Assembly: GCA_018262795.1 (NCBI GenBank)
Contig: JADFDM010000002.1
Span: 248,001 to 312,000, forward strand
DNA: 64,000 bases
DNA from: Sphingobacteriales bacterium
Lineage (GTDB): Bacteria > Bacteroidota > Bacteroidia > Chitinophagales > LD1
Direction of reading: 5' to 3'
This document shows positions 1-64,000 of this stretch, piece after piece. The translations under genes and the position numbers were made by a program. The notes beneath the pieces are model-generated. The model was given only the letters and a program-made list of their open reading frames with translations, searched no databases and was not told where the DNA came from. Each line of letters opens with the position of its first letter. Positions within the stretch are counted from its first letter, which is position 1.

Positions 1-1
1 A

Positions 2-1378
2 GGAGTGAGAGCCAGCATTGACACTTTGAATCTTCCCGAAAATACCCAAGCCCCCAAGAATAGTGATATGCAAACTACGCTGTTGCAAATGAAGCGCGCT
101 CGCGACAAAGTGTTGCTGATGCCTTACTTGTTGCATGTACAGGATAGCCTGTCAAATGAAGTCACACTACTTAAATCGGAACAAAAAACTTTGGAAGGCA
201 TGGTGGGAAGCACCACAAAGGTTCAACCCGTGGTGGTGAAAAGTCAGATACTGGCTGCCGGGAAAGACTCCGTCAAATTAGAAACCAGTTACAATCCTGA
301 GAATGGAGAAAAGGAAACCGTTATTCAAAATCTAAAAACCAACGAGGTGATTGTGATGAATGATGGCATGAGTAAGTCTGAACGTAAGAAAAGTGAAAAA
401 AAACTTAGAAAGTATAAGGACATATTACCGAAAGATACTGTTCTGGTATATGACATTGGCTCTTCACTAACTCCTGAACCGGAAGCAAAATCACAAACCA
501 GCATAGACTATTCCACAAAAAACATTGACACCGCAACGATCAATCGAATTAAAGAGGATACCACCTCTGTTATTATTATCAGAAGCCCCGAAAGCAATGA
601 TTCAATTGTTATAAAACCAAGAAAAACAAAATCACATCGCAATGAGCCGATTGCTTCGAAGGTTATTGTGGAAAATCCAGAAGAAAACGCATCTGACAAA
701 AAAGCTGAAGCGGATTCTTTAGATAGAATCAAGGCGGAGTTTTTCCTTAAACGCGCGCTAAGGAGTATTGATACAAAAGATTTTAAACAGGCGAACACCT
801 ATCTGCGAAAGGCTGTCACCATTTATCCCAATTACTATGACGCTTGGTACGCAATGGCCGAAATGGACGAAAACAACCAAATGGAAAGCAAAGCACTAAA
901 GGAATATAAAAGATGCACTGAAATTGATAGCTCTCGACCTATCTTGTTTTATAAAATCGGAAGCATTTACACAAAAACGAACCGCAAAAAGGAAGCGTTT
1001 GAGAATTTTGACAAAGCCGTAAAACTAAACCCCTCTTATATTGATGCCTTGATGCAACGCGCTTCAATTTTGACGGAATGGAATAAAATAAACGAAGCCA
1101 TATTAGACTACGACCAAGTAACTAAAACCGATAAAACTTATTACAAAGCTTACAAGGCAAGAGGAATGGCCAAGATGAGTTTCAAGTTTTATAATGAAGC
1201 GGCAGATGACTTTACCCGCTTTTTGATTTTTGAGCCGGAAGATGCCGAATCATATTATTACCGTGGGGTGTGCCGCATCGGCAACAACGAATTATTAGAT
1301 GGTTGCTTAGATCTTTCTACCGCCTTAGAAAAAGGATACACTGCTGCTGAAAAAGCGATCAGAGAAAGTTGCGAATAA
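2..1378 (+). CDS. TPR-repeat protein, 5' end outside window
   Basis: The reading frame is open to the left edge of the window, so the N-terminus is probably missing; a GTG at position 5 is the first possible internal start. The first 220 residues are polar, rich in Lys, Ser and Thr, and look linker-like. From about residue 240 to the end there are five or six TPR-like helical repeats, recognisable by spaced Ala, Tyr and Pro positions such as AWYAMAEMD and ALMQRASILTEWNKINEAI. TPR arrays bind other proteins, but nothing here shows the partner. It is followed after 42 bp by a GH16-like lipoprotein gene on the same strand. The TPR call is firm; the cellular role is unknown. Confidence 0.75.
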   Translation, partial: GVRASIDTLNLPENTQAPKNSDMQTTLLQMKRARDKVLLMPYLLHVQDSLSNEVTLLKSEQKTLEGMVGSTTKVQPVVVKSQILAAGKDSVKLETSYNPENGEKETVIQNLKTNEVIVMNDGMSKSERKKSEKKLRKYKDILPKDTVLVYDIGSSLTPEPEAKSQTSIDYSTKNIDTATINRIKEDTTSVIIIRSPESNDSIVIKPRKTKSHRNEPIASKVIVENPEENASDKKAEADSLDRIKAEFFLKRALRSIDTKDFKQANTYLRKAVTIYPNYYDAWYAMAEMDENNQMESKALKEYKRCTEIDSSRPILFYKIGSIYTKTNRKKEAFENFDKAVKLNPSYIDALMQRASILTEWNKINEAILDYDQVTKTDKTYYKAYKARGMAKMSFKFYNEAADDFTRFLIFEPEDAESYYYRGVCRIGNNELLDGCLDLSTALEKGYTAAEKAIRESCE

Positions 1379-1420
1379 ATTCATCTGAAACCCATTTTGC
1401 TATATTGCGTCAATAGTTGA

Positions 1421-3163
1421 ATGATGAGGAAGAGTAAGGGGCTGATTATTGTAGTATGCGTATTCGTTTTGTCTGCTTGTGAACGAAAACAAACAGCCCT
1501 TACCGATCCCGGAAAACCGGTGAGAACACTGACTTCCTATTTTGATTCAAAATACCTACTCTACAAACTCCCAAATGATTTTTATACAGACCAAAAACTG
1601 AACAACAGTTTTGACGGTGACTTTACTACCGGCAACTATAGAGGGTTAAAAATCGAATATGAACCACTCGGCTATTCCTCGGATTACAATCTACAGTACA
1701 CCCATGTGTACAGTGCTGAATGTGGGTATCACACCGCAGACACCGTATGGAAATATGCCGAAGTTTGTTTTCCCAACACCTGCCTCACTAAAGACAAAGC
1801 GTATGCAAAAGTAAAAGTGAGTAACACCACTGATCAAACGAAGCAAATATCATTTCGCCTGTTCTATCAAAACACTTCCTACTGGCAGCGGACAGATGAT
1901 TCTATTAACTTTAGCAAGTCTGACTTTTTAGATAATTATTACGGTGCTTCGGGAACGGTTTCCGTTTCGATACGTCCACATTCCGACACCGTGCTCCAAC
2001 TCCCCTATTCCATTGGCATGAATCCAAAGCATGAGTTTGATTATGAACCTTCAAAAGACCCTGCTCGTCCGGGGAATTACGAATTTATGTTGGTATATGG
2101 GGAGTCATTTAAAGCCCTTCTCGATTCGTCACTTGATTTACAAAAGACAAATCCATTTGCTGAAATACAAAAATCTATCCTTCATAAATCGGTTGCTAAA
2201 AATTCATTTCTCTACACCGGTTCTCATCATTTTAAATTCGTTTTCTTAGATGAATACTTTGATGGCCGCAACGATTTGGATAAAGACCATGTGTACATAG
2301 CCAAGCACGGAAAAGAAAAAAGACTTTGCGACACCTGCACCGGTTGGTATAGAGCAGTGATTAATGAGCTGTGGAATATAGATGACTTCAGCACCGGCTT
2401 CATCCACAAAGCGCACTTTGTAAAAGCTGATTACGGCATTAAAAAAGAAAACTGCAAGATTGATTCGACCGGTGTTACTCTCACAATTCCGGCCAGCAAG
2501 CGGGGCGATTATAAAAAGACATGGGGTGAATTTTTCTTCGGCCCCTCTTTTAAATACGGCCATCTGACAGTGCGAGCAAAGCTTGCCCCCATCTTTACTA
2601 AATTGGGCTACCCCACCGGAATCATTCATAACCTTTGGCTGTATCAACGCGACCCTGATGCGGTGGATACTACTAACCCTTGGCATACACTTGTAAATGC
2701 AAATGGAGTACAACCGTACGAAATTGATTTTGAGTTCTGGAGTTGCATGCCGGAGGTAAATACTATGTGGGATGATAATGCTTTCATCAACTTTTCTATT
2801 GTTGATTATATGCGAAAACCGGATGTAGAGTTGCGCCCGGGAGAATACAAACAGATGGGAAATTATAAAGCTGAACGACTCAATAAGCGACAGGCAGGCG
2901 TTCCCGGAGAAAATTTGAATCGTCCGTTTTTTGATTCCTTTCATACCTATGAATTGTATTGGTACCCGGATCATGTGCGATTTTTGGTGGACGGCAAGGA
3001 AACCGGATTGATTACCAATAAAATGGCGGCTATTCCCGATAAGTATATGTTTCTTTGGATTGGCTCTCCTTTATATCAAGATGGCACTTATTACTCTCAA
3101 TCCGAGATCCCTTTTCTGGTGCACGAAAAACATTCCGTGATAGACTATATCCGAATTGAGTAG
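1421..3163 (+). CDS. GH16-like glycoside hydrolase lipoprotein
   Basis: The protein has 580 residues. A lipoprotein signal peptide ends in the lipobox LSAC (Cys19), so it is probably anchored in the outer or inner membrane. Residues 30-300 form a beta-rich region I do not recognise. The C-terminal 260 residues look like a glycoside hydrolase family 16 jelly roll: the catalytic-type motif EIDFE is at residues 434-438 (ExDxE, with Glu434 as likely nucleophile and Glu438 as acid/base), followed by FHTYELYWYPDHVRFLVDG near residue 508, typical of this fold. Family 16 enzymes cleave or transfer beta-1,3/1,4-glucans and galactans; the substrate here cannot be told. Its position next to a polysaccharide locus suggests, but does not prove, a role in glycan processing. 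Confidence 0.72.
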   Translation: MMRKSKGLIIVVCVFVLSACERKQTALTDPGKPVRTLTSYFDSKYLLYKLPNDFYTDQKLNNSFDGDFTTGNYRGLKIEYEPLGYSSDYNLQYTHVYSAECGYHTADTVWKYAEVCFPNTCLTKDKAYAKVKVSNTTDQTKQISFRLFYQNTSYWQRTDDSINFSKSDFLDNYYGASGTVSVSIRPHSDTVLQLPYSIGMNPKHEFDYEPSKDPARPGNYEFMLVYGESFKALLDSSLDLQKTNPFAEIQKSILHKSVAKNSFLYTGSHHFKFVFLDEYFDGRNDLDKDHVYIAKHGKEKRLCDTCTGWYRAVINELWNIDDFSTGFIHKAHFVKADYGIKKENCKIDSTGVTLTIPASKRGDYKKTWGEFFFGPSFKYGHLTVRAKLAPIFTKLGYPTGIIHNLWLYQRDPDAVDTTNPWHTLVNANGVQPYEIDFEFWSCMPEVNTMWDDNAFINFSIVDYMRKPDVELRPGEYKQMGNYKAERLNKRQAGVPGENLNRPFFDSFHTYELYWYPDHVRFLVDGKETGLITNKMAAIPDKYMFLWIGSPLYQDGTYYSQSEIPFLVHEKHSVIDYIRIE

Positions 3164-3167
3164 TTCG

Positions 3168-3953
3168 CTACTCTACAATGAACCAAGGATTCAGAAGGTT
3201 CTCCTTATTGTAAACTAAGGGCGTAGAAGTTTCAACATTCAGCACTCGCTTACCGGCATATAGTGCCACTGCATGAGCGGCTCCGGTATCCCATTCCATT
3301 GTAGGGGCAAAGCGCGGATATACATCGGCAACCCCTTCGGCCACTAAGCAAAATTTAAGAGAACTGCCCGATGAAACAAAGTGCACTTCCTTTCCTTCAC
3401 TTCTCAAGCGATCTACAAACTGAATAGTTTCTTCACTCAAATGCGAACGACTCGCCACTACATTCACCTGTTCTAATTCGTAATAGTGTTTACCGGCTTT
3501 TAATTCCTTAAAAGATTCGTTTAGCGGAGAATATAAATAGGAGCCATACCCTTTTACTCCAACGTAACATTTATTCAAAGCCGGGGCATACACCACTCCC
3601 AACACCGGCTCATTATTCTCCATCAATGCAATGTTCACCGTAAACTCGCCATTCTTCTTAATAAACTCTTTAGTACCGTCAATCGGGTCAATCAACCAAA
3701 AGCGTTTCCAGTGTTTTCGCACTTCATAAGGGGTCAGTTTTGTTTCCTCCGAAATAAATGGAATAGCGGGATATAATTTTTGAAGTTGAGTCACTATCAC
3801 TTCATTCGATTTTTTATCCGCTTCGGTTAAGGGGGAATTATCAGCTTTCAATTCAACGGAAAAATCATGCGCATAAATCTGCATGATTTCAGCTCCTGCG
3901 CACAGGGCTATTTTAATCAGTTGCTCCACATTTATATCCTTGTAAGTCATCAT
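3168..3953 (-). CDS. cysQ: 3'(2'),5'-bisphosphate nucleotidase CysQ
   Basis: The protein has 261 residues, the usual CysQ length. It belongs to the inositol-monophosphatase fold: the metal-binding motif DPIDGT is at residues 89-94, SEET at 68-71, and the second metal site EWDTGAAHA at 220-228. CysQ removes the 3'-phosphate of PAP (adenosine 3',5'-bisphosphate), the by-product of sulfotransfer, in a Mg-dependent reaction. The gene stops four bases from the convergent GH16-like gene and starts directly after rfbD, so it is the last gene of the minus-strand polysaccharide set. An inositol or sugar phosphatase is the main alternative, but the CysQ-type motifs fit better. Confidence 0.88.
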   Translation of the reverse strand: MMTYKDINVEQLIKIALCAGAEIMQIYAHDFSVELKADNSPLTEADKKSNEVIVTQLQKLYPAIPFISEETKLTPYEVRKHWKRFWLIDPIDGTKEFIKKNGEFTVNIALMENNEPVLGVVYAPALNKCYVGVKGYGSYLYSPLNESFKELKAGKHYYELEQVNVVASRSHLSEETIQFVDRLRSEGKEVHFVSSGSSLKFCLVAEGVADVYPRFAPTMEWDTGAAHAVALYAGKRVLNVETSTPLVYNKENLLNPWFIVE

Positions 3954-4808
3954 TTATTTCAGGAGTTCAATACATTTTTCGAGGCTCTCTCTCCAGTAAG
4001 GGATCGCAATTCCGAAAGTGTTTTTAAATTTCTTTTTGTTTAAAACAGAATACTTGGGCCGCACAGCGGGAGTAGGATACTGATGCGTTTCAATCGGGAG
4101 AATCGTAGTGGAAAGCCCGGCTAAATCACGGATAGCTATGGCAAAGTCATACCAAGACGCGACTCCTTCATTGCTGTAATGATAGATGCCGGAATGCCAT
4201 TGGTCGCCTTTGATTAGTTGCAAAATAGCTGCCGCCAAATCTCTGGCATAGGTGGGAGTACCCACCTGATCGCTAACTATATTGAGCGACTCCCGTTCGC
4301 GGCATAAGCGCAAAATTGTTTTCACAAAGTTGTTGCCGAATGATGAATAGACCCATGATGTTCTACATATAATCGCCTCAGGATTCCGCGCTAAAACTAA
4401 TTCCTCTCCTTCTAATTTACTGGCACCATACACTCCTAAGGGGTTGGGAGTATCATCTTCGGTAAGTGGTTGGGCAAGTGTTCCGTCAAATACAAAATCA
4501 GTGCTTAGGTGAATCAACCGACAATTATTTTCACGAGTAACTTGAGCCAATATTCCCGCTGCCTTTCCATTTACCCGAAACGCATTTTCGACATCTGATT
4601 CAGCTTTATCAACAGCGGTGTAAGCGGCTGCATTGATCAGCACATCAAACTTTTCGGAACTAAACAGTTTTCTAACTTCAGCTTCGTCCGTAATATCCAA
4701 ATCATCTCTCCCGGCAAATACAAAGGAGCAATTTTCTAACATGGAGGACACAAAATTGAGTTCGGTGCCGAGTTGACCATGAGAGCCGGTAATCAATATC
4801 TTACTCAT
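3954..4808 (-). CDS. rfbD: dTDP-4-dehydrorhamnose reductase
   Basis: This 284-residue short-chain dehydrogenase catalyses the last step of dTDP-L-rhamnose synthesis, the NAD(P)H reduction of dTDP-4-dehydrorhamnose. The nucleotide-binding GxxGxxG motif is at residues 8-14 and the catalytic YxxxK pair is Tyr127/Lys131 in YGASK; LSTDFVFDG (101-109) is typical of RfbD. The start overlaps the end of rfbC by four bases (ATGA), indicating translational coupling. With rfbC here and rfbB at 10.2-11.3 kb, three of the four rhamnose genes are present; no rfbA was found in the window. Confidence 0.95.
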   Translation of the reverse strand: MSKILITGSHGQLGTELNFVSSMLENCSFVFAGRDDLDITDEAEVRKLFSSEKFDVLINAAAYTAVDKAESDVENAFRVNGKAAGILAQVTRENNCRLIHLSTDFVFDGTLAQPLTEDDTPNPLGVYGASKLEGEELVLARNPEAIICRTSWVYSSFGNNFVKTILRLCRERESLNIVSDQVGTPTYARDLAAAILQLIKGDQWHSGIYHYSNEGVASWYDFAIAIRDLAGLSTTILPIETHQYPTPAVRPKYSVLNKKKFKNTFGIAIPYWRESLEKCIELLK

Positions 4809-5365
4809 GGTTCAAAAACAAAATTATTCATGCAGTTGGCAAATAGTGGCAGTTGCTTGTCTTTGTCAGACACCGTTGCTTTAGATACATCCATTCCCCA
4901 ATCAATCCCCAAGGCCGGGTCGTTATAAGCGATGCCACCTTCTGCTTCTTTTGCATAAAAATTATCGCATTTATACTGGAAAATGCAGGTGTCGCTCAGC
5001 ACTACAAAGCCATGAGCAAAGCCGGTGGGAATATACAGTTGCTTTTTATTTTCGGCAGTCAACTCCAAAGAAAAAGACCTACCGAAAGTGGGCGAGCCTA
5101 CTCTAATATCTAAAACTACATCCAACACTTTCCCCTCTACTACGCGCACTAATTTTGCCTGCGCTTTGGGGTTCAACTGGTAGTGAAGTCCGCGTAAAAC
5201 TCCGCAAGTAGATTTAGATTCATTGTCCTGCACAAATTCGGTTTCAATACCGGCAGCTTTGAAAGTGAGTTTATTAAAACTTTCAAAAAAATATCCTCGT
5301 GCATCGGGAAATACGTTGGGTTCAAAAATTTTCAATCCGGGAAAACCGGTTTCAATAAAAGGCAT
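4805..5365 (-). CDS. rfbC: dTDP-4-dehydrorhamnose 3,5-epimerase
   Basis: This 186-residue cupin enzyme epimerises C3 and C5 of dTDP-4-keto-6-deoxyglucose before RfbD reduces it. The active-site segment GVLRGLHYQ places the catalytic His at residue 61, and the substrate-binding TGFAHGF motif follows near residue 113. Length matches the family. It overlaps rfbD by four bases and lies 36 bp downstream of the phosphatase gene, consistent with one transcript. Confidence 0.95.
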   Translation of the reverse strand: MPFIETGFPGLKIFEPNVFPDARGYFFESFNKLTFKAAGIETEFVQDNESKSTCGVLRGLHYQLNPKAQAKLVRVVEGKVLDVVLDIRVGSPTFGRSFSLELTAENKKQLYIPTGFAHGFVVLSDTCIFQYKCDNFYAKEAEGGIAYNDPALGIDWGMDVSKATVSDKDKQLPLFANCMNNFVFEP

Positions 5366-5401
5366 AGTTATCGGTCTGTTGTTTAATTAAAGGGTTGAAG
5401 A

Positions 5402-6160
5402 TTACAGTGTATGGTTAAGCAATTTCTCAGAGCGCAGTACCCGATCCAGATATTTCTGCCCCAGGCAAGCTCTAATCGTTTCTAATTGTTTGGCGTTGTG
5501 CAAATCGGTACCTACAAAATCAACCATTCGCTCATTGATCAATCGTTCCGCAACCGCTTGCGCATTTTTCCCGTATTTGCCGGCTAAGGACATCAGATTT
5601 ATTTGAAGCAAGATGTTGCGATCTTTCAAGGAGTGGTAATTGTGAAAGTCATTCTCGTGATAATAGGGATACCGCTCAGGATGCGCCAACACAATTTTAT
5701 AGCCGGCTACTTGTAACTGATAAAAGATATCACCGGCATTGTTTGGTTTATTGAGATAGGACAGTTCTACCAACACATAATTCTTTCCGAAAGTCAGCAG
5801 GTCTCTTTTTTCAATTTTTTCAGAGAGCGTTTCATCTAAGTAATATTCAGCTATGGCATCAAATTCAAGGTTTATCCCATTCGCCACCATCGCTTCACGC
5901 ACTTTATCTCTGCCGCTCAAAATAGTTTCGGTAGAGTTATTATAACCATCGGTAACAACGTGAGGAGAGGTAATGATTTTCCGAAAGCCGAGGCTTTCTA
6001 ATTGGCGCAACAGGTAGATGGTGTCATCCATATTCTTTGAGCCATCATCAATGCCGGGAATCAGGTGCGAGTGAATATCCACCTCCATCAGGCTCAAGTC
6101 CTCGAGAGGAATGTGTTCCTCTTTTTTCTCGCCAAATAATTCCCTGAGCTTATCAAACAA
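5402..6160 (-). CDS. YwqE/CpsB-type tyrosine phosphatase (PHP fold)
   Basis: The protein is a metal-dependent PHP-fold phosphatase of the CpsB/CapC/YwqE group. It shows the metal-binding DIHSHLIPGIDDG segment near the N-terminus, a later TSPH motif, LAHPERY and a C-terminal GTDLHN. Family members dephosphorylate the tyrosine kinase that controls export and chain length of capsular polysaccharide; that role is inferred. I chose the TTG at 6160 as start because it gives 252 residues, the family size, and begins at FDKLRELFGEK. The nearest ATG (6286) would add 42 unlikely residues and lies inside a perfect palindrome. No matching Wzc-type kinase is in the window. Confidence 0.85.
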   Translation of the reverse strand: MFDKLRELFGEKKEEHIPLEDLSLMEVDIHSHLIPGIDDGSKNMDDTIYLLRQLESLGFRKIITSPHVVTDGYNNSTETILSGRDKVREAMVANGINLEFDAIAEYYLDETLSEKIEKRDLLTFGKNYVLVELSYLNKPNNAGDIFYQLQVAGYKIVLAHPERYPYYHENDFHNYHSLKDRNILLQINLMSLAGKYGKNAQAVAERLINERMVDFVGTDLHNAKQLETIRACLGQKYLDRVLRSEKLLNHTL

Positions 6161-6282
6161 AGCGGTAAAATTTTGTGCCGAAGGTAAAATATTAAATGAT
6201 TGTCCGCAGAGGGGTGCCCGTGCATGGCTGAGCTTTTGAGTATAGACAAGTGCGGTCACCGACCGATAGAAATGCCCCGTTT

Positions 6283-6314
6283 TCATAGCCCACGGTTTAA
6301 ACCGTGGGCTATGA
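6283..6314. repeat. 32-bp perfect palindrome, REP-like
   Basis: Positions 6283-6314 read identically on both strands, centred on TTTAAA at 6296-6301. The arms contain AGCCCACGG/CCGTGGGCT. It begins two bases after the stop codon of the carboxypeptidase-regulatory-like gene and sits before the phosphatase gene. In RNA it can form a 13-bp stem with a short loop. There is no T-tract, so a simple intrinsic terminator is less likely than a REP-type element or an mRNA-processing hairpin. Confidence 0.7.
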
Positions 6315-6316
6315 TT

Positions 6317-7273
6317 TCAACCTACGGGCAGCAGCGCAGCGTTCACGGTAGTGATGGCATCTTCCGTTATGCTGATGTTGCTTACATCTTTCAAAGCATA
6401 ACCGTTTTTATAAATCTTGAGGTTATAGACTCCCGGAGGCTGCACGGCAATCAGGTATTTGCCCTGTGCATCGGTTTTTTCTACCACATCGGTGTTGGTG
6501 AGCGTCACCCTCGCATCAGCAATTGGGTTGCCCGTAGCGCTATCGGTCACGGTGCCCATGATCGAAAAATCATCCGAACTGGCGGCCTCGCCCGGATTCG
6601 GCACATACACCACGCCCCATTCGCGAGCTTTGCGCCTCGTGCTGGGTTTGTTGCCTTCATCAAAAGCGGTTTCCGTTTCGTTCCACATTTTCAAAATCAG
6701 CTTATCGCATTTCGAGGTATCGGCCTCTACCGCTTCTTGAGCCAGATCGAATGCTTCTTTCGCATTGGCCTGCAACAGGTTGGCATTTTTAAAATCGGTG
6801 ACAGCCGCTGTGACCTCGGCAATGCTCGGAAAAGTAATAGGCACTCCCCCGGCAGCTATGCGCGCAGCTTCACCGGTAGCAGCTTTATCTCCCCAAAATT
6901 CAATATCGGCTTCGCTGCGCATAATCGGCACGCTGCCACTGCTGGCCGGCAGCCCATAAAACGTGCGCACCGAAGGTTTAAATATTTTTCTGCGCACAGC
7001 ATTTTGCATGGCCTGAAAAAAATGGTTGGTATTCAATCGAGCCATTTGGCGCTTTTCACTTATCAGTATAGAGAGGTAGGTTTGTGCTTGCAGGGCAGCT
7101 TGTTTGGCCTCTACTTTTAGTTTATAAGCAGGATAAAACATATCGAGCCGTGTAATAGTGCCGCTACTGTAAGGAATTATAAGCGGTAAGGGTAAGGAAT
7201 CCTTGCGGAGTTTCCCTTGGTGTAGTGCCTTTAGCCGACCGGTAGCAGATTTTGGCAAACTTCTCTGTGGCAT
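6317..7273 (-). CDS. conserved protein with C-terminal carboxypeptidase-regulatory-like domain
   Basis: The protein has 318 residues and no signal peptide or membrane segment. The N-terminus is basic (PQRSLPKSATGRLKAL). The middle (about 45-220) is Ala-rich and predicted helical, with many Gln and Lys residues. The C-terminal 85 residues form a beta-sandwich typical of carboxypeptidase-regulatory-like (CarboxypepD_reg) domains, with MGTVTDSATGNPIADARVTL and TDAQGKYLI. Such domains are often protein- or glycan-contact modules. I recall similar Bacteroidota proteins but know of no assigned function. It lies between the 42-bp repeat array and the phosphatase gene, and a 16-bp stem hairpin lies 44 bp upstream of its ATG. 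Confidence 0.6.
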   Translation of the reverse strand: MPQRSLPKSATGRLKALHQGKLRKDSLPLPLIIPYSSGTITRLDMFYPAYKLKVEAKQAALQAQTYLSILISEKRQMARLNTNHFFQAMQNAVRRKIFKPSVRTFYGLPASSGSVPIMRSEADIEFWGDKAATGEAARIAAGGVPITFPSIAEVTAAVTDFKNANLLQANAKEAFDLAQEAVEADTSKCDKLILKMWNETETAFDEGNKPSTRRKAREWGVVYVPNPGEAASSDDFSIMGTVTDSATGNPIADARVTLTNTDVVEKTDAQGKYLIAVQPPGVYNLKIYKNGYALKDVSNISITEDAITTVNAALLPVG

Positions 7274-7316
7274 AGGTTCAAATTTTAAGGATTTGGTTAT
7301 AAAAGTAAGAATTTTA

Positions 7317-7362
7317 TATCAAGAAGGGGGTAGAAATAAATATTTTTACCCCCTTCTTGATA
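7317..7362. repeat. hairpin at the left edge of the 42-bp array
   Basis: A perfect 16-bp inverted repeat (7317-7332 and 7347-7362) is separated by a 14-nt AT-rich loop. The right arm is the start of the first 42-bp unit. The left arm together with the loop resembles the last part of a unit in reverse orientation, so the array ends in an inverted partial copy. It lies 44 bp upstream of the start of the minus-strand gene at 7273 and could act in its leader. Confidence 0.75.
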
Positions 7363-7941
7363 CAGAAATAGGCAGAATTATTTGTTTTTAGGGTATTCTT
7401 GATGCAGAAGCCTACCGAATTATTTATTTCTACTCATTTCTTGATTCAGAAAGATGCCAAACTATTTATTTCTACAGCATTCTTGATGCAGAAGCCTATC
7501 GAATTATTTATTTCAATGCCATTCTTGATACAGAATGATGCCAAATTATTTATTTCTACTCATTTCTTGATGCAGAAAGATGCCAAACTATTTATTTCTA
7601 CAGCATTCTTGATGCAGAAGCCTACCGAATTATTTATTTCAATGCCATTCTTGATACAGAATGATGCCAAATTATTTATTTCTACTCACTTCTTTAAACA
7701 GAAATAAACTGAATTATTTATTTTGATAGTATTCTTGATACAGAAATCAACCGAATCATTTATTTGAATTGAATTCTTGATCTGGAAATGTTTAGAATTA
7801 GTTATTTCGATATAATCCTTGATACTGAAATTGGCAAATTGATTTATTTGTATGCCATTCTTGATACAAAAGTGAGCCGCATTATTTCTTCTGATTATGT
7901 TCTTGATACAGAAATCAGTTGTTTTTTTGGTTCTGAAACCT
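7354..7941. repeat. tandem array of 14 x 42-bp units
   Basis: Fourteen units of exactly 42 bp start every 42 bases from 7354 to 7900. Most begin with TTCTTGATACAG or TTCTTGATGCAG and carry a central ATTATTTATTT. No unit differs in length, though the outer ones differ in sequence. Units 3-5 (7438-7563) and 6-8 (7564-7689) are copies of the same trimer with three base differences that I could see. Because 42 is divisible by 3, open frames run through parts of the array on both strands (14-residue peptide repeats); I see no start context or signal that would make them convincing genes, so I call it a noncoding minisatellite. 42 bp is close to four DNA helical turns. Confidence 0.9.
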
Positions 7942-8013
7942 GTACGGATCTGTAATTGGGTTAATTTTTTATAGTCTATCAATAGCATAGCCAATACCTC
8001 CTCCGTTAGGTCC

Positions 8014-8046
8014 AGACCTTATAGGTTTTGGAAACCTATAAGGTCT
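8014..8046. repeat. 15-bp stem hairpin, REP-like
   Basis: The arms 8014-8028 (AGACCTTATAGGTTT) and 8032-8046 are perfect reverse complements with a three-base loop (TGG). No T-tract follows. The shape is that of a REP element or MITE core; I recall very similar sequences scattered in Bacteroidota genomes, which I cannot check here. Confidence 0.75.
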
Positions 8047-8195
8047 TTCCGAATGCTTGAGGCTTGCCAGTTGGGTGTCATTAATAAAGATGAAAGTGGC
8101 TGTGCAGATTTGATAATTAGTGAAGGAGGGTTTTTCTCTTGCAGCTAAAAATAACGAACCACCAAGAACATTAAGAATGCGCAGTGAACGCAAGA

Positions 8196-8246
8196 AAAAC
8201 TCATTGTGCTCTTTGTGGTTTTCCCTTTGCGACCTTTGTGGTTAGA
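8196..8246. repeat. 51-bp direct repeat, copy 1
   Basis: This segment from AAAACTCATTGTGC to CTTTGTGGTTAGA recurs at 9090-9140 with one base difference. The two copies lie on either side of the 381-bp tandem duplication. Confidence 0.75.
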
Positions 8247-8323
8247 TATAGAGGCTATAGGCGTTAGACAGGAAAGAGAGAGTGGAATTAAGAATGACCT
8301 CTTCGCTTACAGCTAACAAAATG

Positions 8324-8704
8324 AACCACTAAGAACACAAGGGATACACGATGAACACAAGAGAAGCTCATGGTGACCTTTGTGGTAAAAGCATTGAATT
8401 GTTAAAGGTCTATCGTCTAAAGTCTATCATCTAATTATCTAAGATGGTTAATGAGAGGTCCCGTATTAGCTGTTCGATTAACTCCGGCCTTTAGGCTGGA
8501 GATAGAATCAACCAAACCTCCTGGGCTTTAGCCCTGATTGTGTTCGGAGTCATGGCTAAAGCCAATACGAGGTGTTGCGTTTCTCTCCGCCATAAATGAC
8601 GGAGTTAATTATTTTCTATCGGTCGAAGTTTCATGGATCGAAACATTCAGCAGGTAAAGGCTCCATCTATCAGAACAAAAATGAACCACTAAGAACACAA
8701 GGGA
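8324..8704. repeat. 381-bp direct repeat, copy 1
   Basis: This unit recurs at 8710-9090 (offset 386) with only one substitution seen (C at 8460, A at 8846). Inside it are an inverted repeat ATTAACTCCG (8477-8486)/CGGAGTTAAT (8600-8609), the palindromes GGGCTTTAGCCC (8523-8534) and TGGCTAAAGCCA (8553-8564), and the ACCACTAAG/CTTTGTGGT pair. No open frame of note. Confidence 0.9.
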
Positions 8705-8709
8705 TACAC

Positions 8710-9090
8710 AACCACTAAGAACACAAGGGATACACGATGAACACAAGAGAAGCTCATGGTGACCTTTGTGGTAAAAGCATTGAATTGTTAAAGGTCTATC
8801 GTCTAAAGTCTATCATCTAATTATCTAAGATGGTTAATGAGAGGTACCGTATTAGCTGTTCGATTAACTCCGGCCTTTAGGCTGGAGATAGAATCAACCA
8901 AACCTCCTGGGCTTTAGCCCTGATTGTGTTCGGAGTCATGGCTAAAGCCAATACGAGGTGTTGCGTTTCTCTCCGCCATAAATGACGGAGTTAATTATTT
9001 TCTATCGGTCGAAGTTTCATGGATCGAAACATTCAGCAGGTAAAGGCTCCATCTATCAGAACAAAAATGAACCACTAAGAACACAAGGGA
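8710..9090. repeat. 381-bp direct repeat, copy 2
   Basis: Second copy of the unit at 8324-8704, five bases after the first. The near identity points to a recent tandem duplication, or to an assembly error. Confidence 0.9.
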
Positions 9091-9140
9091 AAACTCATTG
9101 TGCTCTTTGTGCTTTTCCCTTTGCGACCTTTGTGGTTAGA
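9090..9140. repeat. 51-bp direct repeat, copy 2
   Basis: Copy of 8196-8246 with a single G-to-C difference in the CTTTGTGGTTTTCC part. Confidence 0.75.
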
Positions 9141-9223
9141 ATAGAGGAGAGCCAAGAGCCAATCAGCACATCCGCCTATCAGCACATCAGCCTATTATCC
9201 TATCCTTCTTCCTTCGGAAATAA

Positions 9224-10213
9224 TCAGGAATAAATTTTGGTAAAATAACTCACGGTGAGGGCGAGTCCTTTTTCAAAATCGAACTCGGGATGATAGCATA
9301 GCAATGATTTTGCACGAGTAATATCGGCCAATGAATTTCTCACATCGCCCATTCGCGATTCGCGGTAAGTGGGGGCGTGATCGCTGTTCAGCAGGTGCTG
9401 AATGTTTTGGTAAAGTTGATTGACAGAGAATTTTTGCCCCACCGCAATGTTATACACTTTAGCGGCAGCTTCGGCATTATCGGTGAGCATAGCCAGCACA
9501 TTGGCTTGCACCGCATTTTCTACAAACGTAAAGTCGCGCGTTTGCTCGCCATCGCCATCTATAAAAACTTCTTCGCGCTTCAGTATTTTGCTCACGAACA
9601 AAGGAATGACCGCAGCATACATTCCATTGGGGTCTTGCTTGGGACCGAAAATATTGAAGTATCGCAGACCCAACACTTTCATTCCATACACTGAATGAAA
9701 CACATTGGCATACAGCTCATTGGCATATTTGCTGACGGCATAGGGCGATAAAGGCGAGCCTATCTTCTCTTCTACTTTTGGCAGCGACTTTTCATCGCCA
9801 TACACCGAGGAGGAGGAGGCATAAACAAATTGTTTCACTCCGGCATCTTTCGCGGCAATAAGCATGTTTACAAAACCCGAAACATTGACGGCATTTGTAT
9901 TTTCAGGTTCTTTGATGGAACGCGGCACTGAACCCAAAGCCGCCTGGTGCGACACGTAATCTATTCCTTCACAAGCTTTGCGACACTGCTCCAAATCACG
10001 GATGTCACCTTCCATAAATTCAAAAGCCGGGTTGGATTCAAATTCGGTGAGATTAGAAGAGCGCCCCGTAGCCAGATTATCGAAAACCCGCACTTTTCGC
10101 GCTCCGTATTTCAAGAGATATTCCACGATGTTTGACCCAATAAATCCTGCGCCACCGGTCACTAAGAAATGATAGGATGAAAGCTCTTTATCGTGATACT
10201 TTATATCGTACAT
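9224..10213 (-). CDS. wbpP: UDP-N-acetylhexosamine 4-epimerase, WbpP/TviC type
   Basis: The protein has 329 residues and is an extended short-chain dehydrogenase with GGAGFIG at residues 20-26 and the catalytic YAVSK motif near residue 160. HQAALGSVPRSI and GLRYFNIFGPKQDPNG are characteristic of the WbpP/TviC group, which interconverts UDP-GlcNAc/UDP-GalNAc or their uronic acids. Paired with the WbpO/TviB dehydrogenase in the same operon, it would give UDP-GalNAcA. It is the last gene of the long operon, 15 bp after rfbB, and runs into the repeat zone. A generic UDP-glucose 4-epimerase is less likely. Confidence 0.88.
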   Translation of the reverse strand: MYDIKYHDKELSSYHFLVTGGAGFIGSNIVEYLLKYGARKVRVFDNLATGRSSNLTEFESNPAFEFMEGDIRDLEQCRKACEGIDYVSHQAALGSVPRSIKEPENTNAVNVSGFVNMLIAAKDAGVKQFVYASSSSVYGDEKSLPKVEEKIGSPLSPYAVSKYANELYANVFHSVYGMKVLGLRYFNIFGPKQDPNGMYAAVIPLFVSKILKREEVFIDGDGEQTRDFTFVENAVQANVLAMLTDNAEAAAKVYNIAVGQKFSVNQLYQNIQHLLNSDHAPTYRESRMGDVRNSLADITRAKSLLCYHPEFDFEKGLALTVSYFTKIYS

Positions 10214-10228
10214 GGAGCGGAATTGTTT

Positions 10229-11296
10229 TTAGCGGTTCACATATTGGTTGGTGTAATATTGCTGATATTGCCCGGAGGTGACATGGTGCAGCCATTCTTC
10301 ATTGGCTAAATACCAATCCACCGTTTTCTCTAATCCTTCTTCAAATTGTAAAGATGGTTTCCAACCTAAATCCTGCTGAAGTTTGGTGGAATCAATGGCG
10401 TAGCGAAGGTCGTGCCCCGCGCGATCTTTCACAAAGGTGATGAGCTTCTCATTCTCTCCTTCGAGCCGGCCAAGTTTTCGATCCATGATGCGGCACAGTA
10501 GGCGAATTACTTCAATATTCGTCCATTCATTGTGCCCGCCCACATTGTACGTAGAGCCGTTAGCGGCTTTATGAAAAATAATATCAATGGCTCTGGCGTG
10601 ATCTTCTACATACAACCAATCGCGCACGTTTTCGCCCTTTCCATAAATAGGGAGCGGCTTGCGATTTTTGATATTGTAAATGCACAGGGGTATCAACTTT
10701 TCGGGGAAATGATTAGGCCCGTAATTATTAGAACAGTTGGAGATGACGCAGGGCAAGTTGTATGTGTCGTGATAAGCTCTCACAAAATGATCGCTGGCAG
10801 CTTTGGACGCAGAGTAAGGGCTGTGCGGATCGTAAGATGTTTGCTCAGTAAAAATTCCATCGGCACCCAAACTGCCATATACCTCATCGGTAGAAACATG
10901 ATAAAATCTTTTGCCTGTGGGCACCGGCCTATCCTTTGAGCAATTCCATATAGCTCGTGCAGCGTTTAAAAGATTAACGGTTCCAATCACGTTGGTCATC
11001 ACAAACTCCAGTGGGTGGCTGATGGAGCGATCCACATGACTTTCGGCAGCTAAGTGAATCACCGCCTCGAACTGATGCTCTTTAAATAAGGCCAGTACAA
11101 AATCAGCATCTACAATATCTCCTTTTATAAAGTGATAATTCGGCTTAGATTCTACATCCTTGAGATTCTCCAGATTTCCGGCATAGGTCAACTTATCGAA
11201 GTTGTAAATCTCACACTCCGGGTACTTGTTTACAAATAGGCGAACCACATGAGATCCAATAAAACCCGCTCCTCCGGTGATCAGAATTTTCTTCAT
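10229..11296 (-). CDS. rfbB: dTDP-glucose 4,6-dehydratase
   Basis: The enzyme converts dTDP-glucose to dTDP-4-keto-6-deoxyglucose with bound NAD. GGAGFIGSH lies at the N-terminus and YSASKAASDH supplies the catalytic Tyr and Lys; STDEVYGSLG carries the Thr-Asp-Glu triad typical of RfbB. I set the start at the ATG at 11296 (MKKILIT); an upstream in-frame ATG at 11317 would overlap the preceding gene and add seven residues. It gives 355 residues, the normal length. Oddly, it is separated from rfbC and rfbD by four genes and repeats. Confidence 0.95.
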   Translation of the reverse strand: MKKILITGGAGFIGSHVVRLFVNKYPECEIYNFDKLTYAGNLENLKDVESKPNYHFIKGDIVDADFVLALFKEHQFEAVIHLAAESHVDRSISHPLEFVMTNVIGTVNLLNAARAIWNCSKDRPVPTGKRFYHVSTDEVYGSLGADGIFTEQTSYDPHSPYSASKAASDHFVRAYHDTYNLPCVISNCSNNYGPNHFPEKLIPLCIYNIKNRKPLPIYGKGENVRDWLYVEDHARAIDIIFHKAANGSTYNVGGHNEWTNIEVIRLLCRIMDRKLGRLEGENEKLITFVKDRAGHDLRYAIDSTKLQQDLGWKPSLQFEEGLEKTVDWYLANEEWLHHVTSGQYQQYYTNQYVNR

Positions 11297-11304
11297 TTCA
11301 GTGT

Positions 11305-12594
11305 TTATAGGCTCCAATAGGTTACTGATTTTATTTTCTTTCTCAAATCGCCTTTTACATCCACCACAATGCCATCGGGCTTTAATATTTTTTTGAAGAA
11401 ATCATCATTTAAAGTCGAAAACTGTTCGTGATTTACCGTCACAATGACTGCATCGTAGTCGGTGCCGTATTCTTTGTTTAAGTGAATGCCATATTCCTCA
11501 TGAAACTCTTCGGCATCGGCATAGGGATCTACCACTTCTGTTTTTACCGAATACTTGTTCAACTCTTGAATCACATCCACCACTTTACTGTTGCGGATGT
11601 CGCTCACATTCTCCTTAAAAGTAGCGCCCATCACCAATATTTTTGTGGCATCAATTTGCTTGTGCTGCTTAATCATTTGCTGCACCAGCTTGCGAGCCAC
11701 ATGCGCGCCCATGTCGTCATTAATTCTGCGACCTGCTAAAATCACTTCAGGGTTATAGCCCAGTGCAAGCGATTTATAAGTGAGGTAATAGGGATCCACG
11801 CCAATGCAATGCCCGCCCACTAATCCGGGATAGAATTTTAAAAAGTTCCACTTGGTGCCGGCTGCCTCCAGCACTTCGTAAGTATTAATGCCCATCAAGT
11901 CAAAAATCCGGGAAAGCTCGTTCATCAGTGCAATGTTCAAGTCGCGCTGCGTGTTTTCAATAATCTTTGCTGCTTCAGCTACTTTAATAGCCGATGCTCG
12001 GTAAGTACCCGCAGTCACAATAATTTCATAGGTGCGGGCAATCACGTCTAAAGCTTCCGCATCGCAACCTGAAACTACTTTCCGAATTTTGGTAATGGTA
12101 TGCTCTTTATCGCCCGGATTAATTCTTTCAGGAGAATAACCTAATTTAAAATCAAGCCCCATTTTAAGACCGGAAATTTCTTCCATCACAGGCAGACAAT
12201 CATCTTCGGTGCAACCCGGATATACGGTGGATTCAAATACCACATAATCCCCCTTCTTCAACACTTTTCCAATGGTAGCAGAAGCACTTAATACAGGTTT
12301 TAGGTCGGGCACATTGTGCTTATCTACCGGAGTAGGAACCGCCACAATAAAAAAGTTGGCCTCTTTCAGATCGTCTAAGTTGGCTGTAAAAAGGATATCG
12401 GTTCCTTCAAAATCCTTTGCCTCTAATTCATTGCTGGGGTCTATGTGATTCTTCATCATATCCACCCGCTTTTGATTAATGTCGAAGCCGATTACGCTAA
12501 TTTTTTTGGCGAATTCCAAAGCAATAGGAAGGCCTACATAGCCCAATCCAATCACTGCTAATTTCTTTTTCTTGTCAAGTAAGTCTTGAATCAT
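11305..12594 (-). CDS. wbpO: UDP-N-acetyl-hexosamine 6-dehydrogenase, WbpO/TviB type
   Basis: The 429-residue protein belongs to the nucleotide-sugar dehydrogenase family: the Rossmann motif GLGYVG is at residues 16-21 and the catalytic Cys lies in [12 protein letters not shown] near residue 260. [12 protein letters not shown] and [11 protein letters not shown] match the WbpO/TviB (Vi-antigen) branch rather than UDP-glucose dehydrogenases. The reaction is a four-electron oxidation of C6 using two NAD. It overlaps the acetyltransferase gene upstream by four bases. A WbpA-type UDP-GlcNAc dehydrogenase is a possible alternative. Confidence 0.88.
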
Positions 12595-13184
12595 TTCTGT
12601 TTAATTTTTACAACTGTATTTTCTGTTAACTGATATTGCTCCCCACTTTCGGGGCAGATAGCTATTCCACTTGAGTCGAAATGTAACCGATGACCAAACT
12701 CACTCATCCAACCTATTTGCTTAGAAGGGTTTCCCACTACTAAGGCATAGGCCGGAATATTTTTGGTAACCACTGCTCCCGCACCAACAAAGGCATATTC
12801 ACCAATATCGTGACCACAAACAATGGTAGAGTTTGCCCCGATAGAAGCCCCTTTCTTGACCACCGTTTTGGCATACTGCCCTCTCCTATTCACCGCACTT
12901 CGCGGGTTGGTAACATTGGTAAAAACACAGGAGGGGCCTAAGAACACATCGTCTTCGCAAATCACACCGGTGTAGATAGACACATTGTTTTGCACCTTCA
13001 CATTATCACCGAGTATCACTCCATCCGACACGACCACATTTTGCCCCACATTGCAGTTCTCTCCAATTTTCGACCCGGACATAATATGGCTGAAATGCCA
13101 GATTTTAGTTCCGTTGCCAATTTCGCAACCTGCATCAATCACTGCGGTTGGGTGCGCAAAGTAGGGATTGCTTTCCATAGCCAT
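12591..13184 (-). CDS. left-handed beta-helix acetyltransferase, WbpD-like
   Basis: The protein has 197 residues with hexapeptide repeats over about residues 10-150 (for example [25 protein letters not shown]), the LbH acyltransferase fold. [15 protein letters not shown] is typical of the WbpD/WlbB group, which N-acetylates UDP-2-acetamido-3-amino-uronic acid from acetyl-CoA. Together with the aminotransferase at 15.5-16.6 kb this suggests a diacetamido-sugar branch, but the WbpB-type oxidase needed between dehydrogenase and aminotransferase is not in the window. The gene overlaps both neighbours. Confidence 0.82.
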
Positions 13185-14152
13185 TATTCAAAGCGGTGTT
13201 TAGATTCAAACAAAATTTCGTCCGGTAATGATTTAAAATACTCGTAAGTGATTTTAAGTCCTTCGCTCCTTCCCACTTGCGGTTCCCAATTTAAAATTTC
13301 GCGAGCGCGGGTAATATCGGGTTGCCTTTGCTTGGGATCATCTACCGGCAACGACTTATAAATGACCTTTTGAGTAGTTTCGGTTAGTTTAATTATTTCT
13401 TCGGCAAAATCACTGATGGTCAATTCATCGGGGTTGCCAATGTTGACCGGTTGGTGGTAGTTGCTTAACAGTAAGCGATAAATTCCTTCTACCAAATCAT
13501 CCACATAGCAAAATGAACGAGTTTGGCTGCCATCTCCAAAAACGGTCAGGTCTTCGCCTCTCAATGCCTGCCCAATAAATGCAGGTAATACTCTTCCATC
13601 ATTCAATCGCATTCGAGGGCCGTAAGTATTGAAGATGCGAACAATTTTAGTGTCTAAGCCGTGGAAGGTGTGATAGGCCATCGTTAGCGCTTCTTGAAAA
13701 CGCTTGGCTTCATCGTACACGCCTCGTGGCCCCACCGGATTCACATTGCCCCAATAATCTTCCGTTTGGGGGTGCACTAATGGGTCCCCGTAAACTTCGG
13801 AAGTAGAAGCAACGAGGATAGTCGCTTTCTTCGCTTTTGCCAAGCCCAAAAGATTATGTGTTCCCAAGGAACCTACCTTGAGTGTTTGAATGGGGATTTT
13901 AAGGTAATCAATAGGTGAAGCCGGAGAAGCAAAATGCAGAATGTAATCTAACTGACCGGGCACGTGCACAAACCGAGAAACATCACAATGATAAAACTCG
14001 AATTGCTTTAACTTAAACAGGTGTTCAATATTTTTCAGATCACCGGTTATTAGGTTATCCATCCCCACCACGTGGTATCCTTCTTGAATAAACCGATCAC
14101 AAAGGTGTGAACCCAGAAAACCCGCTGCACCGGTAATTAATATCTTCTTCAT
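13184..14152 (-). CDS. UDP-glucuronate decarboxylase (UDP-xylose synthase)
   Basis: The 322-residue extended short-chain dehydrogenase starts with [42 protein letters not shown] (catalytic Tyr and Lys) and the Arg-rich [11 protein letters not shown] are signature segments of UDP-xylose synthases. It converts UDP-glucuronate to UDP-xylose with release of CO2. The UDP-glucuronate would come from the dehydrogenase encoded directly upstream, with which it overlaps by four bases. Confidence 0.92.
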
Positions 14153-15462
14153 GATTTCACGGTTTCTCTTCCAATGCTGAAATATGTAAACCCATGCTCC
14201 TTCATGGCTCCTGTATGGTAGAGGTTTCGTCCATCAAATATTACTTTCTCTTTGAGCAAGGAGGTGATTTTACTGAAATCAGGTGAGCGAAACACATTCC
14301 ATTCTGTGAGAATAGCCAGTGAGTCGGCTCCGGTTAAAGCATCGTATTCATTTTCGGCAAAATAGATTTTATCGGTATAAATTCGCTTTGCATTTGGCAT
14401 CGCTTCGGGGTCATAAGCGCGTATTTTTGCACCTTGCTCAATTAGCTTATCAATTATATAGAGAGCCGGAGCCTCGCGGATGTCATCGGTATTGGGCTTA
14501 AATGCCAAACCCCAAAGCGCAATAGTCTTTCCTTTTATGTTCCCTTTATAGTAACTTATGATTGTTTGAAAAAACTTCTCTCGTTGCCATTCATTCACGG
14601 CCATCACTGCATCCAAAATTCTAAAATTGTATTCGTACTCTTTAGCTGTATGGAAAAGTGCATTTACATCTTTAGGGAAACAACTTCCACCATAACCGGC
14701 TCCCGCAAAGAGAAAACGCTTTCCTATTCGCGAGTCTGTTCCTATTCCTTTTCTGATATTGTCCACATCAGCTCCCACCTTCTCACACAGGTTTGCGATC
14801 TCATTCATAAAGGAAATCTTGGTAGCTAAAAAAGCATTGGCAGCATATTTCGTCACCTCAGCACTTCGCTCATCCATAAATATGACCGGATTGCCCTGAC
14901 GAACAAAAGGTTCATATAACTCTTCCATAATAGCCCTTGCCTTTTCTGACCGGGTACCTACCACTACTCTTTCGGGCTTCATAAAATCTTCTACGGCTAC
15001 TCCTTCTCTCAAAAATTCAGGATTTGAAACTACGTCAAATTCTTTTCCGCCATTTGCGCTTATCGTGTTTCTGACCTTATCGGCTGTGCCTACGGGAACC
15101 GTACTTTTATTTACCACCACCGTGTAGCTCTGAAGTAATTTGCCCAACTGTTGGGCTACTCCAAGTACATATTGCAAGTCGGCACTGCCATCTTCACCGG
15201 GAGGAGTAGGCAAGGCTAAGAAAATGACTTTTGCTCCTTGAATACCGTCTGCCAACGAAGTGGTAAACTTTAATCTTCCCTGTTTTGTATTTCTTGCAAA
15301 TAAGTTTTCCAACTCCGGTTCGTAAATGGGAACGATGCCCTTATTCAGGCTATCCACCTTTTGTTCGTTTACGTCAATACAGATTACTTCATTTCCCGTT
15401 TCGGCAAAACAAGTGCCTGTGACCAAACCAACATAACCGGTTCCAACTACTGCAATTTTCAT
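14149..15462 (-). CDS. ugd: UDP-glucose 6-dehydrogenase
   Basis: The 437-residue enzyme oxidises UDP-glucose to UDP-glucuronate. GTGYVG is at residues 7-12, the catalytic Cys is in [10 protein letters not shown] near residue 260, and the C-terminal UDP-binding segment contains FDGRNLY. The order aminotransferase, ugd, UDP-xylose synthase with ATGA overlaps makes a tight operon. The family call is firm. Confidence 0.95.
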
Positions 15463-16592
15463 CCAATCATTTTTTTAACTGTTTCGGCAATATACCGTAA
15501 ACCTTCTTCGGTAAACTCAGTATGGATAGGTAAGGACAAAACGCAATCGCTCAAGGCTTCGGTAATAGGAAACGCCCCTTGCTCATACCTATCATCCTTA
15601 TAAGCATTTTGAAGATGTAGAGGGATGGGGTAATAAATCATTGAAGGGACTCCTGCTTCAGCCAGTTTTTCCCTAAGCTCATTTCTATTGACATTTCTTA
15701 GCTGTAGCGTGTACTGATGAAAAACATGCGTAGAGTTTGGAGACCGAACAGGAATTTGAATATTCTTTAAATCCATAAAGACCTGATCGTAGTAGTCTGC
15801 CACGTTTCGTCTTCTTGCAGCATAATCATCCAGATATTTCAGTTTAATATCTAACACGGCAGCTTGCAAAGTATCTAAGCGGGAGTTCACGCCTATTTCA
15901 TCATGTACATACTGTACGCTTTGTCCGTGATTAGCTATCATGCGTATTTTCTTTTCTAGCGCATCGTCATTGGTAAAAATAGCGCCCCCATCGCCAAAAC
16001 AACCGAGGTTTTTAGAGGGGAAAAAGGAGGTAGTTCCAATAGTGCCAATTGTACCTGCCTTTTTTGAACTTCCGTCAGAGAAGAAATAATCGGCACCAAT
16101 GGCTTGTGCCGTATCTTCTATCACAGCAAGATTATATTTGGCCGCTATTTTCATAATGGCCTCCATATCGGCACACTGCCCAAACAGGTGAACCGGTACA
16201 ATCGCTTTTGTCTTTTCCGTAATTGCCTTTTCGATAGCTTCAGGATCAATGGTAAAAGTAGCTGAGTTTACCTCTACCAAAACGGGTTTTAGCCGGAGTA
16301 GAGCGATTACTTCAGCGGTAGCCACGTAAGTAAATGAAGCCGTAATCACCTCATCGCCCTCCTTGAGGCCAAGCGCCATCATGGCAATTTGCAAGGCATC
16401 GGTGCCATTGGCGCATCCTATCACATGTTTTACTTCGAGATAACGAGCAAGATTTTCTTCAAACTGCTTTACTTGTGGTCCTTTAATAAATTTGCCGGTG
16501 CTTAACACTTCTTGAATGGCATTATCTATTTCCACTTTAATTCGATTGTACTGGGTTGTCAGGTCAACCATCTGGATTTCGCTCACAGTCAC
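15459..16592 (-). CDS. DegT/DnrJ/EryC1 family sugar aminotransferase
   Basis: The 377-residue PLP enzyme transfers an amino group to a keto nucleotide sugar. The PLP lysine is in FFPSKNLGCFGDGGA, and IGCANGTDALQIA and EDTAQAIGA are standard family segments. Its presence with a WbpD-like acetyltransferase suggests a WbpE/WlbC-like role on a 3-keto uronic acid sugar, which is inference. It is the first gene of the minus-strand operon that runs to 9224. Confidence 0.88.
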   Translation of the reverse strand: MTVSEIQMVDLTTQYNRIKVEIDNAIQEVLSTGKFIKGPQVKQFEENLARYLEVKHVIGCANGTDALQIAMMALGLKEGDEVITASFTYVATAEVIALLRLKPVLVEVNSATFTIDPEAIEKAITEKTKAIVPVHLFGQCADMEAIMKIAAKYNLAVIEDTAQAIGADYFFSDGSSKKAGTIGTIGTTSFFPSKNLGCFGDGGAIFTNDDALEKKIRMIANHGQSVQYVHDEIGVNSRLDTLQAAVLDIKLKYLDDYAARRRNVADYYDQVFMDLKNIQIPVRSPNSTHVFHQYTLQLRNVNRNELREKLAEAGVPSMIYYPIPLHLQNAYKDDRYEQGAFPITEALSDCVLSLPIHTEFTEEGLRYIAETVKKMIG

Positions 16593-16593
16593 A

Positions 16594-16623
16594 TTTTTTG
16601 GGCGGGCTAAAATAATATTTTTG
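16594..16623 (+). promoter_or_regulatory. candidate Bacteroidota promoter
   Basis: TTTTTTG at 16594-16600 and TATTTTTG at 16616-16623 match the TTTG and TAnnTTTG boxes, though the 15-bp spacing is shorter than usual. The next plus-strand ATG is 26 bases downstream (16650). The region is shared with the divergent aminotransferase operon. Confidence 0.4.
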
Positions 16624-16649
16624 CCTTAACGCTGTTTTTAAGTGTACTC

Positions 16650-17450
16650 ATGAAAAGTCTTCTTCCAATTAAAAAATTACTCCTCTTTATTTTAATCACT
16701 TTGCTTTCGGTAACCGGATATGGGCAGGAGAAGAAAGAGTCTTCTCCAAAGAAGGAGAAAAAGCATTTTGAGCCGAATAATGCCATTTTATTTTCTCCTG
16801 TATATACCGCACAGTTCCCTTTCGGAAATATGCAGGACCGCTTTGGATTCAACAGTTTGTTTGGCTTTGCTATTCATTACAAAATGAATAAAAACTGGTT
16901 GATAGGCTTGGAGGGGAACTTCTTATTCGGGACTACAGTTCGCGATTACTATATCTTAGATAATATTTCGACCCACACCGGGCAGTTTATCAGTCAGAAT
17001 AATAGTTTGATAGCTGTAAGCCCACAAGAGAGAGGCTTTGCGCTAAAATTCAATGTGGGCAAAATTGTTCCCTTCTCTGAAACTTACCCCGATGCCGGGT
17101 TACTTTTTATGACAGGCTTCGGAATGTTGCAACATAAAATTGCCATTGATGTGCGCGCAGCTTCCTTGCCACAATTAGACAAAACCTACCGGAAAGGGTA
17201 CGACCGAATGTGTAATGGCCCGGTTATTTCGCAGTTTATTGGAGGAATTTTTATGGAACGAAGAAGATTTATTAGCGCTTATGTTGGCTTGCAGTTTGAT
17301 GTAGGCTTTACTCAAAACCAAAGGGCTTACGATTTTTACAGCAAGGCAAAGTTGGACGAGAAGCGGATTGACCTTTTTCTTGGTGTGAAAGTGGGCTGGA
17401 TTATCCCTTACTTTCTCAAGTCGAGCGAAAAAGAATATTACTATTACTGA
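16650..17450 (+). CDS. secreted protein, probable outer-membrane beta-barrel
   Basis: The 266-residue protein has an N-terminal signal peptide (hydrophobic residues 8-24, likely cleavage near VTGYGQ). The rest alternates aromatic and polar residues, contains AIHYKMNKNWLIGLEGNFL, and ends in YFLKSSEKEYYYY, as in small outer-membrane beta-barrels of Bacteroidota. No enzyme motif is visible. Its stop codon overlaps the waaA start (TGATG), so the two are co-translated; a function in the outer membrane near lipid A/Kdo synthesis is possible but unproven. Confidence 0.6.
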   Translation: MKSLLPIKKLLLFILITLLSVTGYGQEKKESSPKKEKKHFEPNNAILFSPVYTAQFPFGNMQDRFGFNSLFGFAIHYKMNKNWLIGLEGNFLFGTTVRDYYILDNISTHTGQFISQNNSLIAVSPQERGFALKFNVGKIVPFSETYPDAGLLFMTGFGMLQHKIAIDVRAASLPQLDKTYRKGYDRMCNGPVISQFIGGIFMERRRFISAYVGLQFDVGFTQNQRAYDFYSKAKLDEKRIDLFLGVKVGWIIPYFLKSSEKEYYYY

Positions 17451-18694
17451 TGCTTTCTTTTTCGGTTTTCGCCTATAATCTTTTTATCCGACTCTATAGC
17501 TTAGCGCTCACCTTAGCTGCACCGTTTCACCGCAAAGCCAAGGCTTGGAAAGAAGGCCGAAAAAACTTCCCCTCCATACATCTATCGGCTGCAAATAGAG
17601 TATGGGTACATTGCGCCTCGCTGGGCGAGTTTGAACAAGCGCGCCCACTGATTGAAAAGATAAAAAAAGGAAAACCTTCTCACCAAATCATCCTCTCCTT
17701 TTTTTCGCCTTCGGGTTACGAAGTGCGCAAAAATTACAAGGGGGCAGATGCGGTGGTGTACCTGCCTTTAGATACTCACAAAAACGCTATAAAGTTTATA
17801 GACGAAGTGCAACCTAACCTTGTCATCTTTGTGAAATATGAGTTTTGGTTTAATCTCTTAAATGAAATCAGACTCCGTAAAATCCCGGCAATACTCATCA
17901 GTTCTACTTTTCGAAAAGACCAAATATTCTTTACCTGGTACGGAGGCTTACATCGCAGCATGTTAAATTGTTTTGCTCAAATTTTTGTGCAAAACACAAT
18001 TTCTAAAGACCTCTTAAACGGGATTCAAGTCAAGTCAGCAATAGCCCCGGATACTCGCTTTGACCGAGTGAATGAAATAGCAAAACAGAAGGTTACCTTT
18101 CCACTTTTAGAGAAATTCAAGAATGGCAGGCCTATATTAATAGCCGGTAGCACGTGGCCGGCCGATGAAGATTTGATAGTTGAATGCATCAAAAATCAAA
18201 TTCCGAAAGATTACAAATACATTATTGCCCCGCATGAAATCAGTGGAAACCGTTTACAAAGATTATTACAGAGAACAGGGGCAAATACAAAGCTGTATTC
18301 GCAACTTACCGGTGAAAATGCTGAACTGACCAATGTAATTATCATAGACAATTACGGGATGCTCGCCTCAGCTTATTCTTATGGAAACATCGCTTACGTA
18401 GGTGGCGGATTTGATGCCAGCGTACATAATATACTGGAAGCGGCAGTGTACGCCCAACCGGTTATGTTTGGGCCTAATTATAATAAATCTATTGAAGCAA
18501 AAGATTTGATAGCGAGCGGTGGTGGTTTCACTATTTCTACCTTTCCTGAACTGCAACAAATTTTATTGTCTTTTACTTCCGGCAGCACTAATTCACTGCA
18601 AACTGCCGCTCAAAAGGCAGCTACTTACGTTAGTAATCATGTGGGAGGTACCGAACAGATTTATTCGTACCTCATTCACCAAGAGTACATTTAG
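17450..18694 (+). CDS. waaA: 3-deoxy-D-manno-octulosonic acid transferase
   Basis: The 414-residue GT30-family enzyme transfers Kdo from CMP-Kdo to lipid A precursor at the inner face of the inner membrane. An N-terminal hydrophobic segment is followed by VWVHCASLGEFEQARPLI, with the catalytic Glu in the GEF motif; AGSTWPADE, PHEIS and YVGGGFDASVHNILEAAVY are conserved donor-binding segments. It starts inside the stop codon of the preceding gene. Confidence 0.95.
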   Translation: MLSFSVFAYNLFIRLYSLALTLAAPFHRKAKAWKEGRKNFPSIHLSAANRVWVHCASLGEFEQARPLIEKIKKGKPSHQIILSFFSPSGYEVRKNYKGADAVVYLPLDTHKNAIKFIDEVQPNLVIFVKYEFWFNLLNEIRLRKIPAILISSTFRKDQIFFTWYGGLHRSMLNCFAQIFVQNTISKDLLNGIQVKSAIAPDTRFDRVNEIAKQKVTFPLLEKFKNGRPILIAGSTWPADEDLIVECIKNQIPKDYKYIIAPHEISGNRLQRLLQRTGANTKLYSQLTGENAELTNVIIIDNYGMLASAYSYGNIAYVGGGFDASVHNILEAAVYAQPVMFGPNYNKSIEAKDLIASGGGFTISTFPELQQILLSFTSGSTNSLQTAAQKAATYVSNHVGGTEQIYSYLIHQEYI

Positions 18695-18771
18695 CACCTT
18701 CATTTACCGTCTTTTGCGCTTCGCTATTATTTTGCGAATGATTATTTCCTTTATATTAGTTCTGAAATAGC

Positions 18772-19167
18772 ATGAAATTCATTTTTCCATTTCTACTCTT
18801 TTTATCCATACAAATTTCGGCACAAACTACACTTGATTTCTGTGTAGAAGTTGATTCGTCCGGTATTTGTAAACACCCTACTACTGAGTTTGACATCGGC
18901 AAAGACGGTGGTACTATTAGCTTGTTAGTGAAAGATAGCCTACCGCTAAACGCATCCAAACTGCGCTATAAGATATTTTACTTTGATGCTTATGGAAATG
19001 AAAAACAGGGGAATACCCTTAACCAGCGAATAGAAACAGACTGGACTTACGCCTGGCAGGACGTGGTGTTTTATGATGCGGGAACTTATAAAGTGAAAGT
19101 GTATAAGGTAGAATACGACCATGAAAACTTTCTTTGCAGTGGTTTGGTAAAAATCTTTAAGCCGTGA
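18772..19167 (+). CDS. small secreted protein of unknown function
   Basis: The 131-residue protein has a signal peptide (residues 1-18, ending ISAQ). The mature part starts LDFCVEVDSSGICK and ends with a beta-rich segment containing DAGTYKVKVYKVE. It is similar over its length to the product at 45109-45507 in this window (LEFCQRDSSGIC and PGYYKVEIYDE), so the two are paralogues with two conserved Cys. I do not recognise a named family. The stop overlaps the next gene by four bases. Confidence 0.6.
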   Translation: MKFIFPFLLFLSIQISAQTTLDFCVEVDSSGICKHPTTEFDIGKDGGTISLLVKDSLPLNASKLRYKIFYFDAYGNEKQGNTLNQRIETDWTYAWQDVVFYDAGTYKVKVYKVEYDHENFLCSGLVKIFKP

Positions 19168-20258
19168 AACAATCTGTAATATGTTTAAGAGTTATCTTTC
19201 TCCCACTCTTATTTTCTCTCCTATTCTCCTTCTCCTCTTGCCATTCCAAAATAAAAAACCATGATCCGGGAATAATACTTGCCCCACGACCTCCTGAGAG
19301 TTTCCATATAAAAGACACTTCCTCCCTCTCAAAAGTAATAGCGCACTTAACTACCATTGAAGAGAACGGCACTGATTATGCGCTCTATCTTCCCTCCGGT
19401 TATTCTGACACTACCCATTTGCCGGTCGTTATTTTTTTCGATCCACATGGAGAAGGGAGCCTGCCTCTAAACAAATATTCAGCTTTAGCAGAAGAAAAGA
19501 ATTTCATCTTGATAGGTTCCAATACTTCAAAAAACGGGATGAGTTTTGGTGCCGGAACTCAAATAGCTAACAGCCTAATTCACGAAGCAATACAACGATA
19601 TCATGTAGCAGCAGGTGAAATTGCATTATGTGGTTTCAGTGGAGGGGCAAAGGTGGCATTACTTGCCGGAGCCGCAAATACAGATGTTTCAAGAATCATT
19701 TACTGTGGAGCTGTTCAACCCTGGGAAAACTTGACCCATAAAATTTCACTACTGGGATTTGCCGGTTTGCGCGACATGAATTATTCAGACTTGGTGAATT
19801 TCAATTTAGCCCCTCAAGTTTTAAATACTTCGCATTATCTGATTGAGTGGGAAGGGAAACATGAATGGCCCGATACAAGTGTTTTTCAGTATGCTTTTGT
19901 TCGTCCTTTCTCCGCTATTCCCGCAGACAAACTGATAGAGACTAACGAGATCAGGCTCAGTGAACTTCAGCAAGAACAAGCTATCAAACAACAATACCTC
20001 CAAGCCTTTAGCACGAAAGATATTGCTTGGTGGAAAAATGAAATTTCCACCCTAAATAAAAAGAAAGAGCGTCAATTGATGAACGAACGTCTGTTGGGAT
20101 TTATTTCTTTAGCCTGTTATTCGTTCGGCAATAAAACCCTACAACAAAATGATTTGCCCTCCACCCAAAAAATTCTGACCATTTACCGTATGGCCGATCC
20201 TGAAAACAAGGATATGGAACACCTGTGGAAACTTTATCAAGAAAGGGTTGCGCACTAA
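19164..20258 (+). CDS. alpha/beta-hydrolase-like lipoprotein
   Basis: The 364-residue protein has a lipoprotein signal ending in FSSC. LPVVIFFDPHGEG gives the first beta strand and oxyanion region of an alpha/beta hydrolase, and GFSGGAK supplies a nucleophile elbow (GxSGG). A possible active-site His is in EWEGKHEWPD. The last 100 residues are helical and may be a separate C-terminal domain. Substrate unknown; esterase or peptidase activity is possible. It overlaps the preceding small secreted gene by four bases. Confidence 0.6.
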   Translation: MKQSVICLRVIFLPLLFSLLFSFSSCHSKIKNHDPGIILAPRPPESFHIKDTSSLSKVIAHLTTIEENGTDYALYLPSGYSDTTHLPVVIFFDPHGEGSLPLNKYSALAEEKNFILIGSNTSKNGMSFGAGTQIANSLIHEAIQRYHVAAGEIALCGFSGGAKVALLAGAANTDVSRIIYCGAVQPWENLTHKISLLGFAGLRDMNYSDLVNFNLAPQVLNTSHYLIEWEGKHEWPDTSVFQYAFVRPFSAIPADKLIETNEIRLSELQQEQAIKQQYLQAFSTKDIAWWKNEISTLNKKKERQLMNERLLGFISLACYSFGNKTLQQNDLPSTQKILTIYRMADPENKDMEHLWKLYQERVAH

Positions 20259-20350
20259 ATGTCTAACCACTTTTCTCATCTCATTAATTGAGGGGGTTTA
20301 GCACCTGCGTGCTTGTTTCAAAGAAGCCGGTGCTGAAAAACATAGTTTCG

Positions 20351-21013
20351 TCAGTGATTTATATTAGTTGCTAAAATTTCATACAATATTCTGTTTACTT
20401 CTGCGCTCATCGTCAAGTTCATCACATGAGAGCCATTCATCACCGGAATGGCATTTTTTATTCTTGAATATGGAAAGAGTAAATCCTTTGTACCGTGAAG
20501 ATGAAAAATATCAGAACGATAATCCTCCGGTGGCTCCCACCTAATTACAGCATCTATGGCCCATTCAATAAAATCAGACGAGGCATCTGCTGTCATTTGA
20601 TAGATCAGTTCCGTCACCGAGCTATGCCTGCCATTATCAAGTTTGCTTACAAACAAAGAATTAAATCGTTTATAAAAATCTCCTGAAAACGGTTTGTGCA
20701 ATGGAAGATATTTCAAGGAACGGATGAAATAGGGCAATTCATTCCGGTTCTTTACAGAGGCAATAAGAATTACTTTTTCCGGTTGCAACACCCGTGACAA
20801 CTCTACGGCAACCATTCCACCTAACGAAGTGCCCAGCAACACAAAAGGTTGCATAGTATCTATAAACGGAACAAACCGAAGTGCATAATCGGCTATACTT
20901 TCTCCTTTGGAGCTGGCGATATGTTCCAATACAGTAGCATGAGGGAAAGTGCGCAACTGTGGCGCATACATTCTTTTGTCAGCTCCCAATCCGGGAATCA
21001 TGTACAGCTTCAT
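20351..21013 (-). CDS. alpha/beta hydrolase
   Basis: The 220-residue cytoplasmic protein begins MKLYMIPGLGADKRMY, and GTSLGGM gives the nucleophile Ser. FHLHGTKDLLFPY holds the acidic residue and NGSHVMNL the likely catalytic His. This is a compact single-domain hydrolase with no lid to hint at the substrate. It stands alone, convergent with the upstream lipoprotein gene and divergent from the next gene. Confidence 0.72.
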   Translation of the reverse strand: MKLYMIPGLGADKRMYAPQLRTFPHATVLEHIASSKGESIADYALRFVPFIDTMQPFVLLGTSLGGMVAVELSRVLQPEKVILIASVKNRNELPYFIRSLKYLPLHKPFSGDFYKRFNSLFVSKLDNGRHSSVTELIYQMTADASSDFIEWAIDAVIRWEPPEDYRSDIFHLHGTKDLLFPYSRIKNAIPVMNGSHVMNLTMSAEVNRILYEILATNINH

Positions 21014-21051
21014 AGAATTAAAATTAAAATAATCGAAAACTAATCAGCCGT

Positions 21052-21083
21052 TTTGGATTCAACGGTTCAAAACGATACATTTG
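21052..21083 (+). promoter_or_regulatory. Bacteroidota-type promoter
   Basis: TTTG at 21052-21055 and TACATTTG at 21076-21083 are separated by 20 bp, a full match to the TTTG-N(17-23)-TAnnTTTG consensus. The start codon is at 21089, only six bases after the -7 box, which predicts a leaderless or nearly leaderless transcript. Confidence 0.65.
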
Positions 21084-21088
21084 AATAA

Positions 21089-22162
21089 ATGGGTAAAGGA
21101 ATAAAAGAAGGACTATTAATTTATGGTTGTTACGGCTATACTGGTCAACTTATCAGCAAACATGCTAAGGAAGAAGGATTGCGGGTAACAATAGCCGGAC
21201 GCAACGAAGATAAAGTGAAAGAACAGGCGAAGACCTTACAACTTCCCTATCTCGCATTTGATTTGGAGAACCACAAAATAGTTGAAGAGAAGATAAAGGA
21301 TTTCAAAGTAGTTCTTCATTGTGCAGGGCCATTTAGCCACACTTCAAAGCCGATGGTAGATGCCTGCCTTAAAACAGGGACTCATTACTTAGACATTACC
21401 GGAGAATATCAGGTTTTTGAAGAAATATTTAAACGAGATACAGAAGCCTTATCCGCAAAAGTTTTACTAATGCCGGGAGTAGGTTTTGATGTGGTGCCCT
21501 CCGATTGCTTGGCCGCTTATCTTAAAGCGGAACTACCCACAGCCACCAACTTAGAACTGGCATTGTATCATAAGGGAGGGCAACTATCGCATGGTACAGC
21601 AATTACGGTGGCCGAAAACTTGGGAGAGTCGGGAATGGTTCGCAGAAGCGGCCAACTGACTCCACTCGCTAACGGAAGCCTTACTCGATTTGTCAATTTC
21701 GACAAACGGGGCGACAGAAAAACTGTGGCTATCCCTTGGGGCGATATATCTACCGCTTTTCGTTCCACCGGAATTCCCAATATTACCGTGTATAATGCTG
21801 TGCCGCAAAAAGTGATAGACAGTATGAAATTCAGTAATTATATTGGGTTTATTTTCCGTTGGGGATTTGTGAAAAAATATTTAATTGGAAAAATCAAGCA
21901 AAGACCAGCCGGTCCCAACCAAGAAGAAAGAGCAAGCTCCAAAACATATATCTGGGGGGAGGCAAGTAATCCGATAGGTATCTCCAAAAGTGCGGTGTTA
22001 GAGTTGCCTGATGGCTATACCCTTACCTATCTAACTGCAGTAAAAATAGCCGAACTTGTAATGAAAGATACAGTTCCCTTTGGAGCGAAAACACCTTCAG
22101 AAGTGTTCGGCAAAGATTTCATTTTACAGTTTAAAGAAGTGAGCCGAACAGACCTTCTCTGA
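21089..22162 (+). CDS. saccharopine-dehydrogenase-like NAD(P)-binding protein
   Basis: The 357-residue protein begins with a Rossmann motif, IYGCYGYTGQLI, followed by a second strand AGRNEDKV. GVGFDVVPSDCLA and AVLELPDGYTLT are typical of the trans-acting enoyl-reductase/saccharopine dehydrogenase-like family, whose reactions in most bacteria are unknown. No membrane segment. It is a single gene with its own promoter. Confidence 0.75.
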   Translation: MGKGIKEGLLIYGCYGYTGQLISKHAKEEGLRVTIAGRNEDKVKEQAKTLQLPYLAFDLENHKIVEEKIKDFKVVLHCAGPFSHTSKPMVDACLKTGTHYLDITGEYQVFEEIFKRDTEALSAKVLLMPGVGFDVVPSDCLAAYLKAELPTATNLELALYHKGGQLSHGTAITVAENLGESGMVRRSGQLTPLANGSLTRFVNFDKRGDRKTVAIPWGDISTAFRSTGIPNITVYNAVPQKVIDSMKFSNYIGFIFRWGFVKKYLIGKIKQRPAGPNQEERASSKTYIWGEASNPIGISKSAVLELPDGYTLTYLTAVKIAELVMKDTVPFGAKTPSEVFGKDFILQFKEVSRTDLL

Positions 22163-22294
22163 ATTGTAATTTGTATTTATTTCGCAGCGTCAATAAAAAA
22201 CAACTTCACGTTAAAATAATAGAGTGACTTTGCTCTTGACCTTTTTCGCTTTAGGAACTATTTTAAAAGAGAGCCGAAAAAAAGATTTTGTAAA

Positions 22295-22318
22295 TGCCTA
22301 AATAATCTATTTTAGGCA
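22295..22318. promoter_or_regulatory. inverted repeat before histidine kinase gene
   Basis: TGCCTAAA (22295-22302) and TTTAGGCA (22311-22318) are perfect reverse complements with an 8-nt spacer. It lies 20 bases upstream of the GTG start of the kinase gene. It could be an operator or a leader hairpin; there is no T-tract. Confidence 0.4.
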
Positions 22319-22337
22319 ATGATTATATCAATGAGTT

Positions 22338-24830
22338 GTGGAGCAGAGCATAAAAATATCAGACAGTAGTGGACATTTGGCCACCATTCCTTTCAAATCT
22401 TTGGTAGAGATGGTGAATGAGGGTATTTTTTGCGTGAATACAGAAGGTATTCTTGTGTTTGTCAATCGTCAATTTTGTCGCAATCTCGGCTACTCTGAAG
22501 CTGAATTATTGGGAAAGTCCATTTTCGATTATTTCTACGACTCTAAAAACGCGCACCTCTCGCAAGAAAAATTAGAACTGCGCAAAAAGGGAGTAAGTGA
22601 TGTGTACGATATTCGTATGCGCAAAAAAAGTGGAGAGGGGGTATGGATAAGGGTGAGCGGCAAACCGGTATTTAATGAAAAAGGCGAGTTTGCAGGTTCC
22701 ATTGCCATACATACCGATATTTCTAAACAGAAGGTGCTTGAAGAAGAATTAATCTTTGCGAAAGAAGACCTCGAAGCCAAGGTAATTACTCGAACTCGTC
22801 AACTTTCAGAGGTAAATGAACGACTACAAGGAGAAATAAAAGAGCGGAAGTTGGCAGAAATTTCTCTCAAGAACAGTGAAAAACGTTTTCGCGATATTTT
22901 TTTCAACTCACCTGATGCCATCTACGTAGAAAGTTACGAAGGTGAAATTCTAGATGTAAACGAAGCCAGTTGCAAGTTGCATGAAGCCGATAGAGACTTC
23001 CTCATAGGAAAAACCATTTTTGACATCACCCCCGAAAGTTACAAACCCACTGTCATCAAAAGGCAGGCAAAAATTGTAAAGGGCGACTTATATAAATTTG
23101 AAAGTGAGTGCATTGCCAAAACAGGGAAAATTATTCCTATTGAAGTGAGCACCGCCAAAATAGAATTTAGAGGGAAACCTGCCTTGTTGTTACACGTGAG
23201 AGACATTACTGAAAGACGAGACCACCAGCAACAGTTGCAGCAACTCAACGTGGAATTGGAAGATAAGGTAAAACAACGCACCAGTGAATTAGAAGAGATC
23301 AACAAAAGACTGCAACAAGAAATTGCCGAAAAGGAAAAGTTTGAGACGGAAATACAACGACAAAAAGATTTCCTCCGCTTAATTATTGACTCCACTCCTA
23401 ACATGATTTTTGTAAAGGATGAAAATGGTCGTTTTCTGTTGGCCAATCAGTCCACCGCAGAGTTCTATAATATTCCACCTGAAGAAATGGAAGGCCATTT
23501 AGATAGTGAAGATCAATTTGCCGCTGACGTTCTCGATTATTTTCTGTGGCAAGATCAACAAGTGATTGAAATCAACGAAACCATCCGCTTTCCCGAAAGA
23601 AAATTAAAAAACCTAACCACAGGCGAGTCCTTCTGGATACAAACCATTAAAAAGCCTATTCCTTCTATGAGTGGCAAGGGGGCGAATATTCTTGGGGTTT
23701 CTACCGACATCACTGAGATAAAAGAGGCCAAAGAAAAACTTCGCATTTCAGAGCAGCTTTATCGCGAAATCGCGCGAAATCTGCCCAAGTCGGCTATGTT
23801 TATTTTTGACAGAGACATGCGTTACATTCTTGCAGAGGGACCACTCATCGGCATTATTAGTAAGCCGAAAGCAGAGATTGAAGGAAAAGCAATTCGCGAA
23901 ACTATCCGGGAAGCCGAACGCGAAAGAGTAGAGAGTGTGTATCTGAAAATATTACAGGGCGAAAGCAGTGAAACCGAACAGAACTTCTTCGGTCGGTCGC
24001 TAAAGGTATATCACATCCCCATCAAAAATGATGAAGACGAAATTATCTACGGCATGGTGATGATTCTCGATATCACCGACTTGAAAGATACACAACGCGA
24101 ATTAGAAAAACGAGCGAATGAATTGCAGCACTCCAACGAAGAATTAGAGCGGTTTGCTTATGTGGCTTCGCACGATTTGCAAAGCCCGTTGAGAACCATT
24201 GCCAGTTATTTGCAGTTGCTGGAAATGCGCTATAAAGAAGTGTTGGATAAAGAGGCGATGGAGTTTATAGACTTCTCGGTAAATGGAGCGAAACGCATGC
24301 AAACAGTGATTCAGGAACTGCTGAATTATTCTAGAATTTCGACTGTGCGCAAGCCATTTATAACAGCTAATTTGAAGGTAGTAGTGAACGAAGTGATTAA
24401 AAACTTAGATAGCAACATTCAGGCTTCAGGAGCCATCATTGAAGTGGGGGAACTACCCTCTATCTATTGTGAACCGAATCAACTGTATCAGCTATTCCAA
24501 AATCTGATAGACAACGCTATGAAATTTGTAAAGGACAAGAAGCCTTTCATACAAATAGCAGCAAAGGAACATGAGGAAGAATGGGAGTTTACCGTGAGCG
24601 ATAACGGGATAGGTATTAAGGACGAATTCAAAGAGAAAGTATTCCTCATTTTCCAACGCCTTCATACACAAACCGAATATGCCGGTACCGGTGTTGGCTT
24701 AGCTATCTGTAAAAAAATTGTGGAACTACATGGAGGGCGCATTTGGGTAGAATCGGAGATAGGCAAAGGAGCCACTTTCCATTTTACAGTGAGCAAATTA
24801 CTCGATGCGGAGAAAGCCACCCGTTCTTAA
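22338..24830 (+). CDS. multi-PAS sensor histidine kinase
   Basis: The 830-residue soluble kinase has no transmembrane segments. Four PAS-like sensor domains lie at about 17-130, 180-290, 340-460 and 465-590, joined by short coiled coils (for example LEDKVKQRTSELEEINKRL). The HisKA domain has the phospho-acceptor His612 in VASHDLQSP, and the ATPase domain has the N-box LFQNLIDNAMKF, G1 DNGIGI and G2 GTGVGLAI. The start is a GTG preceded by an inverted repeat. No response regulator is adjacent, so it is an orphan kinase; the signal is unknown and no cofactor can be deduced. Confidence 0.92.
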   Translation: MEQSIKISDSSGHLATIPFKSLVEMVNEGIFCVNTEGILVFVNRQFCRNLGYSEAELLGKSIFDYFYDSKNAHLSQEKLELRKKGVSDVYDIRMRKKSGEGVWIRVSGKPVFNEKGEFAGSIAIHTDISKQKVLEEELIFAKEDLEAKVITRTRQLSEVNERLQGEIKERKLAEISLKNSEKRFRDIFFNSPDAIYVESYEGEILDVNEASCKLHEADRDFLIGKTIFDITPESYKPTVIKRQAKIVKGDLYKFESECIAKTGKIIPIEVSTAKIEFRGKPALLLHVRDITERRDHQQQLQQLNVELEDKVKQRTSELEEINKRLQQEIAEKEKFETEIQRQKDFLRLIIDSTPNMIFVKDENGRFLLANQSTAEFYNIPPEEMEGHLDSEDQFAADVLDYFLWQDQQVIEINETIRFPERKLKNLTTGESFWIQTIKKPIPSMSGKGANILGVSTDITEIKEAKEKLRISEQLYREIARNLPKSAMFIFDRDMRYILAEGPLIGIISKPKAEIEGKAIRETIREAERERVESVYLKILQGESSETEQNFFGRSLKVYHIPIKNDEDEIIYGMVMILDITDLKDTQRELEKRANELQHSNEELERFAYVASHDLQSPLRTIASYLQLLEMRYKEVLDKEAMEFIDFSVNGAKRMQTVIQELLNYSRISTVRKPFITANLKVVVNEVIKNLDSNIQASGAIIEVGELPSIYCEPNQLYQLFQNLIDNAMKFVKDKKPFIQIAAKEHEEEWEFTVSDNGIGIKDEFKEKVFLIFQRLHTQTEYAGTGVGLAICKKIVELHGGRIWVESEIGKGATFHFTVSKLLDAEKATRS

Positions 24831-24911
24831 TTTCAACTTTCTCAATTTACAGAGACTACATTTTGGACCGAGGCATTTGCCTTTCTCTTTTAGAATCGGA
24901 TATTTACAGCT

Positions 24912-25721
24912 ATGCTTTTTTATATTAACTGGACGGTCAATCCTGAAGCGTTTCATATCGCGTTCTTATCCATCAAATGGTACGGACTATTATGGGGAAC
25001 CGGTCTGATGAGCACTTTTTTTCTCGGCAGCTATATTCTTAAAACACTTGGTCGCGATGAAGAAAAATTGACAGTATTAATACAATACATTTTTGTATTT
25101 GGCCTAATAGGTGCTCGATTAGCGCAAGTATTTTTTTACGAGTGGGATTATTTTCAAGCACACCCCGAAAAAATAATAGCCGTGTGGGAAGGTGGACTTG
25201 CCAGCCATGGAGGAGTAATTGGCGGCCTCATCAGCTTGATTATATTCTGCCGAAGAAATAAAGATTACCCATTGTTTTGGACGATTGATCACGCAGCCAT
25301 CGTGGTGTTACTGCTTGCTTCCCTGATTCGGTTGGGCAATTTGATGAATTCAGAAATAGTAGGGAAAGCAACCGATGTGCCCTGGGCTTTTGTATTCCAT
25401 TCCTACGACAACATTCCCCGCCATCCGGTAGTTTTATATGAAAGCATCGCATATTTCCTGATTCAGTTGTTACAACTGTATTTATTTCGGAAATATAGAG
25501 ATACCCGTCCCGGCATTTATCTGGTAGTATTTTTCCTATTAGTATTCTCTGTACGTTTTCTTATCGAATTTTTCAAAGTTCCCGAAGGGCATATCTTTTG
25601 GGGAGTCATCAGCAAAACGCAAATGCTTAACCTTCCATTTATTTTTACAGGAATAATTTTTCTCGTTTTAGTGATGCAACGCAAACTGCACTATAAAATG
25701 TCGAGCAATGGCCAATTATAG
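24912..25721 (+). CDS. lgt: prolipoprotein diacylglyceryl transferase
   Basis: The 269-residue integral membrane protein has about seven hydrophobic segments. It transfers diacylglyceryl from phosphatidylglycerol to the lipobox Cys of prolipoproteins. The conserved HGGVIGG motif, [10 protein letters not shown] and the C-terminal [11 protein letters not shown] are visible. Its end overlaps the next gene by 14 bases. Several lipoprotein substrates are encoded in this window. Confidence 0.95.
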
Positions 25722-26436
25722 AAAATGGTTGGGAGCCGGCTTCGGCTCTTTAATCGGAGGCCCTATAGGTGGAATGCTGGGATTCATTGTGGGAAGTGCA
25801 ATGGATCAAACAGAAGAACTTAACGACCCTGCACTCATAACAAAAGAAATTTCAGAATTTGAGGTAAACCTAATTGTGCTCGCTTCTCATCTCATTAAAA
25901 TTGATGGGAAAATAGCAAGAGCAGAAGTATCCTTTTTGAATGCTTTTTTGAACAGCTATTTCAATCCTGCATTTTCTATTGAACGAACTCATATTATTGA
26001 GCACTGTTTAGCCCAAGACTATGACCTGGATGCAGCTTGCCACTCCATTCGAACTCATACCCCTCATGCTACCCGAATTCAAATAGTTCATTTATTGTTT
26101 GATATTGCCATGAGTGATGGCACTTTCTCTGACCGCGAAGGGTACTTTATTTTTAGGATAAGCGGCTACCTAAACATCAATGATATTGATTTCAAGAAAA
26201 TACAAACCGAACATCTAATTCAGAATCCATCTGTGTACGATTTGCTGGGAGTAAGAAGCACTGCTTCGATGAGTGAAGTGCGCACTGCCTACCGGAAATT
26301 AGTTTTAAAATATCATCCGGATAGGAATAAAGATGCCAGCGAACGTGAGAAAAAAAGGTTGTCTGAAAAGTTTCAGCAGATACAGGAGGCATACGAAAAA
26401 ATAAAAAGTGAAAGAGAGAAGGTGAAAACTATCTAA
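25708..26436 (+). CDS. TerB-DnaJ domain protein, DjlA-like
   Basis: The 242-residue protein starts with a Gly-rich hydrophobic segment (about residues 8-32) that may insert in or lie on the membrane. A TerB-like helical domain covers about 45-160, and a J-domain lies at the C-terminus with the HPD motif in [10 protein letters not shown], so it should stimulate a DnaK-type chaperone. This order is that of DjlA. It overlaps lgt by 14 bases, and a hairpin follows its stop codon. Confidence 0.85.
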
Positions 26437-26446
26437 GTTTTCACCT
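26420..26446 (+). terminator. hairpin at end of lgt-djlA unit
   Basis: AGGTGAAAAC (26420-26429) and GTTTTCACCT (26437-26446) form a perfect 10-bp stem with a 7-nt loop that includes the stop codon, followed by ATTTTCG. The T-run is weak, so termination is probable rather than sure. Confidence 0.55.
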
Positions 26447-26622
26447 ATTTTCGGGTTCTTACACTCCCCTTTAAAAAGTTAAGCCTACATTATCCCCCCT
26501 ATTTCACCCCTCTTTACCTCCCCTCTCAGACTGTGGATAAGGTGTGGATAGCTGTTGGTTTCTTGTAGTTTAGCGGCTGTTTCGTTTTTATATTTTCGCT
26601 TCCCTTTGAAAAGTGACTTACT

Positions 26623-29600
26623 ATGCAACTGACCACATTAGAGATAAAAGGTTTCAAGAGTTTTGCTGAGAAGACGACCATTCACTTTAATAATAGAATT
26701 ACAGGAGTGGTGGGGCCGAACGGCTGTGGCAAAAGCAATGTGGTGGACAGCATCCGTTGGGTGTTAGGCGAGCAGAAAACCAGTATGCTGCGGCTCGAAA
26801 AAATGGAGAATCTTATCTTCAACGGTACTAAAAGCAGAAAGGCCTCCAGCATGGCAGAGGTATCGCTCACCTTCGAAAACACCAAAAACATAGTTTCCTC
26901 TGATTACAAAACCATCACTATCACCCGTAGGCTTTTCCGCGATGGCGAAAGCGAATACTTACTAAACGGAGTGGCTTGCCGCTTAAAGGATATTAATTCT
27001 CTTTTCCTCGACACGGGTGTTGGCAGCGACTCTTATGCCATCATCGAGTTGGGAATGATTGATGAAATTTTGAACGACCGCGACAACAGTCGCAGAAAAT
27101 TGTTTGAACAGGCTGCCGGAGTGAGCAAATACAAAAAGCGCAAAAAGGAAACCATTGATAAACTGAAGGGAACTGATGCCGACTTAGAACGGGTAAAGGA
27201 TTTGCTCTTTGAAATTGAAAGCAACTTAAAGACCTTAGAGGCGCAAGCGAAAAAGACCAAGCGATACTACGAACTGAAAGACGAATACAAGCAACTGAGT
27301 TTGCTGTTGACCAAATACAATCTGCAATCCTATAAAGAGACCTTCAAGGATCTTGGCGAGCAAAAACAAAGAGAGGAAGACAAAAAATTAGAGTTTGAAA
27401 CTTCAGTGAGTCAGGTAGAAGCCTTACTTGAAAAGGAAAAGTTAGGCAATGTTGACAAGGAAAAATCCCTCTTCGACATACAGAAAAAGCTGAACACCTT
27501 AGTAGCGGGAGTAGGGGAAAAAGAGAATGAGCGCAACCTACTGAGTCAACAAATAAAATATGCTCTTGACAAGAAAGAATCTGCCGCAAAACAGATTTTA
27601 GAGGCGAACGACCAAGTAGAGAAGTTGAAACTTTCTATTGATAAATTAACCCTTGATAACGATAGTGAAGAGAAATTATTAGCCGGCAAGAAAGAAGAGT
27701 TAGCCATACTGGAGGCCGAGCTAAACAAAATACGCAGCGAACACAGCAGCCTCAAAGATTCGCTGACCAATGAGCAGAAAATATTTACAGAAAAGGAACG
27801 ACTTATTTTTGAATTGGAGAAAAAATTGGCCGTCAACCGCAGTAGCAATGAGAGTTTGCAACGCGACCTTTCACAAAGTGAAGGAGATGTACAGAAAAAG
27901 CGAACCGAGTTAGAGCAACTACAGAAGGATTTTGAACTACTGAAATCAGAAAAAGAAACAGCCGAACAAAAGTTGACCTCGCTGATGACAGAAGAGGAAA
28001 ACAAGAAAAAGGAGATCGCTGATTTTGAAGCTGCGGTAGAAAAAAATCGGCAAGAATTAACCCAAGAGACTCGAAAATTAGACGCTCGCAAGAATGAATA
28101 TGACCTCACTAAAAGTTTAGTAGAAAATCTGGAAGGATTCCCGGAGAGTATCAAATTTTTAAAGAAGAATGCCAAGTGGAGCCCCGACACTCCTCTCCTT
28201 TCAGATATTATTTACTGCGCTGAAGAATATCGCGTAGCCGTAGAAAACTATCTGGAGCCTTATCTGAATTACTATGTGGTTCAGAATATTGAAGAAGCGG
28301 TGATGGCAGTTAAGTTGCTCAACGATGCTTCGATGGGTCGCGCTAATTTTTTCATTTTAGATGAATTTGAAAAATTTACCTCTGGGGAATCGTTGGTGGT
28401 AGAAGGAACCAAAGCGGTGAGCGAATTAGTAGAGTTAGATACGCGGTATAAAAAATTAGGCGCTTATCTGTTGGATCGCGTGTTTTTGGTAGAGGATAAC
28501 GGAAAGTTTGAGGTAAAGAATTTAGAGACGCACGGAAAAAAGATAGTGTTGCTATCAAAAAGTGGACGCTACATTCGCAAAGATTTTACCTTGAGCGGTG
28601 GCGCTGTGGGTCTGTTTGAAGGAAAGAAAATCGGTCGAGCTAAAAATCTCGAAAAACTTCAGGAGGAAATCAAGGAATTAGAAGTTTCTACCTATAAGCT
28701 ACACCAACATGTGGCGAACACGCAGGTAAAAATAAATCAGCTAAAATCATCCTCTCTCGCTCGCGAAATTGATGCGCAGAGAAGTTTAGTCAACCAACTC
28801 AATTCAAAAGGTTCGGCAGCGCAAGCCAGCATTAAAAGCTTAGTAAACTTTTTGGAAGGAGCCGATGCCAAGAGCAAGGATATTGCGGTGCGGATGGAAA
28901 CCCTAAAGGCCGAAGTGGAAGCCATTAACACCGAGTTGGAGGCGCTGCGCCAAACGCAAAGTGAGGCAAAATCTATACTGGAAAAAACGGATAAGGAGTT
29001 TATTGAGTTAACGAATAAACTCAGCGAAGCCTCCTCCCGGTATAATCAAAAAAATATTGAATTCCACCAGCAGCAAAATAGAGTAAACTCTATCAATCAG
29101 GAGTTGGGGTTCAAGAAAAGCCAGATTGAAACGCTTTCGTCACAACTCACTCGCAACAATGAAGTGATTCTTGAAAGCCAACAACAGGTGGATGAAAATC
29201 AAAAGAAACTCAAAGAATTAGAGGCAGAGTTGCTGGGGAACTATGCCGATAAAGAAAGTTATCAAAACGAAGTAGCGCAGGCTGAAAAATCGTACTATGA
29301 TTCGCGGGGCACTATTAACGAGTTAGATACTCGACTGCGCGAATTGAGTCGCTCTAAAGAAAACGTTTCGCTGCTGCTGAATCAGATTAATGAGAAATTC
29401 AACGAACTGAAACTCTCGCTCGCTTCTATGAAAGAGCGTTTGAGTGTAGAGTTCAATATGGATATCAATACCATACTGAATGAAGAATTTGAAATGGTGC
29501 AACCTATTGAGGAAGTGCAGGCGGAGGTAGATAAAGTAAAAAAACGATTAGAGAACTTTGGTGAAATAAACCCCATGGCCTTAGAAGCGTTTGAGGAAAT

Positions 29601-30162
29601 GAAGAAGCGCCATGATTTTATTATTGCACAGCGAAAAGATCTGGAGGAGGCCAAAACCTCCTTACTCGAAACCATTAAAGAAATTGAAGACACTGCTAAA
29701 ACTCAGTTCATGGAGGCCTTCGGGAAGGTGCGCGAAAGCTTTATCAATGTGTTTCATACTCTATTCAGCGCAGATGACCAATGCGATCTTTTCTTAGTAA
29801 ATCCGGAGGAACCATTAGAGTCAAAAATTGAAATTGTTGCCAAACCAAAAGGGAAACGGCCTACTGTAATTGACCAACTTTCAGGCGGGGAAAAAACACT
29901 AACAGCTACCGCTTTGTTGTTCTCTCTATACCTTTTAAAACCGGCTCCCTTCTGTATTTTCGATGAAGTAGATGCCCCGTTGGACGATGCCAACATCGCC
30001 AAGTTCAACAAAATCATCCTTGAGTTTTCAAAGGAGTCACAGTTCATCATCGTTACTCACAACAAATCCACGATGGCATCGGTGCAGGCTATTTACGGAG
30101 TTACGATGGCCGAACAAGGTGTGTCGCGAGTAGTTCCGGTTGATTTCAGAAGTTTGAACTAA
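26623..30162 (+). CDS. smc: chromosome segregation ATPase SMC
   Basis: The 1179-residue protein organises and segregates chromosomal DNA. The Walker A motif GPNGCGKSN lies near residue 32, long coiled coils cover about 170-500 and 670-1010, a hinge region covers about 510-660, and the ABC signature LSGGEK (near residue 1087) and Walker B FCIFDEVDAPLDD lie at the C-terminus. Length is normal. The next gene on the strand begins right after its stop in the same frame (see 30181). Confidence 0.97.
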   Translation: MQLTTLEIKGFKSFAEKTTIHFNNRITGVVGPNGCGKSNVVDSIRWVLGEQKTSMLRLEKMENLIFNGTKSRKASSMAEVSLTFENTKNIVSSDYKTITITRRLFRDGESEYLLNGVACRLKDINSLFLDTGVGSDSYAIIELGMIDEILNDRDNSRRKLFEQAAGVSKYKKRKKETIDKLKGTDADLERVKDLLFEIESNLKTLEAQAKKTKRYYELKDEYKQLSLLLTKYNLQSYKETFKDLGEQKQREEDKKLEFETSVSQVEALLEKEKLGNVDKEKSLFDIQKKLNTLVAGVGEKENERNLLSQQIKYALDKKESAAKQILEANDQVEKLKLSIDKLTLDNDSEEKLLAGKKEELAILEAELNKIRSEHSSLKDSLTNEQKIFTEKERLIFELEKKLAVNRSSNESLQRDLSQSEGDVQKKRTELEQLQKDFELLKSEKETAEQKLTSLMTEEENKKKEIADFEAAVEKNRQELTQETRKLDARKNEYDLTKSLVENLEGFPESIKFLKKNAKWSPDTPLLSDIIYCAEEYRVAVENYLEPYLNYYVVQNIEEAVMAVKLLNDASMGRANFFILDEFEKFTSGESLVVEGTKAVSELVELDTRYKKLGAYLLDRVFLVEDNGKFEVKNLETHGKKIVLLSKSGRYIRKDFTLSGGAVGLFEGKKIGRAKNLEKLQEEIKELEVSTYKLHQHVANTQVKINQLKSSSLAREIDAQRSLVNQLNSKGSAAQASIKSLVNFLEGADAKSKDIAVRMETLKAEVEAINTELEALRQTQSEAKSILEKTDKEFIELTNKLSEASSRYNQKNIEFHQQQNRVNSINQELGFKKSQIETLSSQLTRNNEVILESQQQVDENQKKLKELEAELLGNYADKESYQNEVAQAEKSYYDSRGTINELDTRLRELSRSKENVSLLLNQINEKFNELKLSLASMKERLSVEFNMDINTILNEEFEMVQPIEEVQAEVDKVKKRLENFGEINPMALEAFEEMKKRHDFIIAQRKDLEEAKTSLLETIKEIEDTAKTQFMEAFGKVRESFINVFHTLFSADDQCDLFLVNPEEPLESKIEIVAKPKGKRPTVIDQLSGGEKTLTATALLFSLYLLKPAPFCIFDEVDAPLDDANIAKFNKIILEFSKESQFIIVTHNKSTMASVQAIYGVTMAEQGVSRVVPVDFRSLN

Positions 30163-30180
30163 ACTTGTGAAAACTATCTC

Positions 30181-30882
30181 CTGAATTCACAACCTACTTT
30201 ATCTGTTGTAATCCCTTGTTTCAATCCTTTAGAAAATTGGATGGAGATGGTACATTCTTCTATGGATTCTATTCGCAGCCAAATTCCAAATTGCGAACTC
30301 ATTATTGTAAATGATGGAAGCCTTCAAAATTTCACAGCTTCAGAGGTGCAAAATTTCTTACCACAAGTCACTATCATCAACTACCCTACAAACCGAGGGA
30401 AAGGGTTTGTTCTCAGGGAAGGAGTAAAAGTTGCCCGAGCCGATTACATCCTGTACACAGACGTTGATTTCCCTTATACCAACAACAGCTTTATGGGAAT
30501 TTATAATGCATTAGCCGAAGGGAATGATTTGGCTATCGGCATAAGAGACGAAACGTATTACCTTCATTTACCCAAATCTCGTTTCTACCTTTCCAAATTC
30601 CTTCGTTCTCTCATTCGTCTCTTTCTCCGCATCCCAACCGATGATACCCAATGCGGCTTGAAAGGATTTAACCGGAAAGGCAAAGAGGTATTTCTGCAAA
30701 CTACTATTCATCGCTACCTTTTCGACTTAGAGTTTGTATTTCTATCGGCTCGAAAAAAACTAAAGATTAAAACGGTAGAAGTACAATTGCGACCAGAGGT
30801 AGTGCTTTCTACAATGAACTGGAAAATTCTACTTCAGGAGTTTGGTAACTTTTTAAAGATATTTGCTCAAAGTTTATTCTAA
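30181..30882 (+). CDS. GT2-family glycosyltransferase with non-standard start
   Basis: The protein is a dolichyl/polyprenyl-phosphate sugar transferase-like GT2 enzyme. LSVVIPCFN is the family N-terminus, NDGS and the DXD-like TDVDFP bind the nucleotide sugar, and DTQCGLKGF is the acceptor-side motif. The segment upstream of the first ATG (30241) is clearly part of the fold, yet the frame back to the smc stop has no ATG, GTG or TTG. CTG at 30181 is the only plausible start, giving 233 residues. Translation may depend on coupling to smc, whose stop is 18 bases away in the same frame. The gene overlaps no neighbour and the SDR start follows one base after its stop. Confidence 0.8.
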   Translation: MNSQPTLSVVIPCFNPLENWMEMVHSSMDSIRSQIPNCELIIVNDGSLQNFTASEVQNFLPQVTIINYPTNRGKGFVLREGVKVARADYILYTDVDFPYTNNSFMGIYNALAEGNDLAIGIRDETYYLHLPKSRFYLSKFLRSLIRLFLRIPTDDTQCGLKGFNRKGKEVFLQTTIHRYLFDLEFVFLSARKKLKIKTVEVQLRPEVVLSTMNWKILLQEFGNFLKIFAQSLF

Positions 30883-30883
30883 G

Positions 30884-31732
30884 ATGGCATTAAAATTATC
30901 ACTCCAGCACCCCGGGAAAAGAGCCTTCATCACAGGAGGTGGCGGAAGTTTAGGAAAGGCATTAGCCCTTCAATTAGCGAATGATGGCTGGACCATCGGC
31001 ATCACCGACATTAAAGAGGAAGCGTTGGCAGAATCAAAGACGCAAATAGAAAACAAAGGAGGCAAAGCGCTCACCTATCAGTTTGATGTGGCCAACAAAG
31101 AACAATACAAAACTGCCTTTGATGATTTTATTGCAAAGGCTGGTGGCATTGATCTTTTAGTAAATAACGCGGGAGTGGGAGATGGTGGATTGTTCGGAGA
31201 ATACGGCTTGGCAAACTGGGACTGGATCACGGGTATCAATCAAATGGCGGCTATATACGGCTCTCATTATGCGGTGCCACACATGAAAAAGCAACAAAGC
31301 GGTCATATCATTTCTATTGCCAGCGCAGCGGGCTTTGCCAACATGCCTAATATGAGCATGTATAACGTGACCAAGGCAGCCGTCATTTCACTGATGGAAA
31401 CACTCTATGCCGAATTGACTCCGTTTCATATCAATACCAGCGTGGTGTGCCCAACATTTTTTCGCAGCAACATTATGCAACACAATCGGGGCGATAAGGA
31501 AGCCACAAGCATCGGGCAATATATCATTAACAAGGCGAAGTACGGCCCCGATGAAATTGCTCAATACATTCTTACCCGTGCGGGCAAAAATGAGTTTTAC
31601 ATTCTGCATCCGTTTCAAGCGAGAATGGTGTTCAATATAAAACGTTTGATACCGCGATACTTTTTAAAGATAAAGGCCCATCGCTTTGCAAAGAAAGATT
31701 GGGTGCAGGATATGAAGCGAATGAAATTCTGA
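30884..31732 (+). CDS. short-chain dehydrogenase/reductase
   Basis: The 282-residue protein is a classical SDR: the cofactor motif is in ITGGGGSLGKAL, NNAGVG follows, and the catalytic residues are Ser in SIASAAGF and YNVTKAA (Tyr, Lys). The start at 30884 follows the GT stop by one base; a longer in-frame start at 30863 would overlap it. The substrate is unknown. It is convergent with the adenosyltransferase gene, eight bases away. Confidence 0.88.
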   Translation: MALKLSLQHPGKRAFITGGGGSLGKALALQLANDGWTIGITDIKEEALAESKTQIENKGGKALTYQFDVANKEQYKTAFDDFIAKAGGIDLLVNNAGVGDGGLFGEYGLANWDWITGINQMAAIYGSHYAVPHMKKQQSGHIISIASAAGFANMPNMSMYNVTKAAVISLMETLYAELTPFHINTSVVCPTFFRSNIMQHNRGDKEATSIGQYIINKAKYGPDEIAQYILTRAGKNEFYILHPFQARMVFNIKRLIPRYFLKIKAHRFAKKDWVQDMKRMKF

Positions 31733-31740
31733 AAACAGAA

Positions 31741-32289
31741 TCACTTTCTCGGCTGCCAGTTCACCTCTTCCACTCCCATATCATGAGCCATTTTACGAGA
31801 TAGGGTAAAGAGAAAATCAGACAAGCGATTCAGATATTTGAGGATGAGCGGAGGAATTTCGTTCTCCTGATTTAAGGCCACACAAAGTCGCTCTGCTCTG
31901 CGACAAACGGTTCGTGCCAGGTGGCAATAAGAAACAAACACATGCCCTCCCGGCAGAATAAAACTTCTCAAGCGAGTTAACTGCTCATCCATTTTGTCTA
32001 TCTCTTGCTCCAACAGTTCCACATCACTTTCGAGCAAGTCAGGTACTTTTAATTTTTGATTATCGGGATCGGCAGCCAGTTCGGAGCCAATGGTAAAAAG
32101 GCGGTCTTGAATTTTTTTGAGCAGCTCTCGTTGCAAGTTATCTTCTGACACATCGCGCAACAAGCCTATCCAACTATTCAGTTCATCAACGGTTCCATAC
32201 GCCTCAATTCGCAAATCACTTTTAAGTAATTTCCGCCCACCAAACAATGATGTTTTGCCTTCGTCACCCGTTTTAGTATAAATTTTCAT
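31741..32289 (-). CDS. cob(I)yrinic acid a,c-diamide adenosyltransferase, PduO type
   Basis: The 182-residue enzyme adds adenosyl from ATP to cob(I)alamin. The N-terminal TKTGDEGKTSLFGG (ATP binding) and YGTVDELNSWIG are diagnostic of the PduO/MMAB family, and RRAERL lies near residue 132. It is the last gene of a minus-strand group with the ABC ATPase and gatC. No cobalamin riboswitch was seen upstream. Confidence 0.92.
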   Translation of the reverse strand: MKIYTKTGDEGKTSLFGGRKLLKSDLRIEAYGTVDELNSWIGLLRDVSEDNLQRELLKKIQDRLFTIGSELAADPDNQKLKVPDLLESDVELLEQEIDKMDEQLTRLRSFILPGGHVFVSYCHLARTVCRRAERLCVALNQENEIPPLILKYLNRLSDFLFTLSRKMAHDMGVEEVNWQPRK

Positions 32290-32295
32290 GGTAGA

Positions 32296-33000
32296 TTAAA
32301 CAAGAGAAATTTTTGTTTGTTCATTCGCCATATCTGTCTCTAACACACCATCTCGCAGTCGGATCACTCGCTTGGCATATTTGGCAATGTCCTCTTCGTG
32401 TGTCACCAATATCACCGTGTTGCCTTTCTTATTTATCTCTTCAAAAATATTCATGATTTCGTACGAGGTCTTGGTATCTAAGTTCCCCGTAGGTTCATCG
32501 GCCAAAATAATAGAAGGATTATTGACCAAAGCGCGAGCAATAGCGACTCGCTGCCGCTGACCGCCTGATAATTCATTGGGCTTATGGTGCATTCTATCGG
32601 TCAATCCCACCATTTCCATCACCTGTTTGGCTCTTTCGTTCCTATCGGCCTTATTCATCCCCGCATACACCATCGGCAAAGCCACGTTTTCCAAAGCACT
32701 CAATCGCGGCAGCAGGTTAAATGTTTGGAACACAAAACCAATTTCCCTATTTCGAATGCGCGCCAGTTCATCATCGGTCATCTCACTCACCTCTGTTCCA
32801 TTGAGTTTATAAGTGCCGGTACTGGGCGTATCTAAGCATCCAAGAATATTCATCAGTGTAGATTTGCCCGATCCGGAAGGTCCCATCAAAGCTACGTATT
32901 CATTCTTCTCAATCGAAAGCGTTACATCTTTGAGCGCCTCTATGAGTTGAGTGCCCATCCTATATTCTTTCCTGATTTTCTGTATATCAATAATTGCCAT
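32296..33000 (-). CDS. ABC transporter ATP-binding protein, MacB/LolD type
   Basis: The 234-residue ATPase has Walker [10 protein letters not shown], signature [14 protein letters not shown], Walker [12 protein letters not shown] and a switch His in LVTHEE. ETMANEQ-like tail residues give no more information. The sequence is of the LolD/MacB/FtsE branch that drives lipoprotein release or peptide export. No permease gene is next to it, so the partner is encoded elsewhere. Confidence 0.9.
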
Positions 33001-33024
33001 AAAGGGTATGCTCGCAGACTGCGT

Positions 33025-33315
33025 TTATTTTTTAATCACTTTAGGAACTTTGAAATAATCAGAATCCTTTTGAGGGGCATTCAATAGGGCTTCCTCTTTG
33101 GTAACGGTATCTTTTACTACATCTTTGCGCAGTATGTTTACTTCATCGCTCATATAAATTAAAGGCTCCACTCCTTCCACATCCACCTCCTCTAATTTTT
33201 CCACTAAGTTCAGAATACCCTGCATATCGTTTCGCAATTTCGCCTTCTCTGCATCGGTAAATTCGAGCTTGCTCAATTCTGCCAATCGCTCGACCATTTC
33301 ATTATCTATCGCCAT
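33025..33315 (-). CDS. gatC: Asp-tRNA(Asn)/Glu-tRNA(Gln) amidotransferase subunit C
   Basis: The 96-residue protein matches GatC: LAELSKLEFTDAEKAKL at the N-terminus and VEGVEPLIY in the middle. GatC stabilises the GatA-GatB complex that amidates misacylated tRNAs. It is divergent from trpS, whose start is about 60 bases away. Confidence 0.92.
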   Translation of the reverse strand: MAIDNEMVERLAELSKLEFTDAEKAKLRNDMQGILNLVEKLEEVDVEGVEPLIYMSDEVNILRKDVVKDTVTKEEALLNAPQKDSDYFKVPKVIKK

Positions 33316-33373
33316 CTCTGAATTATTTTATTTTCGCGAGCCAAACCTACATCAATTTAGGAATATAAAACAG

Positions 33374-34375
33374 ATGGTTAAGGAAATAACAGTTAGCGGA
33401 GTACGACCTACGGGCAAGCAACATTTAGGCAACTATTTTGGGGCGGTGGTCAACTTTGTAAAAATGCAAGAAGTGTTTAACGGATATTTCTTTGTAGCCG
33501 ATTATCACTCCTTGACCACTCACCCAAAAGCAGCCGACTTGCACGCCAATGTGCGGCAGATTATTGTAGAGTATTTGGCCTGCGGAGTGGATCCGAATAA
33601 ATGCACTTTGTATTTGCAAAGCGATGTGCCGCAAATTCCGGAGTTGTATCTCATCTTCAACATGTTTGCTTACTTAGGGGAGTTGGAGCGCGCAGCTACT
33701 TTCAAAGAGAAAGTGCGCTCGCAACCCGAAAATGTAAATGCCGGCCTTCTCACCTATCCTGTATTGATGGCGGTAGATATTATTATTCATCGCGCAGCGA
33801 AAGTACCGGTAGGCAAAGATCAGCAGCAGCACTTAGAAATGACGCGCGATTTTGTAACGCGATTTAATAACCTCTATCAAGTAGAATACTTTCCCGAGCC
33901 GCAGGCATTCAATTTTGATTCAAATTTGGTGTCCATTCCCAGCTTAGATGGCGAGGGGAAAATGAGTAAATCGAAGGGAGAGCAAACTTGTATTTATCTC
34001 ACTGATGAACCGGAGGCACTGCGCAAAAAGATAATGCGCGCTACGACCGACAGCGGTCCCACTATGCCTCATTCTGCAAAACCTATTGCTGTTCAAAATC
34101 TCTTCGACTTGATGAAATTAGTGTCTCCCCCTGAGACGGTTTCTTTCTTTGAAGAGAAATATAATGACTGCTCTATCCGCTATGGCGATATGAAAAAAGC
34201 GCTGGCAGAAGACATGATCCGTTTTCTCACCCCTATTCGCGAAAAGATTGTGGAAGTTTCTTCCAATGAAAAATTGCTGACCGAAATCATAGGTGATGGC
34301 GGAAGCAAGGCGAGAGAAAACGCTACGCAAACATTGAAAGATGTGAGAGAAATAATAGGTATAAAAAGTTTCTGA
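33374..34375 (+). CDS. trpS: tryptophanyl-tRNA synthetase
   Basis: The 333-residue class I synthetase has the HIGH-like motif HLGNYFGAV, and KMSKSKG as the KMSKS loop. GVRPTGKQHLGNY is the typical start. I use the ATG at 33374; the frame extends upstream to 33269, over gatC, without a sensible N-terminus. Confidence 0.95.
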   Translation: MVKEITVSGVRPTGKQHLGNYFGAVVNFVKMQEVFNGYFFVADYHSLTTHPKAADLHANVRQIIVEYLACGVDPNKCTLYLQSDVPQIPELYLIFNMFAYLGELERAATFKEKVRSQPENVNAGLLTYPVLMAVDIIIHRAAKVPVGKDQQQHLEMTRDFVTRFNNLYQVEYFPEPQAFNFDSNLVSIPSLDGEGKMSKSKGEQTCIYLTDEPEALRKKIMRATTDSGPTMPHSAKPIAVQNLFDLMKLVSPPETVSFFEEKYNDCSIRYGDMKKALAEDMIRFLTPIREKIVEVSSNEKLLTEIIGDGGSKARENATQTLKDVREIIGIKSF

Positions 34376-34448
34376 GAGCGAAACAATTTTTATTTTAGAG
34401 CGCACACTAATCACCACGCTATTAGCGATAGCACCAACTTAAAATACT

Positions 34449-35099
34449 ATGGCCAAGAAATCAGCAGTTCCGAAAAAACCAATAAAGCATGTAGCAGTGG
34501 CCGGTAACATAGGGGCCGGGAAGACCACCCTGACCAAAATACTCTCGAAACATTTTGCTTGGCTGCCTCAGTTTGAGGATGTAGAAAACAATCCCTACCT
34601 CAATGATTTTTATGAAGACATGCCTCGCTGGTCGTTTAACCTACAAGTGTATTTTTTAAATTCTCGTTTTCGGCAGATTATCGAAATTCAAAAGGGCGAA
34701 GAAGTAGTAATACAAGACCGCACTATCCATGAAGATGCGATGATATTTGCCCCCAACCTTCATTCGATGGGGTTGATGAGTACTCGCGATTTCGATAATT
34801 ATACCAAGCTGTACGAAACTATTTCCTCGCTGATAAGCCCGCCCGATTTGCTCATTTATCTCAAGGGCAGTGTTCCGGCTTTGGTGAATCAGATTCAAAA
34901 ACGCGGTAGAGAATATGAGGAGAATCTTCGCTTAGATTACCTGCGCAGGTTGAATGAATATTACGAAAAATGGGTAGCCGGTTACAAGGAGGGCCGCATT
35001 CTGGTGATTGATATAGATCAGTGTAACTTTGCCGAAGAGGACGAGGCCAAAGCGGAAGTAATCAATAAGGTAAATGCCGAACTGTTCGGATTATTTTAA
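34449..35099 (+). CDS. deoxynucleoside kinase
   Basis: The 216-residue kinase has P-loop GNIGAGKTT near residue 19, FEDVENNPYL, and the QDRTIHEDA motif that positions the 5'-OH of the deoxynucleoside. It phosphorylates deoxyadenosine, deoxyguanosine or thymidine in the salvage pathway; which one is not clear. The C-terminus includes RGREYE, with Arg residues of the lid. Confidence 0.88.
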   Translation: MAKKSAVPKKPIKHVAVAGNIGAGKTTLTKILSKHFAWLPQFEDVENNPYLNDFYEDMPRWSFNLQVYFLNSRFRQIIEIQKGEEVVIQDRTIHEDAMIFAPNLHSMGLMSTRDFDNYTKLYETISSLISPPDLLIYLKGSVPALVNQIQKRGREYEENLRLDYLRRLNEYYEKWVAGYKEGRILVIDIDQCNFAEEDEAKAEVINKVNAELFGLF

Positions 35100-35188
35100 G
35101 TCTCCGATTTCAATAATTTTCTCTTAATCATCATTTCAGTTATTTACGCGGCACCCTTTGCCCAATCGCGCTTGCTGCTGTATTCTCG

Positions 35189-35656
35189 CTACTTTTTCAC
35201 TTTCTTTTTCTTCTTGCCGGTACGAGGCATTTTCTCTTTCATTTTATCTATGGGGTAGGTCGAAGTGATGCCCATATCATGCATAATTTTAAGCATACTA
35301 TACACAGAAAGGCTCTGCTCTGTGGTGTCCTTTAAAAGCAATCTTCGGGTGTCTTCGATGCGGTATTTCAGGTCGAGTACCTTTTAACCCAATAGGTGCA
35401 ACTGGTCAATCAGCGCAATGTCGCGGGCAAAAGTATCCTTATCCACATGCTGTGGATCAGACGGTTTTGCCCGCACAACCATCAGCGCTTCTTTGGAGAG
35501 CAGCAGTGCTTTGGGGCTTAAATTCCAGTCGCCCCTCCTTCTTTCGTCAGGCATGAGGGCATAGGCGAAAGCCAGCTTAGATTTTATGAGATCGAAAGCA
35601 TCATTTATCTGCTGTAATTCGGCTGCAGACAGAGTCGCATCAAGTCTATTGTGCAT
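35189..35656 (-). pseudogene. small conserved gene with premature in-frame TAA
   Basis: Reading the minus strand from ATG 35656, 90 codons (NRLDATLSAAELQQ...) end in TAA at 35384-35386. Translation of the same frame continues for 64 more sense codons (KVLDLKYRIEDTRR... to KKKKKVKK) and stops at TAG 35189-35191. The joined product would have 155 residues with helices on both sides. I recall Bacteroidota/Chlorobi proteins that start RNRLDATLT and have about this length, with a matching second half, so the most likely reading is one gene broken by a nonsense mutation. No function is known to me. The first part could still be made as a truncated protein. Confidence 0.65.
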
Positions 35657-36180
35657 GAGCTAAGGGTTTAGATGACTATGTTAGCCAAATTGCTGATAGC
35701 TTCAAATTAAATGGTTGGAAGTTTATTTCTTTTAATTAAAACATTATCTACTAAAATTTAAAAGATTAAAATTTTAAACAAAATAATTAAATAGTTTGCC
35801 AATTACCTACTATAACTCACCGAAATAGTGATATAGTTACCTGATTAGGTGAGAAACGATAGCTAAACCGCTACTTGACTCACTAATTTAGGGCAGTTGG
35901 TTCGCCCAGTAAGAGAGCAGAGTAGCGAAGAAGGGGAGAGAAATTACCCGGTAGGTGAAGAGGTTGTGTTCTCGGCAGGGAAAGGCCTTATCAGCTAAGC
36001 AAAACTATAAGGTGGGCAGAAAAATTGCTTCCGGACACTAAAAAGTAGAATATCTCGGAAGCGGAATTTTGAAATACCCAAGGTACTGCTGGATAAATCA
36101 TTTTCCGGAATACTCGAATTACTTAGACCGCGACTTCACACAGAATGGCATCTGCTTGTTTGCGTCCATCAGTGATGCTT
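35657..36180. other. 524-bp intergenic region, no gene seen
   Basis: The part to about 35880 is very AT-rich with ATTTAAAATTT-type stretches; the rest has normal composition. I see no open frame with a plausible protein, no tRNA and no strong repeat. It lies downstream of bioA and upstream of the broken minus-strand gene, so it can hold the promoter of that gene. Confidence 0.5.
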
Positions 36181-37458
36181 TCAAACGCTTTCAACAAAGT
36201 CGCGGATGGCTGTGTGAACCAATTCGAGATCGTGGGTCGTAATGCAATAGGGCGGTAGCACATAAAGCACATTTCCTAATGGACGAAGAATAATTTTTCG
36301 ATCCATAAAAAAGTGGTAGGCGGTGTTGCGCACCGAACTGAGGTACCCCCCTTCGCCTTTCGGCTTCAACTCAATGGCTAAGATGGTGCCGCGCTGGCGC
36401 ACTTCTTTGATATTTCGATGACCACTTAGCTGCTCGGCAAATACCGCATGTTGTTTTTCAATTCGCGCCACATTGCCCAAAGTATTTTCCTCTTCAAACA
36501 GGCGAAGCCCGGCAATTCCCGCAGCGCAGCCCAGCGGATTGCCGGTGTAGCTGTGACCGTGAAAAAGCATCTTCGCGCGGTCGTTACTCAGAAAGGCATC
36601 GTAGATCGCCTGCGTGCAAGTAGTAGCGGCAAAAGGCATAAACCCTCCGGTGATTCCCTTTGAAAGGCAGATAATATCGGGCTTGTGCGCGCAGTAATCG
36701 GTAGCCAGAAACTTACCGGTTCGGCCAAAGCCGGTCATCACTTCATCGGCAATGGTAAGCACTTGGTGTGCTTTGCCAATCGCTATCATTTCGTTTAATA
36801 CCTCCGGCTCATACATCAACATGCCCGCTGAGCCTAACACCAAAGGCTCAAAAATGAAGGCGGCAATTTCATTTTTCGTTTCCTCGCTGAGAACCGATTT
36901 CAGTTGCATCAGCGCGGCTGCTTCGCTTCCCTTAACGGGCGTATCAATAAACACCACATCAAATAGCAGCGGGGAGTAAGGCGCGGTAAATACTCCGCGA
37001 GCACTCACACTCATAGCCCCGAAAGTATCGCCATGATAGGCATCGCGAAAGGCAATAATCTTCCGTTTCTCTTGTCCCAAGTTCCACCAAAACTGAAGCG
37101 CCATTTTTATAGCCGCTTCCACAGCCGTAGAGCCGTTGTCAGAATAAAATACTTTGTGATGAAAGGGAATTCTGCGGAGCAATTGCTCGGCTAACTCAAT
37201 GGCTGCGGGGTGCGTGAAGCCGGCAAAAATTACTTGCTCCAATTGCTTGGCTTGCGCAGCAATAGCGGTAGCAATGGCGGGATGCGAGTGACCGTGAATA
37301 TTCGTCCACCAACTGGCTACGGCATCAATATATTGCTCCCCCTGCTCATCGAATAGATGAGCTCCCTCTCCTCGCACCATTTTTACGGGAGTGCCATCTG
37401 TTTGCATTTGTGTATAGGGATGCCAGATGGGATAGGCTGAATTATTATCTGTCACCAT
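36181..37458 (-). CDS. bioA: adenosylmethionine-8-amino-7-oxononanoate aminotransferase
   Basis: The 425-residue class III aminotransferase makes 7,8-diaminononanoate using SAM as amino donor. IWHPYTQM is the BioA N-terminal signature, SNDGSTAVEAAIKMA-type region binds PLP phosphate, and the PLP Lys is in CLSKGITGGFMP. It overlaps bioD by seven bases and is the last gene of the biotin operon. Confidence 0.96.
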   Translation of the reverse strand: MVTDNNSAYPIWHPYTQMQTDGTPVKMVRGEGAHLFDEQGEQYIDAVASWWTNIHGHSHPAIATAIAAQAKQLEQVIFAGFTHPAAIELAEQLLRRIPFHHKVFYSDNGSTAVEAAIKMALQFWWNLGQEKRKIIAFRDAYHGDTFGAMSVSARGVFTAPYSPLLFDVVFIDTPVKGSEAAALMQLKSVLSEETKNEIAAFIFEPLVLGSAGMLMYEPEVLNEMIAIGKAHQVLTIADEVMTGFGRTGKFLATDYCAHKPDIICLSKGITGGFMPFAATTCTQAIYDAFLSNDRAKMLFHGHSYTGNPLGCAAGIAGLRLFEEENTLGNVARIEKQHAVFAEQLSGHRNIKEVRQRGTILAIELKPKGEGGYLSSVRNTAYHFFMDRKIILRPLGNVLYVLPPYCITTHDLELVHTAIRDFVESV

Positions 37459-38099
37459 TGAAAATATTTTGATAAAGCAATTCTGAGGTTTTCGGCTTGC
37501 CGAGCGATGAACTCCTTATTGAGCTCTGTGGCAGTTTCTATTTGCCCCAACCTGGGAGTGCCCGAAAAATGAGTAATAATCTCTTCGTTATCTAAAAAAT
37601 TGCTGCCGTTAAACAGCAAGCCCAACAGCGGTATGTTTCGCTGTTTCAACACTTCAATACTCAGCAGAGTGTGATTGATGCTGCCGAGGTAATTCTGCGC
37701 CACTACAATCACCGGAACTTTCAGATGTGCCATCAGGTCAATCATCAGTTGCTGTGCGTTCAGTGGCACCATCAGTCCGCCTGCGCCTTCGATCACCAAT
37801 CGGTGCGGAGTTGCCGGAAGGGCAAAGCGATTCATATCAATAGTCGTGTGTTCGAGCCGGGCGGCATAGTGTGGTGAACTGGGGTGGCGAAGCGAGTAAG
37901 CCTCGGGATGTATTCTCGAAATGGAATTGGAGAGCAAGGTTTTTACCGTATCGCTATCGGTTCCTTCTTCATTCCCGCTTTGCACGGGTTTCCAGTAATC
38001 GGCCTGTAATGCTTCTGCTAACACAGCAGCGCAAACCGATTTGCCAACTCCGGTTCCAATACCGGTCACGAATACTGCTGGAGGGAAAATTAGTTTCAC
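37452..38099 (-). CDS. bioD: dethiobiotin synthetase
   Basis: The 215-residue enzyme closes the ureido ring of dethiobiotin from diaminononanoate, CO2 and ATP. The P-loop TGIGTGVGKS is near residue 12, and KPVQSG and VIEGAGGLMVP are conserved. It overlaps bioF by four bases. Confidence 0.95.
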   Translation of the reverse strand: MKLIFPPAVFVTGIGTGVGKSVCAAVLAEALQADYWKPVQSGNEEGTDSDTVKTLLSNSISRIHPEAYSLRHPSSPHYAARLEHTTIDMNRFALPATPHRLVIEGAGGLMVPLNAQQLMIDLMAHLKVPVIVVAQNYLGSINHTLLSIEVLKQRNIPLLGLLFNGSNFLDNEEIITHFSGTPRLGQIETATELNKEFIARQAENLRIALSKYFQW

Positions 38100-39229
38100 A
38101 ATGATTGTATGGCTTGTGCAAGATTAAGCACTTCTTCCTCAGTATTAAAACTATGAATACAAATCCGCACCCGCTCCTCCCCTTGTGGCACAGTGGGATA
38201 TTTGATAGGCCGCACGTCAAATCCTGTTGACCGCAACTTCTCCGTAAACTGAATAACGGCATCGTTGCCCGGCACCACCAGCGATTGAATAGGCGTAAGG
38301 CTATCGAGCAAGAGGTATTTACCCTCTGCCATATTATTTCGCAACAAGGCCACTAAGCGAAAGAGGTTTTCTCTCTTTGCATTAACTGCTTCTGTGGAAA
38401 GATATTGAAAAGCCACCCGCAAATAAGCTAATGCATAAAATGGCAAAGCGGTAGAATAAATAAAAGGGCGGCAGTAGTTGACTAAGAAATCTTTCAGCGG
38501 TTCGCGGCACAGCACTACGGCCCCTTGCCCCCCAATGGCTTTCCCGAAAGTATGAATTCGCGCCAGGCATTTATCCGCCAGCCCTTCAGTTAGTATTCGC
38601 CCCGCTCCCCTCTTTCCCATAATTCCGGTGGCATGTGCTTCGTCCACGATTAAACCGGCATCCATTTTTTCGCACAGGGCAGCGATTTCATTTAATGGCG
38701 CAAAGTCGCCCTCCATCGAGTAAACTGATTCTATCACTACATACTTCAGGCCGGTAGCGGCATTCAGCTTCTCCTCCAAATCATTCCAATCATTATGCCT
38801 GAATGCAGTTCCATCAGCTTTGCTTGCACGAATGCCATCGTGAATGCTGGCGTGCACTAATTCGTCATAAATAATAGTATCGCCTCGGTACGGAAGCGAG
38901 CACAGCAAGCCGTAATTAGCGGTGTAGCCCGAATTGAAAAGAAGAGCCGTGGGCGATTGATGATAAGCGGCCAGAAAGGTTTCTAAATCCTCGGCATACT
39001 TTGAATTGCCCGAAAGCAAGCGCGACCCCGTGCTGCCAAAAGGGAAATCGGCCTGTTGCTTTAGCGCTGCCCAAAACATTTCTCTTAGCTGTTCATCGCA
39101 AGCAAAACCCAAATAATCGTTCGATGTAAAATCAATGAGAGGCTCCCTCACTTTCAAACTGCGGAAATTGTGTTCGCTTTTCCGTTGCTGAATTTTAGAA
39201 AGCAAGTGCTGCTGAATGGAATGGCTCAT
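38096..39229 (-). CDS. bioF: 8-amino-7-oxononanoate synthase
   Basis: The 377-residue PLP enzyme condenses pimeloyl-thioester with alanine. FTSNDYLGFA and GSTGSRLLSG are typical, DEAHATGIMG binds PLP, and the PLP Lys is in HTFGKAIGG. Its start shares a base with the end of bioB. No bioC or bioH was found, so pimeloyl-thioester must be supplied from elsewhere. Confidence 0.95.
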   Translation of the reverse strand: MSHSIQQHLLSKIQQRKSEHNFRSLKVREPLIDFTSNDYLGFACDEQLREMFWAALKQQADFPFGSTGSRLLSGNSKYAEDLETFLAAYHQSPTALLFNSGYTANYGLLCSLPYRGDTIIYDELVHASIHDGIRASKADGTAFRHNDWNDLEEKLNAATGLKYVVIESVYSMEGDFAPLNEIAALCEKMDAGLIVDEAHATGIMGKRGAGRILTEGLADKCLARIHTFGKAIGGQGAVVLCREPLKDFLVNYCRPFIYSTALPFYALAYLRVAFQYLSTEAVNAKRENLFRLVALLRNNMAEGKYLLLDSLTPIQSLVVPGNDAVIQFTEKLRSTGFDVRPIKYPTVPQGEERVRICIHSFNTEEEVLNLAQAIQSL

Positions 39230-40218
39230 TACTCCTGTAGCGCTTCCGACTTTTCCAACTTAAAAGAATCGCGAGGGGTTAAGCCCAATAGTTCAAACAT
39301 TTCACTATCAGCATCACAACCGGGGTTTGGAGTAGTTAATAATTTCTCTCCGGAAAAAATAGAATTAGCCCCTGCCAAAAAACAAAGAGCCTGCTGTTCG
39401 TAGCTCATTTCATTTCGGCCTGCCGATAAGCGCACCATCGCCTTGGGCATCAGGATGCGGGCAGTGGCAATCATGCGCACTACTTCCCACACCTTCACTC
39501 GCGGCAAATCGCCCAAGGGAGTTCCCTCTACGGGCACTAAAGCATTCACCGGTACCGATTCGGGGTGCGCCTTGCGGGTAGCCAGCGTGTGCAACAGTTT
39601 TATGCGGTCGTCATCTGACTCGCCCAAGCCGATAATACCTCCACAACAAACACTCAATCCGGCCTTTTCTACATTATCCAATGTTTTCAAACGGTCGCCA
39701 TAGGTGCGGGTAGTAATCACATTGCCGTAGTATTCCTCCGAAGTGTCGAGATTATGATTGTAAGCATACAGGCCGGCTTCCTTCAAGCGCTTGGCCTGTT
39801 CTTCGGTGAGCATACCCAGCGTACAACAAACCTCCAGACCGAGAGTATTGACCCCCTTTACCATTTCAATCATTTTATCGAAATCGGAATTGTCGCGCAC
39901 ATTACGCCAAGCGGCCCCCATACAAAAGCGAGTAGAGCCGCTGTTCTTAGCATCCAGCGCACTTCCTATCACGTCCTCATACGACAACAGTTTCTCGGCC
40001 TCTACGGCAGTGTCGTAACGGGACGACTGCGAGCAGTAGGAACAATCCTCCTGGCAGCCACCGGTTTTCACCGAAAGCAAAGTACACACCTGCACCTCAC
40101 CTGTGGCTTGGTATTTCTTATGCACTTCTCCGGCTCTACTAATAAGTTGCAAAATGGGGGTATCGTATATCTCCCTAATTTCCTCAATCGTCCAGTTGTT
40201 TCTAATATCGTTTGTCAT
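39229..40218 (-). CDS. bioB: biotin synthase
   Basis: The 329-residue radical-SAM enzyme inserts sulfur into dethiobiotin. The 4Fe-4S motif CxxxCxxC is in [11 protein letters not shown], and further Cys ligands and the Arg in VRLSAGR near residue 265 serve the 2Fe-2S cluster. It is the first gene of bioBFDA; the promoter probably lies about 240 bp upstream. Confidence 0.97.
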
Positions 40219-40460
40219 AGTCAGTAGTTGGCCACAAATATAATCGGGCTGATGAAAAAATCTACATCAGGCATTTCACTAATCACCGTAAACAGAGGAT
40301 AAATACTATTAGGCACCGTGCTGCCTCCCCAGTTTCTAAAGCCTTTGCACCACGTGTGTGCATCCTGAGCAGCATCGGTGATAGTGATCCTTTTCGATTT
40401 CCAATCTCTGTGATTCCATCTTCACTATTCAATTATAATCAGTAATATTGCTCGTATTAT

Positions 40461-40496
40461 CAAAAATACAACATTGTATTACCAATGAGCGACAAA
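40461..40496 (-). promoter_or_regulatory. candidate promoter of bioBFDA
   Basis: On the minus strand TTTG (40493-40496) and TATTTTTG (40461-40468) match the Bacteroidota boxes with a 24-bp spacer, one more than usual. Transcription would start about 240 bases before bioB. Confidence 0.45.
40465..40480. promoter_or_regulatory. 16-bp palindrome over the bio promoter, candidate operator
   Basis: AATACAA-CA-TTGTATT is a perfect 7-bp inverted repeat with a 2-bp spacer. It overlaps the minus-strand -7 box, as a repressor site would. It does not match the E. coli BirA box in length or spacing. It could also serve the divergent DUF2249 gene. Confidence 0.45.
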
Positions 40497-40525
40497 ACTA
40501 TTTTCATACCCTAAATTAAATTGCC

Positions 40526-41278
40526 ATGGATAATAAAGTACAGTTAGAAGAGTTGGACATGCGGGTGTTTATCCCAATTGAAAGACACAAGAAATTAATA
40601 CAGCTTTTTAAGGAATTGCCGGTAGATGAAAGTTTCATCTTCATCAATGATCACGACCCGATCCCGCTCTATTATGAGTTCCGATCTATTTATGGAGATG
40701 TGGTGGGATGGGAATATCTCAATCGCGGAGGAAGAGAATGGAAAGTGAAAGTAACTCGCACCGAAGCCTCTCAAGGCAGAGAATTTACAGATATTTCTAC
40801 CCTGCTCGACCTTCGCAAAGCCGATGAAAAAGAATGGAAGCAAATCGTATTTCACCGGTACGGCATGATGGAGCAAGGCGACACCATGGAGATTATCTCT
40901 GCGGAAGAACCCAAAGAAATTCACGCCATTTTTGTAAACAAATTCGAAGGGCAACATTCCTGGATTTACAAAAAGCAAGAGCCTAATGAATATGTGGTGC
41001 ATGTCACTAAAAAAGTAAAAAGCGGCTTAGGCGATGATGGCTTCTCGGTAGTCAATGAATATGATCTGCGACCTTTTCCTCCGGCAGAACGCCATGAAAT
41101 GTTTTATAAAGCCTTTGCCGATATAAAACCGGGAGAAGCATTTGAGTTTTTCAACGACCACGATCCCTTGCCGCTTTACTATCAAATGGAAGCAGAAAGT
41201 AAAGCCCCTTTCAAATGGGAATACATTGAAAAAGGGCCGGAGCAATGGAAAGTCAGAGTGATCAAAACAAAAGCGTAA
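40526..41278 (+). CDS. triple DUF2249-domain protein
   Basis: The 250-residue protein has two clear DUF2249 domains (about 12-80 and 178-248), each with DLRPFPPAERH- or DMRVFIPIERH-like start, NDHDP and W..... WKV(K/R)V. The middle part (about 90-165) shows a weaker third copy with GDTMEII, P and WIYK. DUF2249 domains are often found with hemerythrin proteins and denitrification or NO-response genes. Here a hemerythrin-domain gene is convergent and separated by a bidirectional terminator, which supports a shared role in redox or NO biology as inference. Confidence 0.85.
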   Translation: MDNKVQLEELDMRVFIPIERHKKLIQLFKELPVDESFIFINDHDPIPLYYEFRSIYGDVVGWEYLNRGGREWKVKVTRTEASQGREFTDISTLLDLRKADEKEWKQIVFHRYGMMEQGDTMEIISAEEPKEIHAIFVNKFEGQHSWIYKKQEPNEYVVHVTKKVKSGLGDDGFSVVNEYDLRPFPPAERHEMFYKAFADIKPGEAFEFFNDHDPLPLYYQMEAESKAPFKWEYIEKGPEQWKVRVIKTKA

Positions 41279-41280
41279 TA

Positions 41281-41313
41281 AAAAAAAGGGAACCAACATG
41301 GCTCCCTTTTTTT
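41281..41313. terminator. bidirectional intrinsic terminator
   Basis: A-tract, stem GGGAACC/GGCTCCC (one mismatch) with a 5-nt loop, then T-tract, between two convergent genes. It can serve both strands. Confidence 0.85.
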
Positions 41314-41342
41314 ATGCTCGCGCATAGGCGATTTATCTTTGA

Positions 41343-41879
41343 TTAATCATTTGCGAGTTGAGCAATTTCATCGAAATCATATCCTGCTCTCGCCAATGCT
41401 CGCCTCGCAGACTCTATAGCGATAGGAGCCGGATTGGGAGGGTGAACAGGCACTTCTTCCGTATTGGCTAATTGCGCTAAAAGTTCCTGCGTTTGTCCTT
41501 GGGTCAATGCCTCGCAAACATCGTATAATCCCCCCGGCCCTTCTTCCGCCAGGTTGTGTTTCTCTAAAATGTGTCGAATCACTTTTATTAAAGAGGTAGT
41601 AGGCGGTGGCACCATTAAGGCAGTCAGCGCTCCATGTTCCACCCGGTATCGCGGAACGAGCGCCTGCGTCACAGTCTCGTTCGCCTTTTTTGCTGCAGGG
41701 AAAAGGGTTTTCTCCTCCATTTTAATATGCCGCAATAATCGAGTTCGGAATATGTGATAATAATTCATGTCAATTTCATCCGGCTGCGCGGTCGCTCTGT
41801 TCAACAACTCCTCAATGTATTGATGATCTTCTGCGAAAAATTGATACAAGGGTTTGTTCATGGTTTTCTTTTTGGGCAA
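41343..41879 (-). CDS. hemerythrin (HHE) domain protein
   Basis: The 178-residue helical protein shows the iron-ligand pattern of hemerythrin HHE domains: DHQYIEELL near the N-terminus, RLLRHIKMEEKTLFP, EHGALTALM and ILEKHNLAEEG. These His and Glu residues bind a di-iron centre that can bind oxygen or NO. The C-terminal 45 residues (ARRALARAGYDFDEIAQL) are helical. It ends 65 bases from the DUF2249 gene on the opposite strand. Confidence 0.85.
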   Translation of the reverse strand: MPKKKTMNKPLYQFFAEDHQYIEELLNRATAQPDEIDMNYYHIFRTRLLRHIKMEEKTLFPAAKKANETVTQALVPRYRVEHGALTALMVPPPTTSLIKVIRHILEKHNLAEEGPGGLYDVCEALTQGQTQELLAQLANTEEVPVHPPNPAPIAIESARRALARAGYDFDEIAQLAND

Positions 41880-41952
41880 TCAATAATTTCTTGTGTCCTC
41901 TCTTTTTTACCGTATCGTTTTCTCTTCGCTCAAAATTGATTTTTTCTCAGCC

Positions 41953-43056
41953 TCAGGGCTTCGTGCTTTGTATTGTTCTCTTGACCCTTTTATCTACCAT
42001 CCACATCATTAACCAGTATATAAGTAATAAGAGCGGGTATAGAATTATAACCAAAAAGGTGTAGCCATGATACTTCCCCGCATTTTCACCAATGGCGCTA
42101 TCTATAAGCCCGAAGGAAAGCATAAAGCCGATTAAAATTAAAAATGGAATTACAAGGCTGCCTGCAATAAGCACCCACGAATTCTTTTTTGTCGGCTCGC
42201 TCTTTCGATATTTTTTGAGGCTAATAAAGTGGAAGAACATCAATAGCAATGCAATGAGGAGAGTGATGCCCACCGGCCCAAGGGCAATCATCACTTTGGC
42301 TAAAACAGTGATTGGGGGGCTATAATCAATTTCAAAATAGTCCGCAGGGATTTGGGTGAAATGCCACACCGCAATACTGTTTATATTCCCGCTACTCGGA
42401 GCGCCCAGATTTGAAGTTAATAACGCAGGGCAAGCAGTAGCGTTCAACGTTATTTCCAACGAATCAAAAGATTTCCAATTTCTTGCCGGTGAGAGTGAAT
42501 AACGAAAACTGTACTGCTTCACCCACTTAGAAATATCCGTCCAAGCCTTCGCGATATATTCAACTCGAATAGTGTGTTCTCCTTTGGCTAAGTCAATCTC
42601 GAAATACTTTAAGTCACTCAGTTTATACACGGTTCCTGAATTTTTTTTCCAAGAAATCACAACCTTTTCTTCTTGTCCTTCTCTTGCTGACGAGACGAAC
42701 GAATTGGAGAATTTTGAAAAAGGAGTGTTGGCAGTGGTCGTATATTCAGCAGGGATTTGGAGGAGTTCAATCTTTTGACCATCCACCCATACTTTGAAAT
42801 CACCTTGATAATCCTCCGCATGAAAAAGTAAAGGAATCTGTTCTCCGGCCGTATCCGTTTTGATAAAATATTCAATCACATAAGAAGCGGTTTTGAAATC
42901 CTTGTCAATTTGCAGCGCTATATTTTCTTTAAGAATGGCAATATCTCTACTTGAGAAAGCTGAACTGGATAAGGTTCCCGGCTTAATGGGAGATGCCATG
43001 TTTGCCTCACATAGCTGCGTGATTAAAAACAAAAGAATGGTGAGTATCTGTTTCAT
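41953..43056 (-). CDS. membrane protein with large extracytoplasmic domain
   Basis: The 367-residue protein has a signal peptide (residues 1-18), a beta-rich domain to about residue 245, and three hydrophobic segments at about 250-275, 292-320 and 326-350, ending in a basic tail. No catalytic motif is seen. I do not recognise the family. The layout, a periplasmic beta domain with a C-terminal membrane part, is that of some Bacteroidota envelope proteins. Confidence 0.6.
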   Translation of the reverse strand: MKQILTILLFLITQLCEANMASPIKPGTLSSSAFSSRDIAILKENIALQIDKDFKTASYVIEYFIKTDTAGEQIPLLFHAEDYQGDFKVWVDGQKIELLQIPAEYTTTANTPFSKFSNSFVSSAREGQEEKVVISWKKNSGTVYKLSDLKYFEIDLAKGEHTIRVEYIAKAWTDISKWVKQYSFRYSLSPARNWKSFDSLEITLNATACPALLTSNLGAPSSGNINSIAVWHFTQIPADYFEIDYSPPITVLAKVMIALGPVGITLLIALLLMFFHFISLKKYRKSEPTKKNSWVLIAGSLVIPFLILIGFMLSFGLIDSAIGENAGKYHGYTFLVIILYPLLLLIYWLMMWMVDKRVKRTIQSTKP

Positions 43057-43218
43057 TACAATGTATGATCACGTGGGGTCGTGAAAATAGCACAATTAAG
43101 GACGAACGACTACTGAATGCACTCGTTTTTAGGGCAGCTCATTATTAGCGGGAGCGGGGAACTGAAATTAAAGGGAAGTATCGGATCGTGATTTTTTTCC
43201 CGTATTCGTGAAGCCCGA

Positions 43219-45009
43219 TTAATCATTCAACTTCAATACAGCAATAAAGGCCTCTTGCGGCACTTCTACTTTACCGAACTGGCGCATCTTTTTCTTGCCT
43301 TTCTTTTGCTTTTCGAGGAGTTTGCGTTTGCGGGAAATATCGCCTCCGTAACACTTGGCGGTTACATCTTTGCGCATGGCAGAGATGTTTTCGCGGGCAA
43401 TTATTTTTGCTCCAATAGCCGCCTGCACCGGAATCATAAACATTTGCCGAGGGATCAGTTCTTTGAGCTTTTCACACATCTTTCGCCCAAAGTCCTCGGC
43501 TTTGGATCGGTGTATCATAGCACTGAAAGCATCCACCTGCTCGGCATTCAAAAGAATATCAAGTTTCACTAAATCTCCTGCTCTATAATCTATTGTGTGA
43601 TAGTCAAATGAAGCATAACCGCGCGAAATTGACTTTAAACGATCGTAGAAGTCAAAAACAATCTCTGCCAAGGGCATTTCAAACACCAATTCCACTCTAT
43701 CTTCGGTCAAATAATTTTGGTTAATAAGAATACCCCGCTTATCCATACAAAGCGTCATAATGGTTCCGATATACTCCGGTTTGGTGATTACCTGCGCACG
43801 GATGTAAGGCTCTTCAATTCGTTCAATCCGCTGTACTTCGGGCATGTCGGCCGGGTTGTGAATGGTTAAATGCTCTCCATTGGTCAGGTAGGCTTCATAA
43901 CTTACCTGCGGCACGGTGGTCAGGATGGTCATGTCATATTCGCGCTCTAAGCGCTCTTGCACAATTTCTAAATGCAGCAGCCCGAGAAAACCACAACGAA
44001 AGCCAAAGCCGAGAGCAATTGATGTTTCCGGCTCAAATACCAGAGAGGCATCGTTGAGTTGTAACTTCTCCAATGAATCGCGCAAGCCGGAGTAATCATC
44101 ATTATCCATCGGGTAAATACCGGCAAATACCATTGGCTTCACATCTTCAAAACCATGAATAGCCTCCTTGCATGGGTTATTGGCCAAAGTGATAGTATCC
44201 CCCACCTTAATTTCCTTGGCATTCTTGATGCCCGTAATAATGTACCCCACATCACCGGTCTTCACTTCATTTCTCGGTTCCAAATCAAAACGAAGAATAC
44301 CTACTTCATCGGCCACATACATCGCTTTGGTATTCACAAACTTTACCGTATCGCCTTTCCTTATCGCTCCATCTAAAATTCTGTAATAAGCAATGACCCC
44401 TCTAAAGGGATTGAACATAGAATCGAAGATAAGGGCGCGCAAAGGAGCATCGGGGTTTCCCTTAGGGGCAGGGAGGCGATTAATAATGGCATCAAATATC
44501 TTCTCCACTCCTTCACCCGTTCTGCCGGAAGCATGGATAATATCTTTGCGTTCGCAGCCCACTAATTGCATCATCTGCTCTTCTACCTGCTCGGGGTTCG
44601 CCCCCGGCATATCAATTTTATTCACTACCGGAATAATGGTCAGCCCCTGATCGAGTGCCAAATAAAGGTTTGAAATAGTTTGTGCTTGAATTCCCTGCGA
44701 AGCATCTACGAGGAGCAATGCTCCTTCGCAAGCGGCAAGGGAGCGCGAAACCTCATAACTAAAGTCCACGTGACCGGGCGTATCAATCAGGTTGAGCACA
44801 TATTTTTTCCCTTGATAAGGAAAATCCATTTGGATAGCATGACTCTTAATGGTGATGCCGCGTTCTCTCTCCAAGTCCATACTATCCAGCACGGTATCCA
44901 TCATCTTTCTTTCGGTGATGGTTTTGGTAGTTTCGATCAAGCGGTCTGCTAATGTTGACTTACCGTGATCAATATGTGCTATAATGCAGAAATTGCGAAG
45001 GTTTTCCAT
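43219..45009 (-). CDS. lepA: elongation factor 4
   Basis: The 596-residue GTPase back-translocates stalled ribosomes. The G1 motif AHIDHGKST follows the start, DTPGHVDF is G3 and NKIDMPG is G4; the C-terminal part with [16 protein letters not shown] is LepA-specific. I use the ATG at 45009 (MENLRNF), seven codons inside the longest frame. Confidence 0.97.
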
Positions 45010-45108
45010 AGAGGGCGCGAAGATATGCAAAGTTTTCAGCCTCCCACCACCGCATTTCTTCTATTTTTAATTGTTGGTGTTACAACAATATATAGCTACC
45101 TTTCCAAA

Positions 45109-45507
45109 GTGAAAAAACTTTCTCTCTTACTTATTCCCCTCCTTCTTTTCATCGGCTCTGTGAAAGCCGGCTGGACTTTAGAATTCTGCCAACGCGATAG
45201 CAGTGGAATTTGCTTAGGCAAAAGCGATTTGTTTTTATGGAACGGGGAGAAAACGCAGGTCATTCTAATGCTTCGGAATGAGGCGGGCATGAGTATTCCT
45301 AAAATGGAAATCAAGATATTTGACATGAAAACCGACCAGAGCGGAGAAATATATGCAGACCTTCATGTGTATGCCCGGGCAGAATGGAAACAGGTCTCCA
45401 AGCGGATATACTTTGTAAAGCCCGGCTACTACAAAGTGGAGATATACGATGAGAAGATGAATCGGTTAACAGAGGGCTATATGACCATCAGCGACCGGGA
45501 AAATTGA
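45109..45507 (+). CDS. small secreted protein, paralogue of the 18772 product
   Basis: From the GTG at 45109 the product has 132 residues with a signal peptide (KKLSLLLIPLLLFIGSVKA). The mature part, LEFCQRDSSGICLG to PGYYKVEIYDE, is similar to the product at 18772-19167 across its length, including two Cys and the DSSGIC motif. An in-frame ATG at 45025 would add 28 residues that overlap the lepA promoter region and put a hydrophobic stretch before the signal peptide. Function unknown. Confidence 0.6.
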   Translation: MKKLSLLLIPLLLFIGSVKAGWTLEFCQRDSSGICLGKSDLFLWNGEKTQVILMLRNEAGMSIPKMEIKIFDMKTDQSGEIYADLHVYARAEWKQVSKRIYFVKPGYYKVEIYDEKMNRLTEGYMTISDREN

Positions 45508-45508
45508 A

Positions 45509-46261
45509 CTACTTCCTCTTTCGGTACAGTCGGTAATACAAATACATTATTCCGGGAATTAGAATAAATGAAATGCGAAAGGCATTGGAGGTATTCATGT
45601 ATTCCGGGTAGAGGATATAGAAAATAGCAAGTGCGGCAAGAAATATAGCCATTCCCCAGAACAGCACCTGAGCTCCAAGTGTTTCGTAAAAGGTTTTGCG
45701 CTGTTTGATTGGCAGGATAGTTTCAGAGATATTGCTTTCTCGTGCGGTTACTTCGGAACTTTCTATACTACCTTCTGACTCTGTAAGATTCTCTTGAGCA
45801 GTTCCCATACTACTCGCTGCCGACTGAAAGGATTCTTTAAAAGCGAGGAACGCTTCTTTATCTGACCGATCATCGGTTATCTTCCACACCTCTCCGTCAA
45901 AAAAAGTCAATTCGAGAAAGTTATATTCCTTTAAAGATCGGTTCAGGTCGCTCCCCACTTTGAAGTATTTAATTTCTGCCCAAGTCTTTTGATGGAGGCT
46001 GTGCTTGTTGCCTAAAGTAGTAACAACCGTTCGGGAGACTCCGCTTTCATCTATTGCATATTCCGCTTTCCCTGAAAACCGCAGGGCCAGTATTATCATC
46101 GGAACCATGAAGGCAATCGTACCAATTACTACACTTGCTCCGAGCATTAAGGAAATAAATAGACCTCCTCCTCCCGCTGACATCATCAGTAGAACCAGCA
46201 CGGTGTTATTCTTTAGTATATGGGCAGAGGTAATAAATGTGGTGCGAGGCATGCTCATCAT
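45509..46261 (-). CDS. membrane protein of unknown function
   Basis: The 250-residue protein has two N-terminal transmembrane segments (about 20-60), a soluble PH-like middle part of about 65-145 (KTWAEIKYFKVG, NFLELTFFDGEVWKI), a Ser/Glu-rich linker, and two C-terminal membrane segments (about 198-243). The middle part resembles bacterial PH-like or YcxB-like domains, but weakly. Its start overlaps the upstream gene by four bases. Confidence 0.55.
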   Translation of the reverse strand: MMSMPRTTFITSAHILKNNTVLVLLMMSAGGGGLFISLMLGASVVIGTIAFMVPMIILALRFSGKAEYAIDESGVSRTVVTTLGNKHSLHQKTWAEIKYFKVGSDLNRSLKEYNFLELTFFDGEVWKITDDRSDKEAFLAFKESFQSAASSMGTAQENLTESEGSIESSEVTARESNISETILPIKQRKTFYETLGAQVLFWGMAIFLAALAIFYILYPEYMNTSNAFRISFILIPGIMYLYYRLYRKRK

Positions 46262-47877
46262 TGTTTAACTACTCGAATAGTCTGATGAGCGAAAGGGTTC
46301 ATTATTTCTACAAAATAAACTCCCTTTTCAAGGTTAGAAGTGCCGATGGTGCAATTTGAAAAAAAATCATCTTCTCGAAGTAATTTGCCGGAGATGTCAA
46401 ATAACCGCCAATGCGCGTTTGATGCGGGGTATGACTCACTTCTTATCCGGATATAATCCGAAATGGGATTCGGGACAGCAGCAAAGTCCTCCTCTTCCTT
46501 TCCATCAACAATACTGTTCACCACCGGTGGGTGATATTCCGCTACAAACAAATCATTTCCATCCGCATAATGGAGTGCAATATTGCCAAAGGTGCAGGTG
46601 TGAATATAGTAGCCGCAGAGCGCCACATTGCCATTGGGTTTTACTGCTACCCCCAATCCGCAATCGGTGTTCTCCCCTCCTGCTTTATCAATCCACCTCA
46701 AATTGCCGTCCGGGTCGTAGCTCACAATAAAAATATCGCGATCGGCTCCGGTGATGGTGTGCCCGCTAAAGGTAGTAGATACCTGAAAAACTCCGGTGGC
46801 AAACACGTTATTGGAAGCATCGGTAGTTACGCCATATCCAACATCTAATTGCAATCCCTTTCCGGCTCTCACCCACAAATTATTCCCCGCTGAATCATAC
46901 TTAGCTACAAAAACATCATTGTAGTCGTAATAAGTCACTTGATTAGTTCCGAAACTGGCAATTCCGGCAAAGTAACCGGTCATGATGGGATTCCCTTCTC
47001 CATCTACCGTAACTGCATTTCCGGCATCCTCATAATTACTTCCGGCTGTGTTCAGCCATTTTATGTTTCCGTCATTATCTAAGCGAGCTAAGAAAATGTC
47101 GTAACTGGGGGAATTAGACGAAACCGTAGCATTCCCCATACTGAAATTTGAGCCAAAGAAGCCGGTCACGTAAAAGGAGTTTTGCCGATCATGTGCAAGG
47201 CCAGAAATCAGGTTGGCATTATTCCCTTGTGTGGACTTGGCCCATTGCAACTGGCCGTTGTTATTGTATTTACAAAAGAAGGATTCTGTAAAAAGGTTGG
47301 GAGTGGTGAGATGAGTAGTGTCAAACAACATATTGCTTTCGTAAGAGCCTGCTGCATAAATATTCCCTTGGGCATCTAAGTCCAATGAACTCACATAATC
47401 GAAATTAGAGCCACCACCCGATTTCACCCAAATCAAATTGCCACTCAAATCATATTTGGCAACAAAAGCATCTGCTTCTCCTTTCCCCAGCAACAGGGTA
47501 TTCTCAAACCAAGCCGTATCGGTAAAATACCCCCCCACATACAAATAGCCGTTGAAATATCGGATAACATTCCCCTGATCGTTCTCATCACCGCCAGCGG
47601 TTTTCAACCAAACCAAATTTCCCGCAGCATCGTATTTCACAATGACCACATCATATACCCCTTTGCCTTGATAAATAGTTCCCGAAAAATTTCCCATGCC
47701 CGCTAAGTTGCCGGTGAGGTACACATTCCCGGCCTCATCTACCGCTACGCTATTCGCAACTTCGTTCCCAATCCCGCCTTCTCCTTTAGCCCAAACGTAA
47801 TTCTGGGAAAAGGAAAAACAAGTAGAGCCGAGAAAAAGACAAAGTGGTATAAATCGCAAAAACAGAGAGGTAAACAT
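46258..47877 (-). CDS. SBBP-type beta-propeller protein with T9SS sorting domain
   Basis: The 539-residue protein has a signal peptide (residues 1-24). About eight repeats with GNVYLTG, VAKYDSAGN and GG patterns form an SBBP-like beta-propeller at about 30-450. The C-terminal 75 residues (VPNPISDYIRI, LFDISGKLL, GVYFVEI) form a type A T9SS sorting domain, so it should be exported by the type IX system and attached to the cell surface or released. Ligand unknown. No other T9SS genes are in the window. Confidence 0.85.
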   Translation of the reverse strand: MFTSLFLRFIPLCLFLGSTCFSFSQNYVWAKGEGGIGNEVANSVAVDEAGNVYLTGNLAGMGNFSGTIYQGKGVYDVVIVKYDAAGNLVWLKTAGGDENDQGNVIRYFNGYLYVGGYFTDTAWFENTLLLGKGEADAFVAKYDLSGNLIWVKSGGGSNFDYVSSLDLDAQGNIYAAGSYESNMLFDTTHLTTPNLFTESFFCKYNNNGQLQWAKSTQGNNANLISGLAHDRQNSFYVTGFFGSNFSMGNATVSSNSPSYDIFLARLDNDGNIKWLNTAGSNYEDAGNAVTVDGEGNPIMTGYFAGIASFGTNQVTYYDYNDVFVAKYDSAGNNLWVRAGKGLQLDVGYGVTTDASNNVFATGVFQVSTTFSGHTITGADRDIFIVSYDPDGNLRWIDKAGGENTDCGLGVAVKPNGNVALCGYYIHTCTFGNIALHYADGNDLFVAEYHPPVVNSIVDGKEEEDFAAVPNPISDYIRIRSESYPASNAHWRLFDISGKLLREDDFFSNCTIGTSNLEKGVYFVEIMNPFAHQTIRVVKQ

Positions 47878-48036
47878 TTCTTCAAAGCAAAGAAATTCAA
47901 CCGACTATTTATTGCATTTGCAGAAGAAATTGCAGAGGATTGAGCAGATAACAGACAGGCTCTGTTCATAAACCTCCATTCTATCCACACTTTAGTAAAT
48001 TTAATCCACACCTCTTTAAAACCTTGTCGTTATCTG

Positions 48037-48044
48037 TATTTTTG
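48037..48044 (+). promoter_or_regulatory. candidate -7 box of pyrG
   Basis: TATTTTTG matches TAnnTTTG and lies 17 bases upstream of the pyrG ATG. The -33 element is weak (TTTA at 48015-48018, 18-bp spacing). Confidence 0.4.
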
Positions 48045-48060
48045 TGAAACCCCTTTATAA

Positions 48061-49707
48061 ATGGCAAAGTATATTTTTGTAACCGGTGGAGTAACCTCAT
48101 CGTTAGGTAAAGGCATTTTTGCAGCATCATTAGCCAAGTTGCTTCAATCAAAAGGATACCGAGTTACTATTCAGAAATTTGACCCTTACATTAATGTAGA
48201 TCCGGGCACCCTTAATCCGTACGAGCATGGCGAATGTTATGTGACAGACGATGGTGCTGAGACGGATTTAGATTTAGGGCATTACGAAAGATTTCTCAAC
48301 ATCCGCACCTCACAAGCCAATAACGTCACTACCGGCAGAGTGTATCAAACGGTAATTACCAAAGAGCGCGAAGGTGCCTACTTGGGCAAAACCGTGCAGG
48401 TGATTCCGCACATTACCGATGAGATTAAACGAAGAATGTTGCTACTCGGCCAAACGGGAGAATATGACATTGTAATTACAGAATTAGGGGGAACCGTAGG
48501 CGATATAGAAGCACAGCCCTATGTAGAAACGGTTCGCCAGATACGGTGGGAATTGGGAGAACACGATACGCTTATTTGTCACCTCACGCTTATCCCCTAC
48601 CTCAAGTCAGCGAAGGAGTTAAAGACCAAGCCCACACAACACTCGGTAAAGGAATTGCAGGCGTTGGGAGTGATGCCCGATATTTTGGTTTGCAGAACAG
48701 AAACCCCCTTGTCAGATGATATTCGAAAAAAGTTAGCCTTGTTTTGCAACGTAGATATAGATTCGGTGATTCAGGCCTTAGATGTAGATACCATCTACCA
48801 GGTACCTATTGAAATGCAGGGGGAGAACTTAGATACCACCGTACTTCACAAACTCCATTTGCCGGATATAAATCCTTCTAACCTTGATAAATGGAAAGAG
48901 TTCCTGAATAAGCTGCACCATCCAAGAGGGGAAGTGCGCATTGGCTTAGTGGGAAAATACATTGAATTGCAAGATGCTTACAAATCTATCCACGAATCAT
49001 TCATTCATGGTGGAGCTTCCAACAATGTGGAAGTGATTGTAGAGCCAATTTCCAGCGAACATATTGACGAGGATAATGTGGTGGATAAATTAAAACACTT
49101 AGACGGTATTTTAGTTGCTCCGGGCTTTGGCAACAGAGGAATTGAAGGAAAAATTGAAGCGATAAAATATGCCCGCGAAAACAATGTGCCGTTTTTTGGA
49201 ATTTGCTTGGGAATGCAATGTGCCGTGATTGAGTTTGCCAGAAACGTACTAGGCATGAAAACCGCTCACTCTACCGAAATGGTACCCGATACCAAGTTCC
49301 CGGTGATTGATATGATGGAGGAGCAAAAGAAAATAGTAAAGAAAGGCGGCACCATGCGCTTAGGAGCGTATAACTGCGACCTTATTCCCGGCACTTTAGC
49401 TCAAAAACTTTATGGCAGCAACCACATCAGCGAGCGGCATCGGCATCGCTTCGAGTTTAATAACGCTTACTTAGAGCAATTTGAAAAGGCGGGCATGATA
49501 GCCACCGGAAAGAATCCGGACAGCGGCTTGGTAGAGATTGTAGAAATACCTTCTCATCCCTTCTTTATCGGAGTGCAGTTTCATCCTGAATTAAAATCAA
49601 CGGTAGTGACCCCTCATCCTGTATTTGTGGGTTTTGTGAAAGCTGCCATGCAATACAAAAACAATCAAAAAAAAACGGCTGAAATGAAAAATGCCGTAGT
49701 GGCTTAA
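48061..49707 (+). CDS. pyrG: CTP synthase
   Basis: The 548-residue enzyme converts UTP, ATP and glutamine to CTP. The synthetase domain begins [10 protein letters not shown]; the GATase domain has the catalytic Cys in FGICLGMQ and the His-Glu pair in QFHPELKS. Length is normal. It is divergent from the T9SS protein gene. Confidence 0.97.
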
Positions 49708-49769
49708 CCTTTGGGTCTATCGCTTCTGCTACTACCCATCCTTTTCCGGGATGGATTTATTCTTAAATG

Positions 49770-49786
49770 CACCTCTAAGAGAGGTG
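49770..49786 (+). terminator. weak terminator-like hairpin after pyrG
   Basis: CACCTCT and AGAGGTG form a 7-bp stem with a 3-nt loop, followed by AAATTTTGG. An additional stem CCATCC/GGATGG lies just upstream. Low confidence because the T-run is poor. Confidence 0.35.
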
Positions 49787-49835
49787 AAATTTTGGGTGAT
49801 GATTTCAGATTGAACTCCTCCCATCAGGATTCAAA

Positions 49836-51146
49836 ATGAAAGCCATCCTTCCTGCTAAAAAAAAATATTTCCCTATGAGATATTCAAGTCCTGACATACA
49901 CCTTAACTTAAACGTTCGCGGACTAAAACCTTCCGCCACACTGCAAATCAATGAGAAATGTGCCGCGCTAATGAGCGAGGGCAAAAAGGTATATCGCTTC
50001 GGATTGGGGCAATCGCCCTTTCCGATTCCCGATGAAGTGGTGAACTCTCTGAAAGCTAATGCTTATCGAAAGGAATACTTACCCGTGAAAGGATTGAGAG
50101 AATTGCGGGATGCGATTGCCGCTTTCAACGAACGAGTGCAGCAAATAGAAATTAAAAGGCAGAACGTGCTGGTAGGCCCCGGCTCCAAAGAGTTGATATT
50201 CCTGCTGCAATTAGTTTATTATGGAGAGCTGATTATTCCCACCCCCAGTTGGGTTTCGTATGCCCCGCAGGCAAAAATCATAGGTAGAAACATTACCTGG
50301 GTGCCCACCCGCAAGGAAGATAACTGGGTGCTACAGCCGGAGATGTTGGAGAAACTGGCGAAGGACGATCCCTTTCGCCCTCGGTTGGTGATCTTAAATT
50401 ATCCCTCGAACCCTACAGGATATGCTTATCCTAAGGAACGATTGAAGCAATTAGCTAAGGTGGCGCGGAAATACAAAATGATTATTGTGAGCGATGAGAT
50501 ATATGGGCTGCTCAACTTTGAAGGGAAGCACGATAGCATTGCGCATTATTATCCCGAAGGAACCATTATCAGCAGCGGACTGAGCAAATGGTGCGGAGCG
50601 GGCGGCTGGCGCTTGGGCTTCTTCTCCTTTCCTCCCGAATTGGTGTGGCTACAAGAGGCCTTGGCCGTAGCCGCCAGTGAAACCTTTACTTCCACCTCTG
50701 CCCCTATCCAATATGCGGCCATCACCGCTTTTCAGGGAAGCCCGGCTATTGAGAAATATCTGCTCGATTCCAGAAAAGTATTAAAAGCAATAGGCTGCTA
50801 CCTGACCGATGAATTGAATGAATTGGATATCCAACTTCATTACCCGCAAGGTGCATTTTATCTGTTCCCCGACTTCAGTCGCTTTAAAGATAAATTGCGC
50901 GAACGAGGGATTTACACCAGTAAGCAACTCTGCGAAAAGTTATTGGAAGAAACGGGAGTGGCCATCCTTCCCGGCTCTGATTTTGGAAGACCTCCCGGTG
51001 AAATGACTTGTAGAATGGCCTATGTAGATTTTGATGGCAATCACGCATTGAAAGTGGCTGATACCTTTAAGGCAGGAGAAGAACTATGCCCCACCATGAG
51101 CGAAGGAGTTCAAGTGCTTAAGAATTGGATGAGTCGCTATTCGTGA
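49836..51146 (+). CDS. class I/II PLP aminotransferase
   Basis: The 436-residue enzyme has the fold-type I aminotransferase motifs: NYPSNPTGY, SDEIYG, and the PLP Lys in SSGLSKWCGAGGWRLG. Residues near FRFGLGQSPFPIP-like text (RFGLGQSPFPIP) bind substrate. The start may be the ATG at 49875 (MRYSSPDIH), because the first 13 residues are basic and unlike the family. An aspartate or branched-chain type substrate is possible; it is not resolved. Confidence 0.85.
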   Translation: MKAILPAKKKYFPMRYSSPDIHLNLNVRGLKPSATLQINEKCAALMSEGKKVYRFGLGQSPFPIPDEVVNSLKANAYRKEYLPVKGLRELRDAIAAFNERVQQIEIKRQNVLVGPGSKELIFLLQLVYYGELIIPTPSWVSYAPQAKIIGRNITWVPTRKEDNWVLQPEMLEKLAKDDPFRPRLVILNYPSNPTGYAYPKERLKQLAKVARKYKMIIVSDEIYGLLNFEGKHDSIAHYYPEGTIISSGLSKWCGAGGWRLGFFSFPPELVWLQEALAVAASETFTSTSAPIQYAAITAFQGSPAIEKYLLDSRKVLKAIGCYLTDELNELDIQLHYPQGAFYLFPDFSRFKDKLRERGIYTSKQLCEKLLEETGVAILPGSDFGRPPGEMTCRMAYVDFDGNHALKVADTFKAGEELCPTMSEGVQVLKNWMSRYS

Positions 51147-51577
51147 TTCGTTATTGGTTATTCGTAATTCATTATTAGTTAATCGAGTTGTTCTATATAC
51201 ATTCTCAATGCTTGAGAGAAAAAGCAACATACCTGAAACAGACATCCGGCAACAATTTAGTCCCTCCTTTCTGAGAGTTGAAAACTTTTGAAGTTTAGTT
51301 TGTAACCATCAACCGCTTGGAACTCATAGACAATCTTTTCCTCCTCGCTTTCTCTTGCTTCATCATCCATACCCAAATAGATTCCGGAGTAATCGTTGGG
51401 CTATCAAAACTTCAGTAGTCGCAAACGATACACCTGAGAATTAGCAGCGAAGCCCGATTCATCTTATGTAGTAGAGATTGTTCAAAAATTGTTTTCAAAA
51501 AACTTTCATTTCTAATTACGGGTTCTAATTTTGGTGCGCCTTAACAAATTTCCATTCAAGGTTAAAGTTGACATCTT
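51147..51577. other. 431-bp intergenic region before sdhC
   Basis: The first 40 bases are a degenerate run of ATTCGT/TTATT copies. I see no gene or RNA in the rest. The sdhC promoter lies near the right end. Confidence 0.55.
51504..51533 (+). promoter_or_regulatory. candidate promoter of the sdh operon
   Basis: TAATTTTG (51526-51533) matches TAnnTTTG; the upstream TTTC (51504-51507) with an 18-bp spacer is an imperfect -33 box. The sdhC ATG is 44 bases downstream of the -7 box. Confidence 0.45.
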
Positions 51578-52246
51578 ATGAATAACTCCGCCATTTTTAA
51601 AAGTTCAATCGGTAAGAAGTTTGTGATGGGGCTTACCGGCTTTTTTCTGATTACTTTCCTAATCGTACACGCATCTATCAACGCCTGCATTTGGTTTAAT
51701 GATGGAGGAAAAACCTTCCTCTATTACGCCCATTTTATGGGAACAAATTTCATTGTTCACATTATCGAAGTCGGCTTATTTGCGGGCTTGCTGATTCACG
51801 TGGTTGATGGTCTCCTTATCTGGAAACAAAACCGGGCAGCACGGCCTATCAAGTATGCCTACAATAATCCGAATGCCAACAGTAAATGGTATTCAAGAAG
51901 CATGGGATTGCTGGGCACCTTAATCCTGCTTTTTCTGATTATTCACCTTCGCAACTTTTGGGGGCCTAATCGCTTGAACCAAATAGCCACCGGTGAGGAA
52001 TTAAATCTTTTCACCATGATGCAGGATCATTTCAACAATATAGGGGTGGTATTGATTTATTTGTTTGGCTGCTTCTCTCTTTTCTGGCATTTGATGCACG
52101 GGTTTAGAAGCGCCTTTCAATCATTAGGACTGAATCATCTCAAATACAATCACGCCATTAAAGTAGCAGGGTATGCGTTTTCAATTATTATTTGTGTAGT
52201 GTTTGCCCTAATGCCGGTAACCATGTATTTGGGATTGGTAAAATAA
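51578..52246 (+). CDS. sdhC: succinate dehydrogenase cytochrome b subunit
   Basis: The 222-residue protein has five membrane segments and several conserved His residues (HIIEVG, IHVVDG, HLRNF, HLMHG), as in the Bacteroidota b558 subunit that binds haem and menaquinone. It anchors the flavoprotein and iron-sulfur subunits encoded downstream. It is separated from sdhA by a toxin-antitoxin pair. Confidence 0.95.
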   Translation: MNNSAIFKSSIGKKFVMGLTGFFLITFLIVHASINACIWFNDGGKTFLYYAHFMGTNFIVHIIEVGLFAGLLIHVVDGLLIWKQNRAARPIKYAYNNPNANSKWYSRSMGLLGTLILLFLIIHLRNFWGPNRLNQIATGEELNLFTMMQDHFNNIGVVLIYLFGCFSLFWHLMHGFRSAFQSLGLNHLKYNHAIKVAGYAFSIIICVVFALMPVTMYLGLVK

Positions 52247-52252
52247 ATTAGT

Positions 52253-52567
52253 GTGATGGAACTGCAACATTATCCCGTCCAACAATTAAAGACAGAGCTA
52301 CTGCACTGTGTAAAAACGGAAGCAGGAGATCAGAAGTTCCGCTTGTTTTTTTTTGGCTTAAGGATGAATGGCTCAGGTAATGAGCGTTCCGATATTGATG
52401 TGGGTTACTTAGGCGAAACGGAGTTAAATAGCCAAACAAAGGCACGCATCAAAGAAAGAATTGACGAAATAGAAACGCTGTACAAAATTGATTTTGTAGA
52501 TTTTAGAAGTGTGGACGCGGAGTTCCGAGATTTGGCTATGAGGAAAACAGAGGTGATCTATGAGTAG
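52253..52567 (+). CDS. MNT-type nucleotidyltransferase antitoxin with altered GS motif
   Basis: The 104-residue protein has the MNT layout. The active-site segment reads FFFGLRMNGSGNERSDIDVG: the Asp pair of SDID is kept, but the Ser of the usual GS(x)nDxD motif is Leu. Family members AMPylate a HEPN toxin on Tyr or are inactive partners. The start is at 52253 or 52256. It overlaps the HEPN gene by eight bases and lies seven bases after sdhC, so it is probably read from the sdh promoter. Confidence 0.82.
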   Translation: MMELQHYPVQQLKTELLHCVKTEAGDQKFRLFFFGLRMNGSGNERSDIDVGYLGETELNSQTKARIKERIDEIETLYKIDFVDFRSVDAEFRDLAMRKTEVIYE

Positions 52568-52946
52568 TGATTTAGCATATTCATTAAATAAATTTGAAAG
52601 AGCATTGAAGCGCTTAGAAGAATCGTATGCTTTACCTCAAAATGATATTGTTCGTGATAGTTGTTCCAAGCGCTTTGAATTTTTTGTAGTATTGGCTTGG
52701 AAGACATTAAAGATATTTTTACGCGAAAAGCATGGCATGATGGTTCCATCTCCAAAGTCTTGTATCCGCGAAGCGTATCGTTTGAAAGTAATAGACTATG
52801 AAATTACTTGGCTGAAAATGATTGACTGACGGAATGATTTATCTCACGGCTATGAAGAAAGTTATACAGATGTAGTGTATCAGAACTTAGAAGAGGTAAT
52901 TAAGTTACTAAATGGATTATTACAACAATTAAAGGCAGAAAATTAG
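52560..52946 (+). pseudogene. HEPN toxin gene (HI0074-like) with in-frame TGA at its RNase motif
   Basis: The first 89 codons (LNKFERALKRLEES, FEFFVVLAWKTLK) match the HEPN/HI0074 nucleotidyltransferase-substrate family and stop at TGA 52827-52829. The same frame continues without a break for 38 codons: RNDLSHGYEES to LQQLKAEN, ending in TAG 52944-52946. RNDLSH is the RxxxxH catalytic motif of HEPN RNases and lies directly after the TGA. The complete product would have about 128 residues, close to the family. The toxin is probably inactive, unless the TGA is read through. Because its MNT partner is also altered, the module looks decayed. Confidence 0.8.
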
Positions 52947-52956
52947 AATCAATATT

Positions 52957-54894
52957 ATGGCTGAACTCAATTCAAAAATTCCCGAAGGGCCGCTGGCCGA
53001 AAAATGGGAGCTCTATAAAGAGCACGGAAAGTTGGTAAACCCTGCCAACAAAAGAAAGCTGGAAATTATTGTGATAGGAACCGGACTTGCCGGAGCGTCT
53101 GCGGCTGCTACACTGGCGGAGTTGGGCTATAAAGTAAAATCATTCTGCTTTCAAGATTCACCGCGTAGGGCACACTCCATAGCAGCACAAGGAGGTATTA
53201 ATGCATCCAAAAATTATAAGAATGATGGGGACTCCGTTTACCGTCTGTTTTACGACACCGTAAAGGGGGGCGATTTCCGTTCACGGGAAGCCAACACGTA
53301 TCGCCTCTCCGATGTGAGTCGCAATATTATTGACCAATGCGTAGCACAGGGAGTTCCTTTTGCCCGCGATTACGGTGGCTTGTTAGATAATCGCTCCTTT
53401 GGTGGCGCACAGGTATCGCGCACCTTTTATGCCCGTGGGCAAACCGGTCAGCAATTATTGCTGGGGGCTTACCAAGCCTTGGAGCGCCAAATTAAATTGG
53501 GGAATGTGACCATGTATTCGCGTCACGAAATGCTGGAATTAGTCACTATCGAAGGCAAAGCAAGAGGCATTATTGCCCGCAACTTGATAAGCGGTGAGTT
53601 AGAACGACATTTCGGACATGCCGTACTGCTGTGCAGTGGTGGCTACGGAAACGTATTCTATCTCTCGACCAATGCGATGGGAAGCAATGTAACCGCAGCG
53701 TGGAAAGCGCATAAAAAGGGAGCGTATTTCGCCAACCCTTGCTTCACCCAAATTCACCCTACTTGCATTCCGGTGAGTGGCGATTACCAGTCGAAACTGA
53801 CTTTGATGTCGGAGTCGTTGCGAAACGATGGTAGAGTGTGGGTGCCTAAAACAAAAGAAGATGCCAAAGCCATTCGCGAAGGCAAGAAGACCGCGCTTGA
53901 CATCAAAGAAGAAGATCGGGATTACTACCTCGAAAGAAAATATCCATCCTTTGGCAATCTTTCTCCCCGTGATATTTCATCCAGAGCAGCCAAAGAAGCC
54001 TGCGATGACGGACGAGGAATAGTGCCGAGCGGACTGGGTGTGTTTCTCGATTTCAGCGATGCCATTAAACGCTTAGGCATTGAAGTCGTGAAGGCGCGAT
54101 ACGGAGAGTTGTTCCCGATGTATCAAAATATCGCAAACGAAGATCCTTTAAAAATGCCGATGAAGATTTACCCCGCATCGCATTATACGATGGGTGGCAT
54201 TTGGGTGGACTATGAACTGATGACCACCATCCCCGGCTTGTACGCACTGGGCGAAGCCAACTACAGCGATCACGGAGCCAACCGCTTGGGAGCTTCGGCT
54301 CTGATGCAAGGCTTGGCCGATGGCTATTTTGTGATTCCTTACACCATTGCTAATTACCTCTCTTCCGAAATATTTGTAAAACCGATTCCTACTGACCATC
54401 CCGCTTTTGCAGAAGCGGAAAAGGAAGCTAGCGATCGTTTGAATAAATTCCTTTCAGTAAAAGGGAAAACCTCTGTGGAGGAGTTTCACAAAAGGTTAGG
54501 GAAAATTATGTGGGAATATTGCGGCATGGCGCGCAATGCCGAGGGGCTGACGAAAGGACGTAAACTGATTCAGGAACTGCGGGAAGAGTTTTACAAAGAT
54601 GTGCGCGTGTTGGGAGATATAAATGAGCTGAATCCCGACCTTGACAAGGCCGGTCGCGTGGCCGATTTTCTTGAACTGGGCGAATTGATGGTGATTGATG
54701 CCTTGAACCGGAATGAGTCTTGCGGAAGTCATTTCCGCGAAGAATATCAGATAGAAGGGGAAGCCAAACGAGACGATGAAAACTACGCTTATGTGGCGGC
54801 TTGGGAATTTAAAGGGGTGGGCGCTGATCCCGAACTGCACAAAGAGAAATTAGAATACGAAAACATCAAAATGCAGGTGAGAAGCTATAAGTAA
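52957..54894 (+). CDS. sdhA: succinate dehydrogenase/fumarate reductase flavoprotein subunit
   Basis: The 645-residue FAD protein oxidises succinate to fumarate. [12 protein letters not shown] binds [13 protein letters not shown] holds the FAD-linked His, and HYTMGGI with an Arg-rich SDHGANRLG forms the active site. It starts 10 bases after the broken HEPN gene. 54895-54997 separate it from sdhB. Confidence 0.96.
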
Positions 54895-54997
54895 TATGGG
54901 CGATAGTCCGGAGTCAATAGGGGATAGAAAAAGTATTGCCTCTCCACTATGGACTATCCATTATAGACTGCTGAGTATAGACTAAAAACTAAAAACT
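54895..54997. repeat. sdhA-sdhB spacer with inverted repeats
   Basis: GATAGTCC (54902-54909) and GGACTATC (54951-54958) are perfect reverse complements, and degenerate ACTAT/AGACT copies follow. It may fold in the mRNA between sdhA and sdhB and tune their ratio, or be a dispersed repeat. Confidence 0.4.
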
Positions 54998-55744
54998 ATG
55001 AAAGTAAATCTGAAAATCTGGAGACAGAAAAACGCTAATACAGAGGGCAAGATGATGGACTACACGGTTGACACCGTAAACCCTCACATGAGTTTTCTGG
55101 AAATGCTGGATGTATTAAATGAGCAACTCGTGAACAAGGGCGAAGTGCCCGTAGCTTTCGACCATGATTGCCGCGAAGGAATTTGCGGAGCTTGTTCGCT
55201 ACATATCAACGGAAGACCACACGGTCCTTCACATGCCACCACTACCTGTCAATTATACATGCGTCACTTTAAGGATGGCGAAACTATCTATATAGAACCT
55301 TGGAGAGCAAAGTCATTTCCAATTATTAAAGATTTAGTAGTAGATCGCTCCGCCTTTGACCGCATTATCGCAGCGGGGGGGTATGTGTCGGTAAATACCG
55401 GGCAAGCTCAAGATGCCAATAACATTCCCGTAGATAAAGCACTTGCTGAAAAAGCAATGGATTCAGCCGCTTGTATAGGCTGTGGTGCCTGCGTAGCAGC
55501 ATGTCCTAACAGTTCGGCCATGTTGTTTGTATCCGCTAAAATCTCTCAATTAGCCATGTTCCCACAAGGACAAGCCGAAAGAGATATGCGCGCTCAGAAC
55601 ATGGTGAATCAAATGGATGAAGAAGGGTTTGGCAACTGTGCCAGCATAGGAGCCTGCGAAGCTGAATGCCCCAAAGAAATTACACTGGCAAATATCGCTC
55701 GCATGAACCGCGAGTATATTCGATCTACCATTATAGACGAATAA
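54998..55744 (+). CDS. sdhB: succinate dehydrogenase iron-sulfur subunit
   Basis: The 248-residue protein passes electrons from FAD to haem. [10 protein letters not shown] holds the 2Fe-2S cluster, [13 protein letters not shown] the 4Fe-4S and [14 protein letters not shown] the third cluster. It is the last gene of the sdh operon and is followed by a clear terminator. Confidence 0.97.
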
Positions 55745-55763
55745 AGGCCATAGCTAAGATTTT

Positions 55764-55800
55764 AAAAAAGCCGGAAGTAAACACTCCGGCTTTTTTATTT
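55764..55800 (+). terminator. intrinsic terminator after sdhB
   Basis: AAAAAAGCCGGA (55764-55775) and TCCGGCTTTTTT (55785-55796) form a 12-bp stem with a 9-nt loop, ending in a T-tract. It ends the sdh operon. Confidence 0.9.
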
Positions 55801-55964
55801 GTGAAGGCTTTGTTAGCTCTTAAAATGTACGTTGATTGAACAACATCTCTTATTTATGAGATTGAACAGCCCGATGAGATAAAAGATCCGAGCTTGGTGA
55901 AGGCTCAAAAAGTATTCAATAATTTAAGAAAGAGACCCCTGCTTGAATTTCTATTTTTACCACC

Positions 55965-57869
55965 GTGCACAACATTCACCAAATACTGAAAAAATACTGG
56001 GGCTTTGATACCTATCGGTCTTTACAGGAAGATATCATTCATTCAGTGCTTTCGGGTAAAGATACGCTTGCGCTTCTGCCTACAGGTGGTGGAAAATCGG
56101 TTTGTTTTCAAGTTCCCGGTATAGCCTTAGATGGCTTGTGTTTAGTAATCTCTCCTTTAATTGCCCTGATGAAAGATCAGGTAGCAAATCTTCAGAAAAA
56201 AGGAATAAAAGCTGCTGCGATATTCTCCGGCCTCGGCTATCGGGAAACCGAAACCCTGTTAGACAATTGCACCTATGGCAACTACAAGTTTCTTTACATT
56301 TCACCCGAGCGATTGGCGACCGATGATTTTCGACTTCGCTTGAAGAATATGAAGATCAGTTTGCTGGTAGTGGATGAGGCGCACTGTATTTCGCAATGGG
56401 GCTATGACTTTCGTCCTCCTTACCTCAAGATAGCCGAAGTGCGGGAACAATTGCCAAAGGTTCCGGTGATTGCGCTCACAGCCACCGCTACTCCCTCTGT
56501 GGTAGAGGATATTCAAACCAAGTTACTGTTCGCGCAATCGAATGTTTACCGCAAAAGTTTTATCCGGCATAACCTGAGTTACGTGGTTCGGCAAACCATC
56601 AACAAAGAGCAGTCGCTACTTGATATTTTGACGAAAGTACCCGGCAGTGCCATCGTGTATGTGCGAAATCGGAAACGCACGAAATCCTATTCTGATTATC
56701 TAAACATACATGGCATCACAGCCGATTACTACCATGCCGGATTAAGTCCTGATGAGCGCTCCCGCAAACAGGATAATTGGTTGAACGGACAGAAGCGGGT
56801 GATTTGTTGCACGAATGCTTTTGGAATGGGGATAGACAAACCCAATGTGCGCTCCGTGGTGCATTTAGATTTACCCGACAGCCCGGAAGCCTACTTTCAA
56901 GAAGCCGGCCGTGGCGGAAGGGATGAAAAAAAATCTTATGCGGTGCTGTTAATTGAGAGGGCTGACCTGCCGACTTTAAAGGAAAAACTGCACGACAGCT
57001 ATCCCCCTCTCGATTTCATTAAAGAGGTGTACCAGCAATTAGGTAGCACCTTACGCATAGCCTACCATCACGGAGTTAATGAAAGCTTTGATTTTGAGGT
57101 AGGTTCTTTTTCCGCTACCCACCAATGGAATCCCATACGAGTGTTAAGCGCGCTAAAAATTCTGGAACAACAAGAGATACTTTATATGACAGATGGAGTG
57201 TACAGTCGTTCGCAGATAAAAGTAAAAGCAGATAAAGCAGTACTCTATAAATTTCAGGTAGAGCACAAATCTCATGAGCCTATTATCAAGTTCATCCTTC
57301 GCACCTCTGAAGGTATCTTTGAAGATTATGTAAACTTTGATGAACAAACCATTGCTTCGCGATTAAAGTTACCGCTCGAAGAAGTGCGAAAGCAACTCAA
57401 CACTTTAGATCAACACGGCATATTCAGTTACCTGCCACGCAAGAACAAACCTCAGATTATTTTTTTGCAACCCCGCTGGAAGCGCGAAGAACTAAGGTTA
57501 GATGTGGACTTCATAAACGCACGCAAAAACGATTACGAGCAACGACTGAAAACGATGGAAAACTATGTGACAGAAAACTATACCTGTCGCACCCGTTTAT
57601 TGGTTAGCTATTTTGGCGAAGTGGCTGCCAGTGACTGCGGCATCTGCGATGTGTGCGTGGCTCGAAAAAAGTCAGGTTTACAGGCAAATGAATTTTCTAA
57701 CATTGTGAAACTGGTAGAAGATTTACTGCGGGAAAGGGAAACAGCCCCCGAAACATTGAATCAGCAGTTGAAATTGAAACCGGAAAACATAGACACCGTG
57801 ATTGATTACTTATTAGATGCCGGTAAAATAAAACGAACTGAAAAGGGAACTATCAGGTGGATGCCATAA
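55965..57869 (+). CDS. recQ: ATP-dependent DNA helicase RecQ
   Basis: The 634-residue 3'-5' helicase has Walker A LPTGGGKS near residue 43, DEAH in VVDEAHCISQWGYDFR, and motif VI EAGRGGRDE. The zinc-binding Cys group is in YFGE..DCGICDVC near residue 560. It lacks an obvious HRDC domain, as do many RecQ homologues of this length. The start is GTG at 55965. Its end overlaps the next gene by 13 bases. Confidence 0.95.
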   Translation: MHNIHQILKKYWGFDTYRSLQEDIIHSVLSGKDTLALLPTGGGKSVCFQVPGIALDGLCLVISPLIALMKDQVANLQKKGIKAAAIFSGLGYRETETLLDNCTYGNYKFLYISPERLATDDFRLRLKNMKISLLVVDEAHCISQWGYDFRPPYLKIAEVREQLPKVPVIALTATATPSVVEDIQTKLLFAQSNVYRKSFIRHNLSYVVRQTINKEQSLLDILTKVPGSAIVYVRNRKRTKSYSDYLNIHGITADYYHAGLSPDERSRKQDNWLNGQKRVICCTNAFGMGIDKPNVRSVVHLDLPDSPEAYFQEAGRGGRDEKKSYAVLLIERADLPTLKEKLHDSYPPLDFIKEVYQQLGSTLRIAYHHGVNESFDFEVGSFSATHQWNPIRVLSALKILEQQEILYMTDGVYSRSQIKVKADKAVLYKFQVEHKSHEPIIKFILRTSEGIFEDYVNFDEQTIASRLKLPLEEVRKQLNTLDQHGIFSYLPRKNKPQIIFLQPRWKREELRLDVDFINARKNDYEQRLKTMENYVTENYTCRTRLLVSYFGEVAASDCGICDVCVARKKSGLQANEFSNIVKLVEDLLRERETAPETLNQQLKLKPENIDTVIDYLLDAGKIKRTEKGTIRWMP

Positions 57870-58966
57870 ACAAGAAAATCATTCTTACCGTTACCAATGA
57901 CTTGACGTATGACCAGCGTATGCAGCGCATCTGTCGTAGTTTATATTCAGGTGGCTACTCGGTTGAATTGGTGGGCAGAGAAAAGCCTAATTCCGTTGCA
58001 CTGAAAACTGAATCATTTAAACAAACTCGTCTGCTTTGTTGGTTTCATAAGGGGAAGTTGTTCTACCTCGAATATAATCTTCGGCTATTCTTTTATCTGC
58101 TCTTCACCCGTTTTGATGCGGTGTGCGCTATTGATCTCGACACCATTGCGGCTGCATTTTGTGTGGGCAGAATAAAGAGAGCCAAATTAGTGTACGATGC
58201 CCATGAATATTTTACAGAAGTGCCCGAAGTGGTAAGGCGAAGAAGAATTCAAAAAGTGTGGCAATGGGTGGAGCGCGCTTTTGTTCCGCTATCCGATTTA
58301 TCCTACACCGTTTCGCAAGGATTAGCCGCGCTATTCGAAGCACAGTATCACCAAAAGTTTGAAGTAATCAGAAACGTGCCTTATCTAAAGGTGCCTGTGC
58401 AAAATGAAAAAGTAGATATACCTCCACGTTTTATTTTATATCAAGGATCGCTGAATGAAGGACGTGGATTAGAGCAGTTGATTGCCGCCATGGCCTCTAT
58501 AAATTGCACGCTCAAACTGGCCGGGGAAGGGGATCTTTCAGAAGAGCTGCGCAGGTTGACAGTGAAGCTACACTTACAGCATAAAGTAGAGTTTTTAGGG
58601 TATGTAAACCCCGAGCAATTAAAGCAACTGACAAGCAGCGCCTACATCGGAATTAATATTCTAGAAAACAAGGGGCTGAACTATTACCATTCTTTAGCCA
58701 ATAAATTCTTCGACTACCTGCAAGCCGGTGTGCCGCAAGTGTGCATTGACTTCCCTGAATACAAAAAAATTAATGGTGAAAATCAGGTGGCGCTGCTTAT
58801 AAAAAACACCTCTATTCACGAAATAATACCGGCCGTTCAGCGTCTATTAGGCGACAATTCATTTTATTCGCAACTGCAAAGCAACTGTATTCGCGGTGCA
58901 TTGAAATTAAACTGGCAAGAAGAAGAGAAAAAATTACTGTCGCTTTATAATGAACTACTCCGATAA
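57857..58966 (+). CDS. GT4-like glycosyltransferase
   Basis: The 369-residue protein has the GT-B fold with DAHEYFTEVPEVV in the first domain and LYQGSLNEGRGLEQLI with LAGEGDLS in the donor domain. NKFFDYLQAGVPQV is the typical nucleotide-sugar contact. It overlaps recQ by 13 bases and the following gene by 17. The sugar is not known. Confidence 0.88.
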   Translation: MDAINKKIILTVTNDLTYDQRMQRICRSLYSGGYSVELVGREKPNSVALKTESFKQTRLLCWFHKGKLFYLEYNLRLFFYLLFTRFDAVCAIDLDTIAAAFCVGRIKRAKLVYDAHEYFTEVPEVVRRRRIQKVWQWVERAFVPLSDLSYTVSQGLAALFEAQYHQKFEVIRNVPYLKVPVQNEKVDIPPRFILYQGSLNEGRGLEQLIAAMASINCTLKLAGEGDLSEELRRLTVKLHLQHKVEFLGYVNPEQLKQLTSSAYIGINILENKGLNYYHSLANKFFDYLQAGVPQVCIDFPEYKKINGENQVALLIKNTSIHEIIPAVQRLLGDNSFYSQLQSNCIRGALKLNWQEEEKKLLSLYNELLR

Positions 58967-60131
58967 GCATCTTCACATCGTTTCATTTAATGTTCCTTAT
59001 CCTCCCGATTATGGTGGCGTGATTGATGTTTTCTACAAGATAAAAGCACTGCACGAACTTGGCATCAAAGTACACCTGCACTGCTTCCATTATGGCCGCG
59101 ATGAGAGCAGTGAATTAGAGAGCCTGTGCGAAAAGGTGTACTACTATCCACGCAAGAAGTTTTACCAAGCCATCTACAGCAGCATCCCCTACATTGTAGG
59201 TTCACGCAAAAATGATGAACTGCTGAGTAATCTTACCGCAGATAATTACCCGGTGCTATTTGAAGGGATGCACACTTGTTTCTATCTGAACCATCCCGCC
59301 CTTCGCCATAAAATTAAAGCGGTGCGAATGCACAATGTAGAGTGGGACTACTATCGCAGTCTCAAAGAATCAGAAAGCAATTACCTCATTAAATACTACT
59401 ACCATTACGAAGCAAAAAAGTTGAAAAAGTTTGAGGATGAATTAAAGTATGCCGACAAGATTTTTGCTATCAGCAAAAGTGACTTCGAATATCTGCGCCA
59501 GAGTTACGAAAGCATTTCGTATGTCTCCGCTTTTCATAGCAATGAAACCATCACATCGGTGCCCGGGCGAGGAAATTTTATTCTATATCATGGCAATCTG
59601 AGCGTGGTAGAGAATAATCAAGCCGCTATGTTTATAGCCAAGAAGATAGCAAAGGAACTTCCCTACCACTTTGTGTTTGCGGGAAAGAATCCATTGAAAT
59701 CGCTCAAGAAAGAAATTAAAAACATATCGAACATTGAGTTGATTGAGAATCCACCTTTTGAAAAGATGGCGCAACTCATGAGCGAGGCTCACATCAATCT
59801 GCTATATACTTTTCAGCACACGGGGATTAAACTGAAACTGCTGAACTCACTTTATCGCGGACGTTATGTGGTGGTAAATGGCAAAATGGTGAATTATACC
59901 GGGCTGGAACCGCTCTGCATTACGGAAGATAACCCGAATGCAACCAAGCGGATTATTACAGAGTTGATGAGCCGCGATTTTCAGCAAAGTGATATTGACA
60001 AACGCAAGCGTTTACTTGAATCGCACTTCGGTAACAGACATAATGCCTTACAGATAGCAAAGGGTATTTTTGGGGAGAGCAGCCCTCCCACTCCTGACCC
60101 TGAAGCGGCACCGGCCGATTTGCACAGATAG
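58950..60131 (+). CDS. GT-B glycosyltransferase
   Basis: The 393-residue protein begins IVSFNVPYPPDYGGVIDV, a typical acceptor-side segment of GT-B transferases that act on surface glycans. FILYHGNLSVVENN and FVFAGKNPLK mark the donor domain, and TGIKLKLLNSLYRGRYVV the end. It is likely co-translated with the preceding transferase. Confidence 0.85.
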   Translation: MNYSDKHLHIVSFNVPYPPDYGGVIDVFYKIKALHELGIKVHLHCFHYGRDESSELESLCEKVYYYPRKKFYQAIYSSIPYIVGSRKNDELLSNLTADNYPVLFEGMHTCFYLNHPALRHKIKAVRMHNVEWDYYRSLKESESNYLIKYYYHYEAKKLKKFEDELKYADKIFAISKSDFEYLRQSYESISYVSAFHSNETITSVPGRGNFILYHGNLSVVENNQAAMFIAKKIAKELPYHFVFAGKNPLKSLKKEIKNISNIELIENPPFEKMAQLMSEAHINLLYTFQHTGIKLKLLNSLYRGRYVVVNGKMVNYTGLEPLCITEDNPNATKRIITELMSRDFQQSDIDKRKRLLESHFGNRHNALQIAKGIFGESSPPTPDPEAAPADLHR

Positions 60132-60143
60132 TGTTCTCAACCT

Positions 60144-61391
60144 TCAATTTCCCTCTGCAATAAACAGTCTGAGCATATTCAAAGCGGCATTCGAAAACAC
60201 TTGAATATTTTCCATTCGCGTAGGGAAAAAGTGAAATGATTTAGCGAGAATTTTGTTCTTCGTACCTACGGCAATCCACACCGTGCCTACAGGTTTATCG
60301 GGGGTAGCCCCCGAAGGGCCAGCGATGCCGCTCACTGCTATTCCATAGGTGGTTCCGGTGGCTTGCAATAGACCGTGCAACATTTCCTCTACACATTCTT
60401 TACTCACCGCCCCCACGCTGTTCAATGTATTAGGGTTAACTCCCAGCAATTTTTGTTTTATATCGTACGAGTATGAAATCACACTCCCCTCAAAATAGGC
60501 AGAACTACCGGCCACTGAAGTGAGCAAATGAGAGATATAACCGCCTGTACAACTCTCGGCACAACTGAGCGTAGCTTTCTCTTCGAGTAATAATTTTCCG
60601 ATGTGAACTTCTAATTTCTCTTCCCCCTCTGCATATACATAATGTGTCAATATTCTTTTCAGTTCCTCCTTTTGTTTTCCCACTTCGGTTATTATTTCCT
60701 CCCCTTCACCATTGGCTGTCAGGCGCAATTTGAGCACTCCTAACTCGGGTAAATAAGCGAGCTTTATATGCGAAGGAAGTTGCTCTTCAAAAGTGCTGAG
60801 CTTATTAGCAATGTACGATTCTCCTGCACCGGATGTCATCAATACCGCCTGTACAATTTTTGGGAACGAGAACCTTTTTTTCAGACGGGGCAGCACCTGC
60901 GTTTCCATCAGGTGTTTCATTTCGTGCGGCACTCCCGGCATCGAAACAAACACGGCTCCGTCTCTTTCGAACCAAGTGCCTTGTGCCGTGCCGCGCATAT
61001 TGGGCAACATGATCGCATCTTTGGGTATCATGGCTTGCGAACGGTTCATCTCTAAAACCGGCTTCCCGTATTTCTCAAAATACTGTTTCATTCGCTCCCA
61101 TACTTCTTCGTTCAGCACCAATTCAGTATTAAAATATTCCACCAATGTATTCTTGGTCACATCATCTTTTGTAGGACCCAGACCACCGGTGATCAATATA
61201 ATTTGCGAACGGGCTTTCGCCCGGTCTAAGGCATCCTTTATTTGTGCTGCGTTATCACCGCAGGTAATAATTTCATTCACCCTCACTCCCATTGCTGTGA
61301 ATTGACGACCTATCCATGAACTGTTGGTGTCAATAGTTTGACCTATCAGTATTTCATCACCGATGGTAATCACGGTTACTTTTATGTGCAT
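60144..61391 (-). CDS. cinA: CinA, competence/damage-inducible protein with NMN deamidase domain
   Basis: The 415-residue protein has an N-terminal MoaB/MoCF-like domain (ITIGDEILIGQ, GGLGPTKDD) and a C-terminal CinA deamidase domain (SCTGGYISHLLTSVAGSS). It acts in pyridine-nucleotide repair and NMN recycling. I use ATG at 61391 (MHIKVTVITIG); the longest frame starts 24 bases upstream in lptD. It starts 10 bases after the lptD stop. Confidence 0.95.
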   Translation of the reverse strand: MHIKVTVITIGDEILIGQTIDTNSSWIGRQFTAMGVRVNEIITCGDNAAQIKDALDRAKARSQIILITGGLGPTKDDVTKNTLVEYFNTELVLNEEVWERMKQYFEKYGKPVLEMNRSQAMIPKDAIMLPNMRGTAQGTWFERDGAVFVSMPGVPHEMKHLMETQVLPRLKKRFSFPKIVQAVLMTSGAGESYIANKLSTFEEQLPSHIKLAYLPELGVLKLRLTANGEGEEIITEVGKQKEELKRILTHYVYAEGEEKLEVHIGKLLLEEKATLSCAESCTGGYISHLLTSVAGSSAYFEGSVISYSYDIKQKLLGVNPNTLNSVGAVSKECVEEMLHGLLQATGTTYGIAVSGIAGPSGATPDKPVGTVWIAVGTKNKILAKSFHFFPTRMENIQVFSNAALNMLRLFIAEGN

Positions 61392-61401
61392 AACGAGTTG
61401 C

Positions 61402-63999
61402 TTATTCAAGGGCATTCTTGCGCTGAATTTTCAGATCGCGTAGAGTGGCCGATTTGGGTTGTAAAATAATAGTGAACTGCTGCATTGGATACGTAGGCAA
61501 TGGAGGAGTCCAGTTAAAACTGAGTTCCCAGCAGTGCAAGTCGCGCACCACCGTCACAGTGGTAAAGGTGACTTGCTTGCGAGATATGTCAAAGCCGGTA
61601 CTCAAGGCTACTTTCCAGTGCGGGGTCAAGTTGAAATCAGCCGAAGCGCTGATAGATTGCACTGTGATAATTGTATCGGGATTAAAGTAAGTGCCATGCG
61701 TTAAATTGAAACGATAGCTCAGGCTCACATTCCAAGGGATGTCGAAATTATAAACTCGGTTAGGGTCATACGATACATAATCGGCCACATAGGAAGGCAG
61801 GGCATCATCAGCCGATAACGTGGGGGTGTTATTATTTTTCGCTTTAGAATGCAGCGAAGTACTGGCACTAATATTTGCTTGAGAAAACCGCAAAAGATGG
61901 CGATTCCGCGAATACTCGAAGGTGTTGATTCTTCGATTGAGAGAATCAGTAGTATAAGGATCGAAGGTGGCGTTAAAGTTCAGATTGATTAAATTAAAAA
62001 TGCGGGAGGAAACCACTGAAAGGTTAAAGGGTAGTAACCTCAAAGAATCTGCGGCAAAGTTATAGCCCCCTGAAAAATTTATCTGATCAAAGAGGCCTAC
62101 TTTCTTTTCATGGTTTACCGAATCCTTTTTGTCGAACACTTTCATTTCAAAGTTATTGGCCAGTCCAAAATAAATAGAGCCTTCTCTTCCCATTCCCGGG
62201 TAACCATACACCGCATCCGGCTCAAACACCGGATAACGCAAAGGAGTACCGAACCGATCCTGCTGCACAGTGCGGTAAAAACCCCACTGACGAGTACTAA
62301 AATCGGGATGATAATTGAAAGAAACTGTTGGAGTGAATACGTGCTTTAGTGCCTTTATATACTTGTTCTTAAACTTGAAAATACCGATCATTTTGGTACT
62401 GAGAGAAAGAGACACATTAAAATTTCTGCTTGAATTAAATTTCCAAGAAGTATCGCTCACTACTCGGCCGTAAGTAGTGTCAATATATCCATCGCTACCA
62501 ATAGTATAAAGAGTATCGGGGTTCCATGATTTGCTAATCGTTTTAAAATAAGTGCGTTCCTGATAACTGAAAGCAGGATTGATGTTCAGGTATTTGAATA
62601 GGGTAATAGGGGCATCAATACTCAGAGCCTGGTTAATTCCAAATCGAAACTTATTCAGCGTTTGCTGCTGAAATAAAATCGAGTCATAAGTATTCAACAC
62701 GTTTTGAAATTCGAAAGAATAAGTCAGTCCAATATTTTCATACCATTTAGGCTTGCCTGTTTGCACCTTGCTTTTAAACGGTGACACGCGCGACATAGAT
62801 AATCGAACAGTGGGAAGTGTAAACCCAATGGTACGGTTAAGCAGGTTTTGAGTATGCCTGAAATTCATGGACAGGCTAAACGGGGTGCCGGCAAAGTTGT
62901 GAGAGAAATTGATGCCCGATTGGAAGGAAGTATTCAACACCCGAACATCTGCGACCAAATTGGCTTGATAGTAATCCTGCGTTTGCATTTGCACGCTGGC
63001 TCCAAAAGTGGAATTGGGCATAGAGCGCGGGTCTTGATTATGGGTCCAGCTAAAAGCATACGAATTGCTTGGCTTAGCCCCCGGCAAATCAGGATCAGGA
63101 GCATTGGTTCGGATGTATCCAAAACTTAAAGCTCCCGTAAATTTATAGCGGAGCGCATATTGTGCCGCCACGTTCACTCCAAAACTTCCTTCGGTAGTAA
63201 CCATGCCGGTAAACTTTAGTGCTAAATAATCATTGACCGACCAGTAATACCCTCCATTTTGCAGGAAAAAGTAAGGAGTGCCGGCTGCGGTGCTTCTTTC
63301 TCCGTATTCGGGCACCACCAAGCCCGACCTTCGTCCCTGCTTCACCGGAAACATTCCGAAGGGAAGAAATAAGGGAGTCGGCACATCTCCAATCCACAAA
63401 TTGGCAGGGCCGGTCACCATCACTTTATTGGGAACAATCTTTACCTTCTTCGACTTAAAATAAAAATGTGGGTGGTCTAAATCGCAGGTGGTGTATTCGG
63501 ATGATTTGCCAAACCATTCGTCATACTCATTCTTTTTAACTACTTCACTGTGGATATAGGCATCCCCCTCTTTAGTGGTTACTCTATAAATTTTCCCTTT
63601 CTTGGTTTTAAAGTTGTAAGCCATACTATCCGACTCATAGTCCTTGCCATCATCGGTAAAAACTGGGGCTTGAACATAGCGACCGGTGCTGTCGGTCTCT
63701 CCTCTTGCATACAGCGTAAAGTTGTTCCAGTCAAATTCAATTTTTCGTGCATTAAGTTTTATCTTTTGATAGGTCAGTTGCGACCCGTTGTAGAGATACA
63801 TCTTCTTCTCATTCATATCGTACACCAACGAGTCTTCTGCTTGGTAAGTGATCACATCCTGAATCTCACTTTGATCGGCCATATCTATGGTGTCCACCGA
63901 AAGGGAATCCGTAGTACTAATAGAATCAATGGGGAGAAGAAGTGAGGAATCAATGGTCTCCGTTCGCAAACTTTCTGCTTCCGCTCCGAGCCTGCTGTT
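61402..63999 (-). CDS. lptD: LptD-like LPS-assembly outer-membrane protein, N-terminus outside window
   Basis: The minus-strand frame is open to the window edge, so the signal peptide is missing; a TTG at 63969 is an internal possibility. The N-terminal part (YQAEDSLVYDMNEKKMYLYN, AYNFKTKKGKIY) is the OstA/LptA-like periplasmic domain, and from about residue 200 the sequence (PLFLPFGMFPVKQGRRSGLVVPEYGE) follows the beta-barrel of LptD. It would insert LPS in the outer membrane together with LptE. It fits with waaA and the polysaccharide genes in this window. Confidence 0.88.
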   Translation of the reverse strand, partial: NSRLGAEAESLRTETIDSSLLLPIDSISTTDSLSVDTIDMADQSEIQDVITYQAEDSLVYDMNEKKMYLYNGSQLTYQKIKLNARKIEFDWNNFTLYARGETDSTGRYVQAPVFTDDGKDYESDSMAYNFKTKKGKIYRVTTKEGDAYIHSEVVKKNEYDEWFGKSSEYTTCDLDHPHFYFKSKKVKIVPNKVMVTGPANLWIGDVPTPLFLPFGMFPVKQGRRSGLVVPEYGERSTAAGTPYFFLQNGGYYWSVNDYLALKFTGMVTTEGSFGVNVAAQYALRYKFTGALSFGYIRTNAPDPDLPGAKPSNSYAFSWTHNQDPRSMPNSTFGASVQMQTQDYYQANLVADVRVLNTSFQSGINFSHNFAGTPFSLSMNFRHTQNLLNRTIGFTLPTVRLSMSRVSPFKSKVQTGKPKWYENIGLTYSFEFQNVLNTYDSILFQQQTLNKFRFGINQALSIDAPITLFKYLNINPAFSYQERTYFKTISKSWNPDTLYTIGSDGYIDTTYGRVVSDTSWKFNSSRNFNVSLSLSTKMIGIFKFKNKYIKALKHVFTPTVSFNYHPDFSTRQWGFYRTVQQDRFGTPLRYPVFEPDAVYGYPGMGREGSIYFGLANNFEMKVFDKKDSVNHEKKVGLFDQINFSGGYNFAADSLRLLPFNLSVVSSRIFNLINLNFNATFDPYTTDSLNRRINTFEYSRNRHLLRFSQANISASTSLHSKAKNNNTPTLSADDALPSYVADYVSYDPNRVYNFDIPWNVSLSYRFNLTHGTYFNPDTIITVQSISASADFNLTPHWKVALSTGFDISRKQVTFTTVTVVRDLHCWELSFNWTPPLPTYPMQQFTIILQPKSATLRDLKIQRKNALE

Positions 64000-64000
64000 A

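Follow-up and report, generated by a model that had tools for sequence, protein, structure and literature searches.

Why does a bacterium keep 14 consecutive repeats of one exact length, some of them diverged in sequence, just in front of a single gene? The locus that raises this question lies in a 64,000-nucleotide stretch of DNA from a Sphingobacteriales bacterium (contig JADFDM010000002.1, positions 248,001 to 312,000; hereafter the window). We propose that the array and the gene right behind it make up a two-part module, apparently undescribed, in which the array is the DNA component; a search of the open-access literature found no relevant paper. In the reading that we prefer, which rests on sequence comparison and to which we give a probability of roughly 0.45, the repeats would form a helically phased operator array, and a symmetric protein, probably encoded by the linked gene, would bind it.

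The array in the window and the gene behind it

The units of the window array follow one another in a single register with zero indels, as the sequence-only reading had counted them, and their length has stayed regular while the outer units have diverged from the rest, which that reading had also seen. Tandem Repeats Finder (TRF) describes the array as a period of 42 bp in 13 copies (70% match) and detects a second, higher-order period of 126 bp (88% match) that is formed by the inner units. With up to two mismatches allowed, the window contains 18 copies of the core TTCTTGATNCAGAA where 3.4 would be expected, and 0 of 100 shuffled windows reached that number; 14 of the 18 matches are the array's own units. 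Two blocks, TTCTTGATNCAGAA and GAATTATTTATTTC, are conserved in each unit, with variable 7-bp stretches between them, and the two 14-bp sites occupy unit positions 1-14 and 22-35 (Table 1).

Table 1. Coordinates of the array, its sites and the linked gene in the window.
Feature	Position	Strand	Remark
Array, 14 x 42 bp, two 14-bp dyad sites per unit 21 bp apart, 7-bp linkers	7354..7941		upstream of minus-strand gene
Gene-proximal unit, inverted and diverged	7312..7353
Palindrome at the gene-side end of the array, 20/21 arm positions paired, 4-nt loop	7317..7362		junction of inverted unit and unit 1
Site 1 of first unit, TTCT-TGATAC-AGAA, 14 bp	7354..7367
Site 2 of first unit (positions 22-35; consensus block GAATTATTTATTTC)	7375..7388
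Leader, array to start codon	7274..7316	-
Array-linked gene, 318 aa	6317..7273	-
N-terminal domain, aa 1-237	6563..7273	-	no relative found in Pfam, NCBIfam, PHROGs, PADLOC or PDB sequences
C-terminal CarboxypepD_reg-like domain, aa 237-314	6332..6565	-

Simpler descriptions of the array were set aside. A coding array was rejected because its units contain stops in the frame of the listed ORFs and because some arrays of the family have periods of 41 or 43. Phased A-tracts are suggestive at most, the AA/TT power at 10.5 bp being 0.112, second to the 42-bp term at 0.135. The long inverted repeat on the gene side is exceptional in the family (arm score of at least 10 in 3 of 48 loci), so that an inverted cap or terminator was rejected as a general feature. 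Other repeats of the window are a 386-bp tandem duplication (99% match, AACCACTAAGAACACAAGGG-type repeats) in the intergenic DNA beyond the array (8324-9090), a perfect 30-bp palindrome, CATAGCCCACGGTTTAAACCGTGGGCTATG, at 6284-6313, in the gap between the linked gene and a CpsB/CapC-like gene whose start it overlaps, and a short repeat of the heptamer TCGTTAT in 7.4 copies at 51134-51185.

Some properties of the linked protein count against the operator reading. No DNA-binding fold was recognised in it, its single-sequence AlphaFold model is poor (mean pLDDT 47), and the N-domains of the family, whose pI ranges from 4.6 to 10.0, are in many cases acidic. No hydrophobic signal sequence was seen in the window protein by eye. 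Homologues measure 229 to 402 aa, and those of 229-245 aa are so short that they have no space for a CarboxypepD_reg-like domain; the two 396-aa homologues scanned carry two such stretches each, the window protein one. Among genomes of the family, 9 of 30 had a match to the N-domain; the order gave 12 of 396, the class 29 of 395 (including three matched only at E about 0.0004) and a draw from the phylum 7 of 395, these samples overlapping and each containing the window's genome. Since the class and order searches scored the best seven candidates per genome at most, copy numbers there are minimum values. The carrier group is taken to be Bacteroidota, as the named carriers are Chitinophagaceae and Bacteroidales assemblies. 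A phage or plasmid origin was rejected: tblastn against phages and plasmids gave no match to the gene, and viral contigs held no confirmed relative.

Linkage and site geometry across the family

The link between array and gene, which had been suggested from the window alone, is real. It was counted in 68 of 83 distinct homologues (full N-domain, start codon found, above 60 bits), of which one more was dropped for its short upstream DNA. In the resulting set of 67 full-length homologues, all with 300 bp or more of upstream DNA, autocorrelation found an upstream array of 41-43 bp that is clear in 53, weak in 6 and absent in 8; downstream of 66 homologues it found none that is clear and 4 that are weak. 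When 46 lags were compared, 42 itself scored best in 53/67 loci, and one of 41-43 did so in 59/67. A looser count gave 56/82 upstream, 2/79 downstream and 0/82 after shuffling, and TRF placed 40-44-bp arrays upstream of 51 of the 73 homologues with at least 200 bp of upstream DNA, ending 38-130 bp from the start codon in 43 of these and 176-688 bp from it in 8. Repeats with a period of 126 bp lie downstream at two loci, L170 and L121, and speak against the operator reading. The period is nearly constant while the unit sequences vary from locus to locus and are mostly unrelated, in line with the earlier suggestion that length rather than sequence is conserved. A feature of polysaccharide loci, as which the array had first been read, it does not appear to be: the array goes with the gene in varied surroundings, and a conserved neighbourhood was rejected, the neighbouring genes falling into 28 single-linkage clusters of which the largest comprises just 11 loci.

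In the midpoint-rooted protein tree, arrays are found throughout the deep branches, and the array state needs to change a minimum of three times (weak rows excluded). Six of the eight array-less homologues, with proteins of 229-240 aa, form one clade (99% SH-aLRT). This clade shows that the protein can do without the array and is a point against our model. Five of its six members have the gene flanked by two others that, judged by their sequences, are probably polyprenyl synthetase-like and TatD-like; these conserved surroundings, at the array-less loci L126, L127, L128, L129 and L130, may hint at the original role of the domain. The remaining two rows are L145 and L142, and the DNA of the latter stops 833 bp upstream; its near-identical relatives L114 and L143 have an array about 690 bp upstream.

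The arrays share a common arrangement, a 14-bp dyad site in every 21 bp with variable 7-bp linkers. The analysis covered 58 arrays, two repeated loci having been removed from 60. Some of the 58 are akin to each other: 25 pairs have at least 26 of 42 consensus bases in common, a kinship that weakens the case. The best dyad is centred between bases in 54 of the 58 arrays and consists of 4-bp arms, 3-6 bp from the centre, around a 6-bp spacer. Its score is biased, because the centre was picked by that score; an independent sign is the second dyad at exactly 21.0 bp, with a mean score of 0.85 against -0.27 to 0.19 off both centres, and this position is the second-best centre in 19 of the 58 arrays. 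Around both centres, the conservation of units within the 54 between-base-centred arrays is high up to 6 bp and falls at 7, and the +21 centre played no part in the fit of this profile. In the paralogous arrays L099 and L101 (TTAC-AGAACT-GTAA and CGAC-AGAACG-GTCG), five of six spacer bases are kept while both arms have changed together.

We propose the following mechanism for this geometry. With centres 21 bp, or two helical turns, apart, all sites would lie on one side of the DNA, where a symmetric protein, a dimer that the linked gene most likely encodes, may bind them side by side and build an ordered nucleoprotein stretch beside its own gene. The same protein would act at cognate arrays that stand without the gene at other places in the genome, and each paralogue would read its own unit sequence. 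That the window array might be a protein-binding array on one DNA face, as the sequence-only reading had supposed from its period, is made plausible by the 21-bp dyad spacing and the 14-bp conserved footprint. Iterons and centromere-like parC arrays are familiar precedents in which sites spaced by whole helical turns are bound cooperatively beside the gene of the binder. The present arrays resemble them in that their sites are a whole number of helical turns apart and near the gene of a candidate binder; they differ in having many loci and fast-changing site sequences, and in a linked protein that matches no Rep or Par family.

Gene-less arrays and the possibility of propagation

Arrays also occur without the gene. 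The unit of the window array was found in only one other array of its own 3.48-Mb genome (G000), at C11:180800-181290, between two minus-strand genes of which one is presumably sufE-like. Contig C11 also carries long 27/45/54-bp repeats inside an ORF that appears collagen-like by eye (L180, 2068-4759). BLASTN of the window array against 59 relatives (best 10 candidates scored in most) gave one 48-bp match, and none in 17 genomes of the same genus. The second gene-linked array of G000, on contig C15, has a gene-less relative at C5:24587-25028 (81% over 441 bp) and a short, poorly periodic one at C12:50771-50894 (77%; lag-42 identity 0.52), so that each of the two gene-linked arrays of G000 is matched by cognate copies without a gene. 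G001 apparently also contains dispersed cognates; no second copy was found in G014 or for the single G1107 array tried, which counts against our model. Dispersed cognate repeats, as RAYT genes have them, were accordingly seen in some of these genomes and not in others.

These copies bring us to the alternative that fares best, a propagating element of the RAYT-REP type, in which the gene would copy, expand or move arrays in trans and the gene-less arrays would be its non-autonomous offspring. We regard it as somewhat unlikely. According to PMC2817692, RAYT genes show obligate linkage and co-evolution with their repeats, whose abundance tracks the gene, and the pattern here is alike. Palindromic intergenic repeats dispersed in trans and a cognate sequence for each paralogue are further shared features. 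Two gene-less loci, L270 and L271, keep the leader of the C15 gene as far as its start codon, beyond which the gene is lost (alignment scores 58 and 71 against shuffled maxima of 30 and 32); the C5 and C12 copies carry the leader up to this point before they diverge, and therefore probably derive from a gene-linked copy. Propagation would also suit the number of gene matches per genome, which reaches at least 8 with fragments counted, and the evident expansion of arrays, seen in the 126-bp higher-order repeats and in lag-42 identities of 0.98 and 0.95 in two solo arrays. Against it, leader retention was not seen in the C11 array or in two arrays of G001 (L272, L273). The flanks of solo arrays held no remnant when compared with the gene itself, and gave one weak score (39, shuffled maximum 33) when compared with the DNA after it. 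No transposase or recombinase family appeared in any scan; at the level of Pfam families, the Y1 (HUH) transposase domain of RAYT was missing from the matches of the window protein and of 68 N-domains (E 0.05), and a RusA nuclease match in 1/68 N-domains (E 0.033) is at noise level; set A2 comprises 68 of the 70 listed homologues, L126 and L110 being omitted. Unlike RAYT genes, the gene is not flanked on both sides, clear arrays being confined to the upstream side. A final difference from RAYT-REP systems is that the repeats stand in helically phased tandem arrays and vary in sequence between loci of one genome.

Sampling of genomes bears on propagation and on our own model alike. Stretches of 20 kb, placed at round coordinates, covered 800 kb of 15 gene-bearing genomes (in two of which, G467 and G561, every homologue is array-less) and 690 kb of 12 genomes that lack the gene, among them genomes of the same genus; none of the stretches contained a homologue. 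Non-ORF arrays of 21n bp numbered 13 in the gene-bearing sample and 0 in the gene-lacking one (p 0.0003), a comparison that may be biased because the gene-bearing stretches come mostly from contigs known to hold homologues, and in which 6 of the 13 arrays lie near the threshold of 0.56 (scores 0.56-0.58) and one at a stretch edge. By genome, the figures are 6/15 against 0/12 (p 0.017), where one of the 12, G045, yielded only Ns. The gene-bearing set held 15 non-coding tandem arrays, 13 of them at lags 41, 42, 62 or 63; ORF-overlapping lag-42 repeats came to two per sample set. In these samples the gene-less arrays track the gene, and their density grows with the count of gene matches, fragments included (rho 0.77). 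None was seen in eight gene-bearing genomes with at most two gene matches (20-100 kb sampled; G000 among them), nor in G512 (5 gene matches, 20 kb sampled). Besides the threshold and contig effects, the poor dyad of gene-less arrays counts against the operator reading: among the ten that were not handled as 21-bp periodic, the second-best centre falls at 21.0 bp in one (L034).

When public genome contigs were scanned for the pattern of the array, 21 loci were returned, with a TRF array at the match in four (L038, L042, L043, L045), and homologues were sought in the genomes of eight of the 21. L042, from a Chitinophagaceae assembly, is a 42-bp array without a homologue in its 8 kb (about 0.7 kb on one side). 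Its genome, reached by the array pattern, contains five homologues, as had been expected beforehand; four have their own, different 42-bp array and the fifth has just about 280 bp upstream. The other seven genomes comprise one of Bacteroidales with an array-less homologue and six without a homologue. To these six belong the Treponema and Planctomycetaceae genomes that have 21-bp arrays; across bacteria, such arrays are thus not exclusive to carriers, which is a further point against our model. The Treponema and Planctomycetaceae arrays (L043 497-713, L045 1816-2008, L038 3170-3573) consist of TTCTTGAT-type units.

DNA or RNA, and the identity of the binder

The other of the two best-supported alternatives, neither of which fits all tests, is that the array is transcribed and acts as RNA, be it a type III antitoxin, a TIGR-like guide array or a structured mRNA leader. 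It is distinctly unlikely in our judgement. Transcription of the gene through the array is conceivable, as none of 51 loci has the motif TAnnTTTG, which we take to be the Bacteroidetes -7 element, in the 120 bp that directly precede the start; in the whole gaps between array and start, which are A-rich and G-poor, it occurs 4 times in 6,154 bp, near the downstream rate. The same motif is missing from both strands of the gene-linked arrays (51 loci, 12,165 bp), against about 0.5 per kb downstream. RNA folding, set against 20 shuffles per strand, gave z-scores of -2.7 on one strand and -3.9 on the other, which would suit a structured transcript; Rfam yielded matches below threshold only. The mispairs, on the other hand, speak against RNA stems on either strand. 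In the dyad stems, G-T mispairs number 63 and A-C mispairs 69, and at the +21 dyad 47 and 60, while Watson-Crick pairs exceed the column-shuffled expectation by 126 and 58 (9, 19 and 5 at three control shifts). As G-U pairs are not in excess, the selected object looks like double-stranded DNA. Terminator-like hairpins are likewise rare, in 6/44 loci on the gene strand, 3/44 on the other strand and 0/44 after shuffling.

The known RNA systems also diverge from the locus in their particulars. Type III toxin-antitoxin loci (ToxIN, CptIN, TenpIN; PMC5449768) share with it tandem repeats directly upstream of one gene and variable repeats beside a conserved protein. The present family differs in that Pfam and NCBIfam gave no match to a ToxN-family endoribonuclease, in that arrays occur also without the gene, and in the missing RNA-level signature, for which mispairs and hairpins are an indirect test. 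TIGR-Tas arrays (PMC12045711) likewise have two alternating conserved blocks with short linkers beside one gene, and block sequences that vary between loci. Their units are 36 nt, unlike the 42 bp as 2 x 21 found here, and no Nop domain was detected by sequence search in 68 members (Pfam) or among eight PDB sequences to E 5. The linkers, moreover, are not independent, unique spacers, for they are on average 77% identical where both sites are conserved (271 unit pairs; random 0.27), the window array, at 0.49, being of the more variable kind. Graded unit divergence and related linkers also set the arrays apart from CRISPR; among four proteins run through PADLOC, the window protein had no match and one homologue matched Cas8e (0.0072) and ZorA (0.034) weakly.

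It may also be asked whether another host protein, nucleoid-associated or shape-reading, binds the sites, the linked gene being no more than a preferred neighbour. We consider this decidedly improbable. A constant geometry with widely variable unit sequences is compatible with reading of shape, and the acidic N-domains and the two gene-lacking genomes with 21-bp arrays would be readily explained; the tracking of the linked gene by arrays in the sampled genomes, and the upstream position kept across deep branches of the family, argue for the linked protein instead. Neutral minisatellites expanded by slippage, the fallback of the sequence-only reading, are scarcely credible: the 126-bp duplications and the gradual fall of linker identity with site identity would suit them, but they fail to account for one period and one dyad spacing common to mostly unrelated unit sequences (the unit length thus being constrained), for arrays on the upstream side only, or for their absence from the 690 kb of gene-lacking genomes.

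Returning to the operator reading, we infer that the linked protein binds the array, probably as a dimer, and that binding would lead to local regulation or to an ordering of the chromosome, and not to propagation. More tentatively still, it can be hypothesised that the loci belong to a class-wide, undescribed system of Bacteroidota, in which a protein family would establish and maintain dispersed phased arrays of fixed spacing and paralogue-private sequence, that is, self-renewing chromosomal addresses, each with its reader. A family without a match in the libraries searched is here tied to DNA that shares one geometry, with a 14-bp dyad at each second helical turn. Should the protein be the reader of the array, these would be natural, matched and mutually distinct protein-DNA pairs that diversify quickly while their architecture is kept, and a class of intergenic repeats would be explained; if the protein makes the arrays, it would represent a new route by which a genome generates ordered repeats. 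In both cases, a single protein and a single DNA fragment would allow a direct test of why phased intergenic arrays occur in some genomes.
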